Both the position numbers and the translations under genes were made by a program. The notes beneath the pieces were generated by a model. It did not search any database and was not told the DNA's origin. It was given only the letters and a program-made list of their open reading frames with translations. This document shows, piece after piece, positions 1 through 64,000 of a DNA stretch of 64,000 nt (position 1 is the stretch's first letter; each line of letters starts with the position of its first letter). The DNA comes from Campylobacter concisus (GTDB lineage: Bacteria > Campylobacterota > Campylobacteria > Campylobacterales > Campylobacteraceae): contig NZ_PIRO01000001.1 of NCBI RefSeq assembly GCF_003048905.1, positions 1,116,001-1,180,000 of the forward strand, in the 5' to 3' direction.

Positions 1-1285
1 ACTTGATGTGCAAAATGAGCCAAAAACAGGCGTAATAGATCTTAAAAATTACGATATACCAGAAGAAGTAATAAAGTACGGCATTTTAACGGATGAAAAA
101 GTAAAAGGCGGCAGATTTATCAATAATCAATTTGTACCCGACAATATTGCGGGGTACTTAGAGAGCGAAACACTTAAAAAAATACCAAAAAGTAAAAAAC
201 AACTATTGCCTGCAAATAATGAACTTAAGCCAGAGATAGATTTGCTTGAAACATATGAGTTGTATGAGATGCACGAAGGGGATAAACAGATGTATTCTGA
301 TGATACGTTGGGGAGATACAAAAAGGACGTTGAAAGATTAGTAGAATATATGAAAAACAACAATATCTATGAATTAAAGCAACTGCGTGCACAAAATTTT
401 CAAAAGCATATAAAAGATAAAACCAGTAAGGGAAATGCAAATAATATAATAGGCAGACTAAGAAAATTTTTTAATTACGCAGTGCAAGAAAAATATGTGA
501 GTTGTAATCCGTTTGAAAAACTTAGCAACTATAAAGTGGATAAAAATACAACGGATAAAAGAAATTTTACTCTCGATGAGTTAAAAGAATTATTTAGCGG
601 TAAAAATAGCGGCATACGAAAAGAGCTATTAGATTGTTTAAGATTTTTATTATTAACGGGTGTCAGGACGGAGGAATTTTATAATTTAAATAAAGATAGT
701 TTTTATACGGATTGCGATCATCCGTTTTTGAAGGTAAAAACCGCGAAGCAAGGTGCCGATAAGATATTTTATAGAAACATACCATTGCATACATTATTAA
801 AAGATCTCTACAAATACGACTGGATTGCAAAAATTAAAAAAATATATTCAAATAAAGGAACTTTGTCCAAAGCTCTCAATGCCGAAATAGATAAGGTAAT
901 AAAAGATAATACGGTAAGCGTCCATAGACTTAGGGGAAATTTTGCTAACGCGATTGATGAGTATTTGTGTTCTAGGGATTTTATCGAATATCAAGACACT
1001 TTAAAAAATTTAATGGGACATTCGAAAAGGCTAAGGAAAGACGATATCGAAGATCAAGTAAAATATAAAATAACCAAAACTATACTTGGTTATGCACCCG
1101 ATATGACACAGGGTACATACTCGCAATCCGAGTATGCGGATCCAAAAATATTAGCAATACGAGGGCTTAATGTCTTTGAAGATATTTTTGAATATTTGAA
1201 TATCCCAAAAAATCAAATCGGACACGTAAAGCCTAGAAAATCTAGAAAAACAAAAAATAAACCCATCGCCATGATTGCAAAATAA
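1..1285 (+). CDS. tyrosine recombinase/integrase, 5' partial
   Basis: Site-specific tyrosine recombinase, probably the integrase of a genomic island. Residue numbers count from a GTG at position 8, but the frame is open to the window edge, so the true start is likely upstream. An N-terminal SAM-like core-binding region (about 90-165) is followed by the catalytic domain: Arg220 in TGVRTEEF, His306-x-x-Arg309 in SVHRLRG, His338 in LMGHS and a candidate nucleophile Tyr371 in TQGTYSQ. The spacing from His338 to the Tyr is longer than usual, so the nucleophile choice is less sure. It stands at the edge of a region of broken mobile genes, which fits an island integrase. No attachment site or tRNA is visible beside it. 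Confidence 0.85.
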   Translation, partial: LDVQNEPKTGVIDLKNYDIPEEVIKYGILTDEKVKGGRFINNQFVPDNIAGYLESETLKKIPKSKKQLLPANNELKPEIDLLETYELYEMHEGDKQMYSDDTLGRYKKDVERLVEYMKNNNIYELKQLRAQNFQKHIKDKTSKGNANNIIGRLRKFFNYAVQEKYVSCNPFEKLSNYKVDKNTTDKRNFTLDELKELFSGKNSGIRKELLDCLRFLLLTGVRTEEFYNLNKDSFYTDCDHPFLKVKTAKQGADKIFYRNIPLHTLLKDLYKYDWIAKIKKIYSNKGTLSKALNAEIDKVIKDNTVSVHRLRGNFANAIDEYLCSRDFIEYQDTLKNLMGHSKRLRKDDIEDQVKYKITKTILGYAPDMTQGTYSQSEYADPKILAIRGLNVFEDIFEYLNIPKNQIGHVKPRKSRKTKNKPIAMIAK

Positions 1286-1590
1286 GATAAGACACCGTAA
1301 TCTGCCGAATTTTGATAAAACTTAGTATGTAGACATGGGTATAAAATCGGTTTTTCGGTTTGACTGGTAGTCGCAAGCCCAAATTTAAAGCTATACCCAA
1401 ATAGCCCCGCTATTATGGCAAATAGTTCGCTTCCGGCTATCACTAGCTCGGCTCCGTCTTTTATATCTCTTAGCACGGGTTTTATGGAGGCTAGTTTTAT
1501 TTTTGAGCTTGCGGTTTTCTCGTCTTTGCTCGGCCCTTCGGCAGCTTTTGCTATGCTTGCGTATTTTTTTATCGTTTCTATTATGCTTTT
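1213..1590 (-). other. degraded ORF after the helicase remnant
   Basis: A minus-strand frame stays open from just inside the helicase remnant's stop to position 1213. It encodes a lysine-rich stretch (TIKKYASIAKAAEG) and then a hydrophobic one (LVIAGSELFAIIAGLFGYSF). No ATG opens it; the first usable start is a GTG at 1476. The last part runs antisense through the end of the integrase gene, so the original 3' end is probably lost. It may be a small gene once cotranscribed with the helicase. I do not recognise it. Confidence 0.25.
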
Positions 1591-2334
1591 ATCTCAGCAG
1601 GCAAATTTTCGTCAAGCTTTTCTGGAATCGAAACGTATAAATTTTCCTTGCTTCTAGTTAATAAAACATAAATTTTTCTATAAAATAGCTTGCGGTCGTT
1701 TTTTAGCGTCGTTTGCAGAAACGGCAAAAAGTTGTGTATAACGACGTTTTGCGCTTCAAGGCCTTTGATAGATTGCATCGTAAGCACATCTATGTTTTTA
1801 TCTTTTGGTAAGGCGTATTCTTTTATGCCCTCGACCGATTTCTTACTATTGCTTAAAACTACGCTAGTTTCGTTTACGGGCAAGGACTCTAAAACGCCTC
1901 TAAGTTGCGCAAAGTCATCCATCGCCTTTATATTCACGCTTCCGTCTTGCAGTACGCATTCGATATCTTTCAAAAAGCTTTTATCTAGGTAAAAGCTGTT
2001 TTTATAGTAGGTATTTATGGTACTATCGTTTTGCAAGATTTCAAATGCGCATCTAGCGATATTTGATGGTATTCGGTAGACGTTTTTTTAGATTTTTTAC
2101 CCGCCCTCTCATGTCTATGCGCTCAAATTTTGGATGATGAAAGATATCTGCGATGCTATTCATCGTATAGGGGTAAAATTTCTGCGCCTCATCTATAAAA
2201 AACACGCAGTCCTTTATCTCCTCGTAAATAACCCCCATAAATCTGGCCGGCATATCCTGTGTCTCGTCGCAAAGGACGTAGTCGATCGGATGCTTTGCTA
2301 GGTGAGCGCTAAATTTAGCTCTAAATTCGGCTTA
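1581..2334 (-). pseudogene. UvrD-like superfamily 1 helicase remnant
   Basis: C-terminal part of a superfamily 1 DNA helicase, without the Walker A region. Reading the minus strand: YVLCDETQDMP (motif II), CVFFIDEAQKFYP (motif III), then after a frameshift VYRIPSNIARCAF (motif IV), VLTMQSIKGLEAQNVVI (motif V) and YVLLTRSKENLYV (motif VI). The two halves lie in different frames and join perfectly if one base is removed from a run of seven T on the plus strand at about 2081-2087. The upstream end stops abruptly at about 2334, exactly where the next recombinase reading begins on the other strand, so a recombination or deletion joined them. It is presumably inactive. Confidence 0.8.
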
Positions 2335-2336
2335 AG

Positions 2337-2933
2337 GTGCTACCTTACAGCAAGGATGAAGCCAACACTATCTTTAAAATAGTCCAAAATTTTAAAGAGA
2401 CAAACAAGTCACCAAGCAAGCGGATAAACGCAAATGATCTATACTATATAACCATGATAGCAGCATATAGTGGCATGAGGATAAATGAGATAGTTCAGCT
2501 AAGAGCACGTGACATCGTGCAGCACAATAACGTGCTTTGCTTTAGTATAAATAGAGATGATGGCAAGAGTACTAAAAATATAAATTCCATAAGGCTCGTG
2601 CCTGTTCATAGTAAGTTAATAGAGCTTGGACTAATGGAGTTTGTAAAACAAAGAGCTAGTACAAACAAAAGCATCTTTAAAGTAAGCAACAAAGACTTTT
2701 CAGAAATTTTTAGATCTCAAATACAACGAAAACTAATAAGTAGCGACAAGCAAAAGACTTTTTACTCGTTTAGACACTATTTTATAGATACGCTTGTCCA
2801 ACAAGAAGTAGAGCCAAATATCATAGCTCAAATAGTAGGGCATGAGAAGCAGTATAAAATTTTATTAGGAACCTATGCTGCAAATATAAATGCTAGTGTG
2901 TTAAAAGCAAAAGTTGAAATGGTAAGTTACTAA
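2337..2933 (+). pseudogene. truncated tyrosine recombinase, catalytic domain only
   Basis: The reading is the C-terminal catalytic domain of a phage-type integrase: Arg48 in SGMRINEI, Arg146-His147 in FYSFRHYF, His169 in IVGHEKQ and Tyr180 in LLGTYAA. The core-binding N-terminal half is absent. The only start is a GTG at 2337, at the junction with the helicase remnant, and the frame runs on upstream without a natural start. The first position of the H-x-x-R motif is Tyr143 rather than His. With half the protein missing it is likely inactive. The five-base repeat array begins directly after its stop. Confidence 0.75.
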
Positions 2934-2940
2934 TATATCT

Positions 2941-3255
2941 CATAATACATTTTATTACGTAACTTTACTTCACTATACGTGTTTTACGTGGTTTTACCTA
3001 GGTATACTTGTTTTACTTCACTATACTCTACTATACTTAACCTAACTTCACTTAACTATACTTCACGTGACTTCACTATACGTAAATTACGTATATTTAC
3101 TTTACTATACGTATTTTACGTTACTATACTTAAGTATACCTATTTTACGTAGTTTTACTTTAGTATACGTGTTTTACCTTACTTTACTTCACTATACATG
3201 TTTTACGTAGTTTTACCTTATGTAACATTACGTAAAATTATGCTACCATACATTT
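2941..3255. repeat. degenerate five-base tandem repeat array
   Basis: About 310 bases are built almost entirely from five- to seven-base words ending in TAC, TATAC, TTCAC or GTTTTAC, such as CTTTA, CTTCA, CTATA, CGTGT and TTTA. Within it the higher-order block CACTATACGTGTTTTACGT recurs with variations (for example near 2972, 3167 and 3192). GTTTTAC- or ATTTTAC-type words occur about nine times and CTATAC-type words about eight times. There is no open frame through it and no conserved spacer, so it is not a CRISPR. It starts just after the truncated recombinase and could be a cluster of recombinase or accessory protein sites. Function unknown. Confidence 0.75.
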
Positions 3256-3314
3256 TAATTATCTAGATTCACTCCTATTAAACATCAACATATAAAATGT
3301 TGATAAACTTACTT

Positions 3315-3337
3315 AGCAAGCTCGGGCTGAGCTTGCT
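3315..3337. repeat. perfect 9-bp inverted repeat
   Basis: AGCAAGCTC and GAGCTTGCT flank a five-base loop GGGCT. There is no T-run on either side, so a terminator is not supported. It lies between the five-base array and the adhesin N-terminal fragment and may mark a recombination or protein-binding site. Confidence 0.5.
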
Positions 3338-3345
3338 GTAAGGTC

Positions 3346-3462
3346 TTAGCCAGACGGGCAAAAATTTTTATTTATCCGCTGTCTTACCTCTCCTGTTAAA
3401 TCATTAAGTGCTCTTGCCATTCCTCTGTTTACGCTTTTAACTACTCCGACTTCTTCAACCAT
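3346..3462 (-). pseudogene. orphan N-terminal fragment of a retention-module adhesin
   Basis: The 38-codon reading begins MVEEVGVVKSV and continues ARALNDLTGEVRQ. It lines up with the first 27 residues of the intact adhesin at 6793-9516 (MANEAGVVKSV, VRAINDATGEVRH) and then diverges to a stop. The region upstream also matches the intact gene's upstream region, including its promoter. This is therefore a duplicated 5' end whose body has been lost. The broken adhesin body at 4248-6590 could be its displaced remainder. Confidence 0.75.
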
Positions 3463-3492
3463 TATTGTTATATTATTCGAAATTTTGAATGA

Positions 3493-3521
3493 GTTATATA
3501 AATTTTAAAAGCATATGTCTA
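3493..3521 (-). promoter_or_regulatory. duplicate of the adhesin promoter
   Basis: On the minus strand TAGACA, 17 bases, then TATAAC. Positions 3491-3541 match the region upstream of the intact adhesin (about 9558-9612) closely, so the two elements share an origin. It reads into the orphan N-terminal fragment. Confidence 0.5.
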
Positions 3522-3740
3522 TTGTGCTGGGATACAATGAAGTACTATTTAGCACATATCATAAATATCATGCCAATCAACATAATATAGATTAGCTTTA
3601 TCTTCTCCACAATCCAAGATATTGCATCTACACAAAAAATGAAAAATTTTATCAGTTATCTAATATATCTTAGTGTTTTAATATATAGTATAAAATAGCA
3701 ATTATGGCTTTATAAAATACGATATCACTTTTTTATACAT

Positions 3741-3757
3741 ATTGAAAATCATTATAT
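3741..3757. promoter_or_regulatory. Fur-box-like sequence with TATAAT downstream
   Basis: ATTGAAAATCATTATAT resembles the AT-rich palindromic Fur box (GATAAT triads). A TATAAT follows at 3765-3770, and a ribosome binding site AAGGAG with an ATG at 3801 comes after that. The layout is that of an iron-repressed gene whose body has since been deleted. Assignment is by pattern only. Confidence 0.3.
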
Positions 3758-3800
3758 ATTTCTGTATAATCGCTCGTTAATAATTTTTAAAGGAGTTTAA

Positions 3801-3991
3801 ATGCAGAGAAAGATCATGCGCTTGCGGCGGCGGATAAAACCTTGCTTTTAAACGGCTCCTTGGGATATGAATTGGGCGCAACTGATCAAATTTTAAATGG
3901 CGAAAATTTAACCAAACTTTTTGGCATAGATTTTATAAATTTAAACGTCGAAGATGAAAGAAGGTTGCTGGTTAGGTGGAATATCAATTAA
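3801..3991 (+). pseudogene. gene remnant with intact start signals
   Basis: An AAAGGAG site is spaced well before the ATG at 3801, but that frame stops after 16 codons. The frame beginning two bases later is open for 62 codons to 3991 and looks like real protein: LLLNGSLGYELGATD, then LFGIDFINL, ending LLVRWNIN. It reads like the end of a larger protein joined out of frame to another gene's start. I cannot name the family; an outer-membrane beta-strand end is possible but unproven. Positions 3992-4203 hold nothing I can identify. Confidence 0.4.
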
Positions 3992-4203
3992 TTATGGAGT
4001 ATTTAGATTTTTAACAGCTTTTACCAGGCCATAAGTCATAAAAACTATTATTAGATATTTGCAAATTTGCTTAATCATTTCAGTTTAAAATAATCTTATA
4101 TTTTGTTGCAGAAAAATTTATATAAAAATATACAAATAGGTCATTTTATATAGATTAAAAAGATAAACAATATATGAAAAAATTTAATGATAGGAAAGAA
4201 TAT

Positions 4204-4224
4204 CTCAAAGGAATTTCCTTTGAG
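4204..4224 (-). terminator. hairpin after the adhesin paralogue
   Basis: CTCAAAGGA and TCCTTTGAG form a perfect 9-bp stem with the loop ATT, just beyond the stop at 4248 of the minus-strand adhesin pseudogene. The T-run after it is weak. Confidence 0.45.
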
Positions 4225-4247
4225 GTTAAAACGTTTTGGTTGAAATT

Positions 4248-6590
4248 TTAAATCTCATGTACTACTTCTAAGGTTACGGTGTTACTTCCATCAACGTCGA
4301 TATAAGTAGCCTCATACTTATGGTAAGTTACTTCACCATATTTTGCATCACCTTTTAAAGTAAAGTTGCTATCTATATCTACCTTATCGTTTCCATCGCC
4401 GTCTATAGTTGGTTATTTCTACTATCGGTCATTCTAAAGCTCTAGACGCTATTTCGGTTCGTTCGCCGTTAGCTAGATCTAGTTTTTCAAAATTTTTAAC
4501 CCTGCCAAAATCCATACTGCCGTCGGTGACCTTTAGCGTATCGTTACCGGCTCCGCCATCAACGGTGTCATTGCCTGAGCCACTTTTATGTTCGAATTTA
4601 TAACCTTACCATTTATATTTAAAGTATCTTCTACTTCGTAAGTTTGTATTTCGGCGTTTTTGACAGTAGTACCAGCCTTTAACGTTTATGGTATCTTCTG
4701 AACTATAATCATCCCTATGATTTGATCCTATTATACGTTTTAGGCTTATTAAGGGTATTAAGACTTGCATCTTGGTCTCCAAACACTGTGCCAGACTCTT
4801 ATTTTTACTTCATGTTTTTATCCTTCTCTAGTTCGATCTTTGTTTTGCTAAATGTACCACCTCTTACATTCACCGTATCATTACCGTTACCAGTATAAAT
4901 TCTTGTGCCAGTTAAAATTTATATGTATCTCGTCATCTCCGCGCCATTACCTGTTATCTTGTTGCTAACGGTAAAATTTCCGGCAATATCCATAACATCT
5001 TTATTATTACTGCCAGCAATTTGTATAAGTTTAGCTTCACCATTTTGGTGGAAATTCATAACTTGCTTGCCCAAAGACTCACCAGACAAGATAGTTACGC
5101 CATCTATCACAGCGTCTCCAGTCACATTTAGGGTAGTTTTATCAGTCGTTTTACCGCTGTTATACGAAGAAGCACCTAGTTTTAAAAACGCACTGCTTAC
5201 TTCGGCATTACCACTTATGTTTATTTTATCATCGGCTCCAGCACCTGCACCAATTAAGCCACCTTGAACTTTGGCATTGCCATTGATATTTATAGTATCG
5301 CTATTCTCACCTCTGCTAAAATTTAGCCATTCTATTTTAGCATCGTCAGTTATTGTTATTTCATCTTCTCCGTTTCCGGCTCTATAATCTCCGCCGTCTA
5401 TATTAGCATTGCCACCTATGGTTATTTCATCATTACCATTTCCTGATATAACACTACTAGTTATGATTTTTCCGCCCTTAATATTTATAATATCTTTAGG
5501 ACCATTTTCAGCATTTTCATCTCCATCGCCTAGTATAGAAGATCGCCCATCAATTCTAGTTCCATCTTTTATAAAAATTTCATCATTACCAGCTCCGCCT
5601 GATATTGTAGAGTTTGAGCCAATGTATGATTTACCTACGGTAATGGTATCATCTCCATTATCGCCACTTATTGTAGAGCCGCTGCTCATTACTAATGTTT
5701 TAGCTTTTATGATATCGTCTCCATCGCCAGTTTTTATTTCGCAACCTCTTGATCCAGCTCCATCAAGATAAGTATTTTCGATATTTATCTCATCACCATC
5801 AGCACCAGTCATTAAGATAGATCTCTTAAATTTAACCCCACCTTCAGGTGTACTGGTTCCTTTAAAATTTACGCAATCCTGCCAGCCCCAGTACTTATCA
5901 TAGTATTGCTTATCATTACTCCACGAGCTATATTTAATTCATCTGCATTTGAGCTGGTTCCTATATAAGATTTAGCACTTATATATTCTCTAGTTGATGG
6001 ATCTCTTTCAAGAGAGTCATCACTGCCTGCTACTCTATAGGTTATATTGAGCTTATTTGCCTTTTCACTACTATAAATTTTAGTATCTATATCGGTGTAA
6101 TCCGGAATAATCTTGCCTTTATTATCTCCGCCAAATACACTAAGATCACTTGAAGGATTTAATATCTTAGCTATGTTGCCAGTAAGGTTTGGGAATTAGT
6201 TAGTACTAAGTCTTTGGTATTATCTTGTTCTATAGCTAGTAGGCCGTTATTACTTTTAAACCAACCGTCTTGGAAGGTAAATTTATTTACTCCAGCATTA
6301 GGGACAAAATAATCCCTGCCATCATACCATCTAACCAAACTATATCCATTTAATGTAGATCTGGCATTAGGCATATCATTTACTAGGCTTCGCATATGAG
6401 AAACAAAACCGCCATTTATATCGTTATTTATATAAGCTGATAGAGGAATTTTTATACTTCCTTGTGGCAAAGTAGGCACTGTTGCTACAATGCCAGCACC
6501 ACTTCCTCCACTTACACCAAAGGCATTCTCGCTAGATGATGCGGTCCCTACTGAAGTTGCAACATTTCTGCTTGCCATATGAGCATTTAT
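4248..6590 (-). pseudogene. broken paralogue of the beta-repeat adhesin
   Basis: The minus strand encodes repeated acidic units of the type GDDTITVGKSYIGSN, as in the intact adhesin next door, over at least five frames. The longest intact piece is 4919-5812 (297 residues). The 3' end reads GGAGNDTLKVTDG, VKNFEKLDLANGE and finally VTLEVVHEI-stop. This parallels the intact gene's GGTGFDTLKVADN, VSNIEKLDTTNGE and the acidic tail. The 5' part reads ASSSENAFGVSGGSG and PNAGVNKFTFQDGWF. Frameshifts or stops lie near 4400, 4570, 4900, 5830 and 6180. The upstream end stops where an integrase-like tail begins at 6579. No start codon or promoter remains attached. Confidence 0.8.
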
Positions 6591-6743
6591 ATTACAAATA
6601 TGACCTCTGCTATGGATATGGTTCATAGAAATGTCCATATATCGGTCATTCAAAAGAATATGAGACATAAAAGAATTCAAACTACAATGGTTTATGCTGA
6701 TGCTAATGAACAGATGCAAGCTGATGCTTTGGCTGGAATATAA
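6579..6743 (+). pseudogene. C-terminal tail of a tyrosine recombinase
   Basis: The 54-codon frame ends VIQKNMRHKRIQTTMVYAD and then a short helix. This matches the end of tyrosine recombinases (consensus near IQ-x-x-LGH-x-x-I-x-TTMIYAH), with the His and the Tyr nucleophile in the expected order. Everything upstream, including the Arg and H-x-x-R motifs, is missing. It runs opposite to the adhesin pseudogene, and its left end coincides with where that pseudogene loses homology. It is probably the scar of an insertion or excision. Confidence 0.5.
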
Positions 6744-6762
6744 GTTTTGAGTTAAAAGAATA

Positions 6763-6782
6763 GATGGAGCAAAAGCTCCATC
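6763..6782 (-). terminator. terminator of the intact adhesin gene
   Basis: GATGGAGC and GCTCCATC make an 8-bp stem with an AAAA loop (plus strand), 11 bases beyond the stop of the minus-strand adhesin. The minus strand continues into a T-rich stretch. Confidence 0.65.
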
Positions 6783-6792
6783 ATTAAATAGA

Positions 6793-9516
6793 TTAACAGA
6801 TTACGTTTTGAACTTCGTCTTTAATCTCGATTGTGGTTGTGCCATCGCTATAAGATGTATAGCCATCATTGCTAGCACCTTTTATCCAGTTTCCGCCAGT
6901 TAGCGTAATTTCATCATTGCTATCGCCATCTAGTTTTAACTTATCTTTGTCACTATCACGTAAGATATTTTGAATATCATCAGCACTAAGAGTTAGCTGT
7001 GTTTTTTCACCATTGGTTGTATCTAGTTTTTCGATATTACTAACTTGGCTGAAGTCTATACTATTATCAGCAACTTTCAATGTATCAAAGCCAGTTCCGC
7101 CATTAATCTCAAATGTATTTTGAATATGAGCATTTTTACCGATAGAGATAACATCATCTCCAACTTCACCATTAATTTTGACGTTATCTAATTTTGCATT
7201 GTTGCCGATAGTTATCGTATCATTTCCACCTGTCATAGTAACGTGAGAAAAGTCGCCTTTCTCATAGTCAGAGTCTCCGTAAATTTCTACATCTTTCAGT
7301 GTTACATTGTCAGCTATATTGATCTCATCATCTCCACTTATAGCTTTACGCTCCTCTTGGCTAAAATAACTAGGATCTGTTTTATACTGATCATAAAGTG
7401 CATCTCCATAAATTTTTACATTTTCTAGCGTTGCATTTTCACCAACATTTATAGTGTCTTTGCTACCAGTTACATCTTGCCAGCCATTACCACCTTCGTC
7501 ATATAGATCACCATATATCTCAGTATCTTTTACCGTTATGCCATTGGTGATATTTACATGGTCTTCACCTGTTCCCATTCTCATTATATTACCAGATGTA
7601 CTTTCATTTAAATTTATAGTATCGTTACCACTACCAGTTTCGAAAGTATTATCCTTTGTATGAGAGCCTTTATAGAGAGTTATCTCATCAACTCCATCTC
7701 CTGATATTACTTTTGTATTTTCCATTGTTGCATTTGCATACACATGTAATTCATCATCATCTGATATATATCTACCTGAGATATCTCTTGAATCTGTTAA
7801 GCCTAGATATATCTTTCCATTCTTATAGGTGACACCATTTTTAAATTCTAGTTTATCATCACCTGAATTCATTTGAATAGGTGCATCTGTTATAGTTACA
7901 TTTTCATCGATATTTATATGATCCGTTCCATGACCTGTCATAAAGTATCCACCATCTACATTATTATGTATATTAATAACTGATTTATACTCATGATTAC
8001 CATTGTTATTGTATAAGTCATTATTTGTAACATGGACATCAACATTCTTTAAATTTTTTCCTGATAGATCAACAGTGCCACCACCACCTGTTCGTATGCT
8101 TACATCTTCTAATGTGGAATCTTTATCTACGGTTGCAGTGATCATTCCTTGATCGCTTATATTGATTTGAGTCTTTTTGATTGTGCTTGACTTGACGCTA
8201 AGAGAATCGTCACCATAATATCCAGTCTCCATATAACTATTTGTTATTGTGCTATCTTTTATATTTATCTGATCTTTGCCATCTTCATATATAGCAAGAC
8301 TACTTGGATGTATCCAGCTATGATCAACAGTTGAATTGTTGATATTAACTATATCATCACCTTTATTGCCTTCTATAAATGTATTTTTAAGATTTGCATT
8401 ATTAATATTTATAGTATCATCTCCATATCCAGTGTCTAAATTTTTTGAACCACTATAAGAAGAATCATTACCAATCAGATTACCCTCAATAGTAACGTTA
8501 TTGTCATTATCTATCACTTGTCCTGATGTTGAATTTTGTCTTATGTCTAAGTCACTTGAAGTTACACTTAGTGATACATCTTGTTTGTAATCACCATAGT
8601 TTTTGATAGCTGGATCAATCGCTGCACCAAGATCTTCTACGAGTGTACCTTCATTTTGATTACCTGCGTTTTGTCCATAGTCATCAATAACTTTAGTTTT
8701 GACCTTTATGTTTTGCACTGGAGTATTGCCAACTTCTATTTGACCATCTACGACATTTTGCCAAGTAGTTCCACCATCAAGTGAATATTGAGCTGAGTGC
8801 TCATAGTCAATCCTATGTTTCGCACCTGAGAAATTTAAATTTAATCTTGCATTTTGAATAGCATTACTGAAATCCATATTAAATTCTAGATAGCTATCTA
8901 TTGAGCTTTCTCTAACCTTTTCGCCTGGATGCATTGGATATATCAAATGACTAGTTTCTAGACTTTCTCTAGCCTTACCACCTGTTATAGTTACTTCGGT
9001 AGTAGGAAGTTTAGTGTTGAACTCTTCTGCGTTAATAGTAGCTGCACCACCACTAATACCACTTACATTATTAATCTCATCTCTACCTAATTCACTTAAA
9101 TTATTATAATTTGCAGAGATATTACTAATGTGGCCTCCTTCTGCAAAGCTAGCAGCACCAAGGCTTACACCATCGCCACTAGCATTACCTGCTTGTGGAC
9201 CGCCCGCTGCAGTCTCTTCTAGAGCATTAAGATCTGTTCCTTTTAAGATGGCTTGTTGTAAAGCTGAGATATCAGCTACTGTTTCGTTATTGTTAGAGTC
9301 TTGATCTAGAGTTATAGTATCTTTACCTATTAGGGTTATATCTTTACCATCAGTTTGAGTTATTGTTACTTTAGAGTCAGCACTATCTGTGACTATCTTT
9401 TCGTTTTGGTAGACGATGTCTCCAACGCTAAGATGTCTTACTTCACCAGTTGCATCATTAATAGCTCTTACGCTTCCCCCAGTTACACTTTTAACTACTC
9501 CAGCTTCGTTAGCCAT
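6793..9516 (-). CDS. retention-module beta-repeat adhesin (RTX-like)
   Basis: Large surface protein of 907 residues. The first 75 residues (GVVKSVTGGSVRAIND, LSVGDIVYQNEKIVTD) match the N-terminal retention module of LapA/BapA-type adhesins, which holds such proteins in the outer membrane during type I secretion. After a Gly/Ala/Ser-rich linker (about 100-165) the protein is a long series of beta-helix-like repeats in which GDD, GND or GED turns alternate with short strands (for example GYGDDTININN). The tail carries TLKVADN and a Gly/Asp-rich end. There is no Sec signal. Its secretion ABC transporter is not in this window. A broken paralogue and an orphan 5' copy lie just downstream. Confidence 0.8.
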   Translation of the reverse strand: MANEAGVVKSVTGGSVRAINDATGEVRHLSVGDIVYQNEKIVTDSADSKVTITQTDGKDITLIGKDTITLDQDSNNNETVADISALQQAILKGTDLNALEETAAGGPQAGNASGDGVSLGAASFAEGGHISNISANYNNLSELGRDEINNVSGISGGAATINAEEFNTKLPTTEVTITGGKARESLETSHLIYPMHPGEKVRESSIDSYLEFNMDFSNAIQNARLNLNFSGAKHRIDYEHSAQYSLDGGTTWQNVVDGQIEVGNTPVQNIKVKTKVIDDYGQNAGNQNEGTLVEDLGAAIDPAIKNYGDYKQDVSLSVTSSDLDIRQNSTSGQVIDNDNNVTIEGNLIGNDSSYSGSKNLDTGYGDDTININNANLKNTFIEGNKGDDIVNINNSTVDHSWIHPSSLAIYEDGKDQINIKDSTITNSYMETGYYGDDSLSVKSSTIKKTQINISDQGMITATVDKDSTLEDVSIRTGGGGTVDLSGKNLKNVDVHVTNNDLYNNNGNHEYKSVINIHNNVDGGYFMTGHGTDHINIDENVTITDAPIQMNSGDDKLEFKNGVTYKNGKIYLGLTDSRDISGRYISDDDELHVYANATMENTKVISGDGVDEITLYKGSHTKDNTFETGSGNDTINLNESTSGNIMRMGTGEDHVNITNGITVKDTEIYGDLYDEGGNGWQDVTGSKDTINVGENATLENVKIYGDALYDQYKTDPSYFSQEERKAISGDDEINIADNVTLKDVEIYGDSDYEKGDFSHVTMTGGNDTITIGNNAKLDNVKINGEVGDDVISIGKNAHIQNTFEINGGTGFDTLKVADNSIDFSQVSNIEKLDTTNGEKTQLTLSADDIQNILRDSDKDKLKLDGDSNDEITLTGGNWIKGASNDGYTSYSDGTTTIEIKDEVQNVIC

Positions 9517-9561
9517 GACATTCTCCTTGTTCTTGAGTATGATTTATTTAAGACTGGAAGA

Positions 9562-9590
9562 ATTATATAAATTTTAAAAGGGCTTGTCTA
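9562..9590 (-). promoter_or_regulatory. sigma-70-like promoter of the adhesin
   Basis: On the minus strand TAGACA, 17 bases, then TATAAT, about 45 bases before the adhesin ATG. A CAAGGAGAATG-type ribosome site follows. The same arrangement is duplicated at 3493-3521. Confidence 0.55.
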
Positions 9591-9612
9591 TTGTACTTTG
9601 GTACGATATAAG

Positions 9613-9973
9613 AGATATTTATAATATAAATAAATGGTATTGCGATACTTTATATGTCGAACTAAATTTATTTACCGTATTACTTCTATCCCTAGAATAT
9701 ATGACCGCCTGATCACCTTTTTATAGCGTTTTATCTTTTAATTGATTTTGGGTTTTTATTTTTATAGTCGCTATCTAAGCCAACTATGAGCATAAAAGGT
9801 GTCTCGTATTCGCTTTGATTAACCAAATCTTTTATCTGAGAATTTTACTCAGCCAAATTTGCAATAAAAAAGTAAAAAATTTTACTACTAACCAAACTTC
9901 TAGAAAATAAGCTCTCTAAAACTTAGGTATTTTATATTACTACTATACTTTGGATATCTCTAGAAAATTTACC
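9613..9973. other. intergenic stretch with a coding remnant
   Basis: AT-rich DNA between the adhesin promoter and the relaxase stop. On the minus strand, about 9740-9845, a frame reads DLVNQSEYETPFMLIVGLDS and then a lysine-rich end with a stop. This looks like the tail of a lost gene of unknown family. Nothing else is recognisable. Confidence 0.35.
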
Positions 9974-11389
9974 CTACCACATCTCCATCCCAGCATCATC
10001 TTTTGTAAATTTACCCCTTAGCTCTGGTATTTCATTTGCTATCATATCTCTTAACCCAGGATTGGTACTTGCTATTTCTAGTAAAAGACCTAAGCTTTTG
10101 TCATTAAAGTCTCTTAGCCTGATATTTTCTTTTTGCAAACTTTCGGTTTTACGTGTTAGAGATTGATTTTCTCTATTCTTACTCTCTATCAATACATTTT
10201 GTTCATCTATCTTGGTTTGCTGATTAGTATACGTTTTTAGCCTATGGTTTAGCTGAGCTATCTCTTGGTCTTTGCTTGCTTGGATATCCTTTAGTTCGCT
10301 CAACTCTTTTTCTACTTGTTCTTTTTCCATTGTGACTTCTACATTTTTCTTTTTATATTCCTCTATGCTCTTGCTTTGTTCTATTATTTGCCCAGCAAGA
10401 AGCTCTACTTGTTCTTTTAGCTTCTCATTAGATGTGATGGTAATGTTCTCTTGTAGCTGTTCAAAAACAGAATTTCTAAGACCTACTATTAAAGCTCTTT
10501 TTTCATTTGGCCCTAACCTAAAGTACTCGTCGCCCAACAAAGGCTTTTCCTTTTGCATATACTTATTTACTTCCGCTTCTATAAGCTTTTGAATTTTCTC
10601 TTTTAACTCTTGCTCGCTCTTATATTCTCTTGCTATTTGGTGCATTTGGGTTAAGCTCTTGTGTCTATTATTGCTTGGCTTACCACGAAGCACCTGACCT
10701 TCAAATGCCTCTGCTCCCATATCTTGTAGCTCTTTACCAAATTTTGCTGTTTTTGACCTGCCACTAAATCTCAAATTTGCATGCTTCTCAAAGTTGTAGT
10801 TTGTAAAGATGATCTGATAGTGTTTGGTCTTTTCGTCATTATGCTCAGCCATAAGCAGACACTTTGCGCCATACTTCGCACAGTATGCGTTTACAAATCT
10901 CATTACTCTATCCATATGTATGTTTTCATTTATAAATTTTGACTCTTCGTCGTTTAGCCCTTCTTTTGGCTCTTTCTTCCTATCTGTACCAAATGTGATG
11001 ATAATCTCACAAAAACCATCCATATCTTTACGCCAAGACTTTTTTATAAGAGTCTCTTTGCCATTTCGCTTTTGCGTATAGGACTGCTTGGTATAGTCTT
11101 TCTCAAAGCTTTCTTGAAAGCCTTTAAGTAATTTCTTTACAAAGACTATATTATGTAGCTCATCATCTTTGCTATTGGCATCTCTCATATTGCCATTGCC
11201 ATTAAATTCGCTTAGGAGCTTGTAACGATTAATAGTGGCTGGGGTTTTGTTGAGATACTTTATATGCTCGGTTTGATTTTTCTCACGGCACGCATGTGCA
11301 AATCTACCTATGGCTCTACCATATGTTAAAAAACCTGACCTCACGTTTAAAACTAGGTTGTGATCATTTACTATATATGCATTAGCCAT
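9974..11389 (-). CDS. Mob/Pre-type relaxase (mobilisation protein)
   Basis: Plasmid or island mobilisation enzyme that would nick DNA at an oriT and lead transfer by a host conjugation system. The N-terminal 200 residues resemble Mob_Pre relaxases: NVRSGFLTYGRAIGRF near the start, then EIIITFGTDRK, and the metal-binding motif at 183-190 (HNDEKTKH) followed by YQIIFTNYN. In typical members the motif ends His-x-His; here the last position is Gln192. Residues about 310-430 are a long coiled coil. The start ATG at 11389 sits in GCCATGGCTAATG. No type IV secretion genes are in the window, so it would need helper functions. Confidence 0.75.
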   Translation of the reverse strand: MANAYIVNDHNLVLNVRSGFLTYGRAIGRFAHACREKNQTEHIKYLNKTPATINRYKLLSEFNGNGNMRDANSKDDELHNIVFVKKLLKGFQESFEKDYTKQSYTQKRNGKETLIKKSWRKDMDGFCEIIITFGTDRKKEPKEGLNDEESKFINENIHMDRVMRFVNAYCAKYGAKCLLMAEHNDEKTKHYQIIFTNYNFEKHANLRFSGRSKTAKFGKELQDMGAEAFEGQVLRGKPSNNRHKSLTQMHQIAREYKSEQELKEKIQKLIEAEVNKYMQKEKPLLGDEYFRLGPNEKRALIVGLRNSVFEQLQENITITSNEKLKEQVELLAGQIIEQSKSIEEYKKKNVEVTMEKEQVEKELSELKDIQASKDQEIAQLNHRLKTYTNQQTKIDEQNVLIESKNRENQSLTRKTESLQKENIRLRDFNDKSLGLLLEIASTNPGLRDMIANEIPELRGKFTKDDAGMEMW

Positions 11390-11827
11390 GGCAAATCACC
11401 TCAATATATAAACTCTCTCTTGTGCTAGCGGCATTAATTGTTATTAATGAAAATTTTTTCATTTTTATCCTTTTAAAAGATATTTATAGTAATTACACCA
11501 ATTTTGGAAAAAATTTCAGCTAGAAATGCAAAATTTTGTAAAAAAGTTTATTTTTTAAAAAAGAAAAATTAAAAATATTAAAATGATGGAGATTAAAAGT
11601 GCGTATTTATGGGGATTCAGGATAAAAAGCTAGAAGCAAGAATTTAAAACAAATTTATTTTTATGGCATTAAAAGGGTGATGACTTTATAATCGCTACAT
11701 TTTTAAGAGACTGTTCCACTTTAGCAACCAAGTGTCCCACTCTTAAAGGAAATTTTAAAGAAAGGGAAAGAACAAAAGCATCACTGCTAGTGCCTAAAAT
11801 AGGGTATTCTGGTGTCATGGGGGAGAC
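11390..11827. other. intergenic region, possible oriT
   Basis: 440 AT-rich bases upstream of the relaxase with no convincing gene. It contains CATTAAT-TGTT-ATTAATG at 11432-11449, immediately followed by a second A/T palindrome. Mob/Pre relaxases usually nick upstream of their own gene, so this is the best oriT candidate, by position only. Confidence 0.3.
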
Positions 11828-12055
11828 TTGAACCAAGGGCGTCCGGCTTATCTCGCCGCTAAGCGCCTCGATCGTAACGACCCGGCATTAATAGCCGATC
11901 TTCACGCTATAAAGCGAAAAGCGGGCGCTAAAAGCTTTATTTACGACAGCGACCGAAACGAACACGGCCACGCAGACCGCTTTTGGGCGCTTGCGCTCGC
12001 GCTTAGCTACTTTGAAAAGGTGAGGGATAAAAGAGGTAAGGCGTATATTATTTAA
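11828..12055 (+). pseudogene. C-terminal fragment of a Mu-like gp28 (terminase) protein
   Basis: The 75-residue reading includes SFIYDSDRNEHGHADRFWA followed by LALALSYFEK, which resembles the last nuclease-domain segment of Mu-like gp28, the large terminase. The only start is a TTG at 11828 with no ribosome site, and the frame extends upstream without a start, so most of the gene is gone. The DNA is clearly richer in G+C than the flanks, a sign of foreign origin. It belongs with the other Mu-like fragments to 14041. Confidence 0.55.
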
Positions 12056-12182
12056 GGTTAAAATTATTTACAAAAATAATTTTTTTTGATATCATCCAAG
12101 TATGATAACTCGTGAAGGATAAACACTGTGTCTCATAATGAGGTAAGCGAAAGCTGAGCATCCATATGTGCCTGGGGTTATC

Positions 12183-13151
12183 TTATTTTAAATCTTCTAT
12201 ATCTAAGTTTGGCTCTTGAACTATCAAATTTACAATAAAATCAATAAATGCTTCAGAATAAGTATGTCGCTGCTGGTTACCTATCGTATGTGCATAGGAA
12301 TATGATTTGTCGTCTTTTATATTGTATTTTTTAATTATCAAACTTAATATATGTTTGTTAAAACCTTTTTTATAGGCTATAGATATATTTTGCTGCTTAA
12401 GCCTAAGGCAAACCGTATCTACAACGCTATTATAAGTATGTTTATGCGTATCGGATGGGTCTTTTAACTCTTTTATTTTAGCGACTTTACTATTTGCGGC
12501 GCTATCTATTTTTACACAAAAATCGGCTTCGTCTTTCTTTTTTGTAATATATAAATTTTGTTTCAGATTTATAGCAAATTTTTCATTTTTAGTAGTCGCC
12601 GCAGCTATATCTATCTCATTATTTAAATCTATTAGCTTTTGAGCTATTTGCGGCGTATATTTTGCTTTTATTTCTTCATTGCTAAGCGTATCGTAATTAA
12701 TAGATAATATCAAAAAATTATTAGATATATATTTTGTTATATCAATATCATGAAATTTCTTGATTTCGTTCATAAAATTTATAACACAAGCTTGAAAAAG
12801 TTTTATATACGTAGCCTCATAGTCCTCTGTAACAAAGTGTGTATTTGTATCTCTTAGCTTGATTATAAAGCCTAAATTTACTCTTATTAAAGAGTGTTTG
12901 TCGGTATAAATTTTTGATATAGTGTTGTTTAAACTAATTGTCCTATCTGCGCTATTTTTATAATATATACTCTCGTTTCTACGCAATAGCTCCGCTTTTA
13001 GCATAAGCTCCCATGCGTTGCACATAAAAAAACTAAAACCTTCTGCTCTATATTTTATAGTTGGCTTATTGTAAATTTCAAGTGCAAGCAAAAATGCTTC
13101 TATACTCTTATTAACAAGCTTTTCCTGTAATTGTATCAAGATAAACCTCAT
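12183..13151 (-). CDS. DUF3644 protein with a HEPN-type R-x4-H motif
   Basis: Complete 322-residue protein. The start (KSIEAFLLALEIYNKP, then FMCNAWELMLKA) matches the DUF3644 family. Arg100-Asp-Thr-Asn-Thr-His105 fits the R-x4-6-H signature of HEPN RNases, and the helical N-terminal half fits that fold. The C-terminal half (QQRHTYSEAFIDFI) is of unknown role. HEPN proteins often act as RNases in abortive infection or toxin systems, so a defence role is an inference. It is the only intact gene among broken Mu-like genes, is much more AT-rich than they are, and has no partner gene next to it. Confidence 0.7.
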   Translation of the reverse strand: MRFILIQLQEKLVNKSIEAFLLALEIYNKPTIKYRAEGFSFFMCNAWELMLKAELLRRNESIYYKNSADRTISLNNTISKIYTDKHSLIRVNLGFIIKLRDTNTHFVTEDYEATYIKLFQACVINFMNEIKKFHDIDITKYISNNFLILSINYDTLSNEEIKAKYTPQIAQKLIDLNNEIDIAAATTKNEKFAINLKQNLYITKKKDEADFCVKIDSAANSKVAKIKELKDPSDTHKHTYNSVVDTVCLRLKQQNISIAYKKGFNKHILSLIIKKYNIKDDKSYSYAHTIGNQQRHTYSEAFIDFIVNLIVQEPNLDIEDLK

Positions 13152-13193
13152 ATTATATTTCAGAGCTATTATAGCAAAAGAGTTTTGAGTTTT

Positions 13194-13572
13194 TTATTTT
13201 AAAATTGTTCCTTTTAACTCTGTAACCACTTGTATGCTAATATCTTTTGCTAGCTCGTCGCCAGCGCGTTTCAAGCCGCCGTTTTTATAGATATTCCAAG
13301 CGTTTAGTAGATATGGATTTGCTTTTTGGCCGGGGTGTTTTACCTTTTTGCCGAAAAATAACCCCGCCTTTTTATTGGCTAAAGCTTTTTTATTTTTGGG
13401 TTTTATGACGTGCGCTCTCGTGCCGCTGTGGACGTATTTGGCGTATTTTGCTTTTAGAGTATTGCCTACCTTTACCTCACCGGCGGTTACTTCGAATACC
13501 CTTATATCTCTTTTAAGATTGCCCGTTTTTATGGGTGCAGTCTTGTGTCGTAAGTCATCAAAATTCTGTCAT
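13194..13572 (-). pseudogene. Mu gpG/HK97 gp10-like virion protein, one frameshift
   Basis: The minus strand encodes a small head-tail morphogenesis protein: HKTAPIKTGNLKRDIRV, YAKYVHSGTRAHVI and PYLLNAWNIYKNGG are typical of gp10-like and phage virion morphogenesis proteins. The ATG at 13572 gives MTEF and then a stop. Removing one base from the run of four T there continues as DDLRHKTAPIK. The total of 379 bases is 126 codons plus one, which agrees with a single inserted base. A run of nine C lies immediately before the start. Confidence 0.7.
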
Positions 13573-13574
13573 AA

Positions 13575-13583
13575 CCCCCCCCC
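13575..13583. repeat. homopolymeric C9 tract
   Basis: Nine consecutive C at the seam between two prophage gene fragments that lie on opposite strands. G/C tracts of this length are mutable in Campylobacter, but neither flanking frame would be restored by changing it. It is more likely a junction or a sequencing-sensitive site. Confidence 0.6.
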
Positions 13584-13584
13584 T

Positions 13585-14041
13585 GATCTTAAAACCCAAA
13601 ACAAATCAAGCGATAACGCTGAAGAAAATGGCATTATGGCCGTGTCGTATTTTAGAGATACATATTTTAGCACCGGAGATGGAGCGATAAACTACCGACG
13701 AAGCGTCGACTGCGTTAGCTTTTTGCGCATTGGTGGCGACCTATCCAAAAGTCCATATAATTAATGCCAAAGGCAACAGTATGGAGCCCACTACCGCTAA
13801 TGGCGAACTGCTTTTATAGCTACCGCAAACGTGGGTGACGTCACTAGCGGCAACGTATATGTTATAAACTACGGAGGCGACGTGTTCGTTAAAAGGTTAG
13901 AGAAAAACCCGACAACAAGAGCTATAACGCTATTTTTGGATAACGAGAAAATATGAACTCATCGTAATCGACGGCAAGAATTTAGAAAATTGTAGTATTA
14001 TAGGGCGCGTCGTAGCGTATATCAGAAAAGGCGTGATTTAA
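13585..14041 (+). pseudogene. S24 peptidase-type phage repressor remnant
   Basis: The C-terminal half of a CI/LexA-like repressor is spread over several frames: EENGIMAVSYFRDTYFSTGD, then YPKVHIINAKGNSMEPT (the serine nucleophile region), then SGNVYVINYGGDVFVKRLEK (the lysine region), and finally NCSIIGRVVAYIRKGVI-stop. At least three single-base shifts (near 13735, 13816 and 13953) separate these parts. The DNA-binding N-terminus is absent. This was once the immunity repressor of the Mu-like prophage. Confidence 0.75.
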
Positions 14042-14335
14042 AGGGGCTTTGAAGTTTTTGAAGCAAATTGAAGTTTGGATTTCAAAATGCTAAAAAATGC
14101 CTAAATTTTGCAAATTGTGCATTTTAAGTTCCCATTTTTTACCTTACGTCCATGCCTATACAAAAAGGCTCTTAACGCTATTTGCTCCACATTTTACCCA
14201 TTCTCACTTTTTTACCTTTTGCATAAGATTTATCAAAAAACATTGCAATGCCGACACTATAAACGAGCAAAATATAAGAATATTTTTATCTTGTTCAGTA
14301 TACACTTAGAAAAATATATACGAGAGGTTGTAATA
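14042..14335. other. intergenic, vapBC promoter and possible operator
   Basis: No gene is visible. Near the right end GTATA at 14298-14302 and TATAC at 14317-14321 form an interrupted palindrome just before the vapB ribosome site. That is the usual place for an autoregulatory operator in VapBC operons. Confidence 0.35.
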
Positions 14336-14587
14336 ATGCAGGCTAGATTAAAAGTATTCAAAAGCGGTAATTCTTTGGCACTAAGGCTTCCAAAAAGCCT
14401 AAATTTAGACAACGTCAAAGAGTTTATACTAAAGAGTTTTGATAATAACGAAGTGGTTTTAACCCCAGTTAAAGATGATGAATGGAGCGGACTGTTTAAG
14501 ACTTTGAATGAGTTGAAAGATGCTGGAGTTAAATTTGAAAGAGCCGAGCAAAGCTTGCCGCAAGAGCGAAATTTCGGATTTAAATAA
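14336..14587 (+). CDS. vapB: VapB-type antitoxin
   Basis: 83-residue antitoxin with an AbrB/SpoVT-type N-terminal DNA-binding fold (LKVFKSGNSLALRLPKSL) and a C-terminal segment that would wrap the toxin (EWSGLFKTLNELK). The frame is open for 76 codons further upstream, but the ATG at 14336 has a ribosome site (AGAGG) and gives the family's usual length. The stop overlaps the toxin start by one base (TAATG), so the two are translationally coupled. Antitoxins of this type repress their own operon together with the toxin. Confidence 0.85.
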   Translation: MQARLKVFKSGNSLALRLPKSLNLDNVKEFILKSFDNNEVVLTPVKDDEWSGLFKTLNELKDAGVKFERAEQSLPQERNFGFK

Positions 14588-14994
14588 TGTTTTTGCTTGA
14601 TACTAATATTTGTAGTTACTTGATTTCTAGCAACGAGCCTTACAGTCAAAATATACTAAACCATTTAACTAGATATGGCAAAAAGGATATTTTTATTTCC
14701 AGTATAACGGTAGCCGAAATGTTTTACGGCATAGAAAATTCCACTCAAAAAGAGCTAAATTTAAGACTCATGGGAGATTTTATCTCAAATTTCTGTGTTT
14801 TGGATTTTACGAGTAAATGTGCGGCAAGCTACGGCAAAATAAGGCTTGAGATGAAAAATAAAAACAGAAGGATAGGCGATATGGATATGCTGATTGCCGC
14901 CGTAGCGCTTAGTAATGATCTTGTTTTGGTTACGAATAACGAAAAAGATTTTAAAGATATAAGCGGGCTTAGGATGGAAAATTGGAGCATTTGA
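14587..14994 (+). CDS. vapC: VapC-type PIN-domain toxin
   Basis: 135-residue PIN-domain RNase. The acidic metal-binding residues are present: Asp5 in LLDTNIC, Glu44 in TVAEMFYG, and Asp98 and Asp100 in RIGDMDMLIAA, followed by VTNNEKDF. VapC toxins typically cleave tRNA or rRNA until neutralised by VapB. The full length and intact active site suggest that it works, unlike most genes around it, which is expected because a toxin-antitoxin pair selects for its own retention. Confidence 0.9.
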   Translation: MFLLDTNICSYLISSNEPYSQNILNHLTRYGKKDIFISSITVAEMFYGIENSTQKELNLRLMGDFISNFCVLDFTSKCAASYGKIRLEMKNKNRRIGDMDMLIAAVALSNDLVLVTNNEKDFKDISGLRMENWSI

Positions 14995-15039
14995 TATAAT
15001 ATACGGTAAATACAAAGCCTTTTGTTGGTTATATCAGAG

Positions 15040-15198
15040 GTTAGCTTAAAGCTAGAATGTACAGCCAAAACAAAGATGACTAAGCTCATGAAAACCAGTT
15101 GCGCCGCTCTTGATAGACTACTAAACCCAGACAACGACTCGCTAACGCTAAGCACGCTTGAAGGTGCGATAGCGTCAGGCAAAAGACTAAGTATCTAG
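15040..15198 (+). pseudogene. XRE-type antitoxin fragment
   Basis: The 52-codon frame to a TAG at 15196 reads MTKLMKTSCAALDRLL, then LTLSTLEGAIASGKRLSI. This matches the last helices of small XRE antitoxins or regulators (SRAALDRLLDP, SVTLNTL). The first helices and a start codon with a ribosome site are missing, and no partner toxin remains. Confidence 0.5.
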
Positions 15199-15292
15199 GT
15201 AACCTGGCGGTTGCCGATTAATATATTTAAATAAAAATCGTCTAAAATTTTGGACGAAATTTTATATAAAATATCGCAGAGGAAAGGAATTA

Positions 15293-15454
15293 ATGGTGCT
15301 AGACTTGTTACATAGGCTTGTTACATCTTTTTACCCAGAAAGAGTCAAAATTTATACTCTTAAAAATGCCATAGAAATCCCATTTTTAGGTACTTGTAGT
15401 AATGAAAAATGTTTTTACACTCTAGGTGTCCCTATCTCCCGGCCACCTATCTAA
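15293..15454 (+). CDS. small hypothetical protein
   Basis: 53-residue frame with a good ribosome site (AGAGGAAAGGAATTAATG). It starts MVLDLLHRLVTSFYPERVKI and contains two cysteines in GTCSNEKC. I do not recognise it. It may be a real small gene or the head of a deleted one. Confidence 0.3.
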   Translation: MVLDLLHRLVTSFYPERVKIYTLKNAIEIPFLGTCSNEKCFYTLGVPISRPPI

Positions 15455-15962
15455 TTCCTTGTTTATTTTATAAAGCATTACCTAGATTTATTATTCATAA
15501 TGCCTATAAGAAAATTTCCATAAATATTCAGCCCAAAATTTACTAGAACTAAAAATATCAGTAAATTTCTTATTTAAAGTAAGACATTGTAAGATAAGGG
15601 AAAGTTTAAGAGTTTTTATTCTTTATTTTTAGTCGCATTAAATTCTTAAAATAATATTTGTAATGTATATCCAAAATACATAATAGGTAGTAATCCTGTG
15701 TATAAATATACATAAAATTAATAATGTTGAGTGAAAAAGTTAAGACAAATTCAAAATAAGAAATTAAGTTAAAAATTCATGGAAATAGTTTAAAGACAAA
15801 GTGGTGGTTATGTTTTATGTAGTTAGGTTTTTTATATTTAATAGGTAAAAACACAACAGACAAAAAATTAAACTACTTGCTGATAAATATTTTTTGAAAT
15901 ATTATTTTGAGAGAATATCTAGCCACATAAGAGTAGCTAGATAAGGAAAATTTCTAAAAATT
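15455..15962. other. intergenic, island edge
   Basis: About 500 very AT-rich bases with stops in all frames. It holds no recognisable gene or RNA. The frr terminator-like hairpin lies at 15916-15943. It separates the accessory island from the housekeeping genes. Confidence 0.5.
15916..15943 (-). terminator. hairpin after frr
   Basis: TATCTAGC and GCTAGATA pair over a 12-base loop, 20 bases beyond the frr stop. The T-run that follows on the minus strand is poor. Confidence 0.45.
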
Positions 15963-16520
15963 TTAGATTTTTAAAAGCTCAGCCTCTTTCTCTTTTACAA
16001 GAGTATCGATTTTTGCAGTGTAGGTATCAGTTATCTTTTGAACCTCATCCTGCCCCTTTTTGCTCTCGTCCTCAGTTATGGCTTTGTCTTTTTCAAGCTT
16101 TTTAACTTCATCATTTGCATCTTTTCTTACGTTTCTTATACTAACTTTGGCTTTTTCTCCCATTGATTTTGCATGTTTTGCATTTTCTTGGCGTTGCTCG
16201 ACGGTCATAGGTGGAAAAAATAGCTTGACACTCTCACCATCACTATTTGGATTGACGCCGATATTTGCTGCCTGGATAGCTGAAGAGATCGCTTTTATCA
16301 TGCTCTTTTCCCAAGGTGTGATGGCGATAGTTGAAGCGTCGCTTGTAAGCACAGTAGCTACTTGGTTGAGCGGAGTTGGCGAGCCGTAATAATCAACCAT
16401 TACATGATCTACGATATTAATGTTTACCTTGCCCGTTCTAAGCGTTGTAAAGTCGCGTTTTAATGAAGCTATTGCCTTCTCGCAACCCTCTTTTTGTGTT
16501 TCGTAAATTTTATTTAGCAT
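15963..16520 (-). CDS. frr: ribosome recycling factor
   Basis: 185 residues, the normal length. RRF splits the post-termination ribosome together with EF-G. Typical features are the start [17 protein letters not shown], the hinge region [26 protein letters not shown], and [16 protein letters not shown] in the C-terminal coiled coil. The gene start overlaps the end of the upstream deacetylase gene by 11 bases, so it is cotranscribed with the deacetylase and secG. The secG-frr proximity is common in Campylobacter. Confidence 0.97.
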
Positions 16521-17469
16521 TGATGTCCTTTATTAGAAGTTTTGTACTTCGTTGATGATCTACTTTTAGTGATATTAAAACTTTGCGTTTATCAAGCGGT
16601 GGGTTAAATTTACACTCAAAAACCCCATTTGTCATGGGTACCTTTTTAAAGCCATTAAAGCCAGTCATAAAAAAACTACCTTCACTGGCGTTTGTATCAG
16701 TTTTTATAATGAGTTTATCTATTGCATTATTTTGTGGATAGCTATCCGGAAATATCCACTGGGCATTTAGAAATTTACTATTAAAAGTTAGTGCTATTTT
16801 TGTACCGTTCATTACTGGTGTTCTGTAAAGATCGTAAACGTCGCTTTTGTCTGAAACTGCGCCTGAGTTTTGATTTAAAAGCGCTAAAAAGCCAAATTCT
16901 TTTGCCAAAGAGACAACTCTGTTATCAATCTCACCGTACGGCACTGCGAAATATTTTGGCTTATAGCCCATATGTTTTTCAAAGGTCTCTACACCCTTTT
17001 GAAAATCCTCTCTTAATGCCTCATTGCTAAGCTTCGTCATCCTTGGGTGCGCGTATGAGTGGTACCCAATCTCGCCATAAGCCTCAAGTTCTTTAATCTG
17101 ATCAAAATCCAAATAATCGCCATATTTATTTGCACTGGCTTCCACATAAAGCATTAGTGCAAATGGATAGTTATACTCTTTAAATACACTAAGGGCCTTG
17201 TCATAGAAACTTTTATAACCATCATCTACAGTGATGACGATCCAGTTATCAGGTATTTTTTCGCCAGCATTTACAGCATCGACTAGCTTTGAGAGTTTAA
17301 CGACTTCATAGCCATTATTTTTGAAATATTCAAACTGCTCTCTTAAATTTTTAATAGAAATATCAGTGCTTGTATGTCTTGGATCGTCAAAGCGATGATA
17401 GACTAAAATATGAGCATCTGCTAAAGCAAATGTTAGCGTCAAGAATGACGCTAAAAGTGTTTTTATCAT
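16510..17469 (-). CDS. secreted polysaccharide deacetylase
   Basis: 319 residues with a signal peptide ([19 protein letters not shown]). The NodB-type domain shows the metal-binding and catalytic motifs: VDDGYKSF (motif 1, with Val-Asp-Asp where TFDDG is usual) and YHSYAHPRM (motif 2), then FAVPYGEID. Such enzymes remove N-acetyl groups from peptidoglycan or surface glycans in the periplasm; the substrate is not known here. Residues after about 225 form a separate beta-rich C-terminal region of unknown role. It lies three bases after secG and overlaps frr. Confidence 0.85.
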
Positions 17470-17471
17470 TG

Positions 17472-17801
17472 TTATTTTGCTGGAGTCTGTGGTGCACTAG
17501 GAGCTGATGGTACGTCGTTTGACTTTGGTATGACTAGAGATTTACTATCGACGCTATCAACGATAGAGCGTTTTAGATCTTTATTGTAGAAGTATCCAAG
17601 TGCAAGTGTATTTAAGATAAATAAAATACCTACGATAAAAGTAAATTTAGCTAAAAATCCAGCTGGTCCTTTTGCTCCAAAAAGACTCTCGTTGCTTCCA
17701 CTATATGCCCCAAGTCCGATAGATGAGCTTTTTTGAAGTAAAACAGCGATAGTTATGATGACAGCTAGAGCAAACTGTAAGATCAAAAATATTAAACTCA
17801 C
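17472..17801 (-). CDS. secG: preprotein translocase subunit SecG
   Basis: 109 residues. It has two membrane segments (LIFLILQFALAVIITIAVLL and FLAKFTFIVGILFILNTLAL) around the conserved loop KSSSIGLGAYSGSNESLFG. SecG assists SecYE during export. The C-terminal tail is Pro/Ala/Ser-rich (SAPSAPQTPAK), as in other Campylobacter SecG. It is the first gene of a secG-deacetylase-frr unit. Confidence 0.95.
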   Translation of the reverse strand: MSLIFLILQFALAVIITIAVLLQKSSSIGLGAYSGSNESLFGAKGPAGFLAKFTFIVGILFILNTLALGYFYNKDLKRSIVDSVDSKSLVIPKSNDVPSAPSAPQTPAK

Positions 17802-17867
17802 GAAATTTCCTTTAAATTTTTAAAAATAATTGGTTGCGATTATACAAGAAAAGATTTAAATTTTTAG

Positions 17868-18251
17868 TTAAAGTTCTTTTTCAAGCTCATAAAGCTCGTA
17901 TCTTATGCCTTTAAAAAGCTCGGCTTGTTCTAAATTTATGAGCTTAAAGCACTCTTCAAGCACGCGAGCACTCTCCTGGGCGCGCTTGAAATTTGCAGTG
18001 ATTATCTCGTCTAAATTTTCTCTAGCTTGCTCGCTTTTTGTGCTAGTTTTTAAAACATCTTCTTGTGAATTTCTAAATTTTAAAAATTCTTTTTGTGAGA
18101 TCTTTGCTTTGTGGCGGAGGGATTTTATTTTGTAGGCGAGCTTAGCGTCATCAAAGACGTATCTTTTTATATCTTCAACAACGCGAAGCCCTTCTTTTAG
18201 CCTATTTAGATTCGCATCTATTACTCGGTAGATGCGCTCATCTTTAGTCAT
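17868..18251 (-). CDS. ThiD2-domain thiamine biosynthesis protein
   Basis: 127-residue helical protein. YRVIDANLNRLKEGLRVVED and AQESARVLEECFKL match the ThiD2 domain (PF17792) found fused to ThiE in some bacteria and free-standing in Campylobacterota. The family has been linked to thiamine phosphate metabolism, though the free-standing protein is not well characterised. Its start overlaps the end of the Bax-inhibitor family gene by 8 bases, so the two share a transcript. Sure of the family, less of the role. Confidence 0.75.
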   Translation of the reverse strand: MTKDERIYRVIDANLNRLKEGLRVVEDIKRYVFDDAKLAYKIKSLRHKAKISQKEFLKFRNSQEDVLKTSTKSEQARENLDEIITANFKRAQESARVLEECFKLINLEQAELFKGIRYELYELEKEL

Positions 18252-18942
18252 TTCTATTAAAAATTCCTAAAATTTGTAGTAATGATGTAAATAGATTTAC
18301 AAAATCAAGATACAAAGCAACTGCGCCTTCAACTGGAGTTTCGTAGTTTCCACGGATAATATTTTGCGTATCAAAAAGTATATATGCGCTAAATAAGATC
18401 GATGAAATACTTGCGATTACAAGTTGAAACATTGTACTTTTAACGAAAATATTGATAATAGCTGCTGCAACGATAACAATTAAGGTTATGAACAACATTT
18501 TACCCATTGTTGTAAAGTCACGTTTTGTATTCATTGCAAAGACACTTAACGCACCAAAAGCAACTGTTGTTAGTCCAAATGCTTGGGCTACAATACCAGC
18601 TCCACTTGGCATAGCCAAGATCGCTGAAAGTAGCGGAGTTAGCGTAAGGCCACTTATAAAAGTAAATGCAAATAGAAGTATTAAATTTAATCCCTCTTTA
18701 CGTTTAGCTGCCATTAAGCCAAAAAGTAGTGCAAACTCGACTATAACAAGTCCCCAAAACAAAAATCTATTTGCCGCAAAAACGCCAGCGATGCTAATAC
18801 CTACATAAGCGCCAGCTGTTGCTGAAAGTAGTGATGCTGCAAAAAGTTGATAAGTTTGTTTTATAAAAGTGCTTAGTGAGCTTTGAGAGTACGCAAGTTC
18901 TTCTTGATTTTGTTTTGCGTAGTTCCTATCATACAGACTCAT
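18244..18942 (-). CDS. Bax inhibitor-1/YccA family membrane protein
   Basis: 232 residues with seven predicted membrane helices. The family traits are the N-terminal YQLFAASLLSATAGAYVG and the last-helix region ALYLDFVNLFTSLLQILGI, including the conserved Asp. YccA-type proteins modulate membrane proteolysis by FtsH, and some are Ca2+ leak channels; the role here is not shown. It has its own start with a ribosome site (AAGGAGATAAAATG) and precedes the ThiD2 gene. The carbonic anhydrase gene is divergent. Confidence 0.9.
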   Translation of the reverse strand: MSLYDRNYAKQNQEELAYSQSSLSTFIKQTYQLFAASLLSATAGAYVGISIAGVFAANRFLFWGLVIVEFALLFGLMAAKRKEGLNLILLFAFTFISGLTLTPLLSAILAMPSGAGIVAQAFGLTTVAFGALSVFAMNTKRDFTTMGKMLFITLIVIVAAAIINIFVKSTMFQLVIASISSILFSAYILFDTQNIIRGNYETPVEGAVALYLDFVNLFTSLLQILGIFNRND

Positions 18943-19072
18943 TTTATCTCCTTATGAATTTTTGAATGAGTTTAACCTAAAATAATTAAACAATGAATAA
19001 AAAGAATTTTAACAAATTATATTAGTTAAAAATTTATATATTAAAGTATTTTTTAGATTAAATAAAAGTTGC

Positions 19073-19078
19073 TATAAT
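19073..19078 (+). promoter_or_regulatory. -10 box of the carbonic anhydrase gene
   Basis: TATAAT in GCTATAATCGCG, 35 bases before the ATG, preceded by T-rich stretches as in Campylobacter sigma-70 promoters that lack a -35 box. Confidence 0.55.
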
Positions 19079-19112
19079 CGCGTAAAAATATAAAAAATGG
19101 AGATAAATTTCT

Positions 19113-19757
19113 ATGGATGACTCGCTACTTGAAGGTGCGGTAAAATTTATGGAAGATGGCTTTTTAGAGCATGAAGAGCTCTTTAAAAGTCTACAAAATA
19201 GACAAGACCCACATACCCTTTTTATATCCTGTGTTGATTCAAGAGTGGTGCCGAATTTGATAACAAACTGTCTTCCAGGCGAGCTTTTTATGGTGCGAAA
19301 TATTGCAAACATCGTGCCACCTTATAGAGTGAGCGAGGAATTTTTGGCAACGACTTCGGCTATCGAATATGCATTAGAGCTTTTAAATATCAAAAATATT
19401 ATTATTTGCGGGCACTCTGACTGTGGTGGATGTGCAGCACTTTATATGGATGAAAAAAAGCTCAAAACTACGCCAAATGTTAGAAATTGGATAAAGCTAA
19501 TAGAGCCGATCAAACGAGAAGTACTTAAATTTACAAGCGACGACCCAGCAAAGATGGCGTGGCTAACTGAGAGATTAAATGTGATAAATTCGATCGAAAA
19601 TATAATGACCTATCCAAATGTAAAAGAGGAGTATGAAAGAGGAAATCTTCAAATTTATGGCTGGCACTACATCATAGAAACTGGCGAAATTTTTAGCTAT
19701 GATTTAAAAGAAGGCACGTTTAAACTTCTAGCGGACAAAAGAGGCGAAAATGCGTAA
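19113..19757 (+). CDS. beta-class carbonic anhydrase
   Basis: 214 residues. It interconverts CO2 and bicarbonate with a zinc ion. The ligands are visible: Cys40-x-Asp42-x-Arg44 (SCVDSRV) and His101-x-x-Cys104 (GHSDCGGC). The protein also has MVRNIANIVPP and the dimerisation end IYGWHYIIETGEI. Capnophilic campylobacters need such an enzyme for carboxylation at low CO2. The stop overlaps the start of the mechanosensitive channel gene by 8 bases, so the two are cotranscribed. Confidence 0.95.
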   Translation: MDDSLLEGAVKFMEDGFLEHEELFKSLQNRQDPHTLFISCVDSRVVPNLITNCLPGELFMVRNIANIVPPYRVSEEFLATTSAIEYALELLNIKNIIICGHSDCGGCAALYMDEKKLKTTPNVRNWIKLIEPIKREVLKFTSDDPAKMAWLTERLNVINSIENIMTYPNVKEEYERGNLQIYGWHYIIETGEIFSYDLKEGTFKLLADKRGENA

Positions 19758-21594
19758 ATTTCTAGTCATTATCCTGCTTTACTTTACCTTTGCTTTTGCG
19801 GCTGAGAGCAACAAAACTCAAGAAGAAGACATAATAAGCATAACAAATCAAATCCAAACCCTAAACAGCCAGATAAAAATTTTAAAAGCACAGCAAAAAG
19901 ATACGAATAACTCAAAGGCTGACAACTCAAATTTAGCCAGCCTTCACAAAAAAAAGAGCGATCTTTTAGAAAAGATACCAAACTATATCATGCAGATCGA
20001 ATTAACCCAAAGCGATATAAATAAATTTAATCTGCAAAAAGAGGTGCTAGAAAAAAAGGTAGCTAGACTAGAGAAGCAGTCAAACAAAGACGCCTACATC
20101 CAAAGCGCCATCGAGCTTGAGAAGATGAAGGTTGATTCTGCTTATTACTCAGCGCTTGTCAGCCTTGAAGAGATCTTTAAAAAGGGCGCAAAGTCAAATT
20201 CTATAAAAGAAGTGATAGATAATGGGCTTTTAAATTTACAGACAAATTCTTATGTGAGTATAAAAGATCTAAAAGACTCGTTAAATGACACTTCAGGCTC
20301 TTACGATAACGCGTTTTTAGACCTTGAGCTAAAAAAAGAGAGCGAAGAAGAAATTTTAACCTATCTTAAAAATAACGCTGATCTTCTAAGCTCAAGCATG
20401 CTCTTATCTGAGCTAAATTTAGTCGATGCAGTCGAGTACATAAACAAAACAACAGCCATAAATTCAAGTAAATTTAACATCGGCAAGATCGTTGTTATCG
20501 TTGCGATATTTTTATTTTTCGTCTCGCTAACTAGAATTTTAGCCAAACTAACCTACTGGCTAATGTCACTCGTCGCTTCAGGCGAAGGGGTAAAAGAGGC
20601 TAAAAATCAAATCGTTGATATCGTGAAAAAGCCGATCTCAGCACTTCTTATCATCTATGCGCTAAATATCTGTATCGGCGTTGGATTTTACCCAGTGCCA
20701 GTGCCTCTAACGGTAGCAAATATCTTTTCGATCGTCTATATAGTCGCATTTTCGTGGCTTGTCCTAACCATACTAAATGGCTACGGCATCGCTATAATCG
20801 ACAAGATCGCGCAAAAAAGCAAGCGTAAAGAGGTGATAAACCTAGCACTAAAAGTCATCTACGTGATCGTGCTAATCATCACACTTTTACTGATCCTTCA
20901 AAAGCTTGGCTTTGATATCTCAGCACTCATCGCCTCACTTGGTATCGGTGGTCTTGCCGTTGCCTTCGCTGCTAAAGACATCATCGCAAACTTCTTTGCC
21001 TCTGTTATGATGCTCTTTGACAACTCATTTTCACAAGGCGACTGGATAGTTTGTGGCGACATCGAAGGCACAGTCGTTGAGATAGGATTTAGAAAAACAA
21101 CTGTTAGAAGCTTTGATAACGCCCTTATCTTCGTGCCAAACTCAAAGCTAGCAAGCGATCCTGTTAGAAACTGGAGCAGAAGAAAGGTTGGCAGACGTAT
21201 AAGAATGGTTATTGGCATCGAGTATGGACCAACTACAGAAGAGATCAAAAAATGTGTAAATGACATCAAAAATATGCTGATAAATCACCCAGATATCGCT
21301 AAAAGCGAAGATATCGCGGCTAATAAAAGAGGTCTAAAATATAGACAAAACATAGTTTCAGTTGATGACTACGCTGGATATAAGTCAAATTTATTTGTCG
21401 TGGTTGATGATTTTGCAGATAGCTCGATAAATATTTTAGTTTATTGTTTTGCAAAGACTATCGTTTGGGGAGAATTTTTAGATGTCAAACAAGATGTAAT
21501 GCTAAAGATTATGGATATTTTAAAGCAAAATGGTCTAAATTTCGCATTCCCAAGCCAAAGCTTGTATATTGAAAGCGTCAAAGATAAAATTTAA
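19750..21594 (+). CDS. MscS-family mechanosensitive channel
   Basis: 614 residues. The signal peptide (FLVIILLYFTFAFA) leads a coiled-coil periplasmic domain (about 20-220), then four membrane helices from about residue 240. The pore helix region reads IASLGIGGLAVAFAAKDIIA, as in MscS TM3, followed by the cytosolic beta domain (GDWIVCGDIEGTVVEIG) and the C-terminal alpha/beta domain. It releases solutes on osmotic downshock. The large periplasmic part makes it more like MscK/YbdG-type relatives than minimal MscS. Confidence 0.9.
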   Translation: MRKFLVIILLYFTFAFAAESNKTQEEDIISITNQIQTLNSQIKILKAQQKDTNNSKADNSNLASLHKKKSDLLEKIPNYIMQIELTQSDINKFNLQKEVLEKKVARLEKQSNKDAYIQSAIELEKMKVDSAYYSALVSLEEIFKKGAKSNSIKEVIDNGLLNLQTNSYVSIKDLKDSLNDTSGSYDNAFLDLELKKESEEEILTYLKNNADLLSSSMLLSELNLVDAVEYINKTTAINSSKFNIGKIVVIVAIFLFFVSLTRILAKLTYWLMSLVASGEGVKEAKNQIVDIVKKPISALLIIYALNICIGVGFYPVPVPLTVANIFSIVYIVAFSWLVLTILNGYGIAIIDKIAQKSKRKEVINLALKVIYVIVLIITLLLILQKLGFDISALIASLGIGGLAVAFAAKDIIANFFASVMMLFDNSFSQGDWIVCGDIEGTVVEIGFRKTTVRSFDNALIFVPNSKLASDPVRNWSRRKVGRRIRMVIGIEYGPTTEEIKKCVNDIKNMLINHPDIAKSEDIAANKRGLKYRQNIVSVDDYAGYKSNLFVVVDDFADSSINILVYCFAKTIVWGEFLDVKQDVMLKIMDILKQNGLNFAFPSQSLYIESVKDKI

Positions 21595-21604
21595 GGAGAA
21601 AACA

Positions 21605-21763
21605 ATGAGTGATGAATTTGATTATGAAGAAGTAGAAGAAGACTACTCTGAATTTAATGACGATGAGGACGATAGTAGCGATAGTTATGACTATAATTAC
21701 GATGAAAATGACTACAACTACGAAGATAGTGACGAGGACGAGGATAGTTACGACTCTTATTAG
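21605..21763 (+). CDS. extremely acidic low-complexity small protein
   Basis: 52 residues, almost all Asp, Glu, Ser, Tyr and Asn (EFDYEEVEEDYSEFND, DDSSDSYDYNYDEN). It has a strong ribosome site (AAGGAGAAAACAATG), and its ATG lies 11 bases after the MscS gene stop, so it should be made. No Lys or Arg is visible and no fold is expected. It might bind cations or a basic partner, or tune the channel; nothing in the sequence settles this. The frame itself starts earlier, inside the channel gene, but the ATG here is the convincing start. Confidence 0.7.
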   Translation: MSDEFDYEEVEEDYSEFNDDEDDSSDSYDYNYDENDYNYEDSDEDEDSYDSY

Positions 21764-21809
21764 AAATACTTAATGAAATTTAATGGAATAAATTTACAGG
21801 GAGTTTTGT

Positions 21810-22889
21810 TTGACACACGATTTTGTAGATCAAAGTAGTTATAAAGCGATCGATGATATCTATAAAACGATATTAGACGTTATGATAGTTGCAAATGCAC
21901 TATCTTTGTTGCTTTTCATGATCATAGCTACACCGCTACTTTTTATGTGCTTATTATTTATAGCGGCTGGTATATTGCTTAGAATAAAATTTGACATAAA
22001 ATATAGAGTATTAATATCTCTAGCATTTCACTTAAATATCATATTGCTTGTTACTATTATTGTTACTACTATGGGTTGGAATACTGGAATTTGGATAATA
22101 CTTGTTGGTGTAATTTTTATAAACTACTTTCTAGCGTTTGATTCAAAGAGTCTTACTTATATAATGGCATTTTTAGAATTAATCTTGCTTATACTTCTTT
22201 ATTTTATTTATAAAGATGAGGCGCTGCTGATCCCATCAGCTATACGAGGGACGATAGTCGTGTGCAGTATTGCTTTTGCTTTTTTTATTGTTTTAAGACT
22301 TTCAATGTTTGCAGATGTCATCACTTCTAGCGGATATCAGCAAATAAGAAAAGAGACGGAAGAGCTTGAAAAGGACTCGAAGCATGATTTTTTAACGCAG
22401 CTTTTAAATAGAAGAACAATAGAAAAAACTTTAAGATTTGAACTAGTTGCTAACAAGGAAAGAAGCGGTAATACAAATTTAGTCATAATGCTAGGCGATA
22501 TTGATAATTTTAAAAAAATAAACGATACATACGGGCATGACTGCGGTGATGAGGTCTTAAAAGATGTAGCCAGTGCTTTGAAGAAATCATTTAGAGGTAA
22601 AGACTATGTTTGCCGCTGGGGCGGAGAAGAATTTTTGATAATCTTACCCGATACAAAGATAGAATTTATCCACGAAGTGAGCAAAAGACTTAAAAAACAG
22701 ATAAACAACGCAAAACTTCCAGATAAAACTCCAGTTACTATGACCTTTGGCATGCTAATATGTGCAAATGGTATTGAGGTGGATTTTGAGCAAGCCATAA
22801 CTTTAGTAGATAAGCTGCTTTACGAAGGCAAGCAAAATGGTAAAGACCGCATCGAATTAGAAATTTTAAAAAAGGGCTCGGATGCGTAG
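21810..22889 (+). CDS. membrane diguanylate cyclase (first of a tandem pair)
   Basis: 359 residues. Five to six membrane helices (about 25-165) precede a GGDEF domain. It has DFLTQLLNRR, GDIDNFKKINDTYGHDCGDE (metal and substrate region) and RWGGEEF at 269-275. The product-inhibition site R-x-x-D (RGKD, 262-265) lies five residues before GGEEF. It should synthesise cyclic di-GMP. The start is TTG at 21810 behind GGGAG; no better ATG is available. The stop overlaps the second cyclase start by 8 bases. Confidence 0.88.
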   Translation: MTHDFVDQSSYKAIDDIYKTILDVMIVANALSLLLFMIIATPLLFMCLLFIAAGILLRIKFDIKYRVLISLAFHLNIILLVTIIVTTMGWNTGIWIILVGVIFINYFLAFDSKSLTYIMAFLELILLILLYFIYKDEALLIPSAIRGTIVVCSIAFAFFIVLRLSMFADVITSSGYQQIRKETEELEKDSKHDFLTQLLNRRTIEKTLRFELVANKERSGNTNLVIMLGDIDNFKKINDTYGHDCGDEVLKDVASALKKSFRGKDYVCRWGGEEFLIILPDTKIEFIHEVSKRLKKQINNAKLPDKTPVTMTFGMLICANGIEVDFEQAITLVDKLLYEGKQNGKDRIELEILKKGSDA

Positions 22890-23934
22890 AATTTCACTCT
22901 ATACGGCTCAAAAAATTATCATATTTTCAATATTATTAACTCACGTCTGTTATTTTTTTATCTTTTTATTTATGAAAGAAGAAATTCTAGCGGTTATGAA
23001 TGTATTTTCGGTGGCAACCTATCTTTTTCTTTTAAGGCTTATTTACGATAGCCCTGAAAATAACAAGATAGCAATGCTGATAGTCCAGCTTGAAATTTTA
23101 TTTCATGCATTAGTTTGTATGCTGACACTTGGATGGGGATATGGATTTGGGTTATTGTTTTTAGCGTCGTCTCTAATACTATTTTTTACTTCATTTACAT
23201 ATAAATTTTTTAACTACATAATAGTTGCAGTGCAAATAATTTTATCCATAGCCTGCTATGTATATTTAGATGGCCAGCCTGTAAAAGATTTTGACGGCTT
23301 TAAAGATCTACTTTTTGTTTTTAACTTAAGTATGGTTTGTATATTTTCGGTTGTTATTTCGTACCTTTTGGAAAGTTCAAATTTATTTATATTTTTAAGC
23401 ATCTTAGAGGAAAAAGAGATGGCTGAAAATATCTTAAATCACGATCCATTAACAGGACTTTTAAATCGTACTTCGATGCAGAAAATTTTAAGTCAAAACG
23501 ATCTTTATAAAAATAGGGACTTTGCTATCGTTATGTGCGATATTGATAACTTTAAAAAGATAAACGATACTTATGGACACGGTGCAGGAGATGCCGTTTT
23601 AAAAAGCTTATCAGGCATATTTAAAAGCACATTTAGAGATAAAGATAGAGTAGCTAGATTTGGCGGAGAAGAATTTTTAGCAGTCGTTTTGGGTGTAAAA
23701 AAAGATGCAGCTGTAAGTATCGTAGAGCGTGTTAGAGAGACTTTGAGTAAAAATATAGTTGAGTTTGAAAACATAAAGATCAATGCAACTATGACTTTTG
23801 GAGTAGTTGCTCATGATGGTACGGGAGAATTTAGCTTAGAAAAGATGATAAAACAAGCTGATAATCTACTTTATGCTGGTAAGCGAAGTGGTAAAAATAT
23901 CGTTATGAGTGCGGATTACGACCCAAAAGCATAA
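22882..23934 (+). CDS. membrane diguanylate cyclase (second of a tandem pair)
   Basis: 350 residues with the same layout as its neighbour: six membrane helices (about 10-175), then a GGDEF domain with DPLTGLLNR, CDIDNFKKINDTYGHGAGD and RFGGEEF (259-265), and an inhibition site RDKD. The soluble domains are alike but the membrane domains differ in sequence, which suggests duplication followed by divergence in sensing. Both would feed the same messenger. The bidirectional terminator begins within its stop codon. Confidence 0.9.
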   Translation: MRRISLYTAQKIIIFSILLTHVCYFFIFLFMKEEILAVMNVFSVATYLFLLRLIYDSPENNKIAMLIVQLEILFHALVCMLTLGWGYGFGLLFLASSLILFFTSFTYKFFNYIIVAVQIILSIACYVYLDGQPVKDFDGFKDLLFVFNLSMVCIFSVVISYLLESSNLFIFLSILEEKEMAENILNHDPLTGLLNRTSMQKILSQNDLYKNRDFAIVMCDIDNFKKINDTYGHGAGDAVLKSLSGIFKSTFRDKDRVARFGGEEFLAVVLGVKKDAAVSIVERVRETLSKNIVEFENIKINATMTFGVVAHDGTGEFSLEKMIKQADNLLYAGKRSGKNIVMSADYDPKA

Positions 23935-23960
23935 ATTTAGAGGCAAGAGCCTCTAAATTT
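23933..23960. terminator. bidirectional terminator, cyclase/dctM
   Basis: A perfect 12-bp stem (AAATTTAGAGGC and GCCTCTAAATTT) with loop AAGA lies between convergent genes. A/T tails on both sides serve both directions. It includes both stop codon regions. Confidence 0.85.
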
Positions 23961-25243
23961 TAATGTCCATACATTATGTTTGGCAACCAAAGAGAAATTT
24001 GTGGTATATAAGTAACCAAGATAAGGCCAAAGAATAAAGTAAGCGTCCACGGCAAGCATGCCATGATGACCTCTTTTAGATTCATATTTGTAAGACCGCT
24101 TGCGACAAATAAATTTAGTCCAACAGGCGGAGTCACCATACCTATCTCCATATTTACAACTAAGATAATGCCAAAATGTATCGGATCTATGCCAAGTTGC
24201 GTTGAAATCGGAAGCAATAGTGGAACCATGATCATGATGACGCTTGAAGGCTCCATAAACTGACCCATGATAAAGAGCAGGATATTTACAAATATCAAAA
24301 ATCCTATCATACCGATATTTGCATCAAGTATCATCGAAGCGATAGCTTGAGGGATCTGCTCGCTAGTTAGCAAATATGCAAAAACAACGGCGTTTGCGAT
24401 GATGAAAAATATCATAGCTGTTGTAAGAGCCGAGTCTAGGCAGATATCCCAAAGATCTTTTATCTTTATATCTCTATATATGAAAAGCGAGATAAATAGC
24501 GCATAGACCGCACTCGCTGCAGCAGCCTCTGTCGGAGTGAAAATGCCTCCATAAATTCCGCCGATAACCACAACAACGATAAGTAGCGCCCAAAATGCTT
24601 TAGCAAATTTTTGCACTCTTACTTTAAGTGGCTCAGCCTTGGTAGCTTTAAAGCCAAGCTTTTTTGCGCCAACGTAGGTTTGCACAAGCATCATGCCACC
24701 TAGCATAAGACCTGGTATGACGCCTGCCATAAAGAGCTTGCCTATACTAACCTCTGCTGTTACGCCATAAACTATCATAACAACTGAAGGTGGGATCAAA
24801 ATTCCAAGTGAGCCAGCTGTAGTTATGCCGCCCACCGCGTACTCTTTTGGATAGCCAGCCTCTTTTATTGCTACAAACATAATTGAGCCAATAGCTACAA
24901 CCGTTGCAGGTGAGCTTCCAGAGACTGCTGCAAAGATGATGCAGGCAAATATCGCACTCATAGGCAAGCCGCCAGGCAAGTGTCCGACCATAGACTTTGC
25001 AAAGTCGATGATACGTCTTGCTGAGCCACCTTTACTTAGTAAATTTCCAGCCAAGATAAACATCGGGATCGCCATTAGCGAAAATTTATTGATACCATCA
25101 AAAATTAGCTGTGGGATCGTAGCGATGTCGATATCTGTAAAAAATATCATCGTTAAAACAGTGCTAGTTCCCAGTGAAACAGCCACAGGTACGCCTATTA
25201 GCATTAGTGCAAAAAGTAGGATAAATAAAAATGCTATTGTCAT
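23960..25243 (-). CDS. dctM: TRAP transporter large permease DctM
   Basis: 427 residues with about 12 membrane helices. Typical DctM motifs are FILAGNLLSKGGSARRI, AAVSGSSPATVVAIG and LVVNMEIGMVTPPVGLNLFV. It forms the sodium-driven import channel together with DctQ. The substrate class is probably C4-dicarboxylates (fumarate, malate, succinate) by analogy, but the sequence alone does not prove this. The start lies 12 bases after the dctQ stop. No two-component regulator adjoins. Confidence 0.92.
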   Translation of the reverse strand: MTIAFLFILLFALMLIGVPVAVSLGTSTVLTMIFFTDIDIATIPQLIFDGINKFSLMAIPMFILAGNLLSKGGSARRIIDFAKSMVGHLPGGLPMSAIFACIIFAAVSGSSPATVVAIGSIMFVAIKEAGYPKEYAVGGITTAGSLGILIPPSVVMIVYGVTAEVSIGKLFMAGVIPGLMLGGMMLVQTYVGAKKLGFKATKAEPLKVRVQKFAKAFWALLIVVVVIGGIYGGIFTPTEAAAASAVYALFISLFIYRDIKIKDLWDICLDSALTTAMIFFIIANAVVFAYLLTSEQIPQAIASMILDANIGMIGFLIFVNILLFIMGQFMEPSSVIMIMVPLLLPISTQLGIDPIHFGIILVVNMEIGMVTPPVGLNLFVASGLTNMNLKEVIMACLPWTLTLFFGLILVTYIPQISLWLPNIMYGH

Positions 25244-25254
25244 CTTTTTTCTCC

Positions 25255-25800
25255 TTAATCTTTGACTACGCTACCATGAGCTAGCTCATGTGCTTCGTTG
25301 CTTACGACATTTTCTGCAGGCGTTAGAGCTACTTTTATGGCTTTTTCAGTCGAGCGGTAGCTAGCTGTAACGAAGGCTATTGGAAGCACTAACATAGGGA
25401 CCCATTGAGGTATGCCAAGGTCTATTATCATCTGCTCGATCTCGTGCAAAATTTTGAGATAATCAATCGAATAAACTGCGATAAATATCAAAAAGACAGT
25501 TGTTAAGATGTGTGAAAAGAGCAGGCATACTTTCGCGAGCGCTGGTGGAAATTTTTCCACCAAGATAGTTACGCTCACGTGAATGCCCTTGTTAAAGCCA
25601 TATGCTGCGGCAAAAAACGCCGACCATATAAATAGATAGTTTGATAGCTCACTCGCCCATGACCAGCTTTTATCGAAAAAATATCTAGCCATAACGTTTG
25701 CAAAGGCTAGCAATGTTCCACTTGCGAGCCCAACTACTGCGATAGTTTTATTTAGTGAGGCTATCGCTATATCAAGGACATTAAAAAAGCTCTTCATCAT
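25255..25800 (-). CDS. dctQ: TRAP transporter small permease DctQ
   Basis: 181 residues with four membrane helices (for example TIAVVGLASGTLLAFANVMA and VCLLFSHILTTVFLIFIAVY). It carries the DctQ motif ELSNYLFIWSAFFAAAYGF with the conserved Trp. The small subunit docks the binding protein onto DctM. The stop of dctP and its start overlap by 4 bases (ATGA), so the three genes form one operon, dctPQM. Confidence 0.92.
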   Translation of the reverse strand: MMKSFFNVLDIAIASLNKTIAVVGLASGTLLAFANVMARYFFDKSWSWASELSNYLFIWSAFFAAAYGFNKGIHVSVTILVEKFPPALAKVCLLFSHILTTVFLIFIAVYSIDYLKILHEIEQMIIDLGIPQWVPMLVLPIAFVTASYRSTEKAIKVALTPAENVVSNEAHELAHGSVVKD

Positions 25801-26789
25801 TTTGTCCCAAGAGTCTTTTCTATGAGGTCTTTACCGATAACATCATAAAATTTAGGATAGATTGACTGCATAACCTTTTGCCATTCGGCCTTTTGTGCGT
25901 CATCGATCTTATAAATTTCTAGTTTTTTACTAGCAGCGATGTATTTTTCAAGTTCAGCTATTACGTGAGCGTCCTCTTTTGCTGTCTCTTCTCTCTCGAA
26001 AGCTGTTGCTTCGCTTAGAGCTTGTTTTACATTTGCTTTTAGATCATCTGGTAGCTTGCTCCAAAATTTATCGCTCATAACGACTAAATAGCCTAAATAT
26101 CCATGACTTGAAAGGGTAAGTGAGCTTTGAACTTCGTGAAATTTTGAGTTATAGAAATTTGAAAGTGGATTTTCAGTCGCATCAACTACGCCTTGTTGAA
26201 GTGCAGAGTAAACCTCTGAAAATGGCAGAACTTGTGGGTTGCCACCAACTACTTTAATTTGTTCTTCAAGTACCTTTGAGCTTTGGATTCTAAATTTTTG
26301 TCCTTTTGCATCTTCTGGCACAAGAACTGGTTTTTTGCTTGAGCTAAAATGTTTAAATCCAGCATCCCAATAATCAAGTGCCACAAAGCCTTTTTTTGTA
26401 ACAAGGGCTTTTAGCTCCTCGCCGACCTCGCCATCTTGGACCTTATGAAGGTGCTCTGCGTCTTTAAAGATGAAAGGTAGGTCAAATAGCTGAAACTGCG
26501 GCACAATAGGCGTAAATTTTGAAAAACTTGGAGCTGCCATTTGAACATTGCCAAGCTTTAATGCGCCAAAAACTCTATCATCGTCAAGTAGCTGAGCTGA
26601 TGGGAAGACTTGAACTTTTAGTTTACCGCCACTTAGCTCCTCAGCACGTTTAGCGAAAAAATCAGCCGCTTTGCCCTTTGGTGTAGAAGCTGCGACAACG
26701 TGAGCAAATTTGATCGTATAGACCTTGTCTGCACCAAATGCTAAGCCACTGATGGCACAAGTGAAAAGTAAAGCTTGTAAGAATTTCAT
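25797..26789 (-). CDS. dctP: TRAP substrate-binding protein DctP
   Basis: 330 residues, exported (MKFLQALLFTCAISGLAFGA). DctP traits are YTIKFAHVVAASTPKGKAAD, VFPSAQLLDDDR and QKFRIQSSKVLEEQ with the Arg that grips a carboxylate, and VDATENPLSNF. It captures the substrate in the periplasm and presents it to DctQM. It is the first gene of the operon; the long AT-rich region upstream carries its promoter and that of sodB on the other side. Confidence 0.92.
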   Translation of the reverse strand: MKFLQALLFTCAISGLAFGADKVYTIKFAHVVAASTPKGKAADFFAKRAEELSGGKLKVQVFPSAQLLDDDRVFGALKLGNVQMAAPSFSKFTPIVPQFQLFDLPFIFKDAEHLHKVQDGEVGEELKALVTKKGFVALDYWDAGFKHFSSSKKPVLVPEDAKGQKFRIQSSKVLEEQIKVVGGNPQVLPFSEVYSALQQGVVDATENPLSNFYNSKFHEVQSSLTLSSHGYLGYLVVMSDKFWSKLPDDLKANVKQALSEATAFEREETAKEDAHVIAELEKYIAASKKLEIYKIDDAQKAEWQKVMQSIYPKFYDVIGKDLIEKTLGTK

Positions 26790-27231
26790 CTTTTATCCTT
26801 TGTAATGGTTTTGTTAAACGCATTATAAATTTCAAAAATAAAAATTTAGAAATTTTGTTTCGTAAATTCACAGCTATTTATTTTTATATGTGTATTTTAG
26901 TAACAAATATACTTCAAAAAGCTAATTTATATTTTCAAAAAATTTTTATAATTTTTCGATAACTAAACTTTTAAAGTACATTTGTTACTTTTTTACACAT
27001 AAAATTTATTTTATTTTTACTTTTAATAAATTTTTGAATCCATTTAAACAAATGTATGGGATATTTTGCTCTAAATTTTTCTTTTCTATAAGTTTAAAAG
27101 CTAGCCAAAAATGTAAGTTTAAGTTTGCTTAAATTTAACCTATATTTTGTGGCTAAATTTAAAAGATTTTTGTTTATTAATTTTTTATGGCTATAATACG
27201 AAACAACAAATTTTATTATTAAGGAATTATT
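26790..27231. other. divergent dctP/sodB control region
   Basis: 440 bases with no gene. It is very AT-rich with long T and A runs. The sodB -10 box is at 27192-27197. An inexact inverted pair, AAAGTACATTTGTTAC at about 26975 and GTAACAAATATACTT near 26898, might be a regulator site. Nothing else is visible. Confidence 0.4.
27192..27197 (+). promoter_or_regulatory. -10 box of sodB
   Basis: TATAAT in GGCTATAATACG, 35 bases before the ATG, with the T-rich periodic upstream DNA typical of Campylobacter promoters. Confidence 0.6.
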
Positions 27232-27849
27232 ATGTTTGAACTTAGAAAACTTCCATTTGATGCAAATAGCAATGCAGTAGTTAGCGCAAAAACCTGTGAA
27301 TACCACTACGGCAAGCATCATGCAACTTACGTAGCAAATTTAAACAATCTTATAAAAGATACAAAATTTGCTAACGCATCTTTTTATGAAATTCTAACAA
27401 ATAGCGAAGGTGGCCTTTACAACAACGTCGCTCAAGTTTACAACCACGACTTTTACTGGGACTGTATCGCTAAAAAAAGCGAGATGTCAAGCGAGCTAAA
27501 AGCTGCGATCGAAGCAAATTTCGCAAATTTCAAAGAGGAATTTTTAAAGGCAGCTACAACACTTTTTGGCTCAGGCTGGGCATGGCTTGTATTTGATCCA
27601 AGCAACAAAAAGCTAGAGATCGTACAAACTAGTAACGCAAAAACTCCAGTGAGCGATGGCAAAGTGCCGCTTCTAGTCGTTGATGTTTGGGAGCACGCTT
27701 ACTACATCGACAACTTCAACGCTCGTCCAAAATACCTAGAGACTTTCTATGAGAATATAAACTGGGAATTTGTAAGCAAAGCTTACGAGTGGGCGCTAAA
27801 AGAGGGCCTAGGCTCAGTTGAGTTTTACACAAAAGAACTTCACAAATAA
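27232..27849 (+). CDS. sodB: iron superoxide dismutase
   Basis: 205 residues. It converts superoxide to peroxide and oxygen. The four metal ligands are His25 (YHYGKHH), His72 (YNHDFYW), Asp151 and His155 (DVWEHAYY). Iron rather than manganese is suggested by the FGSGWAWLVFD region and the close likeness to Campylobacter SodB. It has its own promoter and terminator, so it is a single-gene unit. A ribosome site AAGGAATTATT precedes the ATG. Confidence 0.96.
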   Translation: MFELRKLPFDANSNAVVSAKTCEYHYGKHHATYVANLNNLIKDTKFANASFYEILTNSEGGLYNNVAQVYNHDFYWDCIAKKSEMSSELKAAIEANFANFKEEFLKAATTLFGSGWAWLVFDPSNKKLEIVQTSNAKTPVSDGKVPLLVVDVWEHAYYIDNFNARPKYLETFYENINWEFVSKAYEWALKEGLGSVEFYTKELHK

Positions 27850-27854
27850 TATCT

Positions 27855-27880
27855 GGCGGGGGCTTACCCGCCTTTAAATT
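27855..27880 (+). terminator. sodB terminator
   Basis: GGCGGG and CCCGCC with a six-base loop, followed by TTTAAATTTCT, six bases after the sodB stop. Confidence 0.75.
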
Positions 27881-28349
27881 TCTACTTTTATCTAAATTTT
27901 TAAAATCATCAAGTTTATCAGCAAAAACTACCTTGTTTTAAAAGAAAGTGTAACTTCAAAAATGGCTCAAAATTTTGTTTTAGCAAACAATTTCTCTTAA
28001 ATTTAAAACCAGCATAAGCTATCTTAACTTCAAATTTCTGCTTTGTTGAAAATTTTAAACCACTGCTAAATTTTATAAGCCATGGGTATAGAATTTATCA
28101 CTTCAAAAAGGTACAAATTGCTCGCTTTAATCTACTATATCGTGATTGAGAGAGGTTATATACTTAAATTTAAGCAAGCAAATAAAAACTAGTGTAGGTC
28201 ATCTTACCTTTAAAATTATCAGTACAATTTGATTTGATATTTAAAAATATTGGGGCAATATTCACTGCTTCAAAAATGCCCCGAGCTGTATTAATATTGG
28301 GCAGGAGTAGCTTAAAATTCAAAAGCCACCCAGCCAAATTTGGTCAATT
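27881..28349. other. intergenic, no gene recognised
   Basis: About 470 AT-rich bases between convergent sodB and the aminotransferase gene. Short AAATTTTAAA motifs recur. Apart from the hairpin at 28252-28282 I see nothing. Confidence 0.4.
28252..28282 (-). terminator. possible terminator of the C-S lyase gene
   Basis: GGGGCA and TGCCCC pair over a long loop. On the minus strand AATATTTTT follows. It lies about 70 bases beyond the lyase stop. Confidence 0.4.
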
Positions 28350-29516
28350 TTATTTTCTTGAAGTGTATAAATTTATACCATTTTGTAAGCGTTTTAGCCC
28401 CTCAAGCACTCTGGCTCTTTGGGTTGCAATATTCATACGGAGGAAAAATCTATCTCCCCTGTAAGCATTGCCATCATTTAGCCAAAGCCCAGCTTTATCA
28501 CGCAAGAAATTCATAAATTCGCTCGAATCCTCACAAAAAGCGCTGCAATCGAGCCATAAAAGATAAGTCGCATTTGATGGTAGGAGTTTTACTGGCAAAT
28601 TTTGCTCTTTTATGAAATTTATAACGACCTTTTTATTTTCGAAGAGATACTCCCTAAGTTCATCAAGCCATGTTTGACTATCGTTAAATGCCGCTATTGT
28701 CGCAGTTATTGCAAATGCGTTTGCTTCTCCTATCTCATCATAATTTACAGCTGCATTTATTCTGGCGCGTATTTGCTCATTTGGCGTGACGATGGCTGAG
28801 CTTTGAAGTCCTGCGATATTGAAAGCTTTTGTTGGTGAGATGCATGTGATTGAGTTATTTTTACACTCTTCGCTAACGCTGATAAATGGCACGTAGCTTA
28901 GACCAGGATCAGTTATGTCGCAGTGGATCTCATCGCTGATAACCAAAACATCGTGCTTATAGCAAAGCTCGCCTATTTTTTTAAGCGTCTCTTTGTCCCA
29001 AATTTTTCCTATTGGATTGTGAGGATTGCAAAGAAGCATCATAGTTGTTAGCGGCTGCGCTAGCTTTGCCTCAAGGTCTTCAAAATCAATCTCATAAGAG
29101 CCATCTTTATAGACAAGGTCATTTGATAAAATTTCACGGCCATTATTTTTGATGCAGTTAAAAAATACGTGATAGACGGGAGCTTGAACTAAAATTTGAT
29201 CTCCTGGATTGCTAAATCTTCTAATCGCAGTAGAAATCGCTGGTATAACACCAGTGCAAAAGCACATCCAATCGTTTTCAAAGCTAACATCATGACGCCT
29301 CTTCCACCAGCCTTTAATCGCTTCGTTCCACTCTTTTGGGATAAATGAGTAGCCAAAAACGCCATTATCAAGACGCTTTTGTAGGGCATTTAAAATTTCA
29401 GGTGCAGCCTTAAAATCCATATCAGCAACCCACATTGGCAAAACATCGTTTTTTATTCGCCATTTTGATGAGTTGGTGCCATCTCTGCTAATAAGCGTAT
29501 CAAAATCGTACTTCAT
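28350..29516 (-). CDS. MalY/PatB-family PLP C-S lyase
   Basis: 388 residues. It has the aminotransferase fold I: LPMWVADMDFKAAPEI at the start, as in MalY/PatB, LLCNPHNPIGKIW (Asn/Pro loop), VISDEIHCDI (Asp contacting the PLP pyridine), SPTKAFNIAGLQ (the Schiff-base Lys) and the end RFFLRMNIATQR. The family cleaves cystathionine or cysteine to a thiol, pyruvate and ammonia. It may serve methionine synthesis together with the trans-sulfuration enzyme at 30288. It is a single gene, divergent from the DIP1984 gene. Confidence 0.88.
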   Translation of the reverse strand: MKYDFDTLISRDGTNSSKWRIKNDVLPMWVADMDFKAAPEILNALQKRLDNGVFGYSFIPKEWNEAIKGWWKRRHDVSFENDWMCFCTGVIPAISTAIRRFSNPGDQILVQAPVYHVFFNCIKNNGREILSNDLVYKDGSYEIDFEDLEAKLAQPLTTMMLLCNPHNPIGKIWDKETLKKIGELCYKHDVLVISDEIHCDITDPGLSYVPFISVSEECKNNSITCISPTKAFNIAGLQSSAIVTPNEQIRARINAAVNYDEIGEANAFAITATIAAFNDSQTWLDELREYLFENKKVVINFIKEQNLPVKLLPSNATYLLWLDCSAFCEDSSEFMNFLRDKAGLWLNDGNAYRGDRFFLRMNIATQRARVLEGLKRLQNGINLYTSRK

Positions 29517-29568
29517 AGCTTTTCCTTAAAATAAAATTTTAAATCAATTATAACCCAAAAGATACTAA

Positions 29569-29574
29569 TATAAT
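29569..29574 (+). promoter_or_regulatory. -10 box of the DIP1984-family gene
   Basis: TATAAT in CTAATATAATTTG, about 40 bases before the ATG at 29613. Confidence 0.4.
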
Positions 29575-29612
29575 TTGAAATTTTCTCTCAATTTAATATT
29601 TCAAAAGGAAAA

Positions 29613-30071
29613 ATGATGAAATTAGCTCAGGCTCTCATTTTAAGAGCCGATACACAAAAACGTTTAGAGCAGCTAAAAGGTAGGTTGCTTGATAATGCAA
29701 AAATGCAAGAAAATGAAAGACCTAGCGAAGATCCAAAGCTTCTTTTAAAAGAGCTTGATAGGCTAAGCGATGAGCTATTTAGACTGATCTTGGCTATAAA
29801 TTTAACAAACTCAAGTGCAAAACTTGAAGGCGTGAGTCTAACTGAAATGATCGCTAAAAAAGATACACTAAGCCAAAAAGCAAGCGTGCTTAGGGAATTT
29901 GCCAAAAGCGCAAGCCAAAAGGTCGATCTTTACTCAAATAGCGAGATAAAAATTTTAAGTAGTGTTGATGTGGCTATGCTTCAAAAGCAAATAGACGAGC
30001 TATCCAAAGAGATCAGAGAGCTAGATATGAAGCTGCAAGAGGCAAACTGGCAAGTTGATCTTGTAGAGTAA
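29613..30071 (+). CDS. DIP1984-family helical protein
   Basis: 152 residues, predicted almost all helical with coiled-coil stretches. LAQALILRADTQKRLEQLKG and LEGVSLTEMIAKKDTL match the DIP1984 (septicolysin-like) family, whose function is unclear. It starts MMK; either ATG is possible, as they are adjacent and share one ribosome site (AAAAGGAAAA). No membrane segment or signal peptide. It is monocistronic between the divergent lyase and the trans-sulfuration gene. Confidence 0.75.
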   Translation: MMKLAQALILRADTQKRLEQLKGRLLDNAKMQENERPSEDPKLLLKELDRLSDELFRLILAINLTNSSAKLEGVSLTEMIAKKDTLSQKASVLREFAKSASQKVDLYSNSEIKILSSVDVAMLQKQIDELSKEIRELDMKLQEANWQVDLVE

Positions 30072-30287
30072 AATTTATGGTGGAAATATAGCTAAAGGCG
30101 AGTAAAAAGAAAAATTTATTAGGCTTGCGGGGAGAGAGCAAAAGCTTAAATTTATCCCAGCAATTTAAAAAATGTATTCTTAAAAATAAATGTTACTACC
30201 ACTTACTGATTTAGCTACGTTTTGGGTGGGTTTGGGGAAGATTAATCTTTATTATGTAAGATTTCATAAAATTTTAAAAGGAAATTT

Positions 30288-31430
30288 ATGAAACTTGATA
30301 CCTTGATCGTAAAAGGCATTGAAGCTAAAAATAATCCAAATAAAGCTGTCATTCCGCCTATTTTTTTAGCAAGTACATTTGTGCAAGATGATCTTGAAAA
30401 TTTTCAAGAATTTGCATATTCGCGTGGTAGCAACCCAACCAAAAAAGCATTTGATGAAATTTTTGCAAAAGTTGAAGGCAGCAAATACGCTTTTAGTTTT
30501 GGCTCAGGCATGGCCGCGACAGCAGCTGCACTTAGCCTTATAAAAACGGGACAAAAGGTCCTACTAAATAGCAACGTTTATGGCGGCACTTATAGATATG
30601 TCACGACTGTTTTTGAAAGCCACGGCATAAAGAGCGAATTTATAGATGATCTAAATTTTTTGAGCGAAGATGATATAAGTGACGATGTGGCAGCGATATT
30701 CATCGAAACTCCGTCAAATCCTCTCTTAAGAGTGACAGATATCGCTAGAATTTCAAAGATCGCTCACAAAAAGGGTGCTCTAGTCATCGTGGATAACACA
30801 TTTTTAACGCCTTACTATCAAAAAGTGCTTGAGCACGGAGCTGACATCGTAGTCTATAGCGCTACAAAGTATATTGGTGGACACGCTGATGTGATCGCTG
30901 GTATCGTTACGCTAAACGATGATGCTTTGGCTGAGAAGATAAAATTTGCTAAAAACACGCTTGGTGGCATCATAAGCCCGATGGACGCATACTACCTAAT
31001 ACGTGGTCTTAAAACGCTTAGCGTTAGGTTTGACAGACAAACGCAAAATACACATAAAATCATCAAATTTTTAGAGAATAATGACGCCGTTAGCGTGGTG
31101 CATTTTGCCGGCTCATATAGCGAGCAAGAGGCAAAGATGCAAGCGGCTCAAGCAAGCGACATCGGCGCTCTTATCTCTTTTGAGCTCAATGAAAAATACG
31201 ATGTAAATAAATTTGTAAAATCGCTAGAAATTTTTGATCTAGCGGTAAGCCTTGGTGGAGTAGAAAGCCTTATCTGCAGGCCTGCAACGATGACGCATGA
31301 GGCATATCCAAAAGAGGTGCTAGATAAGATTGGCATAAAACAAAACTTGCTTCGTTTAGCAATCGGTATCGAAAACGCTGATGATCTAATAGCAGATCTT
31401 GATCAAGCATTTAAAAAAGCAAAAAAATAA
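30288..31430 (+). CDS. trans-sulfuration PLP enzyme (cystathionine synthase/lyase family)
   Basis: 380 residues of the Cys/Met metabolism PLP family. Motifs: FAYSRGSNPTKKAFDEI, SFGSGMAATAAAL (PLP phosphate), VDNTFLTPYYQ (Asp to PLP), YSATKYIGGHADVIAG (Schiff-base Lys) and LGGVESLICRPATMTH. It could be a cystathionine gamma-synthase, a beta-lyase or an O-acetylhomoserine sulfhydrylase; the sequence does not decide. The strong site AAAAGGAAATTT precedes the ATG. It is followed 14 bases later by tpx, so sulfur metabolism and peroxide defence may share a transcript. Confidence 0.88.
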   Translation: MKLDTLIVKGIEAKNNPNKAVIPPIFLASTFVQDDLENFQEFAYSRGSNPTKKAFDEIFAKVEGSKYAFSFGSGMAATAAALSLIKTGQKVLLNSNVYGGTYRYVTTVFESHGIKSEFIDDLNFLSEDDISDDVAAIFIETPSNPLLRVTDIARISKIAHKKGALVIVDNTFLTPYYQKVLEHGADIVVYSATKYIGGHADVIAGIVTLNDDALAEKIKFAKNTLGGIISPMDAYYLIRGLKTLSVRFDRQTQNTHKIIKFLENNDAVSVVHFAGSYSEQEAKMQAAQASDIGALISFELNEKYDVNKFVKSLEIFDLAVSLGGVESLICRPATMTHEAYPKEVLDKIGIKQNLLRLAIGIENADDLIADLDQAFKKAKK

Positions 31431-31444
31431 TAAAGGAGATAGAT

Positions 31445-31969
31445 ATGGCAACTACAAAATTTAAAGGTAGTGAGGTAAATTTAAGTGGAAATGAGCTATT
31501 TGTAGGCTCTTATGCGCCTGAAGCAAAAGTCGTAGCGCAAGATCTTAGCGAGTTTAGCGTAGGCGGAAATAATGGCGTAGAAGTACTTGTTTGCTTACCA
31601 TCACTTGATACTGGAGTTTGCGCAGCAGAGGCTCGTAAATTTAACGAAAAAGTAGCTGGCAAACATGGTGTAAAACTTAGCATCATCTCAAATGATTTGC
31701 CATTTGCGATGGGGAGATTTTGCACGACTGAAGGCATAGCAAATTTACATGTTGGAAGCGACTTTAGATACGGAGAATTTGCTAAAAACTATGGCGTTTT
31801 AATGAACGATGGCCCACTAAAAGGACTACTTGCAAGAGCGGTATTTGTCATCAATGATGGCGTAATAATTCACAAACAAATCGTCCCTGAAGTGACAGAA
31901 GAGCCAAACTACGATGCTGTATTTGATGCTATTAAAAGTAGCGGTAGTTGCGGTTGTGGCTGCCATTAA
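31445..31969 (+). CDS. tpx: thiol peroxidase
   Basis: 174 residues. It reduces peroxides with thioredoxin. The peroxidatic Cys59 lies in SLDTGVCAAEARKF and the resolving Cys93 in GRFCTTEG, the classical Tpx pair. The last ten residues, SSGSCGCGCH, add Cys169, Cys171, Cys173 and a final His that ordinary Tpx proteins lack, which could bind a metal. It lies 14 bases after the trans-sulfuration gene with its own ribosome site (AAAGGAGATAG) and ends at a strong bidirectional terminator. Confidence 0.92.
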   Translation: MATTKFKGSEVNLSGNELFVGSYAPEAKVVAQDLSEFSVGGNNGVEVLVCLPSLDTGVCAAEARKFNEKVAGKHGVKLSIISNDLPFAMGRFCTTEGIANLHVGSDFRYGEFAKNYGVLMNDGPLKGLLARAVFVINDGVIIHKQIVPEVTEEPNYDAVFDAIKSSGSCGCGCH

Positions 31970-31977
31970 AAAAGGTG

Positions 31978-32008
31978 TTATCTAAGCATCTATTTGATGC
32001 TTAGATAA
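31978..32008. terminator. bidirectional terminator, tpx/rnhB
   Basis: A perfect 13-bp stem (TTATCTAAGCATC and GATGCTTAGATAA) with loop TATTT lies between the convergent genes. Confidence 0.88.
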
Positions 32009-32014
32009 TTAATC

Positions 32015-32566
32015 TTAGTCAAATAGAGATTTTTCAAAAGATTTTACTACAAAGCTTTTTCTATGAAGGCTTGAATAGCCAAACTTGGCAATGGCATCTA
32101 GGTGAGCCTTTGTGCCGTATCCTTTGTGCCCAGCAAAGCCATACTTTGAGTAAATTTTATCCCAGCCTTTCATCAAACTGTCACGACTAACTTTTGCTAA
32201 TATGCTAGCAGCGCTTACCCCAGCGACTTTGCTGTCAGCTTTTATCATCGTTGTGATACCAACGCCATAGTCTAAATTTCCATCATAAATGATCTCAAAG
32301 TCCTTAAAATGCGCCTTAAAAATTTTGAGCGCTCGTCTTAAGCACTCGCTTAGCCCAAGTTCGTCTATTTGCGCATTCGAGAAGTAGATGATGAGAAAAT
32401 TTGAGCTTTTTATGATCTCTTTAAAAAGCTCCTCACGCTTTTTTGCGGTTAGTTTTTTGGAGTCGTTTAGACCTGAAATTTCTTTATTAAGCACGCAGGC
32501 CGCTACGCTTAAAGGCCCAGCTAAAGCCCCACGTCCAGCCTCATCTATGCCACAAATTTTTGCCAT
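32015..32566 (-). CDS. rnhB: ribonuclease HII
   Basis: 183 residues. It cuts RNA at RNA-DNA junctions, removing ribonucleotides from DNA. Motifs: [20 protein letters not shown] (the D-E-x-G-R-G active site), [34 protein letters not shown] and KGYGTKAH. It starts one base into the stop of the upstream gene (TAATG), so the two are coupled. Confidence 0.95.
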
Positions 32567-33420
32567 TAAAGCCCGATTTCATCGCTAAAGTAAGGTCTTA
32601 GCTCATCAAGCGGCACGCTAATTTGCTCCTCATTTAAAAAGGTAAGCCCAAGTGGCGAAAGTACAAAATTTTCGCTAACACCTGCTGTTGCGAGGATTGC
32701 TTTTAGATGAGGGTTGTTCATATCTTTAAAAATCTGCTTTAACTTTAGCCTTTTGTTGGTTTTAAGCAAGACGACATCGCAGCTAGTTTTGTTATTTTTA
32801 TAGGTGCAGATGCTTTTTATTTTGTCATTTATATAGTAGATGTTATCTAGGCTCTCAAATTGGTTATTTGGCCATTTTTTACGCTCACTTTTTAGGTCAT
32901 AAAGTGTCGAGAGTAATTTATTTTTATTTTTTTTAGCCGATTCTTTGGTAAATATGTCGTTGATGATAGCTTCGTATCTCGTGCCATTTGCTTCAGTCAT
33001 TTGGATGCCAATATTTAGCATTTCATACTCTTTTTCTTTTTTGATAGTTGCATTATAGGCTTTGTTTTTAACGATTATTTTGCCCTTTAACTCTCCATTT
33101 TCATTTTTAACGTCTAAATTTATCTTATCAGATACAGCATTTAGCGATGAAATTTCACTGCTATTTTGCTCAAGATTACCTTTTTCGTAGTCGTATTTTG
33201 TACCATCAAAAAAGATATGTCCGCTTATCTTGGCCGGTACTTTAAAGCTCTTACTTTGCTTAAAATTTTCAAATTCATCTTTAAAATAGTTCATATAAAC
33301 TTCAAATTTTATACCATTTGCCTCACCAATAAATTTATAAAATTTTGCCCAGTTTTCGTGATTTATCTCATAGCCAAATAGGCCTACTATAAGTATAAAA
33401 ATCCCAATAAATGCTCTCAT
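32566..33420 (-). CDS. exported DUF3298-like protein
   Basis: 284 residues. It starts with a hydrophobic export signal ([16 protein letters not shown]). The middle has a beta-rich region with [19 protein letters not shown]. The end ([20 protein letters not shown] and a Tyr-Phe end) resembles DUF3298/RsiV-type extracellular domains. I do not know its function. It is the first gene of a unit with rnhB, and nothing in it points to a sigma-factor partner nearby. Confidence 0.55.
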
Positions 33421-33498
33421 GTCCGTCCTTTATAGTTTTTTTGATTATAACTTCTTTACTTTAAGCTTTTAAAACAATAATCAAATAAAGGTTTAAAT

Positions 33499-34593
33499 TT
33501 ATAAACCTAGACTCCACCTAGAAAATGGCAAAATTTCGCATTTTATGCCCTCAAAGCTAAGCTCAGCTTGGTTTGCGACGCTAATTATTTGAAGCTTACT
33601 TACACCCAGCTCTTTTAAGCTTGCGTGGAGTTTTTTAAATTTCAAAAAGATGATCTCTGGTGCAGAAAACGGTACACAGATGATCGCAATCTTCCTTTTA
33701 TTAAGGAAGAAATCAATCTCTTTTGTGTAGTAAAATTCATCTTTAAATTTAAGCAACTCGCAAAAAACGACATTTGCAAAGACAGCTAAAAAATCCTTTT
33801 TTAGGTATAAAGCGTTACGAAGTGCAAAATTTGTAAAGTAGAGCTTTTTGCTCGTGCTGCTCTCATCTAAATTTGGTACTAATTCTATAAAGCCATTTTC
33901 ATTAAGGCTGGCTACTGTGTTATAGACACTATCTTTTGAAATTTTCATCTGCTCTTTTAGGTTTTTGTAGATACCAAAAGTGCTAAGCACATCGTGGCAT
34001 TTTTGAGCACATTCTTTTAAAATCGCAATGCTTTGCTCGCTTAAATTTGCTCTTAAGAGCTGCTGCAAGTGCGCTATAACCTCGCTAGAGTCTAAAAAAG
34101 CACTTGCTATCTCGTTGCCGTGAGCCAAAAAGTAGCTAAAAAGCAGGTCTTGGTCCAAATTTTTCTTAAAAAATAGTATAAATTCCTCGTAGTCGAGATA
34201 GTTTAAATTTATGCGAGCAAAGCCGTCAATCGTGAGTGAAAATTCCTTGCTTGTAAGGATGATATTTTCAAGTGTTGCGCCCTTTAAAAAGCTTAAATTT
34301 ATAAGATCAGTGGCTTGTAAATTTTCAACCGCAAGAACCTTTATCTGAGTATTTTTTTCTAAAAAATCTTTTAAATTTGCTAAAAGCAAGGCTCTATCTA
34401 TCCTTAGATCGTCTAAATTTACATAAAGTCTCTCCTCGCTTTTATAATGGCTCAAAAACTCATAAACAAGGGCTGTTTTGCCACTTGAAATGGCGCCTAT
34501 TATAAGCGTCTTTGGCGAGATGATTTCGTATTTTCTGGGGATAAATTTACTTGATTTAAGCGGCTGATTGTAATAAAGCTCTAATTGGTTCAT
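33499..34593 (-). CDS. AAA-type ATPase with a winged-helix-like end
   Basis: 364 residues. The Walker A (GAISSGKT, 33-40) and a Walker B-like LAVENLQ suggest an AAA_14-type NTPase. It continues as ILTSKEFSL and YLDYEEFILFF, which recalls the AAA_14/DUF4143 pair found in archaeal and bacterial proteins of unknown role. A helix-turn-helix-like stretch (ISKDSVYNTVASLNENGFI) lies in the last third. It starts 44 bases after the type IIG gene and may share its transcript, but whether they work together is not known. Confidence 0.65.
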   Translation of the reverse strand: MNQLELYYNQPLKSSKFIPRKYEIISPKTLIIGAISSGKTALVYEFLSHYKSEERLYVNLDDLRIDRALLLANLKDFLEKNTQIKVLAVENLQATDLINLSFLKGATLENIILTSKEFSLTIDGFARINLNYLDYEEFILFFKKNLDQDLLFSYFLAHGNEIASAFLDSSEVIAHLQQLLRANLSEQSIAILKECAQKCHDVLSTFGIYKNLKEQMKISKDSVYNTVASLNENGFIELVPNLDESSTSKKLYFTNFALRNALYLKKDFLAVFANVVFCELLKFKDEFYYTKEIDFFLNKRKIAIICVPFSAPEIIFLKFKKLHASLKELGVSKLQIISVANQAELSFEGIKCEILPFSRWSLGL

Positions 34594-34637
34594 TTTCTCC
34601 CCTTTGTAAGATGTATATGTAAATTTTTGCTATACCT

Positions 34638-37592
34638 TCAGAACCCCCCCCCCGTTATAAGTGCGATCTCGTCGCTCGTTAGTTCATAAAGCTCAAAAAC
34701 AAGTTTGTCTATTTTTTCGTCACTTGCCTTGATTTTGTCGTTTAGCGCGTCGATATTTTCTTTGGCTTCTAGCTTTTCATCAAGATTTAAAGCAGACATG
34801 TGCTTCTCGTAAAGCTTGATTTTTCCATTGGCCTTTAAAATTTCATCGACCAAATTTATTATCTCGTTTGATAAATTTTCATTTTGTGGCGTGATTTGTG
34901 GGATAGGCAAAATTTCTAAGCGATTTATTTTTATTTCGCCTTCAAGTCCACCTCCGGCATAAAAAAAGTTGAAAATTTTATAAACACCTGTTGAATTTAA
35001 AAAAGCTAATAAAAATTTTAAATTTTCGCCAGTTATACAATATGCAGTATTGTCTGGAATATTATTATTTGTATCGTAAGCAAATTTTGGGCTTTGCACA
35101 ATTCTGGCACATAAAATTTTCTCTTTTTCGAATTCATCCAGATATGCGCAGTTTCGCAGATTATAAGGAGTGGCTCCTTTATCAGAACGATTGGAAAGTT
35201 TCGGCTCAAATTTATCAAGATATAGTTTTAGCTTAGGAAAATTATCTATATTGATGCGAGGCTCGGTGCCATATCCATTATGGATGTTTATGAGCCACAG
35301 CCCAGCCCACTCATAGTCATAACGCTTTATATCTCGACCCCTTAAGATCGGTCTAATGAGCTTTTGCATCTGTTCTCTTTCGTCCCCAATGCAAGTGCTT
35401 AAAACTTTATCACGAGTGTCGCTATCGATAATGAAAGCTTCGTTTAGCCCAGTTTTAACACCATAATTAATATTTACACCCCAATCTTTTAATGGCTTTG
35501 CGACTTTTTCGATCTTGCTTTTTAGCTCAAATTTGCTGCTATCTAGGAAAGTGAAATTTGTTTCGTTTAGCGTGGATTGTGGTATTTGGATAAATTTTTG
35601 CGTTTTTAAATTTGTGGTGCTTGAAGCTAGGAAATTAAATTTTGAATTTTCACCGGCTCTTATTTTTTTAAAAATAGTAATCGCGCTATCTACGCTCGCG
35701 TCTTCAAAAACTTTAACCCCAGCAAAATCAATAATATGTGTTATTTGCGTATTTTCTAATATAAATTTACGTAAATTTTCACCATAGCTGGCGCGGAAAA
35801 ATTTATTTGAACAAATAAAGCCTAAAAGCCCATTTTCTTTTAGATGTGTAATGCCAAGCTCATAAAAATATACAAACAAATCAGCCGTGCCGCTATAAAC
35901 TTTATATTTTTGTAGAGCTGGCTTTTGCTCTTTTATCGCCTCTTGTCTAACATAGGGAGGATTGCCGATAACGACATCAAATTTAAAGTCAAAAGGAAAT
36001 TCTAAAAGCGAGTTTGCAGCTACTAAATTTTTACTAAGATCTGTCAAAACTCGTCCTTTTGCAGCTGTGCGGAGCCAAAGAGATAGTCTGGCGATCTCGA
36101 CCGCATCGGCATTTATATCTACGCCGTAAAGGTTATTTTCTAAAATCGTGCTTTCTATATCGTAAAGTCCCAAGCCCTCGCCCTCATATACTTTGCGGTA
36201 AGTGTCTAATGCGCCATGCTCGCTAATGAGAAATTCTAAAGCTTGGTTTAAAAACGCACCAGAGCCACAAGCTGGATCAAGTATCTTAAGGGATAAGAGC
36301 CATTCGCGGTAAGCATAAATTTTGTCTTTGATCTCACTTTCTGCTTTGGTTAATTTTTTGGGATTTTTTGGTGCTAATAGCTCATTTAGATCAAGCCCTA
36401 GCTCATCTTTTTTAGCTTTACAAAGCGCACCAAGCGAATTTTCAACTATAAATTCTGTTATAAACTCTGGCGTATAAAATATGCCATCTTTTTTACGTTT
36501 ACTCTGTTTGGCATCAAATTCATTACCATTTATTTGCGCATTTAGCTCTTCAAGGTCGTTTAGTGAGCTTTCAAAGATATGTCCTAGGATATTTACACCG
36601 ATGTCGCTTAAAAAGTCATAGTCACTTAAAAACTGCGCTTCAAGCACGCTATCGTCTATCTTTAGCGCATCAAGCTCAGTATCTGTGGCAAAAAGACCGC
36701 CATTATAGCGTTTGATATCAAGACGTTCACTACCTTCATCAATGGCTTTAAAGTAAATTTTGTAAAAGTCATAAAAGCTTAGCTCAGTAACTTGGTTTTG
36801 AAATTTATCTTTTATCTCGGCTATCGTGCGAAGCCTTAGTAGTCCGCGGTCTTCTGCAAATAGTATGAAAACAAACCTGTCGCATAGTTTTTGAGTTAGG
36901 CTTAAAAGCCTATTTTTATCAATGCTAGTATTGTTTTTGCAAATATTTTTAAAAAGAGTGAGTCTAAATGCGCTAAAGTCTTTATAAAATTTGTTTGAAA
37001 TTTCACGCTCGTGAGTGGCAAATTTCTCTTTTAGCTTTAGCGGCAGATCCGTGCTAATGCTCTCAAAGCTAAGCAGTAAATGAAGTCTTTTAAACTCGTC
37101 AAAGCTTGCCGTAAGAAGGTCAAATTTTTCAAATGTTGTTTTATTGCCGATGTAAAAGCGCAGTTCATTAAAATTTGAAACAACGACATATTTGGCATTT
37201 TCATGCGAGATAAAATAGCGAAAGGCTTGATCTACCGGGCTAAGCTCGCGGTTGGACGGAGTTTTATCAAGATGCTGTGTGGTCTGATCTTTTAGCTCGA
37301 TCACGCATCTAACTTCGCCATTTATCAGTATCGCCCCGTCTGCTTTTTTGCCGTCAGTTTCGTTCTTTTTCTCACGTTCAAGATTGAAATTTGTAGGATT
37401 AGTAGTGTCCAAAGTGTAGCCAAGGCAGTTTTCAAAGATATCTTTTAGAAACTGCGTTTGAAATTTCTCTTCTTTGAAGCTCTTAATGTCGCTAGCTTTT
37501 GTCTGATATGTTTGTAAATTTACATAACGCTTTTTAAGCTTCTCCTCGTCTTGTTCTTGAGTTAATAAGAATTTTGTATTAAAGATCGGCAT
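34638..37592 (-). CDS. type IIG restriction-modification enzyme (Eco57I-like)
   Basis: 984 residues that fuse nuclease, methyltransferase and specificity parts. An HsdR_N-like PD-(D/E)xK motif is at Asp85 and Glu99-x-Lys101 (VIELKDQT). The adenine methylase has LDPACGSGAFL (about 438-448, SAM-binding) and IGNPPYV (about 542-548, catalytic NPPY). A TaqI-like specificity region follows with GLWLINIHNGYG and ICARI-like segments. The 3' end holds ten G (34644-34653 on the plus strand), giving the tail ALITGGGF. The nuclease and methylase core is intact, so the present allele is likely active. Confidence 0.88.
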   Translation of the reverse strand: MPIFNTKFLLTQEQDEEKLKKRYVNLQTYQTKASDIKSFKEEKFQTQFLKDIFENCLGYTLDTTNPTNFNLEREKKNETDGKKADGAILINGEVRCVIELKDQTTQHLDKTPSNRELSPVDQAFRYFISHENAKYVVVSNFNELRFYIGNKTTFEKFDLLTASFDEFKRLHLLLSFESISTDLPLKLKEKFATHEREISNKFYKDFSAFRLTLFKNICKNNTSIDKNRLLSLTQKLCDRFVFILFAEDRGLLRLRTIAEIKDKFQNQVTELSFYDFYKIYFKAIDEGSERLDIKRYNGGLFATDTELDALKIDDSVLEAQFLSDYDFLSDIGVNILGHIFESSLNDLEELNAQINGNEFDAKQSKRKKDGIFYTPEFITEFIVENSLGALCKAKKDELGLDLNELLAPKNPKKLTKAESEIKDKIYAYREWLLSLKILDPACGSGAFLNQALEFLISEHGALDTYRKVYEGEGLGLYDIESTILENNLYGVDINADAVEIARLSLWLRTAAKGRVLTDLSKNLVAANSLLEFPFDFKFDVVIGNPPYVRQEAIKEQKPALQKYKVYSGTADLFVYFYELGITHLKENGLLGFICSNKFFRASYGENLRKFILENTQITHIIDFAGVKVFEDASVDSAITIFKKIRAGENSKFNFLASSTTNLKTQKFIQIPQSTLNETNFTFLDSSKFELKSKIEKVAKPLKDWGVNINYGVKTGLNEAFIIDSDTRDKVLSTCIGDEREQMQKLIRPILRGRDIKRYDYEWAGLWLINIHNGYGTEPRINIDNFPKLKLYLDKFEPKLSNRSDKGATPYNLRNCAYLDEFEKEKILCARIVQSPKFAYDTNNNIPDNTAYCITGENLKFLLAFLNSTGVYKIFNFFYAGGGLEGEIKINRLEILPIPQITPQNENLSNEIINLVDEILKANGKIKLYEKHMSALNLDEKLEAKENIDALNDKIKASDEKIDKLVFELYELTSDEIALITGGGF
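34644..34653. repeat. homopolymeric tract of ten G/C
   Basis: Ten C on the plus strand (G on the coding strand) in the last codons of the type IIG gene. Slippage changes only the tail: nine G would extend the frame by about 28 residues (starting SEGIAKIYI), and eleven G would give a short VLKV end. Neither frame fuses the product to the ATPase. Confidence 0.8.
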
Positions 37593-37701
37593 CTTTTCTC
37601 TTTAAAATTTTAATTTCTTGGAATCTTATCTTTTTAAATTTTATATCTTCCTTATTAAAAGGAAATAATTAATCAAAATTCATCAAAAAATAACGTTTTT
37701 C

Positions 37702-37731
37702 TTGACAACTATAATAGCTTTTTTGTAAAAT
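37702..37731 (+). promoter_or_regulatory. promoter of the S10 ribosomal operon
   Basis: TTGACA at 37702-37707 and TAAAAT at 37726-37731 with an 18-base spacer, followed by a leader of about 110 bases to the rpsJ start. The leader contains imperfect hairpins (for example GTCGCGA and TTTGCGACAA near 37810). L4-type leader control is possible, but I see no clear attenuator. Confidence 0.5.
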
Positions 37732-37849
37732 CGCGTTCTCTTTACGAAAAGACAAGCGTCTTTGCTCGTACGATCGCTTGATCCTATGCGGGTTATTTTG
37801 ATGTAAAGAGGTCGCGAGTTTGCGACAAGTTCTTTTTAAAGGAAAACAC

Positions 37850-38158
37850 ATGGAAAGAATCAGGTTAAAGCTAAAAGCTTACGACCATAGAGTTCTAGAC
37901 CGCACTGTTGCAGCAATCGTAGAAGCTGTCAAACGAACAGGTGCCGACGTTCGTGGCCCGGTACCAATGCCTACAAAGATCAAACGCTATACAGTCTTAA
38001 AATCTCCACACATCAACAAAGACTCACGTGAGCAGTTTGAGATGAGAATACACGCTCGTATGCTTGACATCGTAGCTGCTACTCCAGAAACTGTAGATAG
38101 CCTAACAAAACTCGACCTAGCTCCAGAAGTTAATGTCGAAGTTCGTGCGATGAAATAA
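37850..38158 (+). CDS. rpsJ: ribosomal protein S10
   Basis: 102 residues starting [17 protein letters not shown], the universal S10 start. The frame opens 10 codons earlier with a GTG, but the ATG at 37850 has AAAGGAAAACAC before it and gives the family length. S10 sits in the 30S head and also serves transcription antitermination as NusE. It is the first gene of the S10 operon. Confidence 0.97.
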
Positions 38159-38178
38159 GCGGACAAAAGGATAAGAGT

Positions 38179-38757
38179 ATGGAATATATTGTAGAAAAAA
38201 TAGGCATGAGTAGAACGATTGCCACGAAGAGTACGCCAGTTACACTACTTAAGCTAGTTGAGGCTAAAGTATGTGAGATCGACGAAAACAAACGTGCTAT
38301 CGTAGCGTATGCCCACACTAAAGCAAACAACAAAGCTATCGCTGGTCAGCAAAAGAAATACAATCTGACTGCAGAATTTAACAAATTTGCTACGCTTGAA
38401 GTAGCTAATAGCGAAGTTGGAAACCTAGACTTTACACCATTAAACGAGGCTAAAATTTTAAAAGTTAGCTTTAACTCAAAAGGTAGAGGCTACCAAGGTG
38501 TGGTAAAAAGACATGGTTTTGGCGGTGGTCCAAAAAGCCACGGCTCACGTTTCCACAGACGCCACGGTTCAATTGGTAACTGCGAATGGCCAGGTCGTGT
38601 TCAACCAGGTATGAAAATGGCAGGACACATGGGTAATGAGAAAGTTACTGTTAAAAACGAGCTAATAAGCTTTGACGCTCAAAATGGCATCGTAGTTGTA
38701 AAAGGTTGCGTTCCTGGTCACAATGGTGCAATGGGTAAAATAAGGATTGTAAAATGA
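38179..38757 (+). CDS. rplC: ribosomal protein L3
   Basis: 192 residues. [20 protein letters not shown] and [17 protein letters not shown] are the L3 extension that reaches the peptidyl-transferase centre. It is shorter at the N-terminus than the E. coli protein. Its stop overlaps the rplD start by four bases (ATGA). Confidence 0.97.
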
Positions 38758-39368
38758 GTAAAATTCACGTATTAAACGATAAATTTGAAAATTCAGGCGA
38801 GTTAGAGCTTCCTGCAAGCTACGCTGAAGTAAATCCGCACAACCTATATCTTTATGTAAAATCTTACCTTGCTGGTATAAGAGCAAATTCGGCTCATACT
38901 AAAAGCCGTGCTTTTGTAAGCGGTGGTGGTAAAAAACCATGGAGACAAAAAGGACGTGGTGGTGCAAGAGCGGGTTCAACTAGAACTAACGTTTGGGTAG
39001 GCGGTGCAGTTGCATTTGGTCCAACAAACGAGAAAAACTATTTTCAAAAAGTCAATAAAAAACAAAAAAGACTAGCTCTTGAGTACGCTTTGGCAGTAAA
39101 AGCACAAGATGGTAAAATTTTTGCAGTAGATAGCATCTCAATCGAGTCTGGAAAGACAAAAGATGCAGCTAATATCATCAAAAATTTAAAAGTAAAAGAC
39201 GCACTTATCGTTAAAGATCTACTAGACGATAAAACACTACTTGCTTTTAGAAATTTAGCAAACTGCTATGTAGTAGATGCAAATGAGGTAAATGCTTATC
39301 TTGTCTCTACATTTAGTTCGGTTATCATTGAAAAAGCTGCACTAAAAACTATAACAAAAGAGGGCTAA
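38754..39368 (+). CDS. rplD: ribosomal protein L4
   Basis: 204 residues. The tunnel loop reads [20 protein letters not shown], the site where macrolide-resistance changes occur in L4. In E. coli L4 also represses this operon; the leader here does not show the same structure. Overlaps rplC and precedes rplW by one base. Confidence 0.97.
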
Positions 39369-39369
39369 A

Positions 39370-39651
39370 ATGGCGGATATAACTGATATCAAAACAATTA
39401 TTTATACAGAAAAAACTCTAGGCCTTCAAGAACAAGGCGTTGTTGTTATCCAAACTTCACCAAGAGTTACAAAAAACAGCTTAAAAGCGGTTTTACAAGA
39501 GTATTTTGGAGTAACGCCTGTTCGCGTAAATTCACTTAGAATTAGCGGCAAGGTTAAGCGTTTTAGAGGAAGAGCAGGCCAACGTGACGAGATAAAGAAA
39601 TTCTACGTTAAGTTACCTGAAGGCGTAAGCCTAGAAAATACGGAGGCGTAA
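39370..39651 (+). CDS. rplW: ribosomal protein L23
   Basis: 93 residues. It starts [19 protein letters not shown] and ends [19 protein letters not shown]. It lines the tunnel exit and docks the trigger factor and SRP. Follows rplD directly. Confidence 0.96.
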
Positions 39652-39652
39652 G

Positions 39653-40486
39653 ATGGCTATAAAATCATATAAACCATATACACCTAGTCGTAGATATATG
39701 ACTGGACTAAGCTCTGAAGATATAACAGCTAAACCAAGCGTTAGAAGCTTGCTTGTTAAAATACCTGCATCTGGCGGTAGAAACAACAATGGCCGTATAA
39801 CTTCAAGACATAAAGAGGCAGGTGCAAAAAAACTTTATCGTATCATCGACTTCAAACGTCGTAAATTTGGTATAGAAGGTAAAGTTGAAGCGATCGAATA
39901 CGATCCAAACAGAAACTGCCGTATCGCTCTTATAGCTTACAAAGATGGTGAAAAGCGCTATATCATTAGACCAAATGGCCTAAATGTTGGCGACGTTATC
40001 GCATCTATCGATGAGGGCTCACTAGATATTAAACCAGGCAACGCTATGAAACTAAGATTTATCCCAGTTGGTACTATCGTTCATAACGTAGAGCTAAAAC
40101 CTGGTAAAGGCGCTCAGATAGCTCGTTCAGCTGGCGGTTATGCTCAGCTAATGGGTAAAGAAGAGAAGTATGTTATCTTAAGAATGCCAAGTGGCGAGAT
40201 GAGACAAGTACTAGCTGAGTGTATGGCAAGTATCGGTGTAGTTGGCAACGAAGACTGGGCTAACATCACTATCGGTAAGGCCGGACGTAATCGCCACCGC
40301 GGTATCCGCCCACAAACACGTGGTTCTGCTATGAACCCAGTTGATCACCCACACGGTGGTGGTGAAGGTAAGAAAAATTCAGGCCGTCACCCAGTTACTC
40401 CATGGGGTAAACCAACTAAAGGTGCTAAGACTCGCCGTAAAAAAGCTAGCGATAAGCTTATAATTTCAAGAAGGAAAGGAAAATAG
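39653..40486 (+). CDS. rplB: ribosomal protein L2
   Basis: 277 residues. [17 protein letters not shown] and [16 protein letters not shown] are the signature; the latter carries the His near the peptidyl-transferase centre. The basic C-terminus ([14 protein letters not shown]) binds 23S rRNA. One base separates it from rplW. Confidence 0.98.
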
Positions 40487-40488
40487 AG

Positions 40489-40770
40489 ATGGCAAGATCA
40501 CTCAAAAAAGGTCCTTTCGTAGATGATCATGTAATGAAAAAAGTTATTGCCGCAAAAAATGCAAACGATAACAAACCAATCAAGACTTGGTCAAGACGTA
40601 GCACGATTGTACCTGAAATGATTGGACTAACATTTAACGTTCATAATGGCAAGAGCTTTATTCCTGTATATGTTACAGAAAATCATATAGGCTATAAACT
40701 TGGCGAATTTGCTCCAACACGCACATTTAAGGGTCACAAAGGCTCAGTGCAAAAGAAAATCGGCAAGTAA
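40489..40770 (+). CDS. rpsS: ribosomal protein S19
   Basis: 93 residues: [18 protein letters not shown], then [16 protein letters not shown] and [11 protein letters not shown]-type end (here [16 protein letters not shown]). It contacts S13 and the A-site region of the 30S head. Confidence 0.97.
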
Positions 40771-40781
40771 GGGGAAATGAT

Positions 40782-41114
40782 ATGAGTAGAGCAATTATAA
40801 AATTCGTAAGACTTTCTCCTACAAAAGCAAGACTTATAGCAAGAGAAGTTCAAGGCATGAATGCCGAGCTAGCACTTGCAAGCTTGCAATTTATGCCAAA
40901 TCGTGGTGCTAAATTTATAGCAAACGCTATTAGCTCAGCAGTAGCAAATGGCGGATTTGAGCCAGAAGAGGTTGTAGTAACTAGTTGCCGCGTTGACGCT
41001 GGTCCTGTATTAAAGAGATTTAGACCAAGAGCAAGAGGAACAGCGAGCAAAATTCGCAAACCTACTTCTCATGTAATGGTAGAAGTATCTAAACCTGAAA
41101 AGAAGGAAGCATAA
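40782..41114 (+). CDS. rplV: ribosomal protein L22
   Basis: 110 residues. [20 protein letters not shown] at the start and [20 protein letters not shown] in the long hairpin that lines the exit tunnel near L4. Eleven bases after rpsS. Confidence 0.97.
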
Positions 41115-41115
41115 T

Positions 41116-41814
41116 ATGGGACAAAAAGTAAATCCAATAGGTCTTAGACTAGGAATTAACCGCAACTGGGAATCTAGATGGTTTCCAACCAAACAAAGTC
41201 TTCCTGAAAATATCGGTGAAGATTATAAAATTCGTGCATTTTTAAAGAAAAAACTTTACTATGCAGGAATTAGCCAAATTCTTATCGAAAGAACGGCTAA
41301 AAAACTTCGTGTAACCGTAGTTGCAGCTCGTCCTGGTATCATCATCGGCAAAAAAGGTCAGGATGTTGAAAACCTAAAGAATGAAGTTAGCAAACTTATC
41401 GGCAAAGAAGTAAATGTAAATATCAAAGAAGAAAGAAAAGCTCAAGCTTCAGCTCAACTTGCTGCTGAAAATGTAGCTATGCAACTTGAAAAGCGTGTCG
41501 CATTTAGACGTGCTATGAAAAAAGTTATCCAAGGTGCTCAAAAATCAGGTGCTAAAGGTATAAAAATTTCAGTTGCTGGTCGTTTAGGTGGTGCTGAGAT
41601 GGCAAGAACCGAGTGGTATCTAGAAGGTCGCGTTCCGCTTCATACTCTTAGAGCAAAGATTGATTACGGTGTAGCTGAGGCTCATACGACTTATGGAAAC
41701 ATAGGTATTAAAGTATGGATTTTTAAAGGTGAGGTTCTTCAAAAAGGTGTTCAACCTGAGAAAACTGAAGAAGAGGCACCTAAGAAAACACGTAGAGCAA
41801 GAAGAGGTAAATAA
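41116..41814 (+). CDS. rpsC: ribosomal protein S3
   Basis: 232 residues. [20 protein letters not shown], a KH domain with [17 protein letters not shown], and the C-terminal [20 protein letters not shown] charged tail ([18 protein letters not shown]) follows. It forms part of the mRNA entry channel with S4 and S5. Confidence 0.98.
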
Positions 41815-41816
41815 TT

Positions 41817-42242
41817 ATGTTGATGCCTAAAAGAACGAAATTTCGTAAGCAAATGAAAGGTCGCAACCGTGGTTATGCGACTCGTGGAGCATCTTTAGCA
41901 ACTGGTGAATTTGCACTTAAGGCTGTTGAAGCTGGTAGAATAAATTCTCGCCAAATAGAAGCTGCTCGTCAAGCTCTAACTCGTCACGTAAAAAGACAGG
42001 CTAAAATTTGGATTAGGGTTTTCCCTGATAAGCCACTTACTAAAAAACCTCTACAAACTCGTATGGGTAAAGGTAAGGCTGGAGTTGAAGAGTGGGTTAT
42101 GAATATCAAACCTGGTCGTATAATATTTGAAATGGCTGGTGTTAGCGAAGAGTTAGCTCGTGAAGCTCTAACTTTGGCTCTACACAAACTTCCTTTCAAA
42201 TCAAAATTTGTAACGCGAGAGAGTGAAAATGAAATATACTGA
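41817..42242 (+). CDS. rplP: ribosomal protein L16
   Basis: 141 residues: [35 protein letters not shown] and [15 protein letters not shown]. It organises the tRNA A-site on the 50S subunit. A second ATG two codons in (41823) could also serve. The end overlaps the rpmC start. Confidence 0.97.
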
Positions 42243-42423
42243 GTTAAAAGATAAGAGCGTTGCAGAATTAAACGCGTTGCTAAAAGAGAAAAAGGTGCTT
42301 TTATTTACTTTAAGACAAAAGCTAAAAACTATGCAGTTAAGCAACCCTAATGAGATTAGTGCTATTCGCAAAGAGATAGCTCAGATCAACACTGCAATTA
42401 GTGCAACAAGACAAGGGGCGTAA
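42229..42423 (+). CDS. rpmC: ribosomal protein L29
   Basis: 64 residues from the ATG at 42229 ([18 protein letters not shown]), two helices. A GTG at 42223 could start two codons earlier, but the L29 family begins MKYTEL. It overlaps the rplP end by 14 bases. Confidence 0.93.
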
Positions 42424-42424
42424 A

Positions 42425-42676
42425 ATGGCATTAAAAAGAGAAATTCAAGGTGTTGTTTTACAAAAAGCTGGAGATAAAACAGCTACTATTTTGGTAGAAA
42501 GACGCGTTATGCACCCAAGATACCATAAATTTGTAAAACGCTTTAAAAAGTATTTAGTTCACGATGAGAAAAATGAGACAAGAGCAGGTGATACAGTTGT
42601 TGCGATCGAGTGCAGACCACTTTCAGCTCGCAAGAATTTTCGCTTAAAAGCTGTATTGGCAAAGGGAGTTGAGTAA
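42425..42676 (+). CDS. rpsQ: ribosomal protein S17
   Basis: 83 residues: [20 protein letters not shown], then [20 protein letters not shown] and [15 protein letters not shown]-fold 16S-binding protein. The ATG at 42425 gives the normal start; the frame is open upstream but that part reads into rpmC. The last gene of the S10 operon; it overlaps rplN by one base. Confidence 0.96.
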
Positions 42677-43044
42677 TGATTCAAAGTTTTACAAGACTTG
42701 CAGTTGCTGATAATAGTGGTGCAAAAGAGTTAATGTGTATAAAAGTTCTTGGCGGTAGCAAAAGAAGATACGCTACACTTGGTGATATCATAGTTTGCTC
42801 TGTTAAAAAAGCTCTTCCAAATGGCAAGATCAAAAAAGGACAGGTTGTAAAAGCTGTTGTTGTAAGAACTAAAAAAGAGGTTCAAAGAGATAATGGTTCG
42901 CTAATCCGCTTTGATGAGAACGCAGCTGTTATACTTGATAGCAAAAAAGAGCCAGTCGGCACTCGTATTTTTGGACCAGTTGGACGTGAAGTTAGATATG
43001 CTAACTTTATGAAAATTGTTTCGCTAGCTCCGGAGGTTTTATAA
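42676..43044 (+). CDS. rplN: ribosomal protein L14
   Basis: 122 residues, the standard length: [20 protein letters not shown] and [20 protein letters not shown]. It touches the 30S subunit as part of bridge B8. First gene of the spc block, coupled (TAATG) to rpsQ and to rplX. Confidence 0.98.
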
Positions 43045-43280
43045 TGGCTAATGTAAAATTTAAAGTCAAAAAAGGCGATACCGTTAAGATCATCGCTGGT
43101 GACGATAAAGGTAAAACTGGTAAGATTTTAGCAGTTCTTGCAAAAAAAAGTCAGGTTATAGTTGAGGGATGCAAAGTAGCTAAAAAAGCTATTAAACCAA
43201 GCGAAAAAACTCCAAATGGTGGTCACGTAAATAAAGAGATGCCAATTGACATATCAAACGTCGCGAAAGTTGAAGGATAA
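43044..43280 (+). CDS. rplX: ribosomal protein L24
   Basis: 78 residues with a KOW motif ([20 protein letters not shown]). It nucleates 50S assembly. It is shorter than the about 103-residue E. coli protein, as usual in Campylobacterota. One-base overlap with rplN. Confidence 0.96.
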
Positions 43281-43285
43281 GAGAT

Positions 43286-43831
43286 ATGAGTAGATTAAAA
43301 GATAAATTTAACGAAACTATCAAGCCAGCTCTCGTAAAAGAATTTGACATCAAAAATCCAATGCTTATCCCTGCGCTCGAGAAGATCGTGATCAGTGTAG
43401 GCGCTGGAGACTCTGCGAAAGATCAGAAAGTGCTTCAAAATATGGCTGATACCATTTCACTTATCGCTGGACAAAAAGCGGTTATCACTGATGCTAAAAA
43501 ATCAGTTGCTGGCTTTAAAGTTCGCGAAGGTTTCCCTGTTGGTATCAAAGTAACTTTGAGAAAAGAGCAAATGTATGCTTTCTTAGATAAGCTAATCAGT
43601 GTTGCTCTTCCAAGGGTTAAAGACTTCCGTGGTCTTCCAAAAAATGGCTTTGATGGACGTGGAAACTATAACTTTGGTCTTAGCGAGCAGCTAATGTTTC
43701 CAGAGGTTGAGTATGATAAAATTTTACGAACTCATGGTATGAATATTACGATTGCTACTACGGCTAAAAACGATAAAGAGGCATTCAAATTGCTAGAGCT
43801 ATTTGGTGTGCCGTTTGCAAAAGGAAAGTAA
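43286..43831 (+). CDS. rplE: ribosomal protein L5
   Basis: 181 residues. [39 protein letters not shown] and [20 protein letters not shown] are characteristic. It holds 5S rRNA together with L18. Confidence 0.98.
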
Positions 43832-43832
43832 A

Positions 43833-44018
43833 ATGGCAAAGAAATCAATGATAGCAAAAGCTGCGCGCAAGCCAAAATTTGCGGTTCGTGGCTATACTAG
43901 ATGCCAAATTTGCGGTCGTCCGCACTCTGTTTATAAAGATTTTGGAATTTGCCGTGTTTGCCTAAGAAAAATGGCTAACGAAGGCCTAATACCTGGTCTT
44001 AAAAAAGCAAGTTGGTAA
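43833..44018 (+). CDS. rpsZ: ribosomal protein S14, zinc (type Z) form
   Basis: 61 residues from the ATG at 43833 ([16 protein letters not shown]). Two C-x-x-C pairs (CQICGRP and CRVC) bind zinc, the short type-Z form. The longer reading upstream from 43803 lies inside rplE and is not used. Confidence 0.95.
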
Positions 44019-44027
44019 GGAAGAGAA

Positions 44028-44423
44028 ATGTTGAACGATTTAATATCAGATGGATTAACACGCATTAGAAATGCAAGTATGAGAAGACTTGAGACTGCTA
44101 AATTGCTTCATTCTAAGGTTGTTGAGGCTACTCTTTCTATCCTTGCAGCAAAAGGCTATATCGAGAGCTACAACGTTATCGAAGAAGGCAATAAAAAATT
44201 TATAAATGTGGTTTTAAAGTATGATGAGTACGGCAGAAGCGTTATAAACGAGCTTAAAAGGGTTTCAAAACCTGGTCGCCGTGTTTATCAAGGTAAAGAC
44301 GACATTAAGCGTTTTAAAAATGGTTACGGAACAGTTATCGTTAGCACAAGCAAAGGCGTTATGAGCGGTATTGAGGCAAGTAAAGCTGGCGTTGGCGGCG
44401 AGGTTCTTTGCACCGTTTGGTAA
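44028..44423 (+). CDS. rpsH: ribosomal protein S8
   Basis: 131 residues: [39 protein letters not shown] and [19 protein letters not shown] key 16S-binding protein. In E. coli S8 represses the spc operon by binding near rplE; no such site was checked here. It precedes a 197-base gap. Confidence 0.97.
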
Positions 44424-44620
44424 TAAACTGCGTTAAAAACGCTATTTTGACCTTATAACTTAAGGTTAAAATTTCTTTTTAGCTAGGTGAAATTTTATAT
44501 TTCGCCAAAGCTAAATCTAGAAATTCAAATGAAGGTTTCGTCAAATCTGACGATAAAATTTACGGCATTGTGGTGTTTATTCGTAAATGTAGGAACACCC
44601 TAGACAAGTAAAGGAAAAAA
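44424..44620 (+). promoter_or_regulatory. hairpin-rich gap between rpsH and rplF
   Basis: 197 bases with no gene, unusual inside this operon. Visible stems: GCGTT-AAA-AACGC (about 44430), ACCTTA-TAACT-TAAGGT (about 44450), GGTGAAAT/ATTTCGCC (about 44485), CGTCA-AATC-TGACG (about 44539) and GGTGTT/AACACC (about 44572-44600). These could make an attenuator, a processing site or a protein-binding leader. No T-run terminator is clear and no strong promoter is seen. Confidence 0.4.
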
Positions 44621-45157
44621 ATGTCACGTATTGGAAAACAGCCTATCGCTATCCCAAGTGGTGTAGACGTTAGCGTTGAAAATAATGTCCTAAAATTTAA
44701 AAAGGGCAATCATATAAAAGAGCTTGACACAAAAGGTCACGTTGATGTCAAGATAGAAAATGGTCATATAGTTTTTGCTCCAAAAGGCGAAGATCGCCAA
44801 AGCAGAGCTTACTGGGGAACATATAGAGCACTTGCTAATAATATCGTAACTGGTATCACTGCGGGATTCACTCGCCAGCTTGAGATCAACGGCGTTGGTT
44901 ACAAAGCAGCTGCAAAAGGTAAAATTTTAGAGCTTTCTCTTGGTTTTTCACACCTTATCAACTATGAGCTACCAGCAGGCGTTGAAGCTAGTGTTGAGAA
45001 AAACGTTATTACTATCAAAGGCGATGACAAACAAGTAGTAGGACAAGTGGCTGCTCAAGTTAGAGGATTTAGACCACCTGAGCCATATAAAGGTAAGGGT
45101 GTTAAATATCTAGAAGAACGTATTATCCGCAAAGCGGGCAAGACATCTAAGAAGTAA
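44621..45157 (+). CDS. rplF: ribosomal protein L6
   Basis: 178 residues: [40 protein letters not shown] and [19 protein letters not shown]. Sits near the factor-binding site of the 50S. First gene after the structured gap. Confidence 0.98.
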
Positions 45158-45167
45158 GGAGCGGTAA

Positions 45168-45524
45168 ATGACAGCAAAAGTACTAAAAAGAAAAATCGCT
45201 CTTAGAATTAAGAGGAAAAGAAGAATCAGAGGTAAAATTTCTGGTGTTGCAACTTGCCCAAGAGTTTCTATTTTCAAATCGAATAGAACTATCTATGTTC
45301 AAGCAATTGACGACGTTACAGCTACTACACTAGCTGCGGTTGATGGCAGAAAGATAGGCATAAAAGCAAATAAAGAAGGTGCGGTCACTTTAGCTAAAGA
45401 ATTTGCTAAGGCTTTAAAAGCTAAGAAGATAGATGTTGCAGTTTTTGATAGAAATGGTTATTTGTATCATGGCGTTATCGCAGCATTTGCTGAAGCTTTA
45501 AGAGAAAATGGCATCAAGCTATAA
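45168..45524 (+). CDS. rplR: ribosomal protein L18
   Basis: 118 residues. The basic start ([20 protein letters not shown]) and end [20 protein letters not shown] are typical. Binds 5S rRNA. Ten bases after rplF. Confidence 0.96.
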
Positions 45525-45539
45525 CCCAAAGGAAAATCG

Positions 45540-45983
45540 ATGGAAAAATATAATAGAGAAGAATTTGAAGAAGTAATCGTCGATATCGGTCGGGTTACAA
45601 AGGTTGTTAAAGGTGGCCGTAGATTTAGATTTACAGCTTTAGTTGTTGTTGGTAATAGAAATGGTCTAGTTGGCTTTGGTTATGGTAAAGCTAAAGAGGT
45701 ACCAGATGCGATGAGAAAAGCAATTGACGACGCATTTAAAAATATTATCCACGTTAAGATCAAAGGCACAACTATCCCTCACGATGTAGAGGTAAAATAC
45801 AACGCAAGTAGAATGCTACTTCGCCCAGCTAGCGAGGGTACTGGTGTTATCGCTGGTGGTAGTGCACGTCCTATTATCGAGCTTGCAGGTATTAAGGATA
45901 TCCTTACTAAATCACTTGGCTCAAACAACTCAGCAAACGTCGTTCGTGCTACTATAAAAGCACTTAGTTTGCTAAAAAGCTAA
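45540..45983 (+). CDS. rpsE: ribosomal protein S5
   Basis: 147 residues: [40 protein letters not shown] and [20 protein letters not shown] fidelity and mRNA-entry protein. In most bacteria rpmD follows; here rplO does, so L30 is absent, as in other Campylobacterota. Confidence 0.98.
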
Positions 45984-45998
45984 GAGAAAGGAGTTAAG

Positions 45999-46400
45999 AT
46001 GGCATTAGAAAAATTAACACCTGCTGCAGGTTCAACTCATGCAACCAAAAGAATAGGTCGTGGTCAAGGTAGCGGCAATGGCAAAACTGCTGGCAAAGGT
46101 AACAAAGGCCAAAGAGCAAGAAAAGGCTACAATGAGAAAAGAGGTTTTGAGGGCGGACAGCAACCACTTCAAAGGCGTCTTCCAAAAGTAGGTTTTACTT
46201 CTAAATTTGAAAAACCTTATGTTATTAATGTCGAAAAAATTGCAGCTATAAAAGAGCTTGCTGAAATTTCAATAGCAACAATAGCTAGCGTTCATAAAAT
46301 TTCAAAGAGCGTTACTAAGATAAAACTAATCGGTGCAAGCGCAAAAGCTCTTGCTTCAAAGATCAAAGACGAGAACGTTAGCGTTAGCGGAACAAAATAA
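45999..46400 (+). CDS. rplO: ribosomal protein L15
   Basis: 133 residues: [38 protein letters not shown] and a shortened C-terminal helical end. One-base overlap with secY (TAATG). Late assembly protein of the 50S. Confidence 0.96.
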
Positions 46401-47662
46401 TGGATAAAACACTGACCAACAAGATTTTAATCACGTTGGCATTTTTGTTCGCATACAGGATACTGGCTTATGTGCCAGTTCCTGGTGTTAATGTCGACGT
46501 AATTAAAGAATTTTTCAATTCAAACAATAGCAATGCCTTGGGTCTATTTAATATGTTTAGTGGTAAAGCTGCTGAGCGTTTAAGTATTATCTCTTTAGGT
46601 ATCATGCCTTACATCACAGCTTCGATCATTATGGAGCTTTTAGCAGCAACATTTCCGAAATTAGGTCAGATGAAAAAAGAGCGTGACGGTATGCAAAAAT
46701 ATATGCAAATTATACGCTATGCAACCATTGTCATCACTCTTGTGCAATCAATCGGTGTTTCTATCGGACTTCAAAGCTTAAGTGGACGCGGTGGCGAACA
46801 AGCTATCATGATAGATATAAATTTATTTATCGCGATATCTGCTGTATCTATGCTAACTGGAACTATGCTGCTTATGTGGATAGGTGAGCAAATAACGCAA
46901 CGTGGTATAGGCAACGGTATAAGTCTTATCATCTTTGCTGGTATCGTCTCTGGCATACCTAGTGCGATCGGCGGAACTGTAAATTTAGTAAATACTTCCG
47001 AGATGAATTTCCTAACAGTTATCGCTATTTTGGTGATTATCTTAGCTACTATTGGTGCTATTATATTTGTCGAGATGGGCGAAAGGCGTATCCCTATTTC
47101 TTACTCAAGAAAAGTGATAATGGAAAATCAAAACAAACGTATAATGAACTATATACCGATCAAAGTAAATTTAAGCGGCGTTATCCCACCGATATTTGCT
47201 AGTGCGATTTTGATGTTTCCTAGTACTATTTTACAAGCTAGTACAAATCCGATCATCCAAGCTATCAACGACTTTTTAAGTCCAAATGGCTATATGTTTA
47301 ACTTTTTAACGTTTTTATTTATTATCTTCTTTGCGTTTTTCTACGCATCAATCGTGTTTAACACAAAAGATATAAGTGAAAATTTAAAGAAACAAGGCGG
47401 ATTTATCCCAGGTGTTAGACCAGGCGAGAGTACGGCTAATTATCTAAATGAAGTGGCTGGCAGACTAACTTTGGGCGGTGCTTTATATCTAGGCATCATC
47501 TCAACTTTGCCGTGGGTACTTGTAAAAACTATGGGTGTACCATTTTATTTTGGTGGCACGTCAGTACTTATCGTGGTCTCTGTCGCTCTGGATACTATGA
47601 GGCGTATAGAAGCTCAGTCTTATACAAACAAATACCAAACTCTAAGTGCAGTAGGTCTATAA
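46400..47662 (+). CDS. secY: protein translocase channel SecY
   Basis: 420 residues with ten membrane segments. The channel and plug region: AYVPVPGVNVD, LGIMPYITASIIMELL, GIGNGISLIIFAGIVSGIP; the cytosolic loop that binds SecA reads MGERRIPISYSRKV. It starts at the overlap with rplO and is followed two bases later by map. Confidence 0.98.
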   Translation: MDKTLTNKILITLAFLFAYRILAYVPVPGVNVDVIKEFFNSNNSNALGLFNMFSGKAAERLSIISLGIMPYITASIIMELLAATFPKLGQMKKERDGMQKYMQIIRYATIVITLVQSIGVSIGLQSLSGRGGEQAIMIDINLFIAISAVSMLTGTMLLMWIGEQITQRGIGNGISLIIFAGIVSGIPSAIGGTVNLVNTSEMNFLTVIAILVIILATIGAIIFVEMGERRIPISYSRKVIMENQNKRIMNYIPIKVNLSGVIPPIFASAILMFPSTILQASTNPIIQAINDFLSPNGYMFNFLTFLFIIFFAFFYASIVFNTKDISENLKKQGGFIPGVRPGESTANYLNEVAGRLTLGGALYLGIISTLPWVLVKTMGVPFYFGGTSVLIVVSVALDTMRRIEAQSYTNKYQTLSAVGL

Positions 47663-47663
47663 A

Positions 47664-48422
47664 ATGGCTATCACGCTAAAAAGACCAGCTGAGATAGAGA
47701 AAATGAGAGCGGCGAATAAGATCGTCGCTCAAACTCTTGATCACGTTTCTACGATTATAAAACCTGGAATTTCACTTCTTGAAATAGATAAAATTTGTGA
47801 AGATATGATAAGGGCTGCTGGGGCAAAACCTGCTTTTAAAGGGCTCTATGGCTTCCCAAATGCAGCTTGCATAAGCGTCAATGAAGTGGTGATCCACGGA
47901 ATTCCAAATGAATACAAACTAAAAGAGGGCGATATCGTTAGTGTTGATATTGGCTCAAATTTAGATGGTTATTTTGGTGATTCAGCTAGGACTTTTGGGG
48001 TTGGTAAAATTTCAAAAGAAGATGAAGCCTTGATCGCTTGCTCAAAAGATGCACTATATTTTGCGATTGACTATATAAGAGCTGGTATGCATTTTAAAGA
48101 AATTTGCTACGAGCTTGAGAAATTTATACTAGGTAGAGGCTATGTGCCTTTGCGTGGGTATTGTGGTCATGGTATAGGAAAAAGGCCACATGAAGAGCCA
48201 GAAATTCCAAACTACCTTGAGGGACATAATCCAAAAGCCGGACCAAAGATAAAAGAGGGAATGGTTTTTTGTATAGAGCCGATGATCTGTCAAAAAGATG
48301 GTACGCCAGTTTTAGGAAGTGATAACTGGAAAGTAACCTCAAAAGATGGTTTGAGAACCAGCCATTATGAGCATTGCATGGCGATAGTTAATGGTAAGGC
48401 CGAAATTTTAAGCCAAGCATAA
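47664..48422 (+). CDS. map: methionine aminopeptidase, type I
   Basis: 252 residues. It removes the first Met of new proteins. Metal ligands: Asp in [20 protein letters not shown], His in [20 protein letters not shown], Glu in MVFCIEPMI and Glu/His near the end. Standard cytosolic type Ia form without a zinc-finger head. Cotranscribed with secY and followed by infA. Confidence 0.97.
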
Positions 48423-48454
48423 AATTTATAGCAAATTTAAAGAAAGGAGAGTTT

Positions 48455-48673
48455 GTGGCAAAAGACGATGTCATTGAGATTGATGGAAATGTTGTTGAAG
48501 CACTGCCAAATGCAACTTTTAAAGTTGAGCTTGACAACAAACATATAATTTTATGTCATATCGCCGGAAAAATGAGAATGCATTATATAAAGATAATGCC
48601 TGGCGACCGCGTAAAAGTAGAACTTACGCCATATAGCCTAGATAAAGGCAGAATTACTTATAGATATAAGTAA
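48455..48673 (+). CDS. infA: translation initiation factor IF-1
   Basis: 72 residues, GTG start with AAAGGAGAGTTT before it. [20 protein letters not shown] and [20 protein letters not shown] are the IF-1 OB-fold. It blocks the A-site during initiation. Confidence 0.97.
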
Positions 48674-48862
48674 ATTTAGCCTCTTGGCAAATATGCTAAG
48701 TAAATTTAAAGCTGGTATTGGATAAAATCCAAGCTTTGCGAAAAGCTGTATGAAGAATTATTTTCAAAGTTCCCCACTTATTTTGAAAATAGTTGGTCTA
48801 AATTCTTTCTTTAGACCTGATGCAGCCCCTAAAAAAGTGGAATAAATTTTTAGGAGACTAAA
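48674..48862 (+). promoter_or_regulatory. hairpin-rich leader before rpmJ
   Basis: About 190 bases. Three stems: AGCTTT-GCG-AAAAGCT (about 48732-48746), ATTTTCAAA/TTTGAAAAT (48760-48768 with 48782-48790) and GGTCTAAA-loop-TTTAGACC (48795-48802 with 48810-48817). These lie just before the rpmJ-rpsM-rpsK-rpsD-rpoA-rplQ run. S4 represses the alpha operon through a pseudoknot in E. coli; this leader could be the equivalent, but no sequence match was made. Confidence 0.4.
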
Positions 48863-48976
48863 ATGAAAGTTCGTCCTTCTGTAAAGAAGATGTGTGACAA
48901 ATGTAAAATTGTCAAACGTAGTGGCATAATTCGTGTTATCTGCGAAAATCCAAAACATAAACAAAGACAAGGATAA
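48863..48976 (+). CDS. rpmJ: ribosomal protein L36
   Basis: 37 residues: [20 protein letters not shown]. The zinc ligands are Cys11, Cys14, Cys27 and His32. A ribosome site (AGGAG) precedes the ATG. Too small to be listed by usual size cut-offs. It ends three bases before rpsM. Confidence 0.95.
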
Positions 48977-48979
48977 GGC

Positions 48980-49348
48980 ATGGCACGTATTGCAGGTGTA
49001 GATTTACCAAACAAAAAGAGAATAGAGTATGGTTTGACTTATATCTATGGTATAGGTCTTTACAAATCTCGTCAAATTCTTGACGCAGCTGGAATTTCTT
49101 ATGACAAGAGAGTCTATGAGCTTAGTGAAGACGAAGCGGCAGCCATCCGTAAAGAAATTCAAGAGCATCATATCGTTGAGGGTGATTTGAGAAAACAAGT
49201 TGCTATGGATATCAAAGCTCTTATGGATCTTGGAAGTTATAGAGGTCTTCGCCACAGAAAAGGTCTTCCTGTTCGTGGTCAAAAGACTAAAACTAATGCT
49301 AGAACCAGAAAAGGCAGACGTAAAACTGTCGGTGCAGCTACTAAGTAA
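48980..49348 (+). CDS. rpsM: ribosomal protein S13
   Basis: 122 residues: [37 protein letters not shown] and the basic end [20 protein letters not shown]. It contacts P-site tRNA and the 50S. Confidence 0.98.
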
Positions 49349-49370
49349 GGCAAGGGTTAAAGGATAATAA

Positions 49371-49763
49371 ATGGCGAAAAGAAAAATTGTTAAGAAAAAA
49401 GTAGTTAGAAAAAGCATAGCCAAAGGTATCGTTTATATCAGTGCAACATTTAACAACACTATGGTAACTGTAACTGATGAAATGGGAAATACTATTGCAT
49501 GGAGTAGTGCAGGTGGCTTAGGCTTTAAAGGTAGTAAAAAATCAACTCCTTATGCAGCTCAGCAGGCAGTTGAAGATGCTCTAAATAAAGCAAAAGAGCA
49601 TGGTATAAAAGAAGTTGGTATTAAGGTTCAAGGTCCAGGTAGCGGACGTGAAACAGCTGTTAAAAGTGTAGGAACTGTTGAAGGAATTAAGGTATCTTTC
49701 TTTAAAGACATTACACCTTTACCACACAATGGTTGTAGACCGCCAAAACGCCGCCGCGTATAA
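49371..49763 (+). CDS. rpsK: ribosomal protein S11
   Basis: 130 residues: [40 protein letters not shown] and the conserved end [13 protein letters not shown]. 30S platform protein. Confidence 0.98.
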
Positions 49764-49788
49764 TTAGAGAAAAATAGGAGAAATTATT

Positions 49789-50415
49789 ATGGCTAGATAT
49801 ACAGGACCTGTTGAAAAATTAGAAAGACGTCTTGGTGTGTCTCTTGCGTTAAAAGGCGAAAGAAGACTTGCTGGTAAAAGTGCTTTTGAAAAAAGACCTT
49901 ATGCGCCAGGACAACATGGACAAAGAAGAGCAAAAATAAGCGAATATGGCTTACAACTTCGCGAGAAGCAAAAAGCTAAATTTATGTACGGTGTTTCTGA
50001 GAAACAATTTAGAAGATTATTTCAAGAAGCAGCACGCCGCGAAGGTAATACCGGTGCTCTTTTGGTTCAACTATTAGAGCAAAGATTAGATAATGTTGTT
50101 TATAGAATGGGCTTTGCAACAACTCGTCGTTTTGCTCGTCAGCTAGTAACTCATGGACATATTTTAGTAAATGGCAAAAGAGTAGATATACCATCTTACA
50201 GAGTTGAGCCAGGTGCAAAAGTAGAGATTGTTGAAAAATCTAAAAACAATCCACAAATTGTTCGTGCAATAGATCTTACAGCACAAACTGGTATTGTTGC
50301 TTGGGTAGATGTTGAAAAAGAGAAAAAATTTGGAATTTTCACTAGAAATCCAGAAAGAGAAGAGGTTATCATTCCTGTTGAGGAAAGATTTATAGTAGAG
50401 CTTTATTCAAAATAA
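49789..50415 (+). CDS. rpsD: ribosomal protein S4
   Basis: 208 residues. [39 protein letters not shown], then the S4 RNA-binding domain [20 protein letters not shown]. It binds 16S rRNA early in assembly and can also repress its own operon in other bacteria. No zinc-binding cysteines are present near the N-terminus. Confidence 0.98.
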
Positions 50416-50429
50416 TAGAGGGTATAAAG

Positions 50430-51446
50430 ATGAGAAAGATTACTACATCAGCTTATATGCCAACTGAAATTGAAGTTAAAAGTGTTAGTGAAAATGTTGC
50501 TAACATTACAGCATATCCTTTTGAGGCGGGCTATGCTGTTACCTTGGCTCACCCATTGCGTCGTCTTCTTTACACAAGTACAGTAGGTTTTGCTCCTATT
50601 GGTGTAAAGATAAAAGGTGTTAGCCACGAATTTGACAGTATGCGTGGTATGCTAGAAGACGTAGCTTTTTTTATTATAAATTTGAAAAAAATCAGATTTA
50701 AATTAAAAAGCATTAGCGAGCGCGAAGTTATAGAGTATAGCTTTAAAGGACCAAAAGAGATAACTGGGGCTGATCTAAATAATGATCTAGTTGAGATCGT
50801 TAACCCAGACGCATACCTTGCTACAATAAATGAAGATGCTGAGTTAAATTTTTCAGTTATCATTCAAAAAGGTATCGGATATGTTCCTAGTGAAGAGATT
50901 AGAGAAGAGATCGAAGACGACTATATCGCACTTGATGCTTTTTTTACACCTGTTAAAAAGGCAGTTTACGATATACAAAATGTCTTGGTTGAGGATGATC
51001 CAGACTATGAAAAGATTGTATTTACTATAACAACTGATGGTCAAGTTAGTCCGATAGAGGCTTTTAAAAATTGTTTAGAAGCCATGTATCAACAAATGTC
51101 AGTATTTAAAGGAATTTTAGATATTGATGTTAGTACTCCAGTTACTAGCTCAAGTGCAGGCGGTGAGTTTTCAAAGCTACTTTCTAGCGTAGAAGATCTA
51201 AATTTAAGCGCTAGAAGTTTCAACTGCCTTGACAAAGCTGATATTAGATTTATTGGCGAGCTTGCATTAATGGACGAAAATGAGCTTAAAGAGCTTAAAA
51301 ATTTAGGTAAAAAATCTCTTGAAGAGATTAAAGCGGTTATGGAAGAGATAGGCTATCCAGTTGGTGCCGATGTGTTAAAAGATGGCAAAGAGCAACTAAG
51401 AAAGAAAATAACCGAGCTTAAAGCACAAATGAGTGTAAAAGAATAA
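50430..51446 (+). CDS. rpoA: RNA polymerase alpha subunit
   Basis: 338 residues. N-terminal domain: [20 protein letters not shown] for dimer formation. C-terminal domain: [20 protein letters not shown], then [17 protein letters not shown], which binds UP elements and activators. Full length, slightly longer than in E. coli (329). Confidence 0.98.
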
Positions 51447-51457
51447 AAGGACAATAG

Positions 51458-51814
51458 ATGAGACATAAACACGGATATCGAAAACTTGGTAGAACGTCAT
51501 CTCATAGATCTGCATTGCTTAAAAATTTGGCGATAGCTATCATCAAAAGCGAAAAGATAGAGACGACTTTACCAAAAGCAAAAGAGCTTAGAAGCTATGT
51601 TGAAAAGCTAATCACAAGAGCTAGAAAAGGTGACTCTAATGCTCACAGAGCAGTATTTGCTTCTTTACAAGACAAAGAAACAACAAATAAATTAGTTACT
51701 GAAGTAGCTCCAAAATTTAAAGAGCGCAATGGTGGCTATACAAGAATCATCAAGACTCGTGTTCGCAGAGGCGACGCAGCAGAGATGGCTTATATAGAGC
51801 TAGTAGCTGAATAA
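51458..51814 (+). CDS. rplQ: ribosomal protein L17
   Basis: 118 residues: [20 protein letters not shown] and [20 protein letters not shown]. Last gene of the ribosomal block; a strong terminator follows. Confidence 0.98.
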
Positions 51815-51819
51815 TTATT

Positions 51820-51843
51820 AGAGAGCTTCGGCTCTCTTTTTTA
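51820..51843 (+). terminator. terminator of the ribosomal gene block
   Basis: AGAGAGC-TTCG-GCTCTCT followed by a T-run, directly after rplQ. Confidence 0.92.
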
Positions 51844-52027
51844 TTTTTTATATAAAACCCCCACTTTTAAAATAAAATCCTTCTTCTAAAAGTTTTCAAA
51901 AGCTATAAATTTCTTTAATTATTTATCAAATTTTATTAACCAAAAAATCATAAATTTAATAGTTAAAAGTTGTAAATCCTTTAATCTAAAATCATATATT
52001 TTAAATTTTTACCTTTGAACTCTATGC

Positions 52028-52054
52028 TAAAATTTTATTTTATAAAGACGATAT
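52028..52054 (+). promoter_or_regulatory. sigma-28 (FliA)-like promoter
   Basis: TAAA at 52028-52031, 17 bases, then CGATAT at 52049-52054, which fits the flagellar sigma-28 pattern (TAAA ... CGATWT in Campylobacter). It lies 38 bases before the start of the 334-residue gene. Assigned by pattern only. Confidence 0.5.
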
Positions 52055-52091
52055 TTGTTTCAGGCGTCTAATAAATTTCAAAGGATTTGAG

Positions 52092-53096
52092 ATGATAGGT
52101 AGTGTAAATGGAGTTGGCACAAATTTTTATGTTGGCTCGCAAAGTAGTAGAGCGCAAGAGCTTGATAGTAAAAATACTAAATCCAATATAGACAAAAATT
52201 CTTTAAATAATTTATCTAGCAGTTTGGTTGATGAACGAAAAAGTCATACCGATACTAGAGGTGAGCCAATAAACTTAAATGAAACAAATACGACAAAATT
52301 TCAAAAAAATAGTGAGAATCTAACATTTGCTAGCAATTTTTCGCTATCAGGCATGGCTGCTAATGGCAAGATAAGCATCTGGGGCAAGCTCATGGGATAT
52401 GACAAACAAGTCAGTCAAGATGAGATAAATGATCTCAAAAATTTTATCAACCAGACTAAAGCACTTGGCTTTGGCAGAGCTCACGAAGAGATCATAGGAT
52501 ATTATCCAACAGATGTTGATCTCTTTGCAAAAGAGTACACGTCAAAACTTGATGGCAACATACTTCTCGGGCTTGGTCACAAGAGCCACGTGGAAGGGTT
52601 TGAGATACTTGATAAAGACCTAAGCATAGATGAGTTTAAAGATAAGTGGATTGATTATGCACTTAGGCAGTATCTTGGTGAAAGAGTCGGCGTGGAGAGC
52701 ATTACGATAGGCAAAAAGGCTATCTCTATGCTAACAAGCACTAATAAGCCTCCAGTTGAGTATCAGACGCTACAAAATATAAATTTTACTGACGAAGAGA
52801 GCAGACAGAGATTTCTTACGCTTATGAAAGCTGGCATGAAGAGTGGGGCGGATTTTAAAGAGGTGGTAGAGGGCGTGCTCTCGCTTTATAATATGCAAAA
52901 TACGGACAAACTTGATGGCAACAAAGTCTATGCTTCAGTGATCGGACGAAGCGAGAAACTGGCTACTTACGACATCAACAAAGATGAGAAATTTGCCTAT
53001 CTTAAGGAGCTAATGCAGCTTGAGAAAAACGGAGTTGATATACTAAAGCTAATGGAAAAAGTGGAGCAAAAACATAAACTAGATATAAAAGTGTAG
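52092..53096 (+). CDS. hypothetical protein, possibly flagella-coexpressed
   Basis: 334 residues, no signal peptide or membrane segment. The first 90 residues are rich in Ser, Asn and Thr and probably disordered (GSVNGVGTNFYVGSQSSRAQ); the remainder is helical, with SGMAANGKISIWGKLMGYDK, then TKALGFGRAHEEIIGYYPTD and LSIDEFKDKWIDYALRQYLG. I do not recognise a family. The disordered N-terminus plus the sigma-28-like promoter fit a protein exported by the flagellar system, such as the flagella-coexpressed proteins of Campylobacter; this is inference. It stands alone between two terminators. Confidence 0.6.
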   Translation: MIGSVNGVGTNFYVGSQSSRAQELDSKNTKSNIDKNSLNNLSSSLVDERKSHTDTRGEPINLNETNTTKFQKNSENLTFASNFSLSGMAANGKISIWGKLMGYDKQVSQDEINDLKNFINQTKALGFGRAHEEIIGYYPTDVDLFAKEYTSKLDGNILLGLGHKSHVEGFEILDKDLSIDEFKDKWIDYALRQYLGERVGVESITIGKKAISMLTSTNKPPVEYQTLQNINFTDEESRQRFLTLMKAGMKSGADFKEVVEGVLSLYNMQNTDKLDGNKVYASVIGRSEKLATYDINKDEKFAYLKELMQLEKNGVDILKLMEKVEQKHKLDIKV

Positions 53097-53117
53097 GCTA
53101 AGTTTAGCTTTTTGTAC

Positions 53118-53157
53118 CGCCTATCTTTTATGATTTTAGTCATAAGAGGCTCTTTTT
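53118..53157 (+). terminator. terminator after the 334-residue gene
   Basis: CTTTTATGA and TCATAAGAG form an 8- to 9-bp stem (one G-U pair) with TTTTAG in the loop; CTTTTT follows. Confidence 0.55.
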
Positions 53158-53219
53158 ACTTGGTTTAAATTTTTAAATGATAGAATCTTGATTTCTATTA
53201 TTAAAATTACGGAGAACTC

Positions 53220-53828
53220 GTGAGAAAGCTACTTTGGCTAAATCCCGTTGTAAAAAATATGTATGACTTCTCTGCATTAAAGGAGCTCTTGCAAAACAAG
53301 GGCTTTAACATAGTACAGTGCGAAAAAGATCATGTTAGCGATATCAAAAATTCATATAAAAATTTATGCTCTAAAGGTATGGTTTTAGACAGTCGCTGTC
53401 CAAGAGCTGTAAATTTTATAAGATCAAATTTTAAAGAATTTTCAAACGATATTTCAAGCTTAAATCCCATTTTAATAGAAAGCGCCATTGAGCTTAGCTC
53501 AAAGCTAAAAGAAGATGAGTGGCTTTATATAACAACGCCTTGTGAGGATTTGGCAGAGCTTGGAAATTCTTTAAAATTAGAGCGAACTACATTTTTAACA
53601 TGGAAAAATTTTAAAGAGTTAAACGACATAAATTTACAAATAAGCAAAATAGAATCAAGCCCGATCCCACCTGGATTTTTTGAAAATTTAGGCATAAAAA
53701 CACTAAGCTTATGCAGTAAAGAAAAGATACAAAACGCATTTTCATATAAATTTAGCGAGCTTAAAAACTATCAGATCATCGAGCTTTTATACTGCGAAAA
53801 CGGCTGTCACAATGGAGATGGGCTGTGA
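53220..53828 (+). CDS. compact [FeFe]-hydrogenase-like H-cluster-motif protein
   Basis: 202 residues, GTG start. Three cysteine motifs in hydrogenase order: DSRCPRAVNFI (Cys60, cf. TSCCPxW), ITTPCEDLAE (Cys108, cf. MPCxxK) and LLYCENGCHNGDGL (Cys192 and Cys196, cf. ACxxGCxxGGG). The four cysteines that hold the H-cluster are all kept, but the proton-relay cysteine beside the first is Arg59. There is no N-terminal ferredoxin domain, and the protein is far shorter than hydrogenase (over 350). So it may bind a [4Fe-4S] cluster and sense or sort metals rather than make H2. It overlaps the permease gene by four bases. Homology is seen by eye only. Confidence 0.5.
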   Translation: MRKLLWLNPVVKNMYDFSALKELLQNKGFNIVQCEKDHVSDIKNSYKNLCSKGMVLDSRCPRAVNFIRSNFKEFSNDISSLNPILIESAIELSSKLKEDEWLYITTPCEDLAELGNSLKLERTTFLTWKNFKELNDINLQISKIESSPIPPGFFENLGIKTLSLCSKEKIQNAFSYKFSELKNYQIIELLYCENGCHNGDGL

Positions 53829-54574
53829 TAGAAATTTTTAAAAAGAGCGTTTTGATCCTAGTGATCTTTGCTCTCTGGCAGGTCATTTGTGAGCTAGAAA
53901 TTTTCACGCCCTATATCTTGCCAAGTCCTATTACGACACTTAAAACGATGTTTGATATGAGCTTAAGTGGCGAGCTAATAACGCATGTGATGATTAGCTT
54001 TAAGCGTATATTTGTTGGTTATATTTTGGCTTTTATTTTGGCATTTGCTTTTGGCGGAGTGGCGGCGCTATTTCCAAAAGCTAGCATTTATTACGAGTGG
54101 ATTTTAGAATTCTTTAGAAATGTTCCACCGCTTAGCCTTATTGCTATTTTAGTGCTTTGGTTTGGCATAAACGAAACTCCAAAAATTATTATTATCATCC
54201 TAGCATCGTTTTTCCCGATGTTTTTAAGTATTTCAAAAGGGCTAACTAGCTGCGATGTGAAGCTTATTGAGGTTGGTAAAATTTTTTGTTTTAGTAAATT
54301 TGAAATTTTTTACAAAATCATCCTAAAAAATGCCATAAAAGATATTTTTGTCGGTATGCGCATAGGTTTTGGCTACGCGATGCGAGCGATTGTGGGAGCG
54401 GAGATGATCGCAGCTTCAAGCGGGCTAGGCTACCTCATACTTGACGCTGAGGAGCTTTCGCGTGCAGATAGGATATTTGTAGGCATTTTTACGATTGGAA
54501 TTTGTGGCGTACTCATAGATAGGATATTTTTATTTTTGATATCTAAATTTAGCCTTTTGCGAGGTGAGAAATGA
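53825..54574 (+). CDS. ABC importer permease (SsuC/TauC-like)
   Basis: 249 residues, GTG start coupled to the preceding stop (GTGA). Six membrane helices; the ATPase-docking loop reads SKGLTSCDVKLIEVGKIF (an EAA-like loop), and ARAIVGAEMIAASSGLGYLI is typical of nitrate/sulfonate/taurine permeases. With the ATPase and the binding protein it makes a complete importer; the substrate is unknown. Confidence 0.88.
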   Translation: MIEIFKKSVLILVIFALWQVICELEIFTPYILPSPITTLKTMFDMSLSGELITHVMISFKRIFVGYILAFILAFAFGGVAALFPKASIYYEWILEFFRNVPPLSLIAILVLWFGINETPKIIIIILASFFPMFLSISKGLTSCDVKLIEVGKIFCFSKFEIFYKIILKNAIKDIFVGMRIGFGYAMRAIVGAEMIAASSGLGYLILDAEELSRADRIFVGIFTIGICGVLIDRIFLFLISKFSLLRGEK

Positions 54575-55263
54575 TAGAAATTTCAAATTTATCCAAGCAT
54601 TTTTTTATAGGCGAAAAGCGGATCGACGTTTTAAGAGAGCTAAGCTTAAACATAAAAAAAGATAAGATCACCGTCATACTCGGCAGAAGCGGATGTGGCA
54701 AAACTACGCTCTTGCGCCTTATCGCTGGTCTTGAGAGCGTAAGTCTTGGCGAGATAAAATTTAAAGAGCAAGCAAAGATCGGCTTTGTCTTTCAAGAGCC
54801 TAGGCTCATGCCTTTTTTAAATGTCTATGAAAATATCGTATTTGCGCTTAAAAAGCATGAGATAGACGAGGCAAAGATAGATAGGCTCATATCAATGATA
54901 GGGCTTAGCGACTTTAAATTTGCCGCTGTTTCGCAGCTATCTGGCGGTATGAGCTCGCGTGTTTCGCTTGCAAGAGTGCTTGCGTACGAGGCAAATTTGA
55001 TCCTTATGGATGAGCCATTTGCGGCGCTTGATGCTTTTACGAGAGCCAGCATGCAGGCTGAAATTTTAAAGCTTCAAGCCGGCAAAACCATCATTTTTGT
55101 CACTCATAATGTCGATGAAGCCCTATATTTAGCAGATGAGATAATTTTGCTTGAAAAAGGCGGGATGAAATCAAACTATGACCTGTCAAATCTAGCTAAG
55201 CCAAGAGATTTGCTTTGCAATGAATTAATAAATTTAAAGCGTAAAATTTTAAGTGAAATTTAG
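54571..55263 (+). CDS. ABC importer ATPase (SsuB-like)
   Basis: 230 residues. Walker A GRSGCGKT (38-45), Q-loop VFQEPRLMPF, signature LSGGM (123-127), Walker B LILMDEP (143-149) and switch His in FVTHNVDEAL. The signature's S-R tail (SSRVSLARVLA) is normal. Starts four bases inside the permease gene (ATGA). Confidence 0.93.
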   Translation: MIEISNLSKHFFIGEKRIDVLRELSLNIKKDKITVILGRSGCGKTTLLRLIAGLESVSLGEIKFKEQAKIGFVFQEPRLMPFLNVYENIVFALKKHEIDEAKIDRLISMIGLSDFKFAAVSQLSGGMSSRVSLARVLAYEANLILMDEPFAALDAFTRASMQAEILKLQAGKTIIFVTHNVDEALYLADEIILLEKGGMKSNYDLSNLAKPRDLLCNELINLKRKILSEI

Positions 55264-55308
55264 CATTTTATAAAATGATAATTAAAACCAAAACGAAGCA
55301 AAAAGTTA

Positions 55309-55314
55309 TATAAT
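55309..55314 (+). promoter_or_regulatory. possible -10 box before the binding-protein gene
   Basis: TATAAT in GTTATATAATTTGG, 26 bases before the ATG. It might provide extra transcription of the binding protein, commonly needed in excess. Confidence 0.4.
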
Positions 55315-55339
55315 TTGGAAAATTTTTAAAGGAGCAAAT

Positions 55340-56257
55340 ATGAGAAAGTTTTTTAAGATTTTGTGTGCAGCCTCTTTGCTTTGTCTAGTCGCAAACGCAA
55401 GTGAGCTAGATAAGATCGGTATGACCTATGTCAAATCGCCACTAAACGTCCCTTCAATCGTCGATAAATTTAAAGGCTTTTATGCTAAATATTTTGGCGT
55501 ACCGGTAGAGTACTCTGAGATAACATCAGGTGCAAAGCAGACTCAAGCTCTAGCTTCAAATTCGCTCCAGTTTCTAAACTGCGTGGGCGGAACTTCAGTC
55601 ATACTTGCTGCGGCAAATAAAGCTGACATAAAGATCATAAGTGCCTATTCAAGAGCACCTGAAGCTTTTGCAATATTTGCTAAAGATAAAGGCATAAAAA
55701 CCGCTAAAGACCTAAAAGGTAAAAAAATAGCAGGGCCAAAAGGTACGATATTAAATGAGCTTTTGGTTAGGTATCTTGCTCTTAGCGGTCTAGGCATAAA
55801 TGACGTAGAGTTCGTTTCTATGGGCATCCCAGCTGCACAAGCTGCACTTGAAAATGGTAGCGTCGATGCAGCACTTCTTGCTGGACCAGCTGCTTATAAT
55901 GCTAAAAAATCAGGACTTAGTGTTGTAACAACAGGCAAGGGCGTCATCACTCCAGTCATCGTTACTGCCACAAGCGGAGAATTTTACAAAAAGCATAAAG
56001 ATATAGTTGAAAAATTTAAAAAGGCTCAAGATGAAATTTTGGCTTTTATGAAAGCAAATGAGGAAGAGGCATTAAAATTTACAGCTGAAGAGACTGGGCT
56101 TAGCATAGAGGCGGTAAAGAGTATGTATCCTCAGTATGACTTTAGTCCAAAGATCACGCCTGAAGATATAAAAGCACTTGAGGCTACGCAAGAATTTATG
56201 CTCGAGAGTAAGATGATTGAACAAAAAGTAGATATAAAATCGCTTCTAATAGATTAA
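55340..56257 (+). CDS. ABC importer substrate-binding protein (SsuA/NMT1-like)
   Basis: 305 residues, exported (ILCAASLLCLVANASE). It has the two-lobed NMT1/SsuA fold: GMTYVKSPLNVPSIVDKFKG, then DLKGKKIAGPKGTILNELLV and ALENGSVDAALLAGPAAYNA. Related proteins bind aliphatic sulfonates, nitrate or thiamine precursors; the ligand cannot be read from the sequence. It ends at a strong terminator that closes the four-gene unit. Confidence 0.88.
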   Translation: MRKFFKILCAASLLCLVANASELDKIGMTYVKSPLNVPSIVDKFKGFYAKYFGVPVEYSEITSGAKQTQALASNSLQFLNCVGGTSVILAAANKADIKIISAYSRAPEAFAIFAKDKGIKTAKDLKGKKIAGPKGTILNELLVRYLALSGLGINDVEFVSMGIPAAQAALENGSVDAALLAGPAAYNAKKSGLSVVTTGKGVITPVIVTATSGEFYKKHKDIVEKFKKAQDEILAFMKANEEEALKFTAEETGLSIEAVKSMYPQYDFSPKITPEDIKALEATQEFMLESKMIEQKVDIKSLLID

Positions 56258-56259
56258 AC

Positions 56260-56284
56260 AAAAAGGGCAAATTTGCCCTTTTAT
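56260..56284 (+). terminator. terminator of the ABC importer operon
   Basis: AAAAGGGCAAATTTGCCCTTTT palindrome right after the stop; the T-run is short. Confidence 0.8.
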
Positions 56285-56431
56285 CCTAAAACTTATAATC
56301 AAAAATTTACTAAATTTTAGCTCAAATATTTAATAATCAAAACTGACTAGGTGTGTCAAAAGGGTTTACATTACAAAGCAAAATTAGCGCTAAGCAAAAA
56401 TATAGCCATTATTTTTGCATTTTTATTTTGC

Positions 56432-56437
56432 TATAAT
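56432..56437 (+). promoter_or_regulatory. -10 box of nfu and the following operon
   Basis: TATAAT in GCTATAATAGCC, 27 bases before the ATG, preceded by T-rich DNA. Confidence 0.55.
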
Positions 56438-56463
56438 AGCCCAAAAATTTAATAGGAAAAAAT

Positions 56464-56739
56464 ATGATCCCATTTAGCGATGAAGAACTTTTAAAACCAG
56501 TCAGTGCGAGTTTGCAAAAGGTATTACCGATGCTTGAAAATGATGGTGGTGGCATGGAGCTACTTGGCATAAAAAACGGCAAAATTTATGTAAGGCTTAC
56601 AGGGCATTGCCATGGATGTGCAGCTAGTACAACTACACTAAAGTATGGACTCGAAAGACAACTTCGTATGGATATTCACCCAGAGCTTGAGGTCGTAAAT
56701 ATCCCGATTGGCGAGGAATTTGACATTGATAGATTATAA
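56464..56739 (+). CDS. NifU C-terminal domain (Nfu) protein
   Basis: 91 residues. The Nfu motif GHCHGCAASTTTLKYGLE has the C-x-x-C that carries a [4Fe-4S] cluster to target proteins. MLENDGGGMELLGIKNG is the other signature. It overlaps the start region of the next gene and leads a long operon to the polyprenyl synthase. Confidence 0.9.
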   Translation: MIPFSDEELLKPVSASLQKVLPMLENDGGGMELLGIKNGKIYVRLTGHCHGCAASTTTLKYGLERQLRMDIHPELEVVNIPIGEEFDIDRL

Positions 56740-57280
56740 AAAAATAGGCATTAAATACTTCAAACGTTCTAAATTTAAAGAAGCGATCTTTTACTTCTCT
56801 CTAGCTTACGAAAAGACACAGGATAAAAATTTACTATTTTTGATACAAATTTGCTCCCTTGGCGAGAAAAATGCAGAGGAAGCAAAACTTTTATTTGACT
56901 ATTTTATGGATAAACTAAGAGCTGGCGAAGATGATGAAGGAATGGATGAAATTTTAAAAATTTTAGAATCAAGATTGGCTAGCGATGAGTATTTTGAAGA
57001 GCAAGACGCGATCAGCTACGAGGACTTTAAAAAGGCTGTTTATAAGGATGGGAGCTTCAAAAAGGTCTTTGAAAATATCATGTTCTCAACCAAGGTAATG
57101 ATCTCGAACAAAGATGATTTTTTAGAATTTTTGGGAAATTTGATAAAAAATGACTTCATCGAAATGAGTATAAACTATCTTGAGAGTGCGGCGGTGATGT
57201 TTGGTGGCGATGAGCGCATAGATCAGCTTTTTAAAGAGATACAAAAAAGACAAAACGATGAAAATATCAGTAGAAAATAG
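56720..57280 (+). CDS. TPR-like helical protein of unknown function
   Basis: About 186 residues, all helical; IKYFKRSKFKEAIFYFSLAY is one TPR-like unit, and there is a charged acidic stretch in the middle. The start is unclear: TTG codons at 56708, 56720 and 56726 are the only choices and all lie inside the nfu gene. 56720 is used here. Its end overlaps murE by 23 bases. Conserved in neighbourhood with murE in Campylobacter, role unknown. Confidence 0.65.
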   Translation: MTLIDYKKIGIKYFKRSKFKEAIFYFSLAYEKTQDKNLLFLIQICSLGEKNAEEAKLLFDYFMDKLRAGEDDEGMDEILKILESRLASDEYFEEQDAISYEDFKKAVYKDGSFKKVFENIMFSTKVMISNKDDFLEFLGNLIKNDFIEMSINYLESAAVMFGGDERIDQLFKEIQKRQNDENISRK

Positions 57281-58541
57281 CTTCATAACAGATGACTCAA
57301 ACGAGTGCGAAAATGGCTCATTTTTCGTGCAAACTGCTGCAAACGCAAAATTTGCAGAGGCAGCGGTAAAAAATGGCGCTAAGATAATCAGCCTTGAAGA
57401 GTGTAAAAAGCTTTTAAAAATCGATGAAAGCTTAAAGATAGTTGGCATCACAGGCACAAATGGCAAGACCACAACGGCTGCTGCTATTTATGAAATTTTG
57501 CGAAATTTAGGCAAAAAATGCGGCCTAAGTGGCACAAGAGGGGCATTTATAGAGGGTAAGCAGATAGATGACAAGGCGCTTACGACAAGTGCCATTTTAA
57601 AGACGCTTTCTTACCTCAAAGCAGCTAGTGAGCAGGGCTGTGAGTACTTCGTGATGGAGGTTAGCTCACACGCGATAGCTCAAAAGCGTATAGAGAGCTT
57701 GAAATTTACTCTAAAAATTTTTACAAATTTGACTCAAGACCACCTCGACTACCACAAGAGCATGGAGGAGTACGCTAGGGTAAAGTCTAGCTTTTTTGAT
57801 GATGATGGCATGAAGCTTATAAATGCTGATGATAATGGCATTAAATTTAATCCAAAAAACGCTTATACGTATTCGCTCAAAAAGCCAGCCAGCTTTGCGC
57901 CGGTAGTTTATGGACTAAAGGACGGCATAGACGCGGTTATCAAGACGCCAAATGGCGATGTGGAGATAGACTCAAGCTTGCAAGGCGAGTTTAATCTTTA
58001 CAACCTAATTGCAGCCCTTGGCGCTGTTTGCTTGCTAGAGCGTCCAGACGCGACCGCGCTTTCAAAGGCGATAAGCAAATTTAAAGGGGTTAGTGGCAGA
58101 ATGGAAGTGGTTAGCACCGATCCGCTAGTCATCGTGGATTTTGCTCATACGCCAGATGGTATCGAAAAGGTGCTAAACTCGCTTAGACATCTAAATTTGA
58201 TCGCAGTCTTTGGTGCAGGCGGCGATAGAGATAGGACAAAGCGCCCAAAAATGGGAGCGATAGCCCAAAAATACGCAAGAATTTGCATCGTCACAAGTGA
58301 CAATCCAAGAAGCGAAGAGCCAGAGAGCATAATCGATGAAATTTGCGCTGGTATGAGTCAAAATGAAAATTTGATACGAAACGCCAACCGCAAAGAGGCG
58401 ATCGCGCTAGCCATTAGCAAGCTAGAACCCGGCTGGGCGCTTGTCATACTTGGCAAAGGCGACGAGCCATATCAAGAGATAAAGGGCGTCAAGCACCCAT
58501 TTAGCGACAAAGAAGTAGTAAAAGAGCTTTTAAAGAGGTAA
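57258..58541 (+). CDS. murE: UDP-MurNAc-tripeptide ligase MurE
   Basis: 427 residues. Adds the third amino acid to the peptidoglycan stem. ATP loop [43 protein letters not shown], the D-N-P-R signature for meso-diaminopimelate. Shorter than E. coli MurE (495), as usual in Campylobacterota. Overlaps the preceding TPR-like gene and leads directly to panD. Confidence 0.95.
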
Positions 58542-58543
58542 AA

Positions 58544-58891
58544 ATGAATATAGAAATTTTAGCTAGTAAGATCCACAGAGCCGTCGTAACAGACGCAAAT
58601 TTAAACTATGTTGGCTCGATCAGCATCGGCGAGGAGCTTATAAAGGCTGCAAATTTGATAGAAAATCAAAAGGTTGAAATTTTAGACGTAAATAATGGCG
58701 AGAGATTTGCCACATATGTGATAAAGGGCAAAAAAGGCGAAATTTGCCTAAACGGCGCAGCTGCTAGAAAAGTCTGCGTAGGAGACGTGGTCATCATCGT
58801 GGCATACGCTAGTATGAAATTTAAAAAGGCTAAGAAATTTAAGCCAACCATCGTGCATGTAAATAACAAAAACGAGATCATAAAGGAGTAG
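58544..58891 (+). CDS. panD: aspartate 1-decarboxylase
   Basis: 115 residues. Makes beta-alanine for pantothenate and CoA. The self-cleavage site is Gly24-Ser25 in NYVGSISIG, which makes the pyruvoyl group; Lys9 in ILASKIHRA is also kept. [20 protein letters not shown] is the rest of the barrel. Two bases after murE. Confidence 0.96.
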
Positions 58892-58894
58892 GCG

Positions 58895-59209
58895 ATGTTT
58901 GAGGGATTTGACTTTTCAAAGATGGGGCAGATGCTCGAGGATGTGCAAAAGCAGGCCAAGCAAATGGAAGAAGAGAGCAAAAATAAAGAATTTGGTGCAA
59001 AAAGCGGTGGCGGACTAGTAAGCGTGAGAGCAAACGGCAGCGGTGAGATACTTGATATCAGCATAGATGATAGCTTGCTTGAAGATAAAGAGAGCATGCA
59101 AATTTTGCTAATAAGCGCCGTAAATGACGTGTTAAAATCAGTTGAAGCTGATAAGAAAAACACCGCTTCAAGGATGCTTGGCGGCCTTGCTTCGATGGGG
59201 ATAAAATGA
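58895..59209 (+). CDS. YbaB/EbfC nucleoid-associated protein
   Basis: 104 residues. MGQMLEDVQKQAKQMEEESK (helix for dimerisation) and GGLVSVRANGSGEILDISID. Binds DNA as a dimer. No recR follows, unlike in many bacteria. Overlaps the PDZ gene by four bases (ATGA). Confidence 0.92.
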   Translation: MFEGFDFSKMGQMLEDVQKQAKQMEEESKNKEFGAKSGGGLVSVRANGSGEILDISIDDSLLEDKESMQILLISAVNDVLKSVEADKKNTASRMLGGLASMGIK

Positions 59210-60315
59210 GACTAAAATATAAATTTGCCCTTGCTTTTTTGCTATCAGCGCTTTGCCTAAACGCCGATCCTAGACCTACGCAAGAGGACTTTAATGCCTG
59301 CTTTGAAAAGAACAAAAACTCAATCGTCTCGGTAAATAAACACTTTGGTGTAGCTATCACTAAAAATTTAATCGCAGTACCAAAAAGTGAGGGAGCTCCA
59401 CTTGGCGAATATGTCAAATTTGACCCATATTTACAGCTCTTTTTAGTCCGCTCTAGCAAGGAGCTAAGTCCTGTTGTTATGGCTGATGAGACCAACGAGG
59501 AGCGCATCAAAAAGAGCACTTGGGTTGGTATCTTAAATGACGCAAACAACACCGTCATGGGTCACATCAAGTCTTTAGGGCAAAATTTAGGCGATTTTGA
59601 TACGCTAAACTTCGAGTATAACGCGACTGGCGAGATAAATACGCCTTGCTGCAAGATGATAGGCATAGCTGTTGGAGTTGATAAATTTATACCAAATCGC
59701 TATTTAAAACACTTTGTATCTTACGATGACGTCTATTACGGCGATATCGGTGTGAAGTTCTTGCAAAAAGAGGATAAATTTTTTGTAGGGCTTGTTGATC
59801 CTTTGGGACGTGGCAAGATGATGATGGTTGATGATGAACTAGTTAGTGTAAATGGCATCAAGCCAAAGAGCCTAAGAGAGCTAAATGAGATGGTGCTTTT
59901 TGCTCCAAAGGGCGTAAAGCTTGACATCATCGTGAAGCGCGATAAGCAAGAAATGCTCTTTCAGGTGCCAGTAAGTGGGGATGTGAAATTTAACCAAAGC
60001 CTCGATGTAGACGCCCCTTCAAGCCTTGACATACCAAATTTCAACATCATGCCAAAAGAGCCACAAACAATGCTTGATGATAAGATTTTGGTGGATTATG
60101 GTATCACGGTGGATAAAAATTTAGTCGTTACTAAGGTCGAGCCAAAGTCAAATGCAGAAATTTTTGGCATCAAGACCGGTGATAAAATTTTGGGTTTTGA
60201 TAAACAAAGCGTGAGTAGCCGTGAAGAGCTTTTAGAGAATCTTGGTGAATTAAAAAATTTTACGCTTCTATTTACTAGAGATGACTTTCAGTTTTTTGTA
60301 AGAGTGCCAAAATGA
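59206..60315 (+). CDS. exported PDZ-domain protein
   Basis: 369 residues with a signal peptide (FALAFLLSALCLNA). The first 190 residues resemble a trypsin-like beta-barrel but lack a visible catalytic triad. It then has two PDZ-like parts: LVSVNGIKPKSLRELNEMVL and, near the end, VEPKSNAEIFGIKTGDKILG. A role in envelope protein quality or binding is inferred; it is not a clear HtrA protease. Coupled to the genes on both sides by four-base overlaps. Confidence 0.7.
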   Translation: MRLKYKFALAFLLSALCLNADPRPTQEDFNACFEKNKNSIVSVNKHFGVAITKNLIAVPKSEGAPLGEYVKFDPYLQLFLVRSSKELSPVVMADETNEERIKKSTWVGILNDANNTVMGHIKSLGQNLGDFDTLNFEYNATGEINTPCCKMIGIAVGVDKFIPNRYLKHFVSYDDVYYGDIGVKFLQKEDKFFVGLVDPLGRGKMMMVDDELVSVNGIKPKSLRELNEMVLFAPKGVKLDIIVKRDKQEMLFQVPVSGDVKFNQSLDVDAPSSLDIPNFNIMPKEPQTMLDDKILVDYGITVDKNLVVTKVEPKSNAEIFGIKTGDKILGFDKQSVSSREELLENLGELKNFTLLFTRDDFQFFVRVPK

Positions 60316-61211
60316 GCCTACTTGAGGACTTTGTAAAATTTCTAAACGCAAATTTGCCAAAGGCTCCTAGCTTTCACCCTTATTATGAGGAGGCACTTGG
60401 CGTTATGCTAAAGGCTGGAGGCAAGCACTTTAGGGCACTTTTGCTTCTTGGCGTGGTGGAAAGCGTGGATAAAAGCCTCACGCAAAAGGCGATGAGAGTG
60501 GCTTTGGGACTTGAGATGATGCACACATACTCGCTCATTCATGATGACTTGCCATCTATGGATAACGCAAGCCTTAGACGTGGCACACCAACACTTCACG
60601 TAACCTACGACGAGACAACTGCGATACTTGTAGGAGATGCGTTAAATACGCATGCTTTTTATGAAATTTCACGTGCCAATTTGAGTGCTGAGGCGCGTAT
60701 AAAATGCGTGGAAATTTTAAGCGAGAATGCTGGCGTTAGCGGCATGGTGCTAGGTCAGGCGCTGGATTGTTTTTTTGAAAATACAGACAAAGAGGATATC
60801 AAAAGGGCAAAGGCTAAATTTGGCCTCTCTGGCAAGATGCTAAGCCTTGATGAACTAGTCTTTTTACATATCTACAAAACCGCAAAGCTCATCGCTGCAA
60901 GCCTAAAAATGGGCTCTGTGATAGTAAATTTAGACGAAATAGAGTGCGAGAAAATTTATGATATCGGCCTAAAACTTGGGCTTGCTTTTCAGATACAAGA
61001 CGATATCATCGATCTTACAAGCAACGAAGCAGCCGCTGGAAAGCCCGTGCATAACGATCTAGCTAAAAACTCATTTACAAATTTGCTTGGCCTTGAAGGC
61101 GCTAAAAAGAAAAAAGATGAGCTAATTTGTGAGATAGAAGAGGCACTAAATCAGATAGATGCAAATATCGCAAAGATGATATTAGGGCTTACAGATAAAC
61201 ACCTCAGATAA
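60312..61211 (+). CDS. ispA: polyprenyl diphosphate synthase (IspA-like)
   Basis: 299 residues. The two aspartate-rich motifs are DDLPSMD (about 75-81) and DDIID (about 231-235) for Mg-diphosphate binding; GKHFRALLLLGV and GQALDCF are also typical. Makes farnesyl or geranylgeranyl diphosphate; chain length not certain from sequence. Last gene of the nfu-to-ispA operon. Confidence 0.92.
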   Translation: MSLLEDFVKFLNANLPKAPSFHPYYEEALGVMLKAGGKHFRALLLLGVVESVDKSLTQKAMRVALGLEMMHTYSLIHDDLPSMDNASLRRGTPTLHVTYDETTAILVGDALNTHAFYEISRANLSAEARIKCVEILSENAGVSGMVLGQALDCFFENTDKEDIKRAKAKFGLSGKMLSLDELVFLHIYKTAKLIAASLKMGSVIVNLDEIECEKIYDIGLKLGLAFQIQDDIIDLTSNEAAAGKPVHNDLAKNSFTNLLGLEGAKKKKDELICEIEEALNQIDANIAKMILGLTDKHLR

Positions 61212-61234
61212 AAGCTAGAAATTTCTAGCTTTTT
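61211..61234 (+). terminator. terminator after ispA
   Basis: AAAGCTAGAAATTTCTAGCTTTTT, a palindrome with a T-run, right after the ispA stop. Confidence 0.85.
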
Positions 61235-61315
61235 ACTGTTAAAAATTTAAAAAATTTATATCACTCTTTAGACATTTTGGGCAAAAACGCAAGGCAAGTT
61301 TTAATCACTTTTTTG

Positions 61316-61321
61316 TATAAT
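61316..61321 (+). promoter_or_regulatory. -10 box of tkt
   Basis: TATAAT in TTTGTATAATCC, 24 bases before the ATG, with T-rich DNA upstream. Confidence 0.55.
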
Positions 61322-61344
61322 CCAAAACAATAAAAGGAGATCAT

Positions 61345-63255
61345 ATGCTAAAAAAACAAGCCGATACTATAAGATTTTTGTGCGCTGATATGGTGCAAAA
61401 CGCTAACAGCGGACACCCAGGTGCACCTATGGGTCTAGCTGATATTATGGTGGTTTTAAGCAACTTTTTAAAACACAATCCAAAAAATCCAAAATGGCTA
61501 AATAGAGACAGGCTCGTTTTTAGCGGTGGTCACGCATCAAGTTTGGTTTATAGCTTTTTACATCTAAGCGGCTACGATCTAAGTCTTGACGAGCTTAAAA
61601 ATTTTCGCCAACTTGGCTCAAACACTCCAGGACACCCAGAAATTCACACTCCAGGCGTTGAGGTTGCTACTGGCCCGCTTGGTCAAGGTGTAGCAAACGC
61701 AGTTGGCCTAGCCATGGCAGAAAAATACGCTGCAAACGTGCTAAACGAGCCAGATAATAAAATAATCGATCATAAAATTTATTGCCTTTGCGGTGATGGC
61801 GATCTTGAAGAGGGTATAAGCTACGAGGCATGTTCGGTAGCTGGAAATTTAAGACTAGATAATCTTGTGCTCATTTACGACTCAAATAACATTACGATCG
61901 AGGGTGACACGGCGATAGCTTTTAGTGAGGATGTCAAAGCGAGGTTTGAGGCGCAGGGCTGGGAGGTCGCACGCATCGATGGACACGACTACGATCAGAT
62001 CGAATTTGCACTTGAGCAAGCAAACGAGAAAGAGTCGCCATATCTCATCATCGCAAACACACGCATAGCACGTGGTGCAATGGAGCTTGAGGGCTCACAC
62101 CACAGCCACGGCGCCCCACTTGGCGAAGAGATCATCAAAAAGGCAAAGGCCGCAGCTGGCTTTGACCCTGAGAAGAAATTTGCCATTGATGAGGACGTGC
62201 TTTTAAGATTTAGAGGCGCAGTTGAAAAGGGCGATCTAGAAGAGGCGATGTGGAACAAAAAGGTTGAGGCGCTAAGCATTGAAGGCAAAAATTTACTAAA
62301 CTCGCTTCTTAATCCAGACTTTAGTAAGATCGAATTCCCTGACTTTAGCGACAAAAAGCTAGCCACAAGAGATACAAACCACGTAATTTTAAATGAAATA
62401 GCTAAAAAACTACCTGGCTTTATCGGTGGTAGTGCTGACCTTGCTCCGTCAAATAAGACTGAGCTAAAGGGTATGGGCGACTTCCCAAATGGCAAAAATA
62501 TCCACTACGGCATCAGAGAGCATGCCATGGCGGCTATTAACAACGGCATCGCTAGATACGGCCTTTTCTTGCCATTTTCAGCAACATTTTTTATTTTCAG
62601 CGACTATTTAAAGCCAAGTGCAAGGATAGCAGCGCTCATGGGCATCAAGCACTTTTTTGTCTTCACGCATGATAGTATCGGCGTTGGAGAAGATGGTCCG
62701 ACACACCAACCTATCGAGCAGCTTAGCACATTTAGAGCGATGCCAAATTTCTACACTTTCCGCCCAGCTGACGGTAACGAAAACGCAGCTAGCTGGCAAG
62801 CGGCTCTAAATTTAAACGCTCCAAGTGCCTTTGTGCTTAGCCGCCAAGGGCTTGAGCCACTTGCGAAAGGCGAATTTGGTGAGGTTAGCAACGGCGCATA
62901 TCTGCTAAGCTCAGCAAAAGATGCGAAGATCACATTTATGGCAAGCGGCAGCGAGGTTTCACTCTGTGTAAAAGCAGCCGCACTTCTAGCTGAGCAAGGT
63001 ATCGGCGCAAACGTCGTGTCTGCTCCTTGTTTTGACCTACTTTGCGAGCAACCAGATGAGTACGTGGCTAGAATTTTAGATAAAAATACGACCATCATCG
63101 CAGTCGAAGCCGCAACTGGCCTTGAGTGGTATAAATTTGCCGACGCGGTTTATGGCATGAGCGGCTTTGGCGCCAGCGGAAAGGCTAACGAGCTATTTGA
63201 TCACTTTGGCTTTACGCCACAAAAACTTGCAAATTTCGCTAGCGAAATCATATAA
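61345..63255 (+). CDS. tkt: transketolase
   Basis: 636 residues. Thiamine diphosphate enzyme of the pentose phosphate pathway. NSGHPGAPMGLADIMVVL, GGHASSLVYSFL, ATGPLGQGVANAVGLAMAE, the ThDP motif CGDGDLEEGISYEA to SNNITIEGD, and the Pyr-domain GIREHAMAAINNG with the catalytic Glu. A full three-domain enzyme with its own promoter. A terminator follows. Confidence 0.96.
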   Translation: MLKKQADTIRFLCADMVQNANSGHPGAPMGLADIMVVLSNFLKHNPKNPKWLNRDRLVFSGGHASSLVYSFLHLSGYDLSLDELKNFRQLGSNTPGHPEIHTPGVEVATGPLGQGVANAVGLAMAEKYAANVLNEPDNKIIDHKIYCLCGDGDLEEGISYEACSVAGNLRLDNLVLIYDSNNITIEGDTAIAFSEDVKARFEAQGWEVARIDGHDYDQIEFALEQANEKESPYLIIANTRIARGAMELEGSHHSHGAPLGEEIIKKAKAAAGFDPEKKFAIDEDVLLRFRGAVEKGDLEEAMWNKKVEALSIEGKNLLNSLLNPDFSKIEFPDFSDKKLATRDTNHVILNEIAKKLPGFIGGSADLAPSNKTELKGMGDFPNGKNIHYGIREHAMAAINNGIARYGLFLPFSATFFIFSDYLKPSARIAALMGIKHFFVFTHDSIGVGEDGPTHQPIEQLSTFRAMPNFYTFRPADGNENAASWQAALNLNAPSAFVLSRQGLEPLAKGEFGEVSNGAYLLSSAKDAKITFMASGSEVSLCVKAAALLAEQGIGANVVSAPCFDLLCEQPDEYVARILDKNTTIIAVEAATGLEWYKFADAVYGMSGFGASGKANELFDHFGFTPQKLANFASEII

Positions 63256-63263
63256 ATTTAATC

Positions 63264-63283
63264 TTGGGGAGTAAAATCCCCAA
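63264..63283 (+). terminator. terminator after tkt
   Basis: TTGGGGA-GTAAAA-TCCCCAA, 8 bases after the stop; the T-run is missing, so termination may be partial. Confidence 0.55.
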
Positions 63284-63312
63284 CTGCAATCTAAAATCAA
63301 AAAAGGCATTTT

Positions 63313-64000
63313 ATGGAAATTTCTCATGTTATCGTTTTGGCCTTGGTGCAAGGCATAAGCGAATTTTTGCCCATTTCAAGCTCGGCTCATCTTATCTTGG
63401 TGCCAAAGCTACTTGGCTGGCCAGATCAAGGTCTTGCTTTTGATGTGGCAGTGCACGTTGGTACGTTAAGTGCGATACTTTTTTATTTTAAAGATACGAT
63501 TTTTAAGCTACTTCGTGACTTTTTTGCCTCGATCGCACAAAGAAAGATGGTAGGCGATAGCTTGCTTGTCTGGTGCGTGGGATTTGCCACTATCCCGGTT
63601 GGAATCTTTGGGCTTTTATTTAACAACATTATCGAAGAATACGCAAGAAGCGGCGTTGTGATCGCTATTACTACGATCGTCTTTGGCATAGCGCTTTACT
63701 TTGCAGATCTTCGCTCATCAAATAAAAGCGAATATGAAATGACCATAAAATTTGCGCTTATTATTGGCCTTGCTCAAGCTGTGGCGCTCATCCCTGGCGT
63801 CTCAAGATCAGGCGTGACGATGACAGCGGCCTTATTTTTGGGCTTTAGCCACAAGGGAAGTGCGAATTTCTCATTTTTGATGTCGATCCCAGTCATTATC
63901 CTAGCTGGTGGGCTTGAGAGTATCAAGCTTATAAAAGATCCAAATGCGCTTCCTTGGAGCGACATCGCCCTTGGTGTCATCATAAGTGCTGTTAGTGCCT
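63313..64000 (+). CDS. uppP: undecaprenyl-diphosphatase UppP, 3' partial
   Basis: First 229 residues; the frame runs off the window. Membrane enzyme that recycles the carrier lipid for peptidoglycan. QGISEFLPISSSAHLILVP (the E-x-x-x-x-x-SSSAH motif) and ALIPGVSRSGVTMTAALFLG (the G-x-SRSG motif) are the two active-site loops. ATG at 63313 after AAAAAGGCATTTT. Known also as bacA, for bacitracin resistance. Confidence 0.96.
   Translation, partial: MEISHVIVLALVQGISEFLPISSSAHLILVPKLLGWPDQGLAFDVAVHVGTLSAILFYFKDTIFKLLRDFFASIAQRKMVGDSLLVWCVGFATIPVGIFGLLFNNIIEEYARSGVVIAITTIVFGIALYFADLRSSNKSEYEMTIKFALIIGLAQAVALIPGVSRSGVTMTAALFLGFSHKGSANFSFLMSIPVIILAGGLESIKLIKDPNALPWSDIALGVIISAVSA

Follow-up and report, generated by a model that had tools for sequence, protein, structure and literature searches.

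An H-domain relative of [FeFe]-hydrogenases encoded with a NitT/TauT-type importer in Campylobacter and Clostridia, with a probable role in iron starvation

We analysed a 64,000-nucleotide stretch of Campylobacter concisus DNA (hereafter the window) and focused on a four-gene unit on its forward strand. The features of this unit are as follows.

53179..53203, + strand: promoter-region element, GATAGAAT (-10-like) followed by TGATTTCTATTATTA, conserved in Campylobacter relatives
53220..53828, + strand: H-domain-like protein, 202 aa, predicted to be cytosolic and to hold a [4Fe-4S] cluster; it lacks ferredoxin domains and [2Fe] pocket residues
53388..53411, + strand: L1 motif, D57-S-R-C60-P-R-A-V64, with Arg59 where the proton-relay Cys would be
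53532..53558, + strand: L2 motif, T105-T-P-C108-E-D-L111-A-E113, with Leu111 where the CN-anchoring Lys would be
53790..53822, + strand: L3 motif, Y191-C192-E-N-G-C196-H-N-G-D-G201, at the extreme C-terminus of the protein
53825..54574, + strand: ABC permease of the NitT/TauT type (SsuC/TauC-like, BPD_transp_1), with a GTG start and a 4-nt overlap with the stop of the upstream gene
54571..55263, + strand: ABC ATPase
55340..56257, + strand: periplasmic substrate-binding protein, SsuA/TauA-like (NMT1), with the signature YVKSPLNVPSI
56261..56282, no strand assigned: perfect inverted repeat AAAAGGGCAAATTTGCCCTTTT, 3' of the last gene, a possible terminator

The first gene (53220..53828) begins with GTG, with GGAG at 53211-53214. 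In its product, Cys60, Cys108, Cys192 and Cys196 sit in the motifs DSRCPRAV, TTPCEDLAE and YCENGCHNGDG. An earlier note on this DNA had observed that these motifs follow the L1-L2-L3 order of [FeFe]-hydrogenases, that the relay Cys is replaced by Arg59 and that ferredoxin domains are missing; each of these observations was confirmed, and the cysteines align with the cluster ligands. The permease start overlapping the upstream stop, followed by ATPase and binding protein genes, was likewise as the note had described it.

The 202-aa open reading frame is genuinely related to the H-domain of [FeFe]-hydrogenases. Against Pfam PF02906 it scored 25 bits (gathering score 22.1; E=1.8e-5), and 13 of 17 diverse homologues matched the same family (best 3e-9). 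Profile-profile alignment of the family with 15 [FeFe]-hydrogenases (hhalign) gave E=1.6e-9 over 198 columns and placed C60, C108, C192 and C196 on the L1, L2 and L3 ligands. When an AlphaFold2 model of the protein (pLDDT 84, pTM 0.80) was compared with the PDB, the top 50 matches were all [FeFe]-hydrogenases (best E 9.4e-6, query TM 0.70). The family membership that had been read from the motifs therefore holds at the level of profile and fold, while the convergence of the four cysteines was judged by alignment to known structures rather than from coordinates. A phmmer search of the PDB with the single window protein returned noise only, and the family profile matched hydrogenases there with weak E-values. 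A genome search with PF02906 failed to recover the window protein itself, so we did not rely on absence by that search alone. The family shares with the H-domain of CpI and other group A enzymes (PF02906) its fold, the L1-L2-L3 order, the four cluster cysteines and an N-terminal (A/N)P motif, but the window protein has only 202 residues, lacks ferredoxin domains and terminates at L3.

Conservation within the family separates what was kept from what was lost. An alignment of 17 diverse homologues retains the four ligand cysteines in every member, together with D57, R59, C60 and P61 of L1 and P107, C108 and L111 of L2. The relay position (CpI C299) is Arg in 17/17 homologues, versus Cys in 15/17 hydrogenases, and at the site where CpI binds the distal cyanide through a Lys (K358) the family has Leu in 17/17, versus K/R in 17/17 hydrogenases. 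No counterpart of the (F)GxTGGV segment is present. The relay Cys is not universal among [FeFe]-hydrogenases, being absent from groups C and D (PMC8163306). HydF scored above cut-off in 11 of 43 host genomes (2/31 Campylobacter and 9/12 Clostridia); within Campylobacter, it occurs in 2/28 genomes with the H-domain-like gene versus 4/10 without it. We searched the window genome for HydF and HydG and found neither. Because the H-domain homology and the cysteines are kept, the relay Cys and the Lys are lost, and HydF is missing from 29/31 Campylobacter hosts, the protein most likely carries a [4Fe-4S] cluster and no diiron site; the retained four-Cys site therefore most likely holds a single cluster. 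Homology, fold and invariant ligands lend strong support to the earlier description of a reduced, non-catalytic cluster protein, as do, for its non-catalytic part, the invariable loss of both pocket residues and the lack of maturases in most hosts.

The SsuA-type binding protein, BPD permease and ATPase lie in one operon, as expected of a NitT/TauT importer. The binding protein scored above cut-off for the SsuA subfamily (TIGR01728) and is nearest to TauA/SsuA in both fold and sequence; the ligands of the nearest solved binding proteins are sulfonates and phosphonates, not iron chelates. All three components belong to the same families as SsuABC/TauABC, but the importer here forms a separate clade with a YVxxPLNxPSI signature and iron-type operators. 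Two other substrate assignments were rejected: (i) import of a thiamine precursor (NMT1/THI5 fold), as no TPP or other riboswitch was found and TauA/SsuA is nearer; and (ii) selenium or organometal (Sao) transport, as SaoP, SaoA and SaoX scores were far under cut-off. Inverted repeats like AAAAGGGCAAATTTGCCCTTTT are no more numerous in the region than in shuffled sequences.

Carriers of the H-domain-like gene are gut and oral Campylobacter plus Clostridia. Of 24 gene contexts, 21 had the complete four-gene order, two broke off at a contig end and one had undergone a deletion; apart from this one recent deletion, the gene always lies in the permease-ATPase-binding-protein operon in both groups. 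Distances for the H-domain-like gene and the importer genes are correlated (r=0.89-0.91). The view that the protein is wired to an importer is thus strongly supported: the same gene stands beside the importer in other Campylobacter and in Clostridia, as an obligate four-gene unit with co-evolving distances in two phyla. At least eight Clostridial operons carry the importer without the H-domain-like gene, and import therefore does not depend on it. Beyond the unit, a link to the downstream Nfu-like gene (56464-56739) was considered and rejected, as the unit elsewhere sits at other loci (the dnaE neighbourhood in L016; L052-L054); these unrelated locations make the adjacency look like chance placement. 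A check for plasmid carriage of the unit gave no match.

Expression data bearing on the unit come from C. difficile, where CD2989-CD2992 comprises ssuA2-B2-C2 and the "iron hydrogenase-like" CD2992, an operon that matches the present unit in its four annotated genes and their arrangement (PMC6311696). CD2992 appears to be a member of the H-domain-like family, judged by gene order and annotation rather than by sequence comparison. RNA of CD2992 and ssuC2B2A2 rises at low iron (log2FC +2.6 to +3.5) and in a fur mutant (+4.4 to +6.1, with CD2992 protein at +5.8), an overall increase of 6- to 70-fold, and the hydA operon goes down (hydA -2.6/-3.1) (PMC6311696). The authors found no Fur box upstream of the operon, reported it as a sulfonate transporter tied to sulfur metabolism, and noted co-regulation of sulfur and iron (PMC6311696). 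The earlier note knew of no such pairing, but an operon with the same arrangement and annotation already stands in this iron table, with the pairing left uncommented (PMC6311696); we found no discussion of the pairing in the literature searched.

Operators in other lineages point the same way. Fur boxes lie upstream of the operon in jejuni/lari-type Campylobacter and several Clostridia, with matches of at least 12/14 in L052/53/54, L079, L085, L086 and L136, versus 1 of 412 other promoters. Six Lachnospiraceae operons are preceded by the palindrome GTTAGN6CTAAC (9-10/10), again versus 1/412, and a seventh (L078) has it at 9/10. In E. asparagiformis, this palindrome also lies upstream of a DtxR-type repressor, a FecCD siderophore permease, a ZIP transporter and ABC genes, and 12 perfect copies occur in 1.2 Mb versus about 0.8 expected, as estimated from base composition. 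In the window promoter, TGATTTCTATTATTA matches the Fur box at 10/14 and is a candidate operator, a match no better than that of 20% of background promoters. On the basis of lineages other than the window's own, we conclude that the four-gene operon appears to be part of the iron-starvation response, a connection that is new here and that the earlier note had not seen.

The H-domain-like protein probably helps the cell to acquire or manage scarce iron, because it is constantly linked to an importer that appears to be induced at low iron in relatives where this can be judged. The mechanism that we prefer, tentatively and with somewhat less than even confidence, is a four-gene iron-starvation module whose Fe-S partner handles or releases the iron of an imported ligand, in the manner of FhuF. 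The first gene would supply a cytosolic descendant of the H-domain that has kept the four-Cys site and lost the diiron site, and the other three a NitT/TauT-type importer with an SsuA/TauA-like binding protein. The importer would take in a small anionic iron-related ligand, either iron in chelated form or a compound that serves to obtain it. In the cytosol, the H-domain-like protein would act on this ligand, most probably by serving as a redox partner through which the iron is reduced and set free; the vacated [2Fe] cavity, with the invariant Arg59 beside the cluster, is the putative binding site. A stronger form, in which the family is a new class of intracellular iron-release protein (ferric-chelate reductase) built from a hydrogenase catalytic domain, with the emptied diiron cavity as chelate site and a NitT/TauT importer of an iron ligand as its partner in gut anaerobes and campylobacters, is possible but doubtful.

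The earlier note had suggested that the protein may sense or handle the imported substrate. As a sensor or regulator, the [4Fe-4S] protein would report iron or Fe-S status, O2 or redox state and gate either the importer itself or, in trans, the expression of its genes, leaving the ligand untouched. We consider this unlikely: its relatives in groups C and D are proposed sensors that also lack the relay Cys (PMC8163306), the gene is first in the unit with translational overlap in the window, and the importer persists where the gene is missing, as an accessory regulator would predict; however, the protein has no signalling domain, Fur- or DtxR-type operators already provide iron control, and a more than 30-fold rise of CD2992 protein in the fur mutant is high for a sensor (PMC6311696). 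Similarly unlikely is organosulfur supply, in which cells under iron stress import a sulfonate or related sulfur compound that the Fe-S protein helps to reduce or desulfurise. The TauA/SsuA affinity of the binding protein, its TIGR01728 score and the sulfur-iron co-regulation noted in C. difficile (PMC6311696) speak for it, but no desulfonating enzyme of the SsuD, TauD or IslA type was seen adjoining the unit in the gene contexts read, and direct iron-type operators in several lineages favour iron over sulfur.

Two further explanations would keep the protein within hydrogen metabolism. The unit might supply or carry a precursor, or be a scaffold, for H-cluster assembly; in two Clostridia (G452 and G728) the only hydF of the genome adjoins the unit or its importer, and hydE lies immediately upstream. 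Such an accessory is nevertheless quite improbable given the HydF distribution in Campylobacter and the loss of the CN-anchoring Lys, and in G452 the unit has its own iron-type operator, which hydE/hydF do not share. A working minimal [FeFe]-hydrogenase would fit the homology and the four ligand cysteines, but we regard it as virtually excluded: the relay Cys, the Lys and the (F)GxTGGV-equivalent segment are gone, most hosts lack maturases, and the C. difficile operon responds oppositely to hydA (PMC6311696).

Several known systems resemble parts of the iron-starvation module that we prefer. FhuF, which holds a [2Fe-2S] cluster, and the siderophore-interacting protein (SIP), a flavoprotein, have proven ferric-siderophore substrates. 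Both are redox proteins of the cytosol whose expression is regulated together with that of iron importers; they are the proposed functional analogues, although their folds are unrelated to that of the H-domain-like protein. Eukaryotic Nar1/NARF are larger hydrogenase-like Fe-S proteins with two cluster sites that serve cytosolic Fe-S assembly without an importer; they share the use of an H-domain outside hydrogenase chemistry without a [2Fe] site. The putative sensory hydrogenases of groups C and D (TmHydS, TamHydS) have likewise lost the relay Cys and often replace the Met497 position (PMC8163306), but they retain clusters at the N- and C-termini together with a genuine H-cluster, whereas the H-domain-like family lacks the Lys and the extra clusters.

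The family thus offers a bacterial instance, comparable to eukaryotic Nar1, of an H-domain without its diiron site reused outside hydrogen metabolism. A conserved and unexplained operon, apparently strongly induced in C. difficile, gains a testable role in iron starvation. Should the importer prove to transport an iron ligand, the "sulfonate transporter" family would hide an overlooked branch of iron acquisition in host-associated bacteria.

The H-like gene, whose product resembles the H-domain of [FeFe]-hydrogenases, was found in the window as the earlier note had described it:

53220-53828, H-like ORF of 202 residues, with Cys60, Cys108, Cys192 and Cys196 in the H-cluster ligand motifs L1, L2 and L3

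Its stop codon and the GTG of a permease gene overlap, with genes for an ATPase and a binding protein next in line, also as described; we typed the three as a NitT/TauT permease, an ATPase and a binding protein of the SsuA subfamily. A Pfam search assigned PF02906 (iron-only hydrogenase large subunit, C-terminal domain) to the H-like protein at 25 bits (E=1.8e-5), above the curated cut-off of 22.1 bits, which bears out the suspected relation to the iron hydrogenase family. The 334-residue protein at 52092-53096 gave a sub-threshold hint of the Cj0814 flagellar-dependent secreted family (11 bits against a cut-off of 80).

We set the H-like family against 15 [FeFe]-hydrogenases encoded in related genomes. 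The profile-profile alignment (E=1.6e-9 over 198 columns) places all four cysteines on ligand positions. An AlphaFold2 model from a 6-sequence alignment (pLDDT 84, pTM 0.80) has low confidence at its C-terminal end, where part of L3 lies; its 50 best PDB matches are exclusively [FeFe]-hydrogenases (best E 9.4e-6, query TM-score 0.70), the outcome of the structure prediction that the earlier note had proposed. From the alignment and these matches, we infer that the four cysteines converge in space. PF02906 is matched by 13 of 17 homologues (best E 3e-9), and an alignment of all 17 gives the invariant set N8, P9, D57, R59, C60, P61, P83, I84, L85, P107, C108, L111, W128, S147, P148, G152, F154, E188, C192, G195, C196, G199 and G201. 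The four cysteines, whose conservation had been set as a check, are thus all retained, and the alignment holds no other invariant cysteine. One homologue (L080:6478-7467, genome G679) carries a repetitive insertion of about 100 residues (GLAEDGREMSVSLAG...) between L1 and L2, with all motifs kept.

We assigned roles to the aligned pocket residues from what is established for CpI, a group A enzyme. In a joint alignment, the proton-relay Cys is Arg (Arg59) in 17/17 H-like proteins versus Cys in 15/17 hydrogenases, so the substitution first noticed in the window protein is shared by all 17. Leu (Leu111) replaces the distal-cyanide-binding Lys in 17/17, versus Lys/Arg in 17/17 hydrogenases, and in 16/17 the Met that frames the diiron site has also become Leu. 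A missing relay Cys, taken by itself, is known from groups C and D too (PMC8163306). The proposed survey of maturases found HydF above its curated cut-off in 11 of 43 genomes with the H-like gene (2/31 Campylobacter, 9/12 Clostridia), so most hosts lack it; within the genus, it occurs in 4/10 tested genomes without the H-like gene versus 2/28 with it. The window genome is among those lacking HydF, and HydG was not found there either, the best match being only ThiH-level. Given this distribution, no diiron cofactor is expected, and the four-cysteine site most likely holds a [4Fe-4S] cluster only. Two Campylobacter genomes have a genuine periplasmic [FeFe]-hydrogenase operon that includes hydG-hydE-hydF, as known in C. 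rectus and C. ureolyticus (PMC4794192). Genome G1016 encodes several full-length [FeFe]-hydrogenases yet no HydF above cut-off, even though every match falls on one large contig, and a 583-residue group A-like enzyme (L092:1282-3030, G575) has TSCSP for TSCCP, which replaces one [4Fe-4S] ligand Cys by Ser.

Of 25 genus members tested, 15 have a close homologue. Homologues of ~40% identity were found in a second Campylobacter genus, of jejuni/lari type as judged from gene neighbourhood, and in [Clostridium] asparagiforme (E. asparagiformis); the gene is present in ~2% of genomes sampled in the latter's family, presumably Lachnospiraceae, and ~1% in its class. The order H-like gene, permease, ATPase, binding protein is kept in 21 of 24 contexts, the exceptions being contig ends (L076, L088) and a deletion (L020), and the H-like protein and each of the three importer proteins show correlated pairwise distances (r=0.89-0.91, permutation p ~2e-4), which substantiates the proposed tie to the importer. 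Because genomic locations differ between hosts, the four-gene unit moves as a block. Our Clostridia sample contains eight importer operons without the H-like gene, and on the binding-protein tree the presence or absence of that gene requires five changes, compatible with a single gain and several losses. Since the importer also occurs alone, we consider the H-like protein an accessory dependent on the importer, not the reverse. Both structure and linkage are secure. At L020:6579-7943 (G021), the importer is deleted past the permease start (93-codon remnant) and the H-like gene is intact; the related genome G225 (L046) retains the full permease. More distant binding-protein relatives (127-177 bits) adjoin, as read by eye, nitrogenase-like genes (L142, L144) or BcrAD-type activator-like genes (L143).

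Operon promoters were scored against 412 promoters from the same loci. A Fur box with at least 12/14 matches is present at L052, L053, L054, L079, L085 and L086 (background, 1/412), and an importer operon without the H-like gene (L136) likewise reaches 12/14. Six Lachnospiraceae operons carry, in place of the Fur box, GTTAGN6CTAAC at 9-10/10 (background, 1/412), and a seventh (L078) has it at 9/10. Across 1.2 Mb of E. asparagiformis sequence, we found 12 perfect copies versus ~0.8 expected (estimated from base composition), all inside ~70 kb of an iron-acquisition island (L180-L183 of G308, 2.66-2.73 Mb). Two of these copies precede the gene for an iron-dependent repressor of DtxR type, and others lie ahead of genes for a siderophore permease (FecCD), a ZIP transporter, ABC pairs and further products, so the element is very probably the operator of an iron (or metal) repressor. 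Trep_Strep and DUF3793 genes also lie downstream of such sites in the island and thereby gain a link to iron. The operon's promoter in the window has a conserved element directly after a -10-like box, with a Fur-box match of 10/14, a level reached by 20% of background promoters.

We liken the window unit to a C. difficile operon by annotation and gene order, not sequence. An independent, published study of iron regulation in that species lists CD630_29890-29920 as ssuA2, ssuB2, ssuC2 and "uncharacterized protein, iron hydrogenase-like". Their log2 RNA changes are +2.6 to +3.5 in low iron; in a fur mutant they reach +4.4 to +6.1, the hydrogenase-like protein itself rises by 5.8 (log2), and hydA falls by 2.6-3.1 (log2) (PMC6311696). 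Its authors detected no Fur box at the operon and name it a sulfonate system; the passages drawn on here do not discuss the pairing of hydrogenase-like gene and importer (PMC6311696). The case for a link to iron starvation is good in Clostridia and jejuni/lari-type Campylobacter, that is, outside the window genome.

A protein made more strongly while the iron-starved cell shuts down Fe-S enzymes is best explained by service in iron acquisition. A rival reading makes it an Fe-S sensor of the importer; another, that the unit supplies organosulfur, stays alive because the binding protein is TauA/SsuA-like. A role in hydrogenase maturation is a minor lead: in G452 and G728 the genome's sole hydF, with hydE, adjoins the unit or its importer, which is unlikely to be chance. 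In G452, however, an iron-type operator belongs to the unit itself and is lacking at hydE and hydF, and most hosts lack HydF. For iron acquisition, the nearest functional parallel, though not a homologue, is the cytosolic Fe-S protein FhuF, which reduces ferric siderophores once they have been imported. Hypothetically, the importer would bring in a small anionic, iron-related ligand; the H-like protein would bind it in the now empty diiron cavity, next to the cluster and the invariant Arg59, and might pass electrons to it, releasing iron. The feature is real and unusual: a bacterial H-domain pared down for work other than that of a hydrogenase and tied to a single importer.
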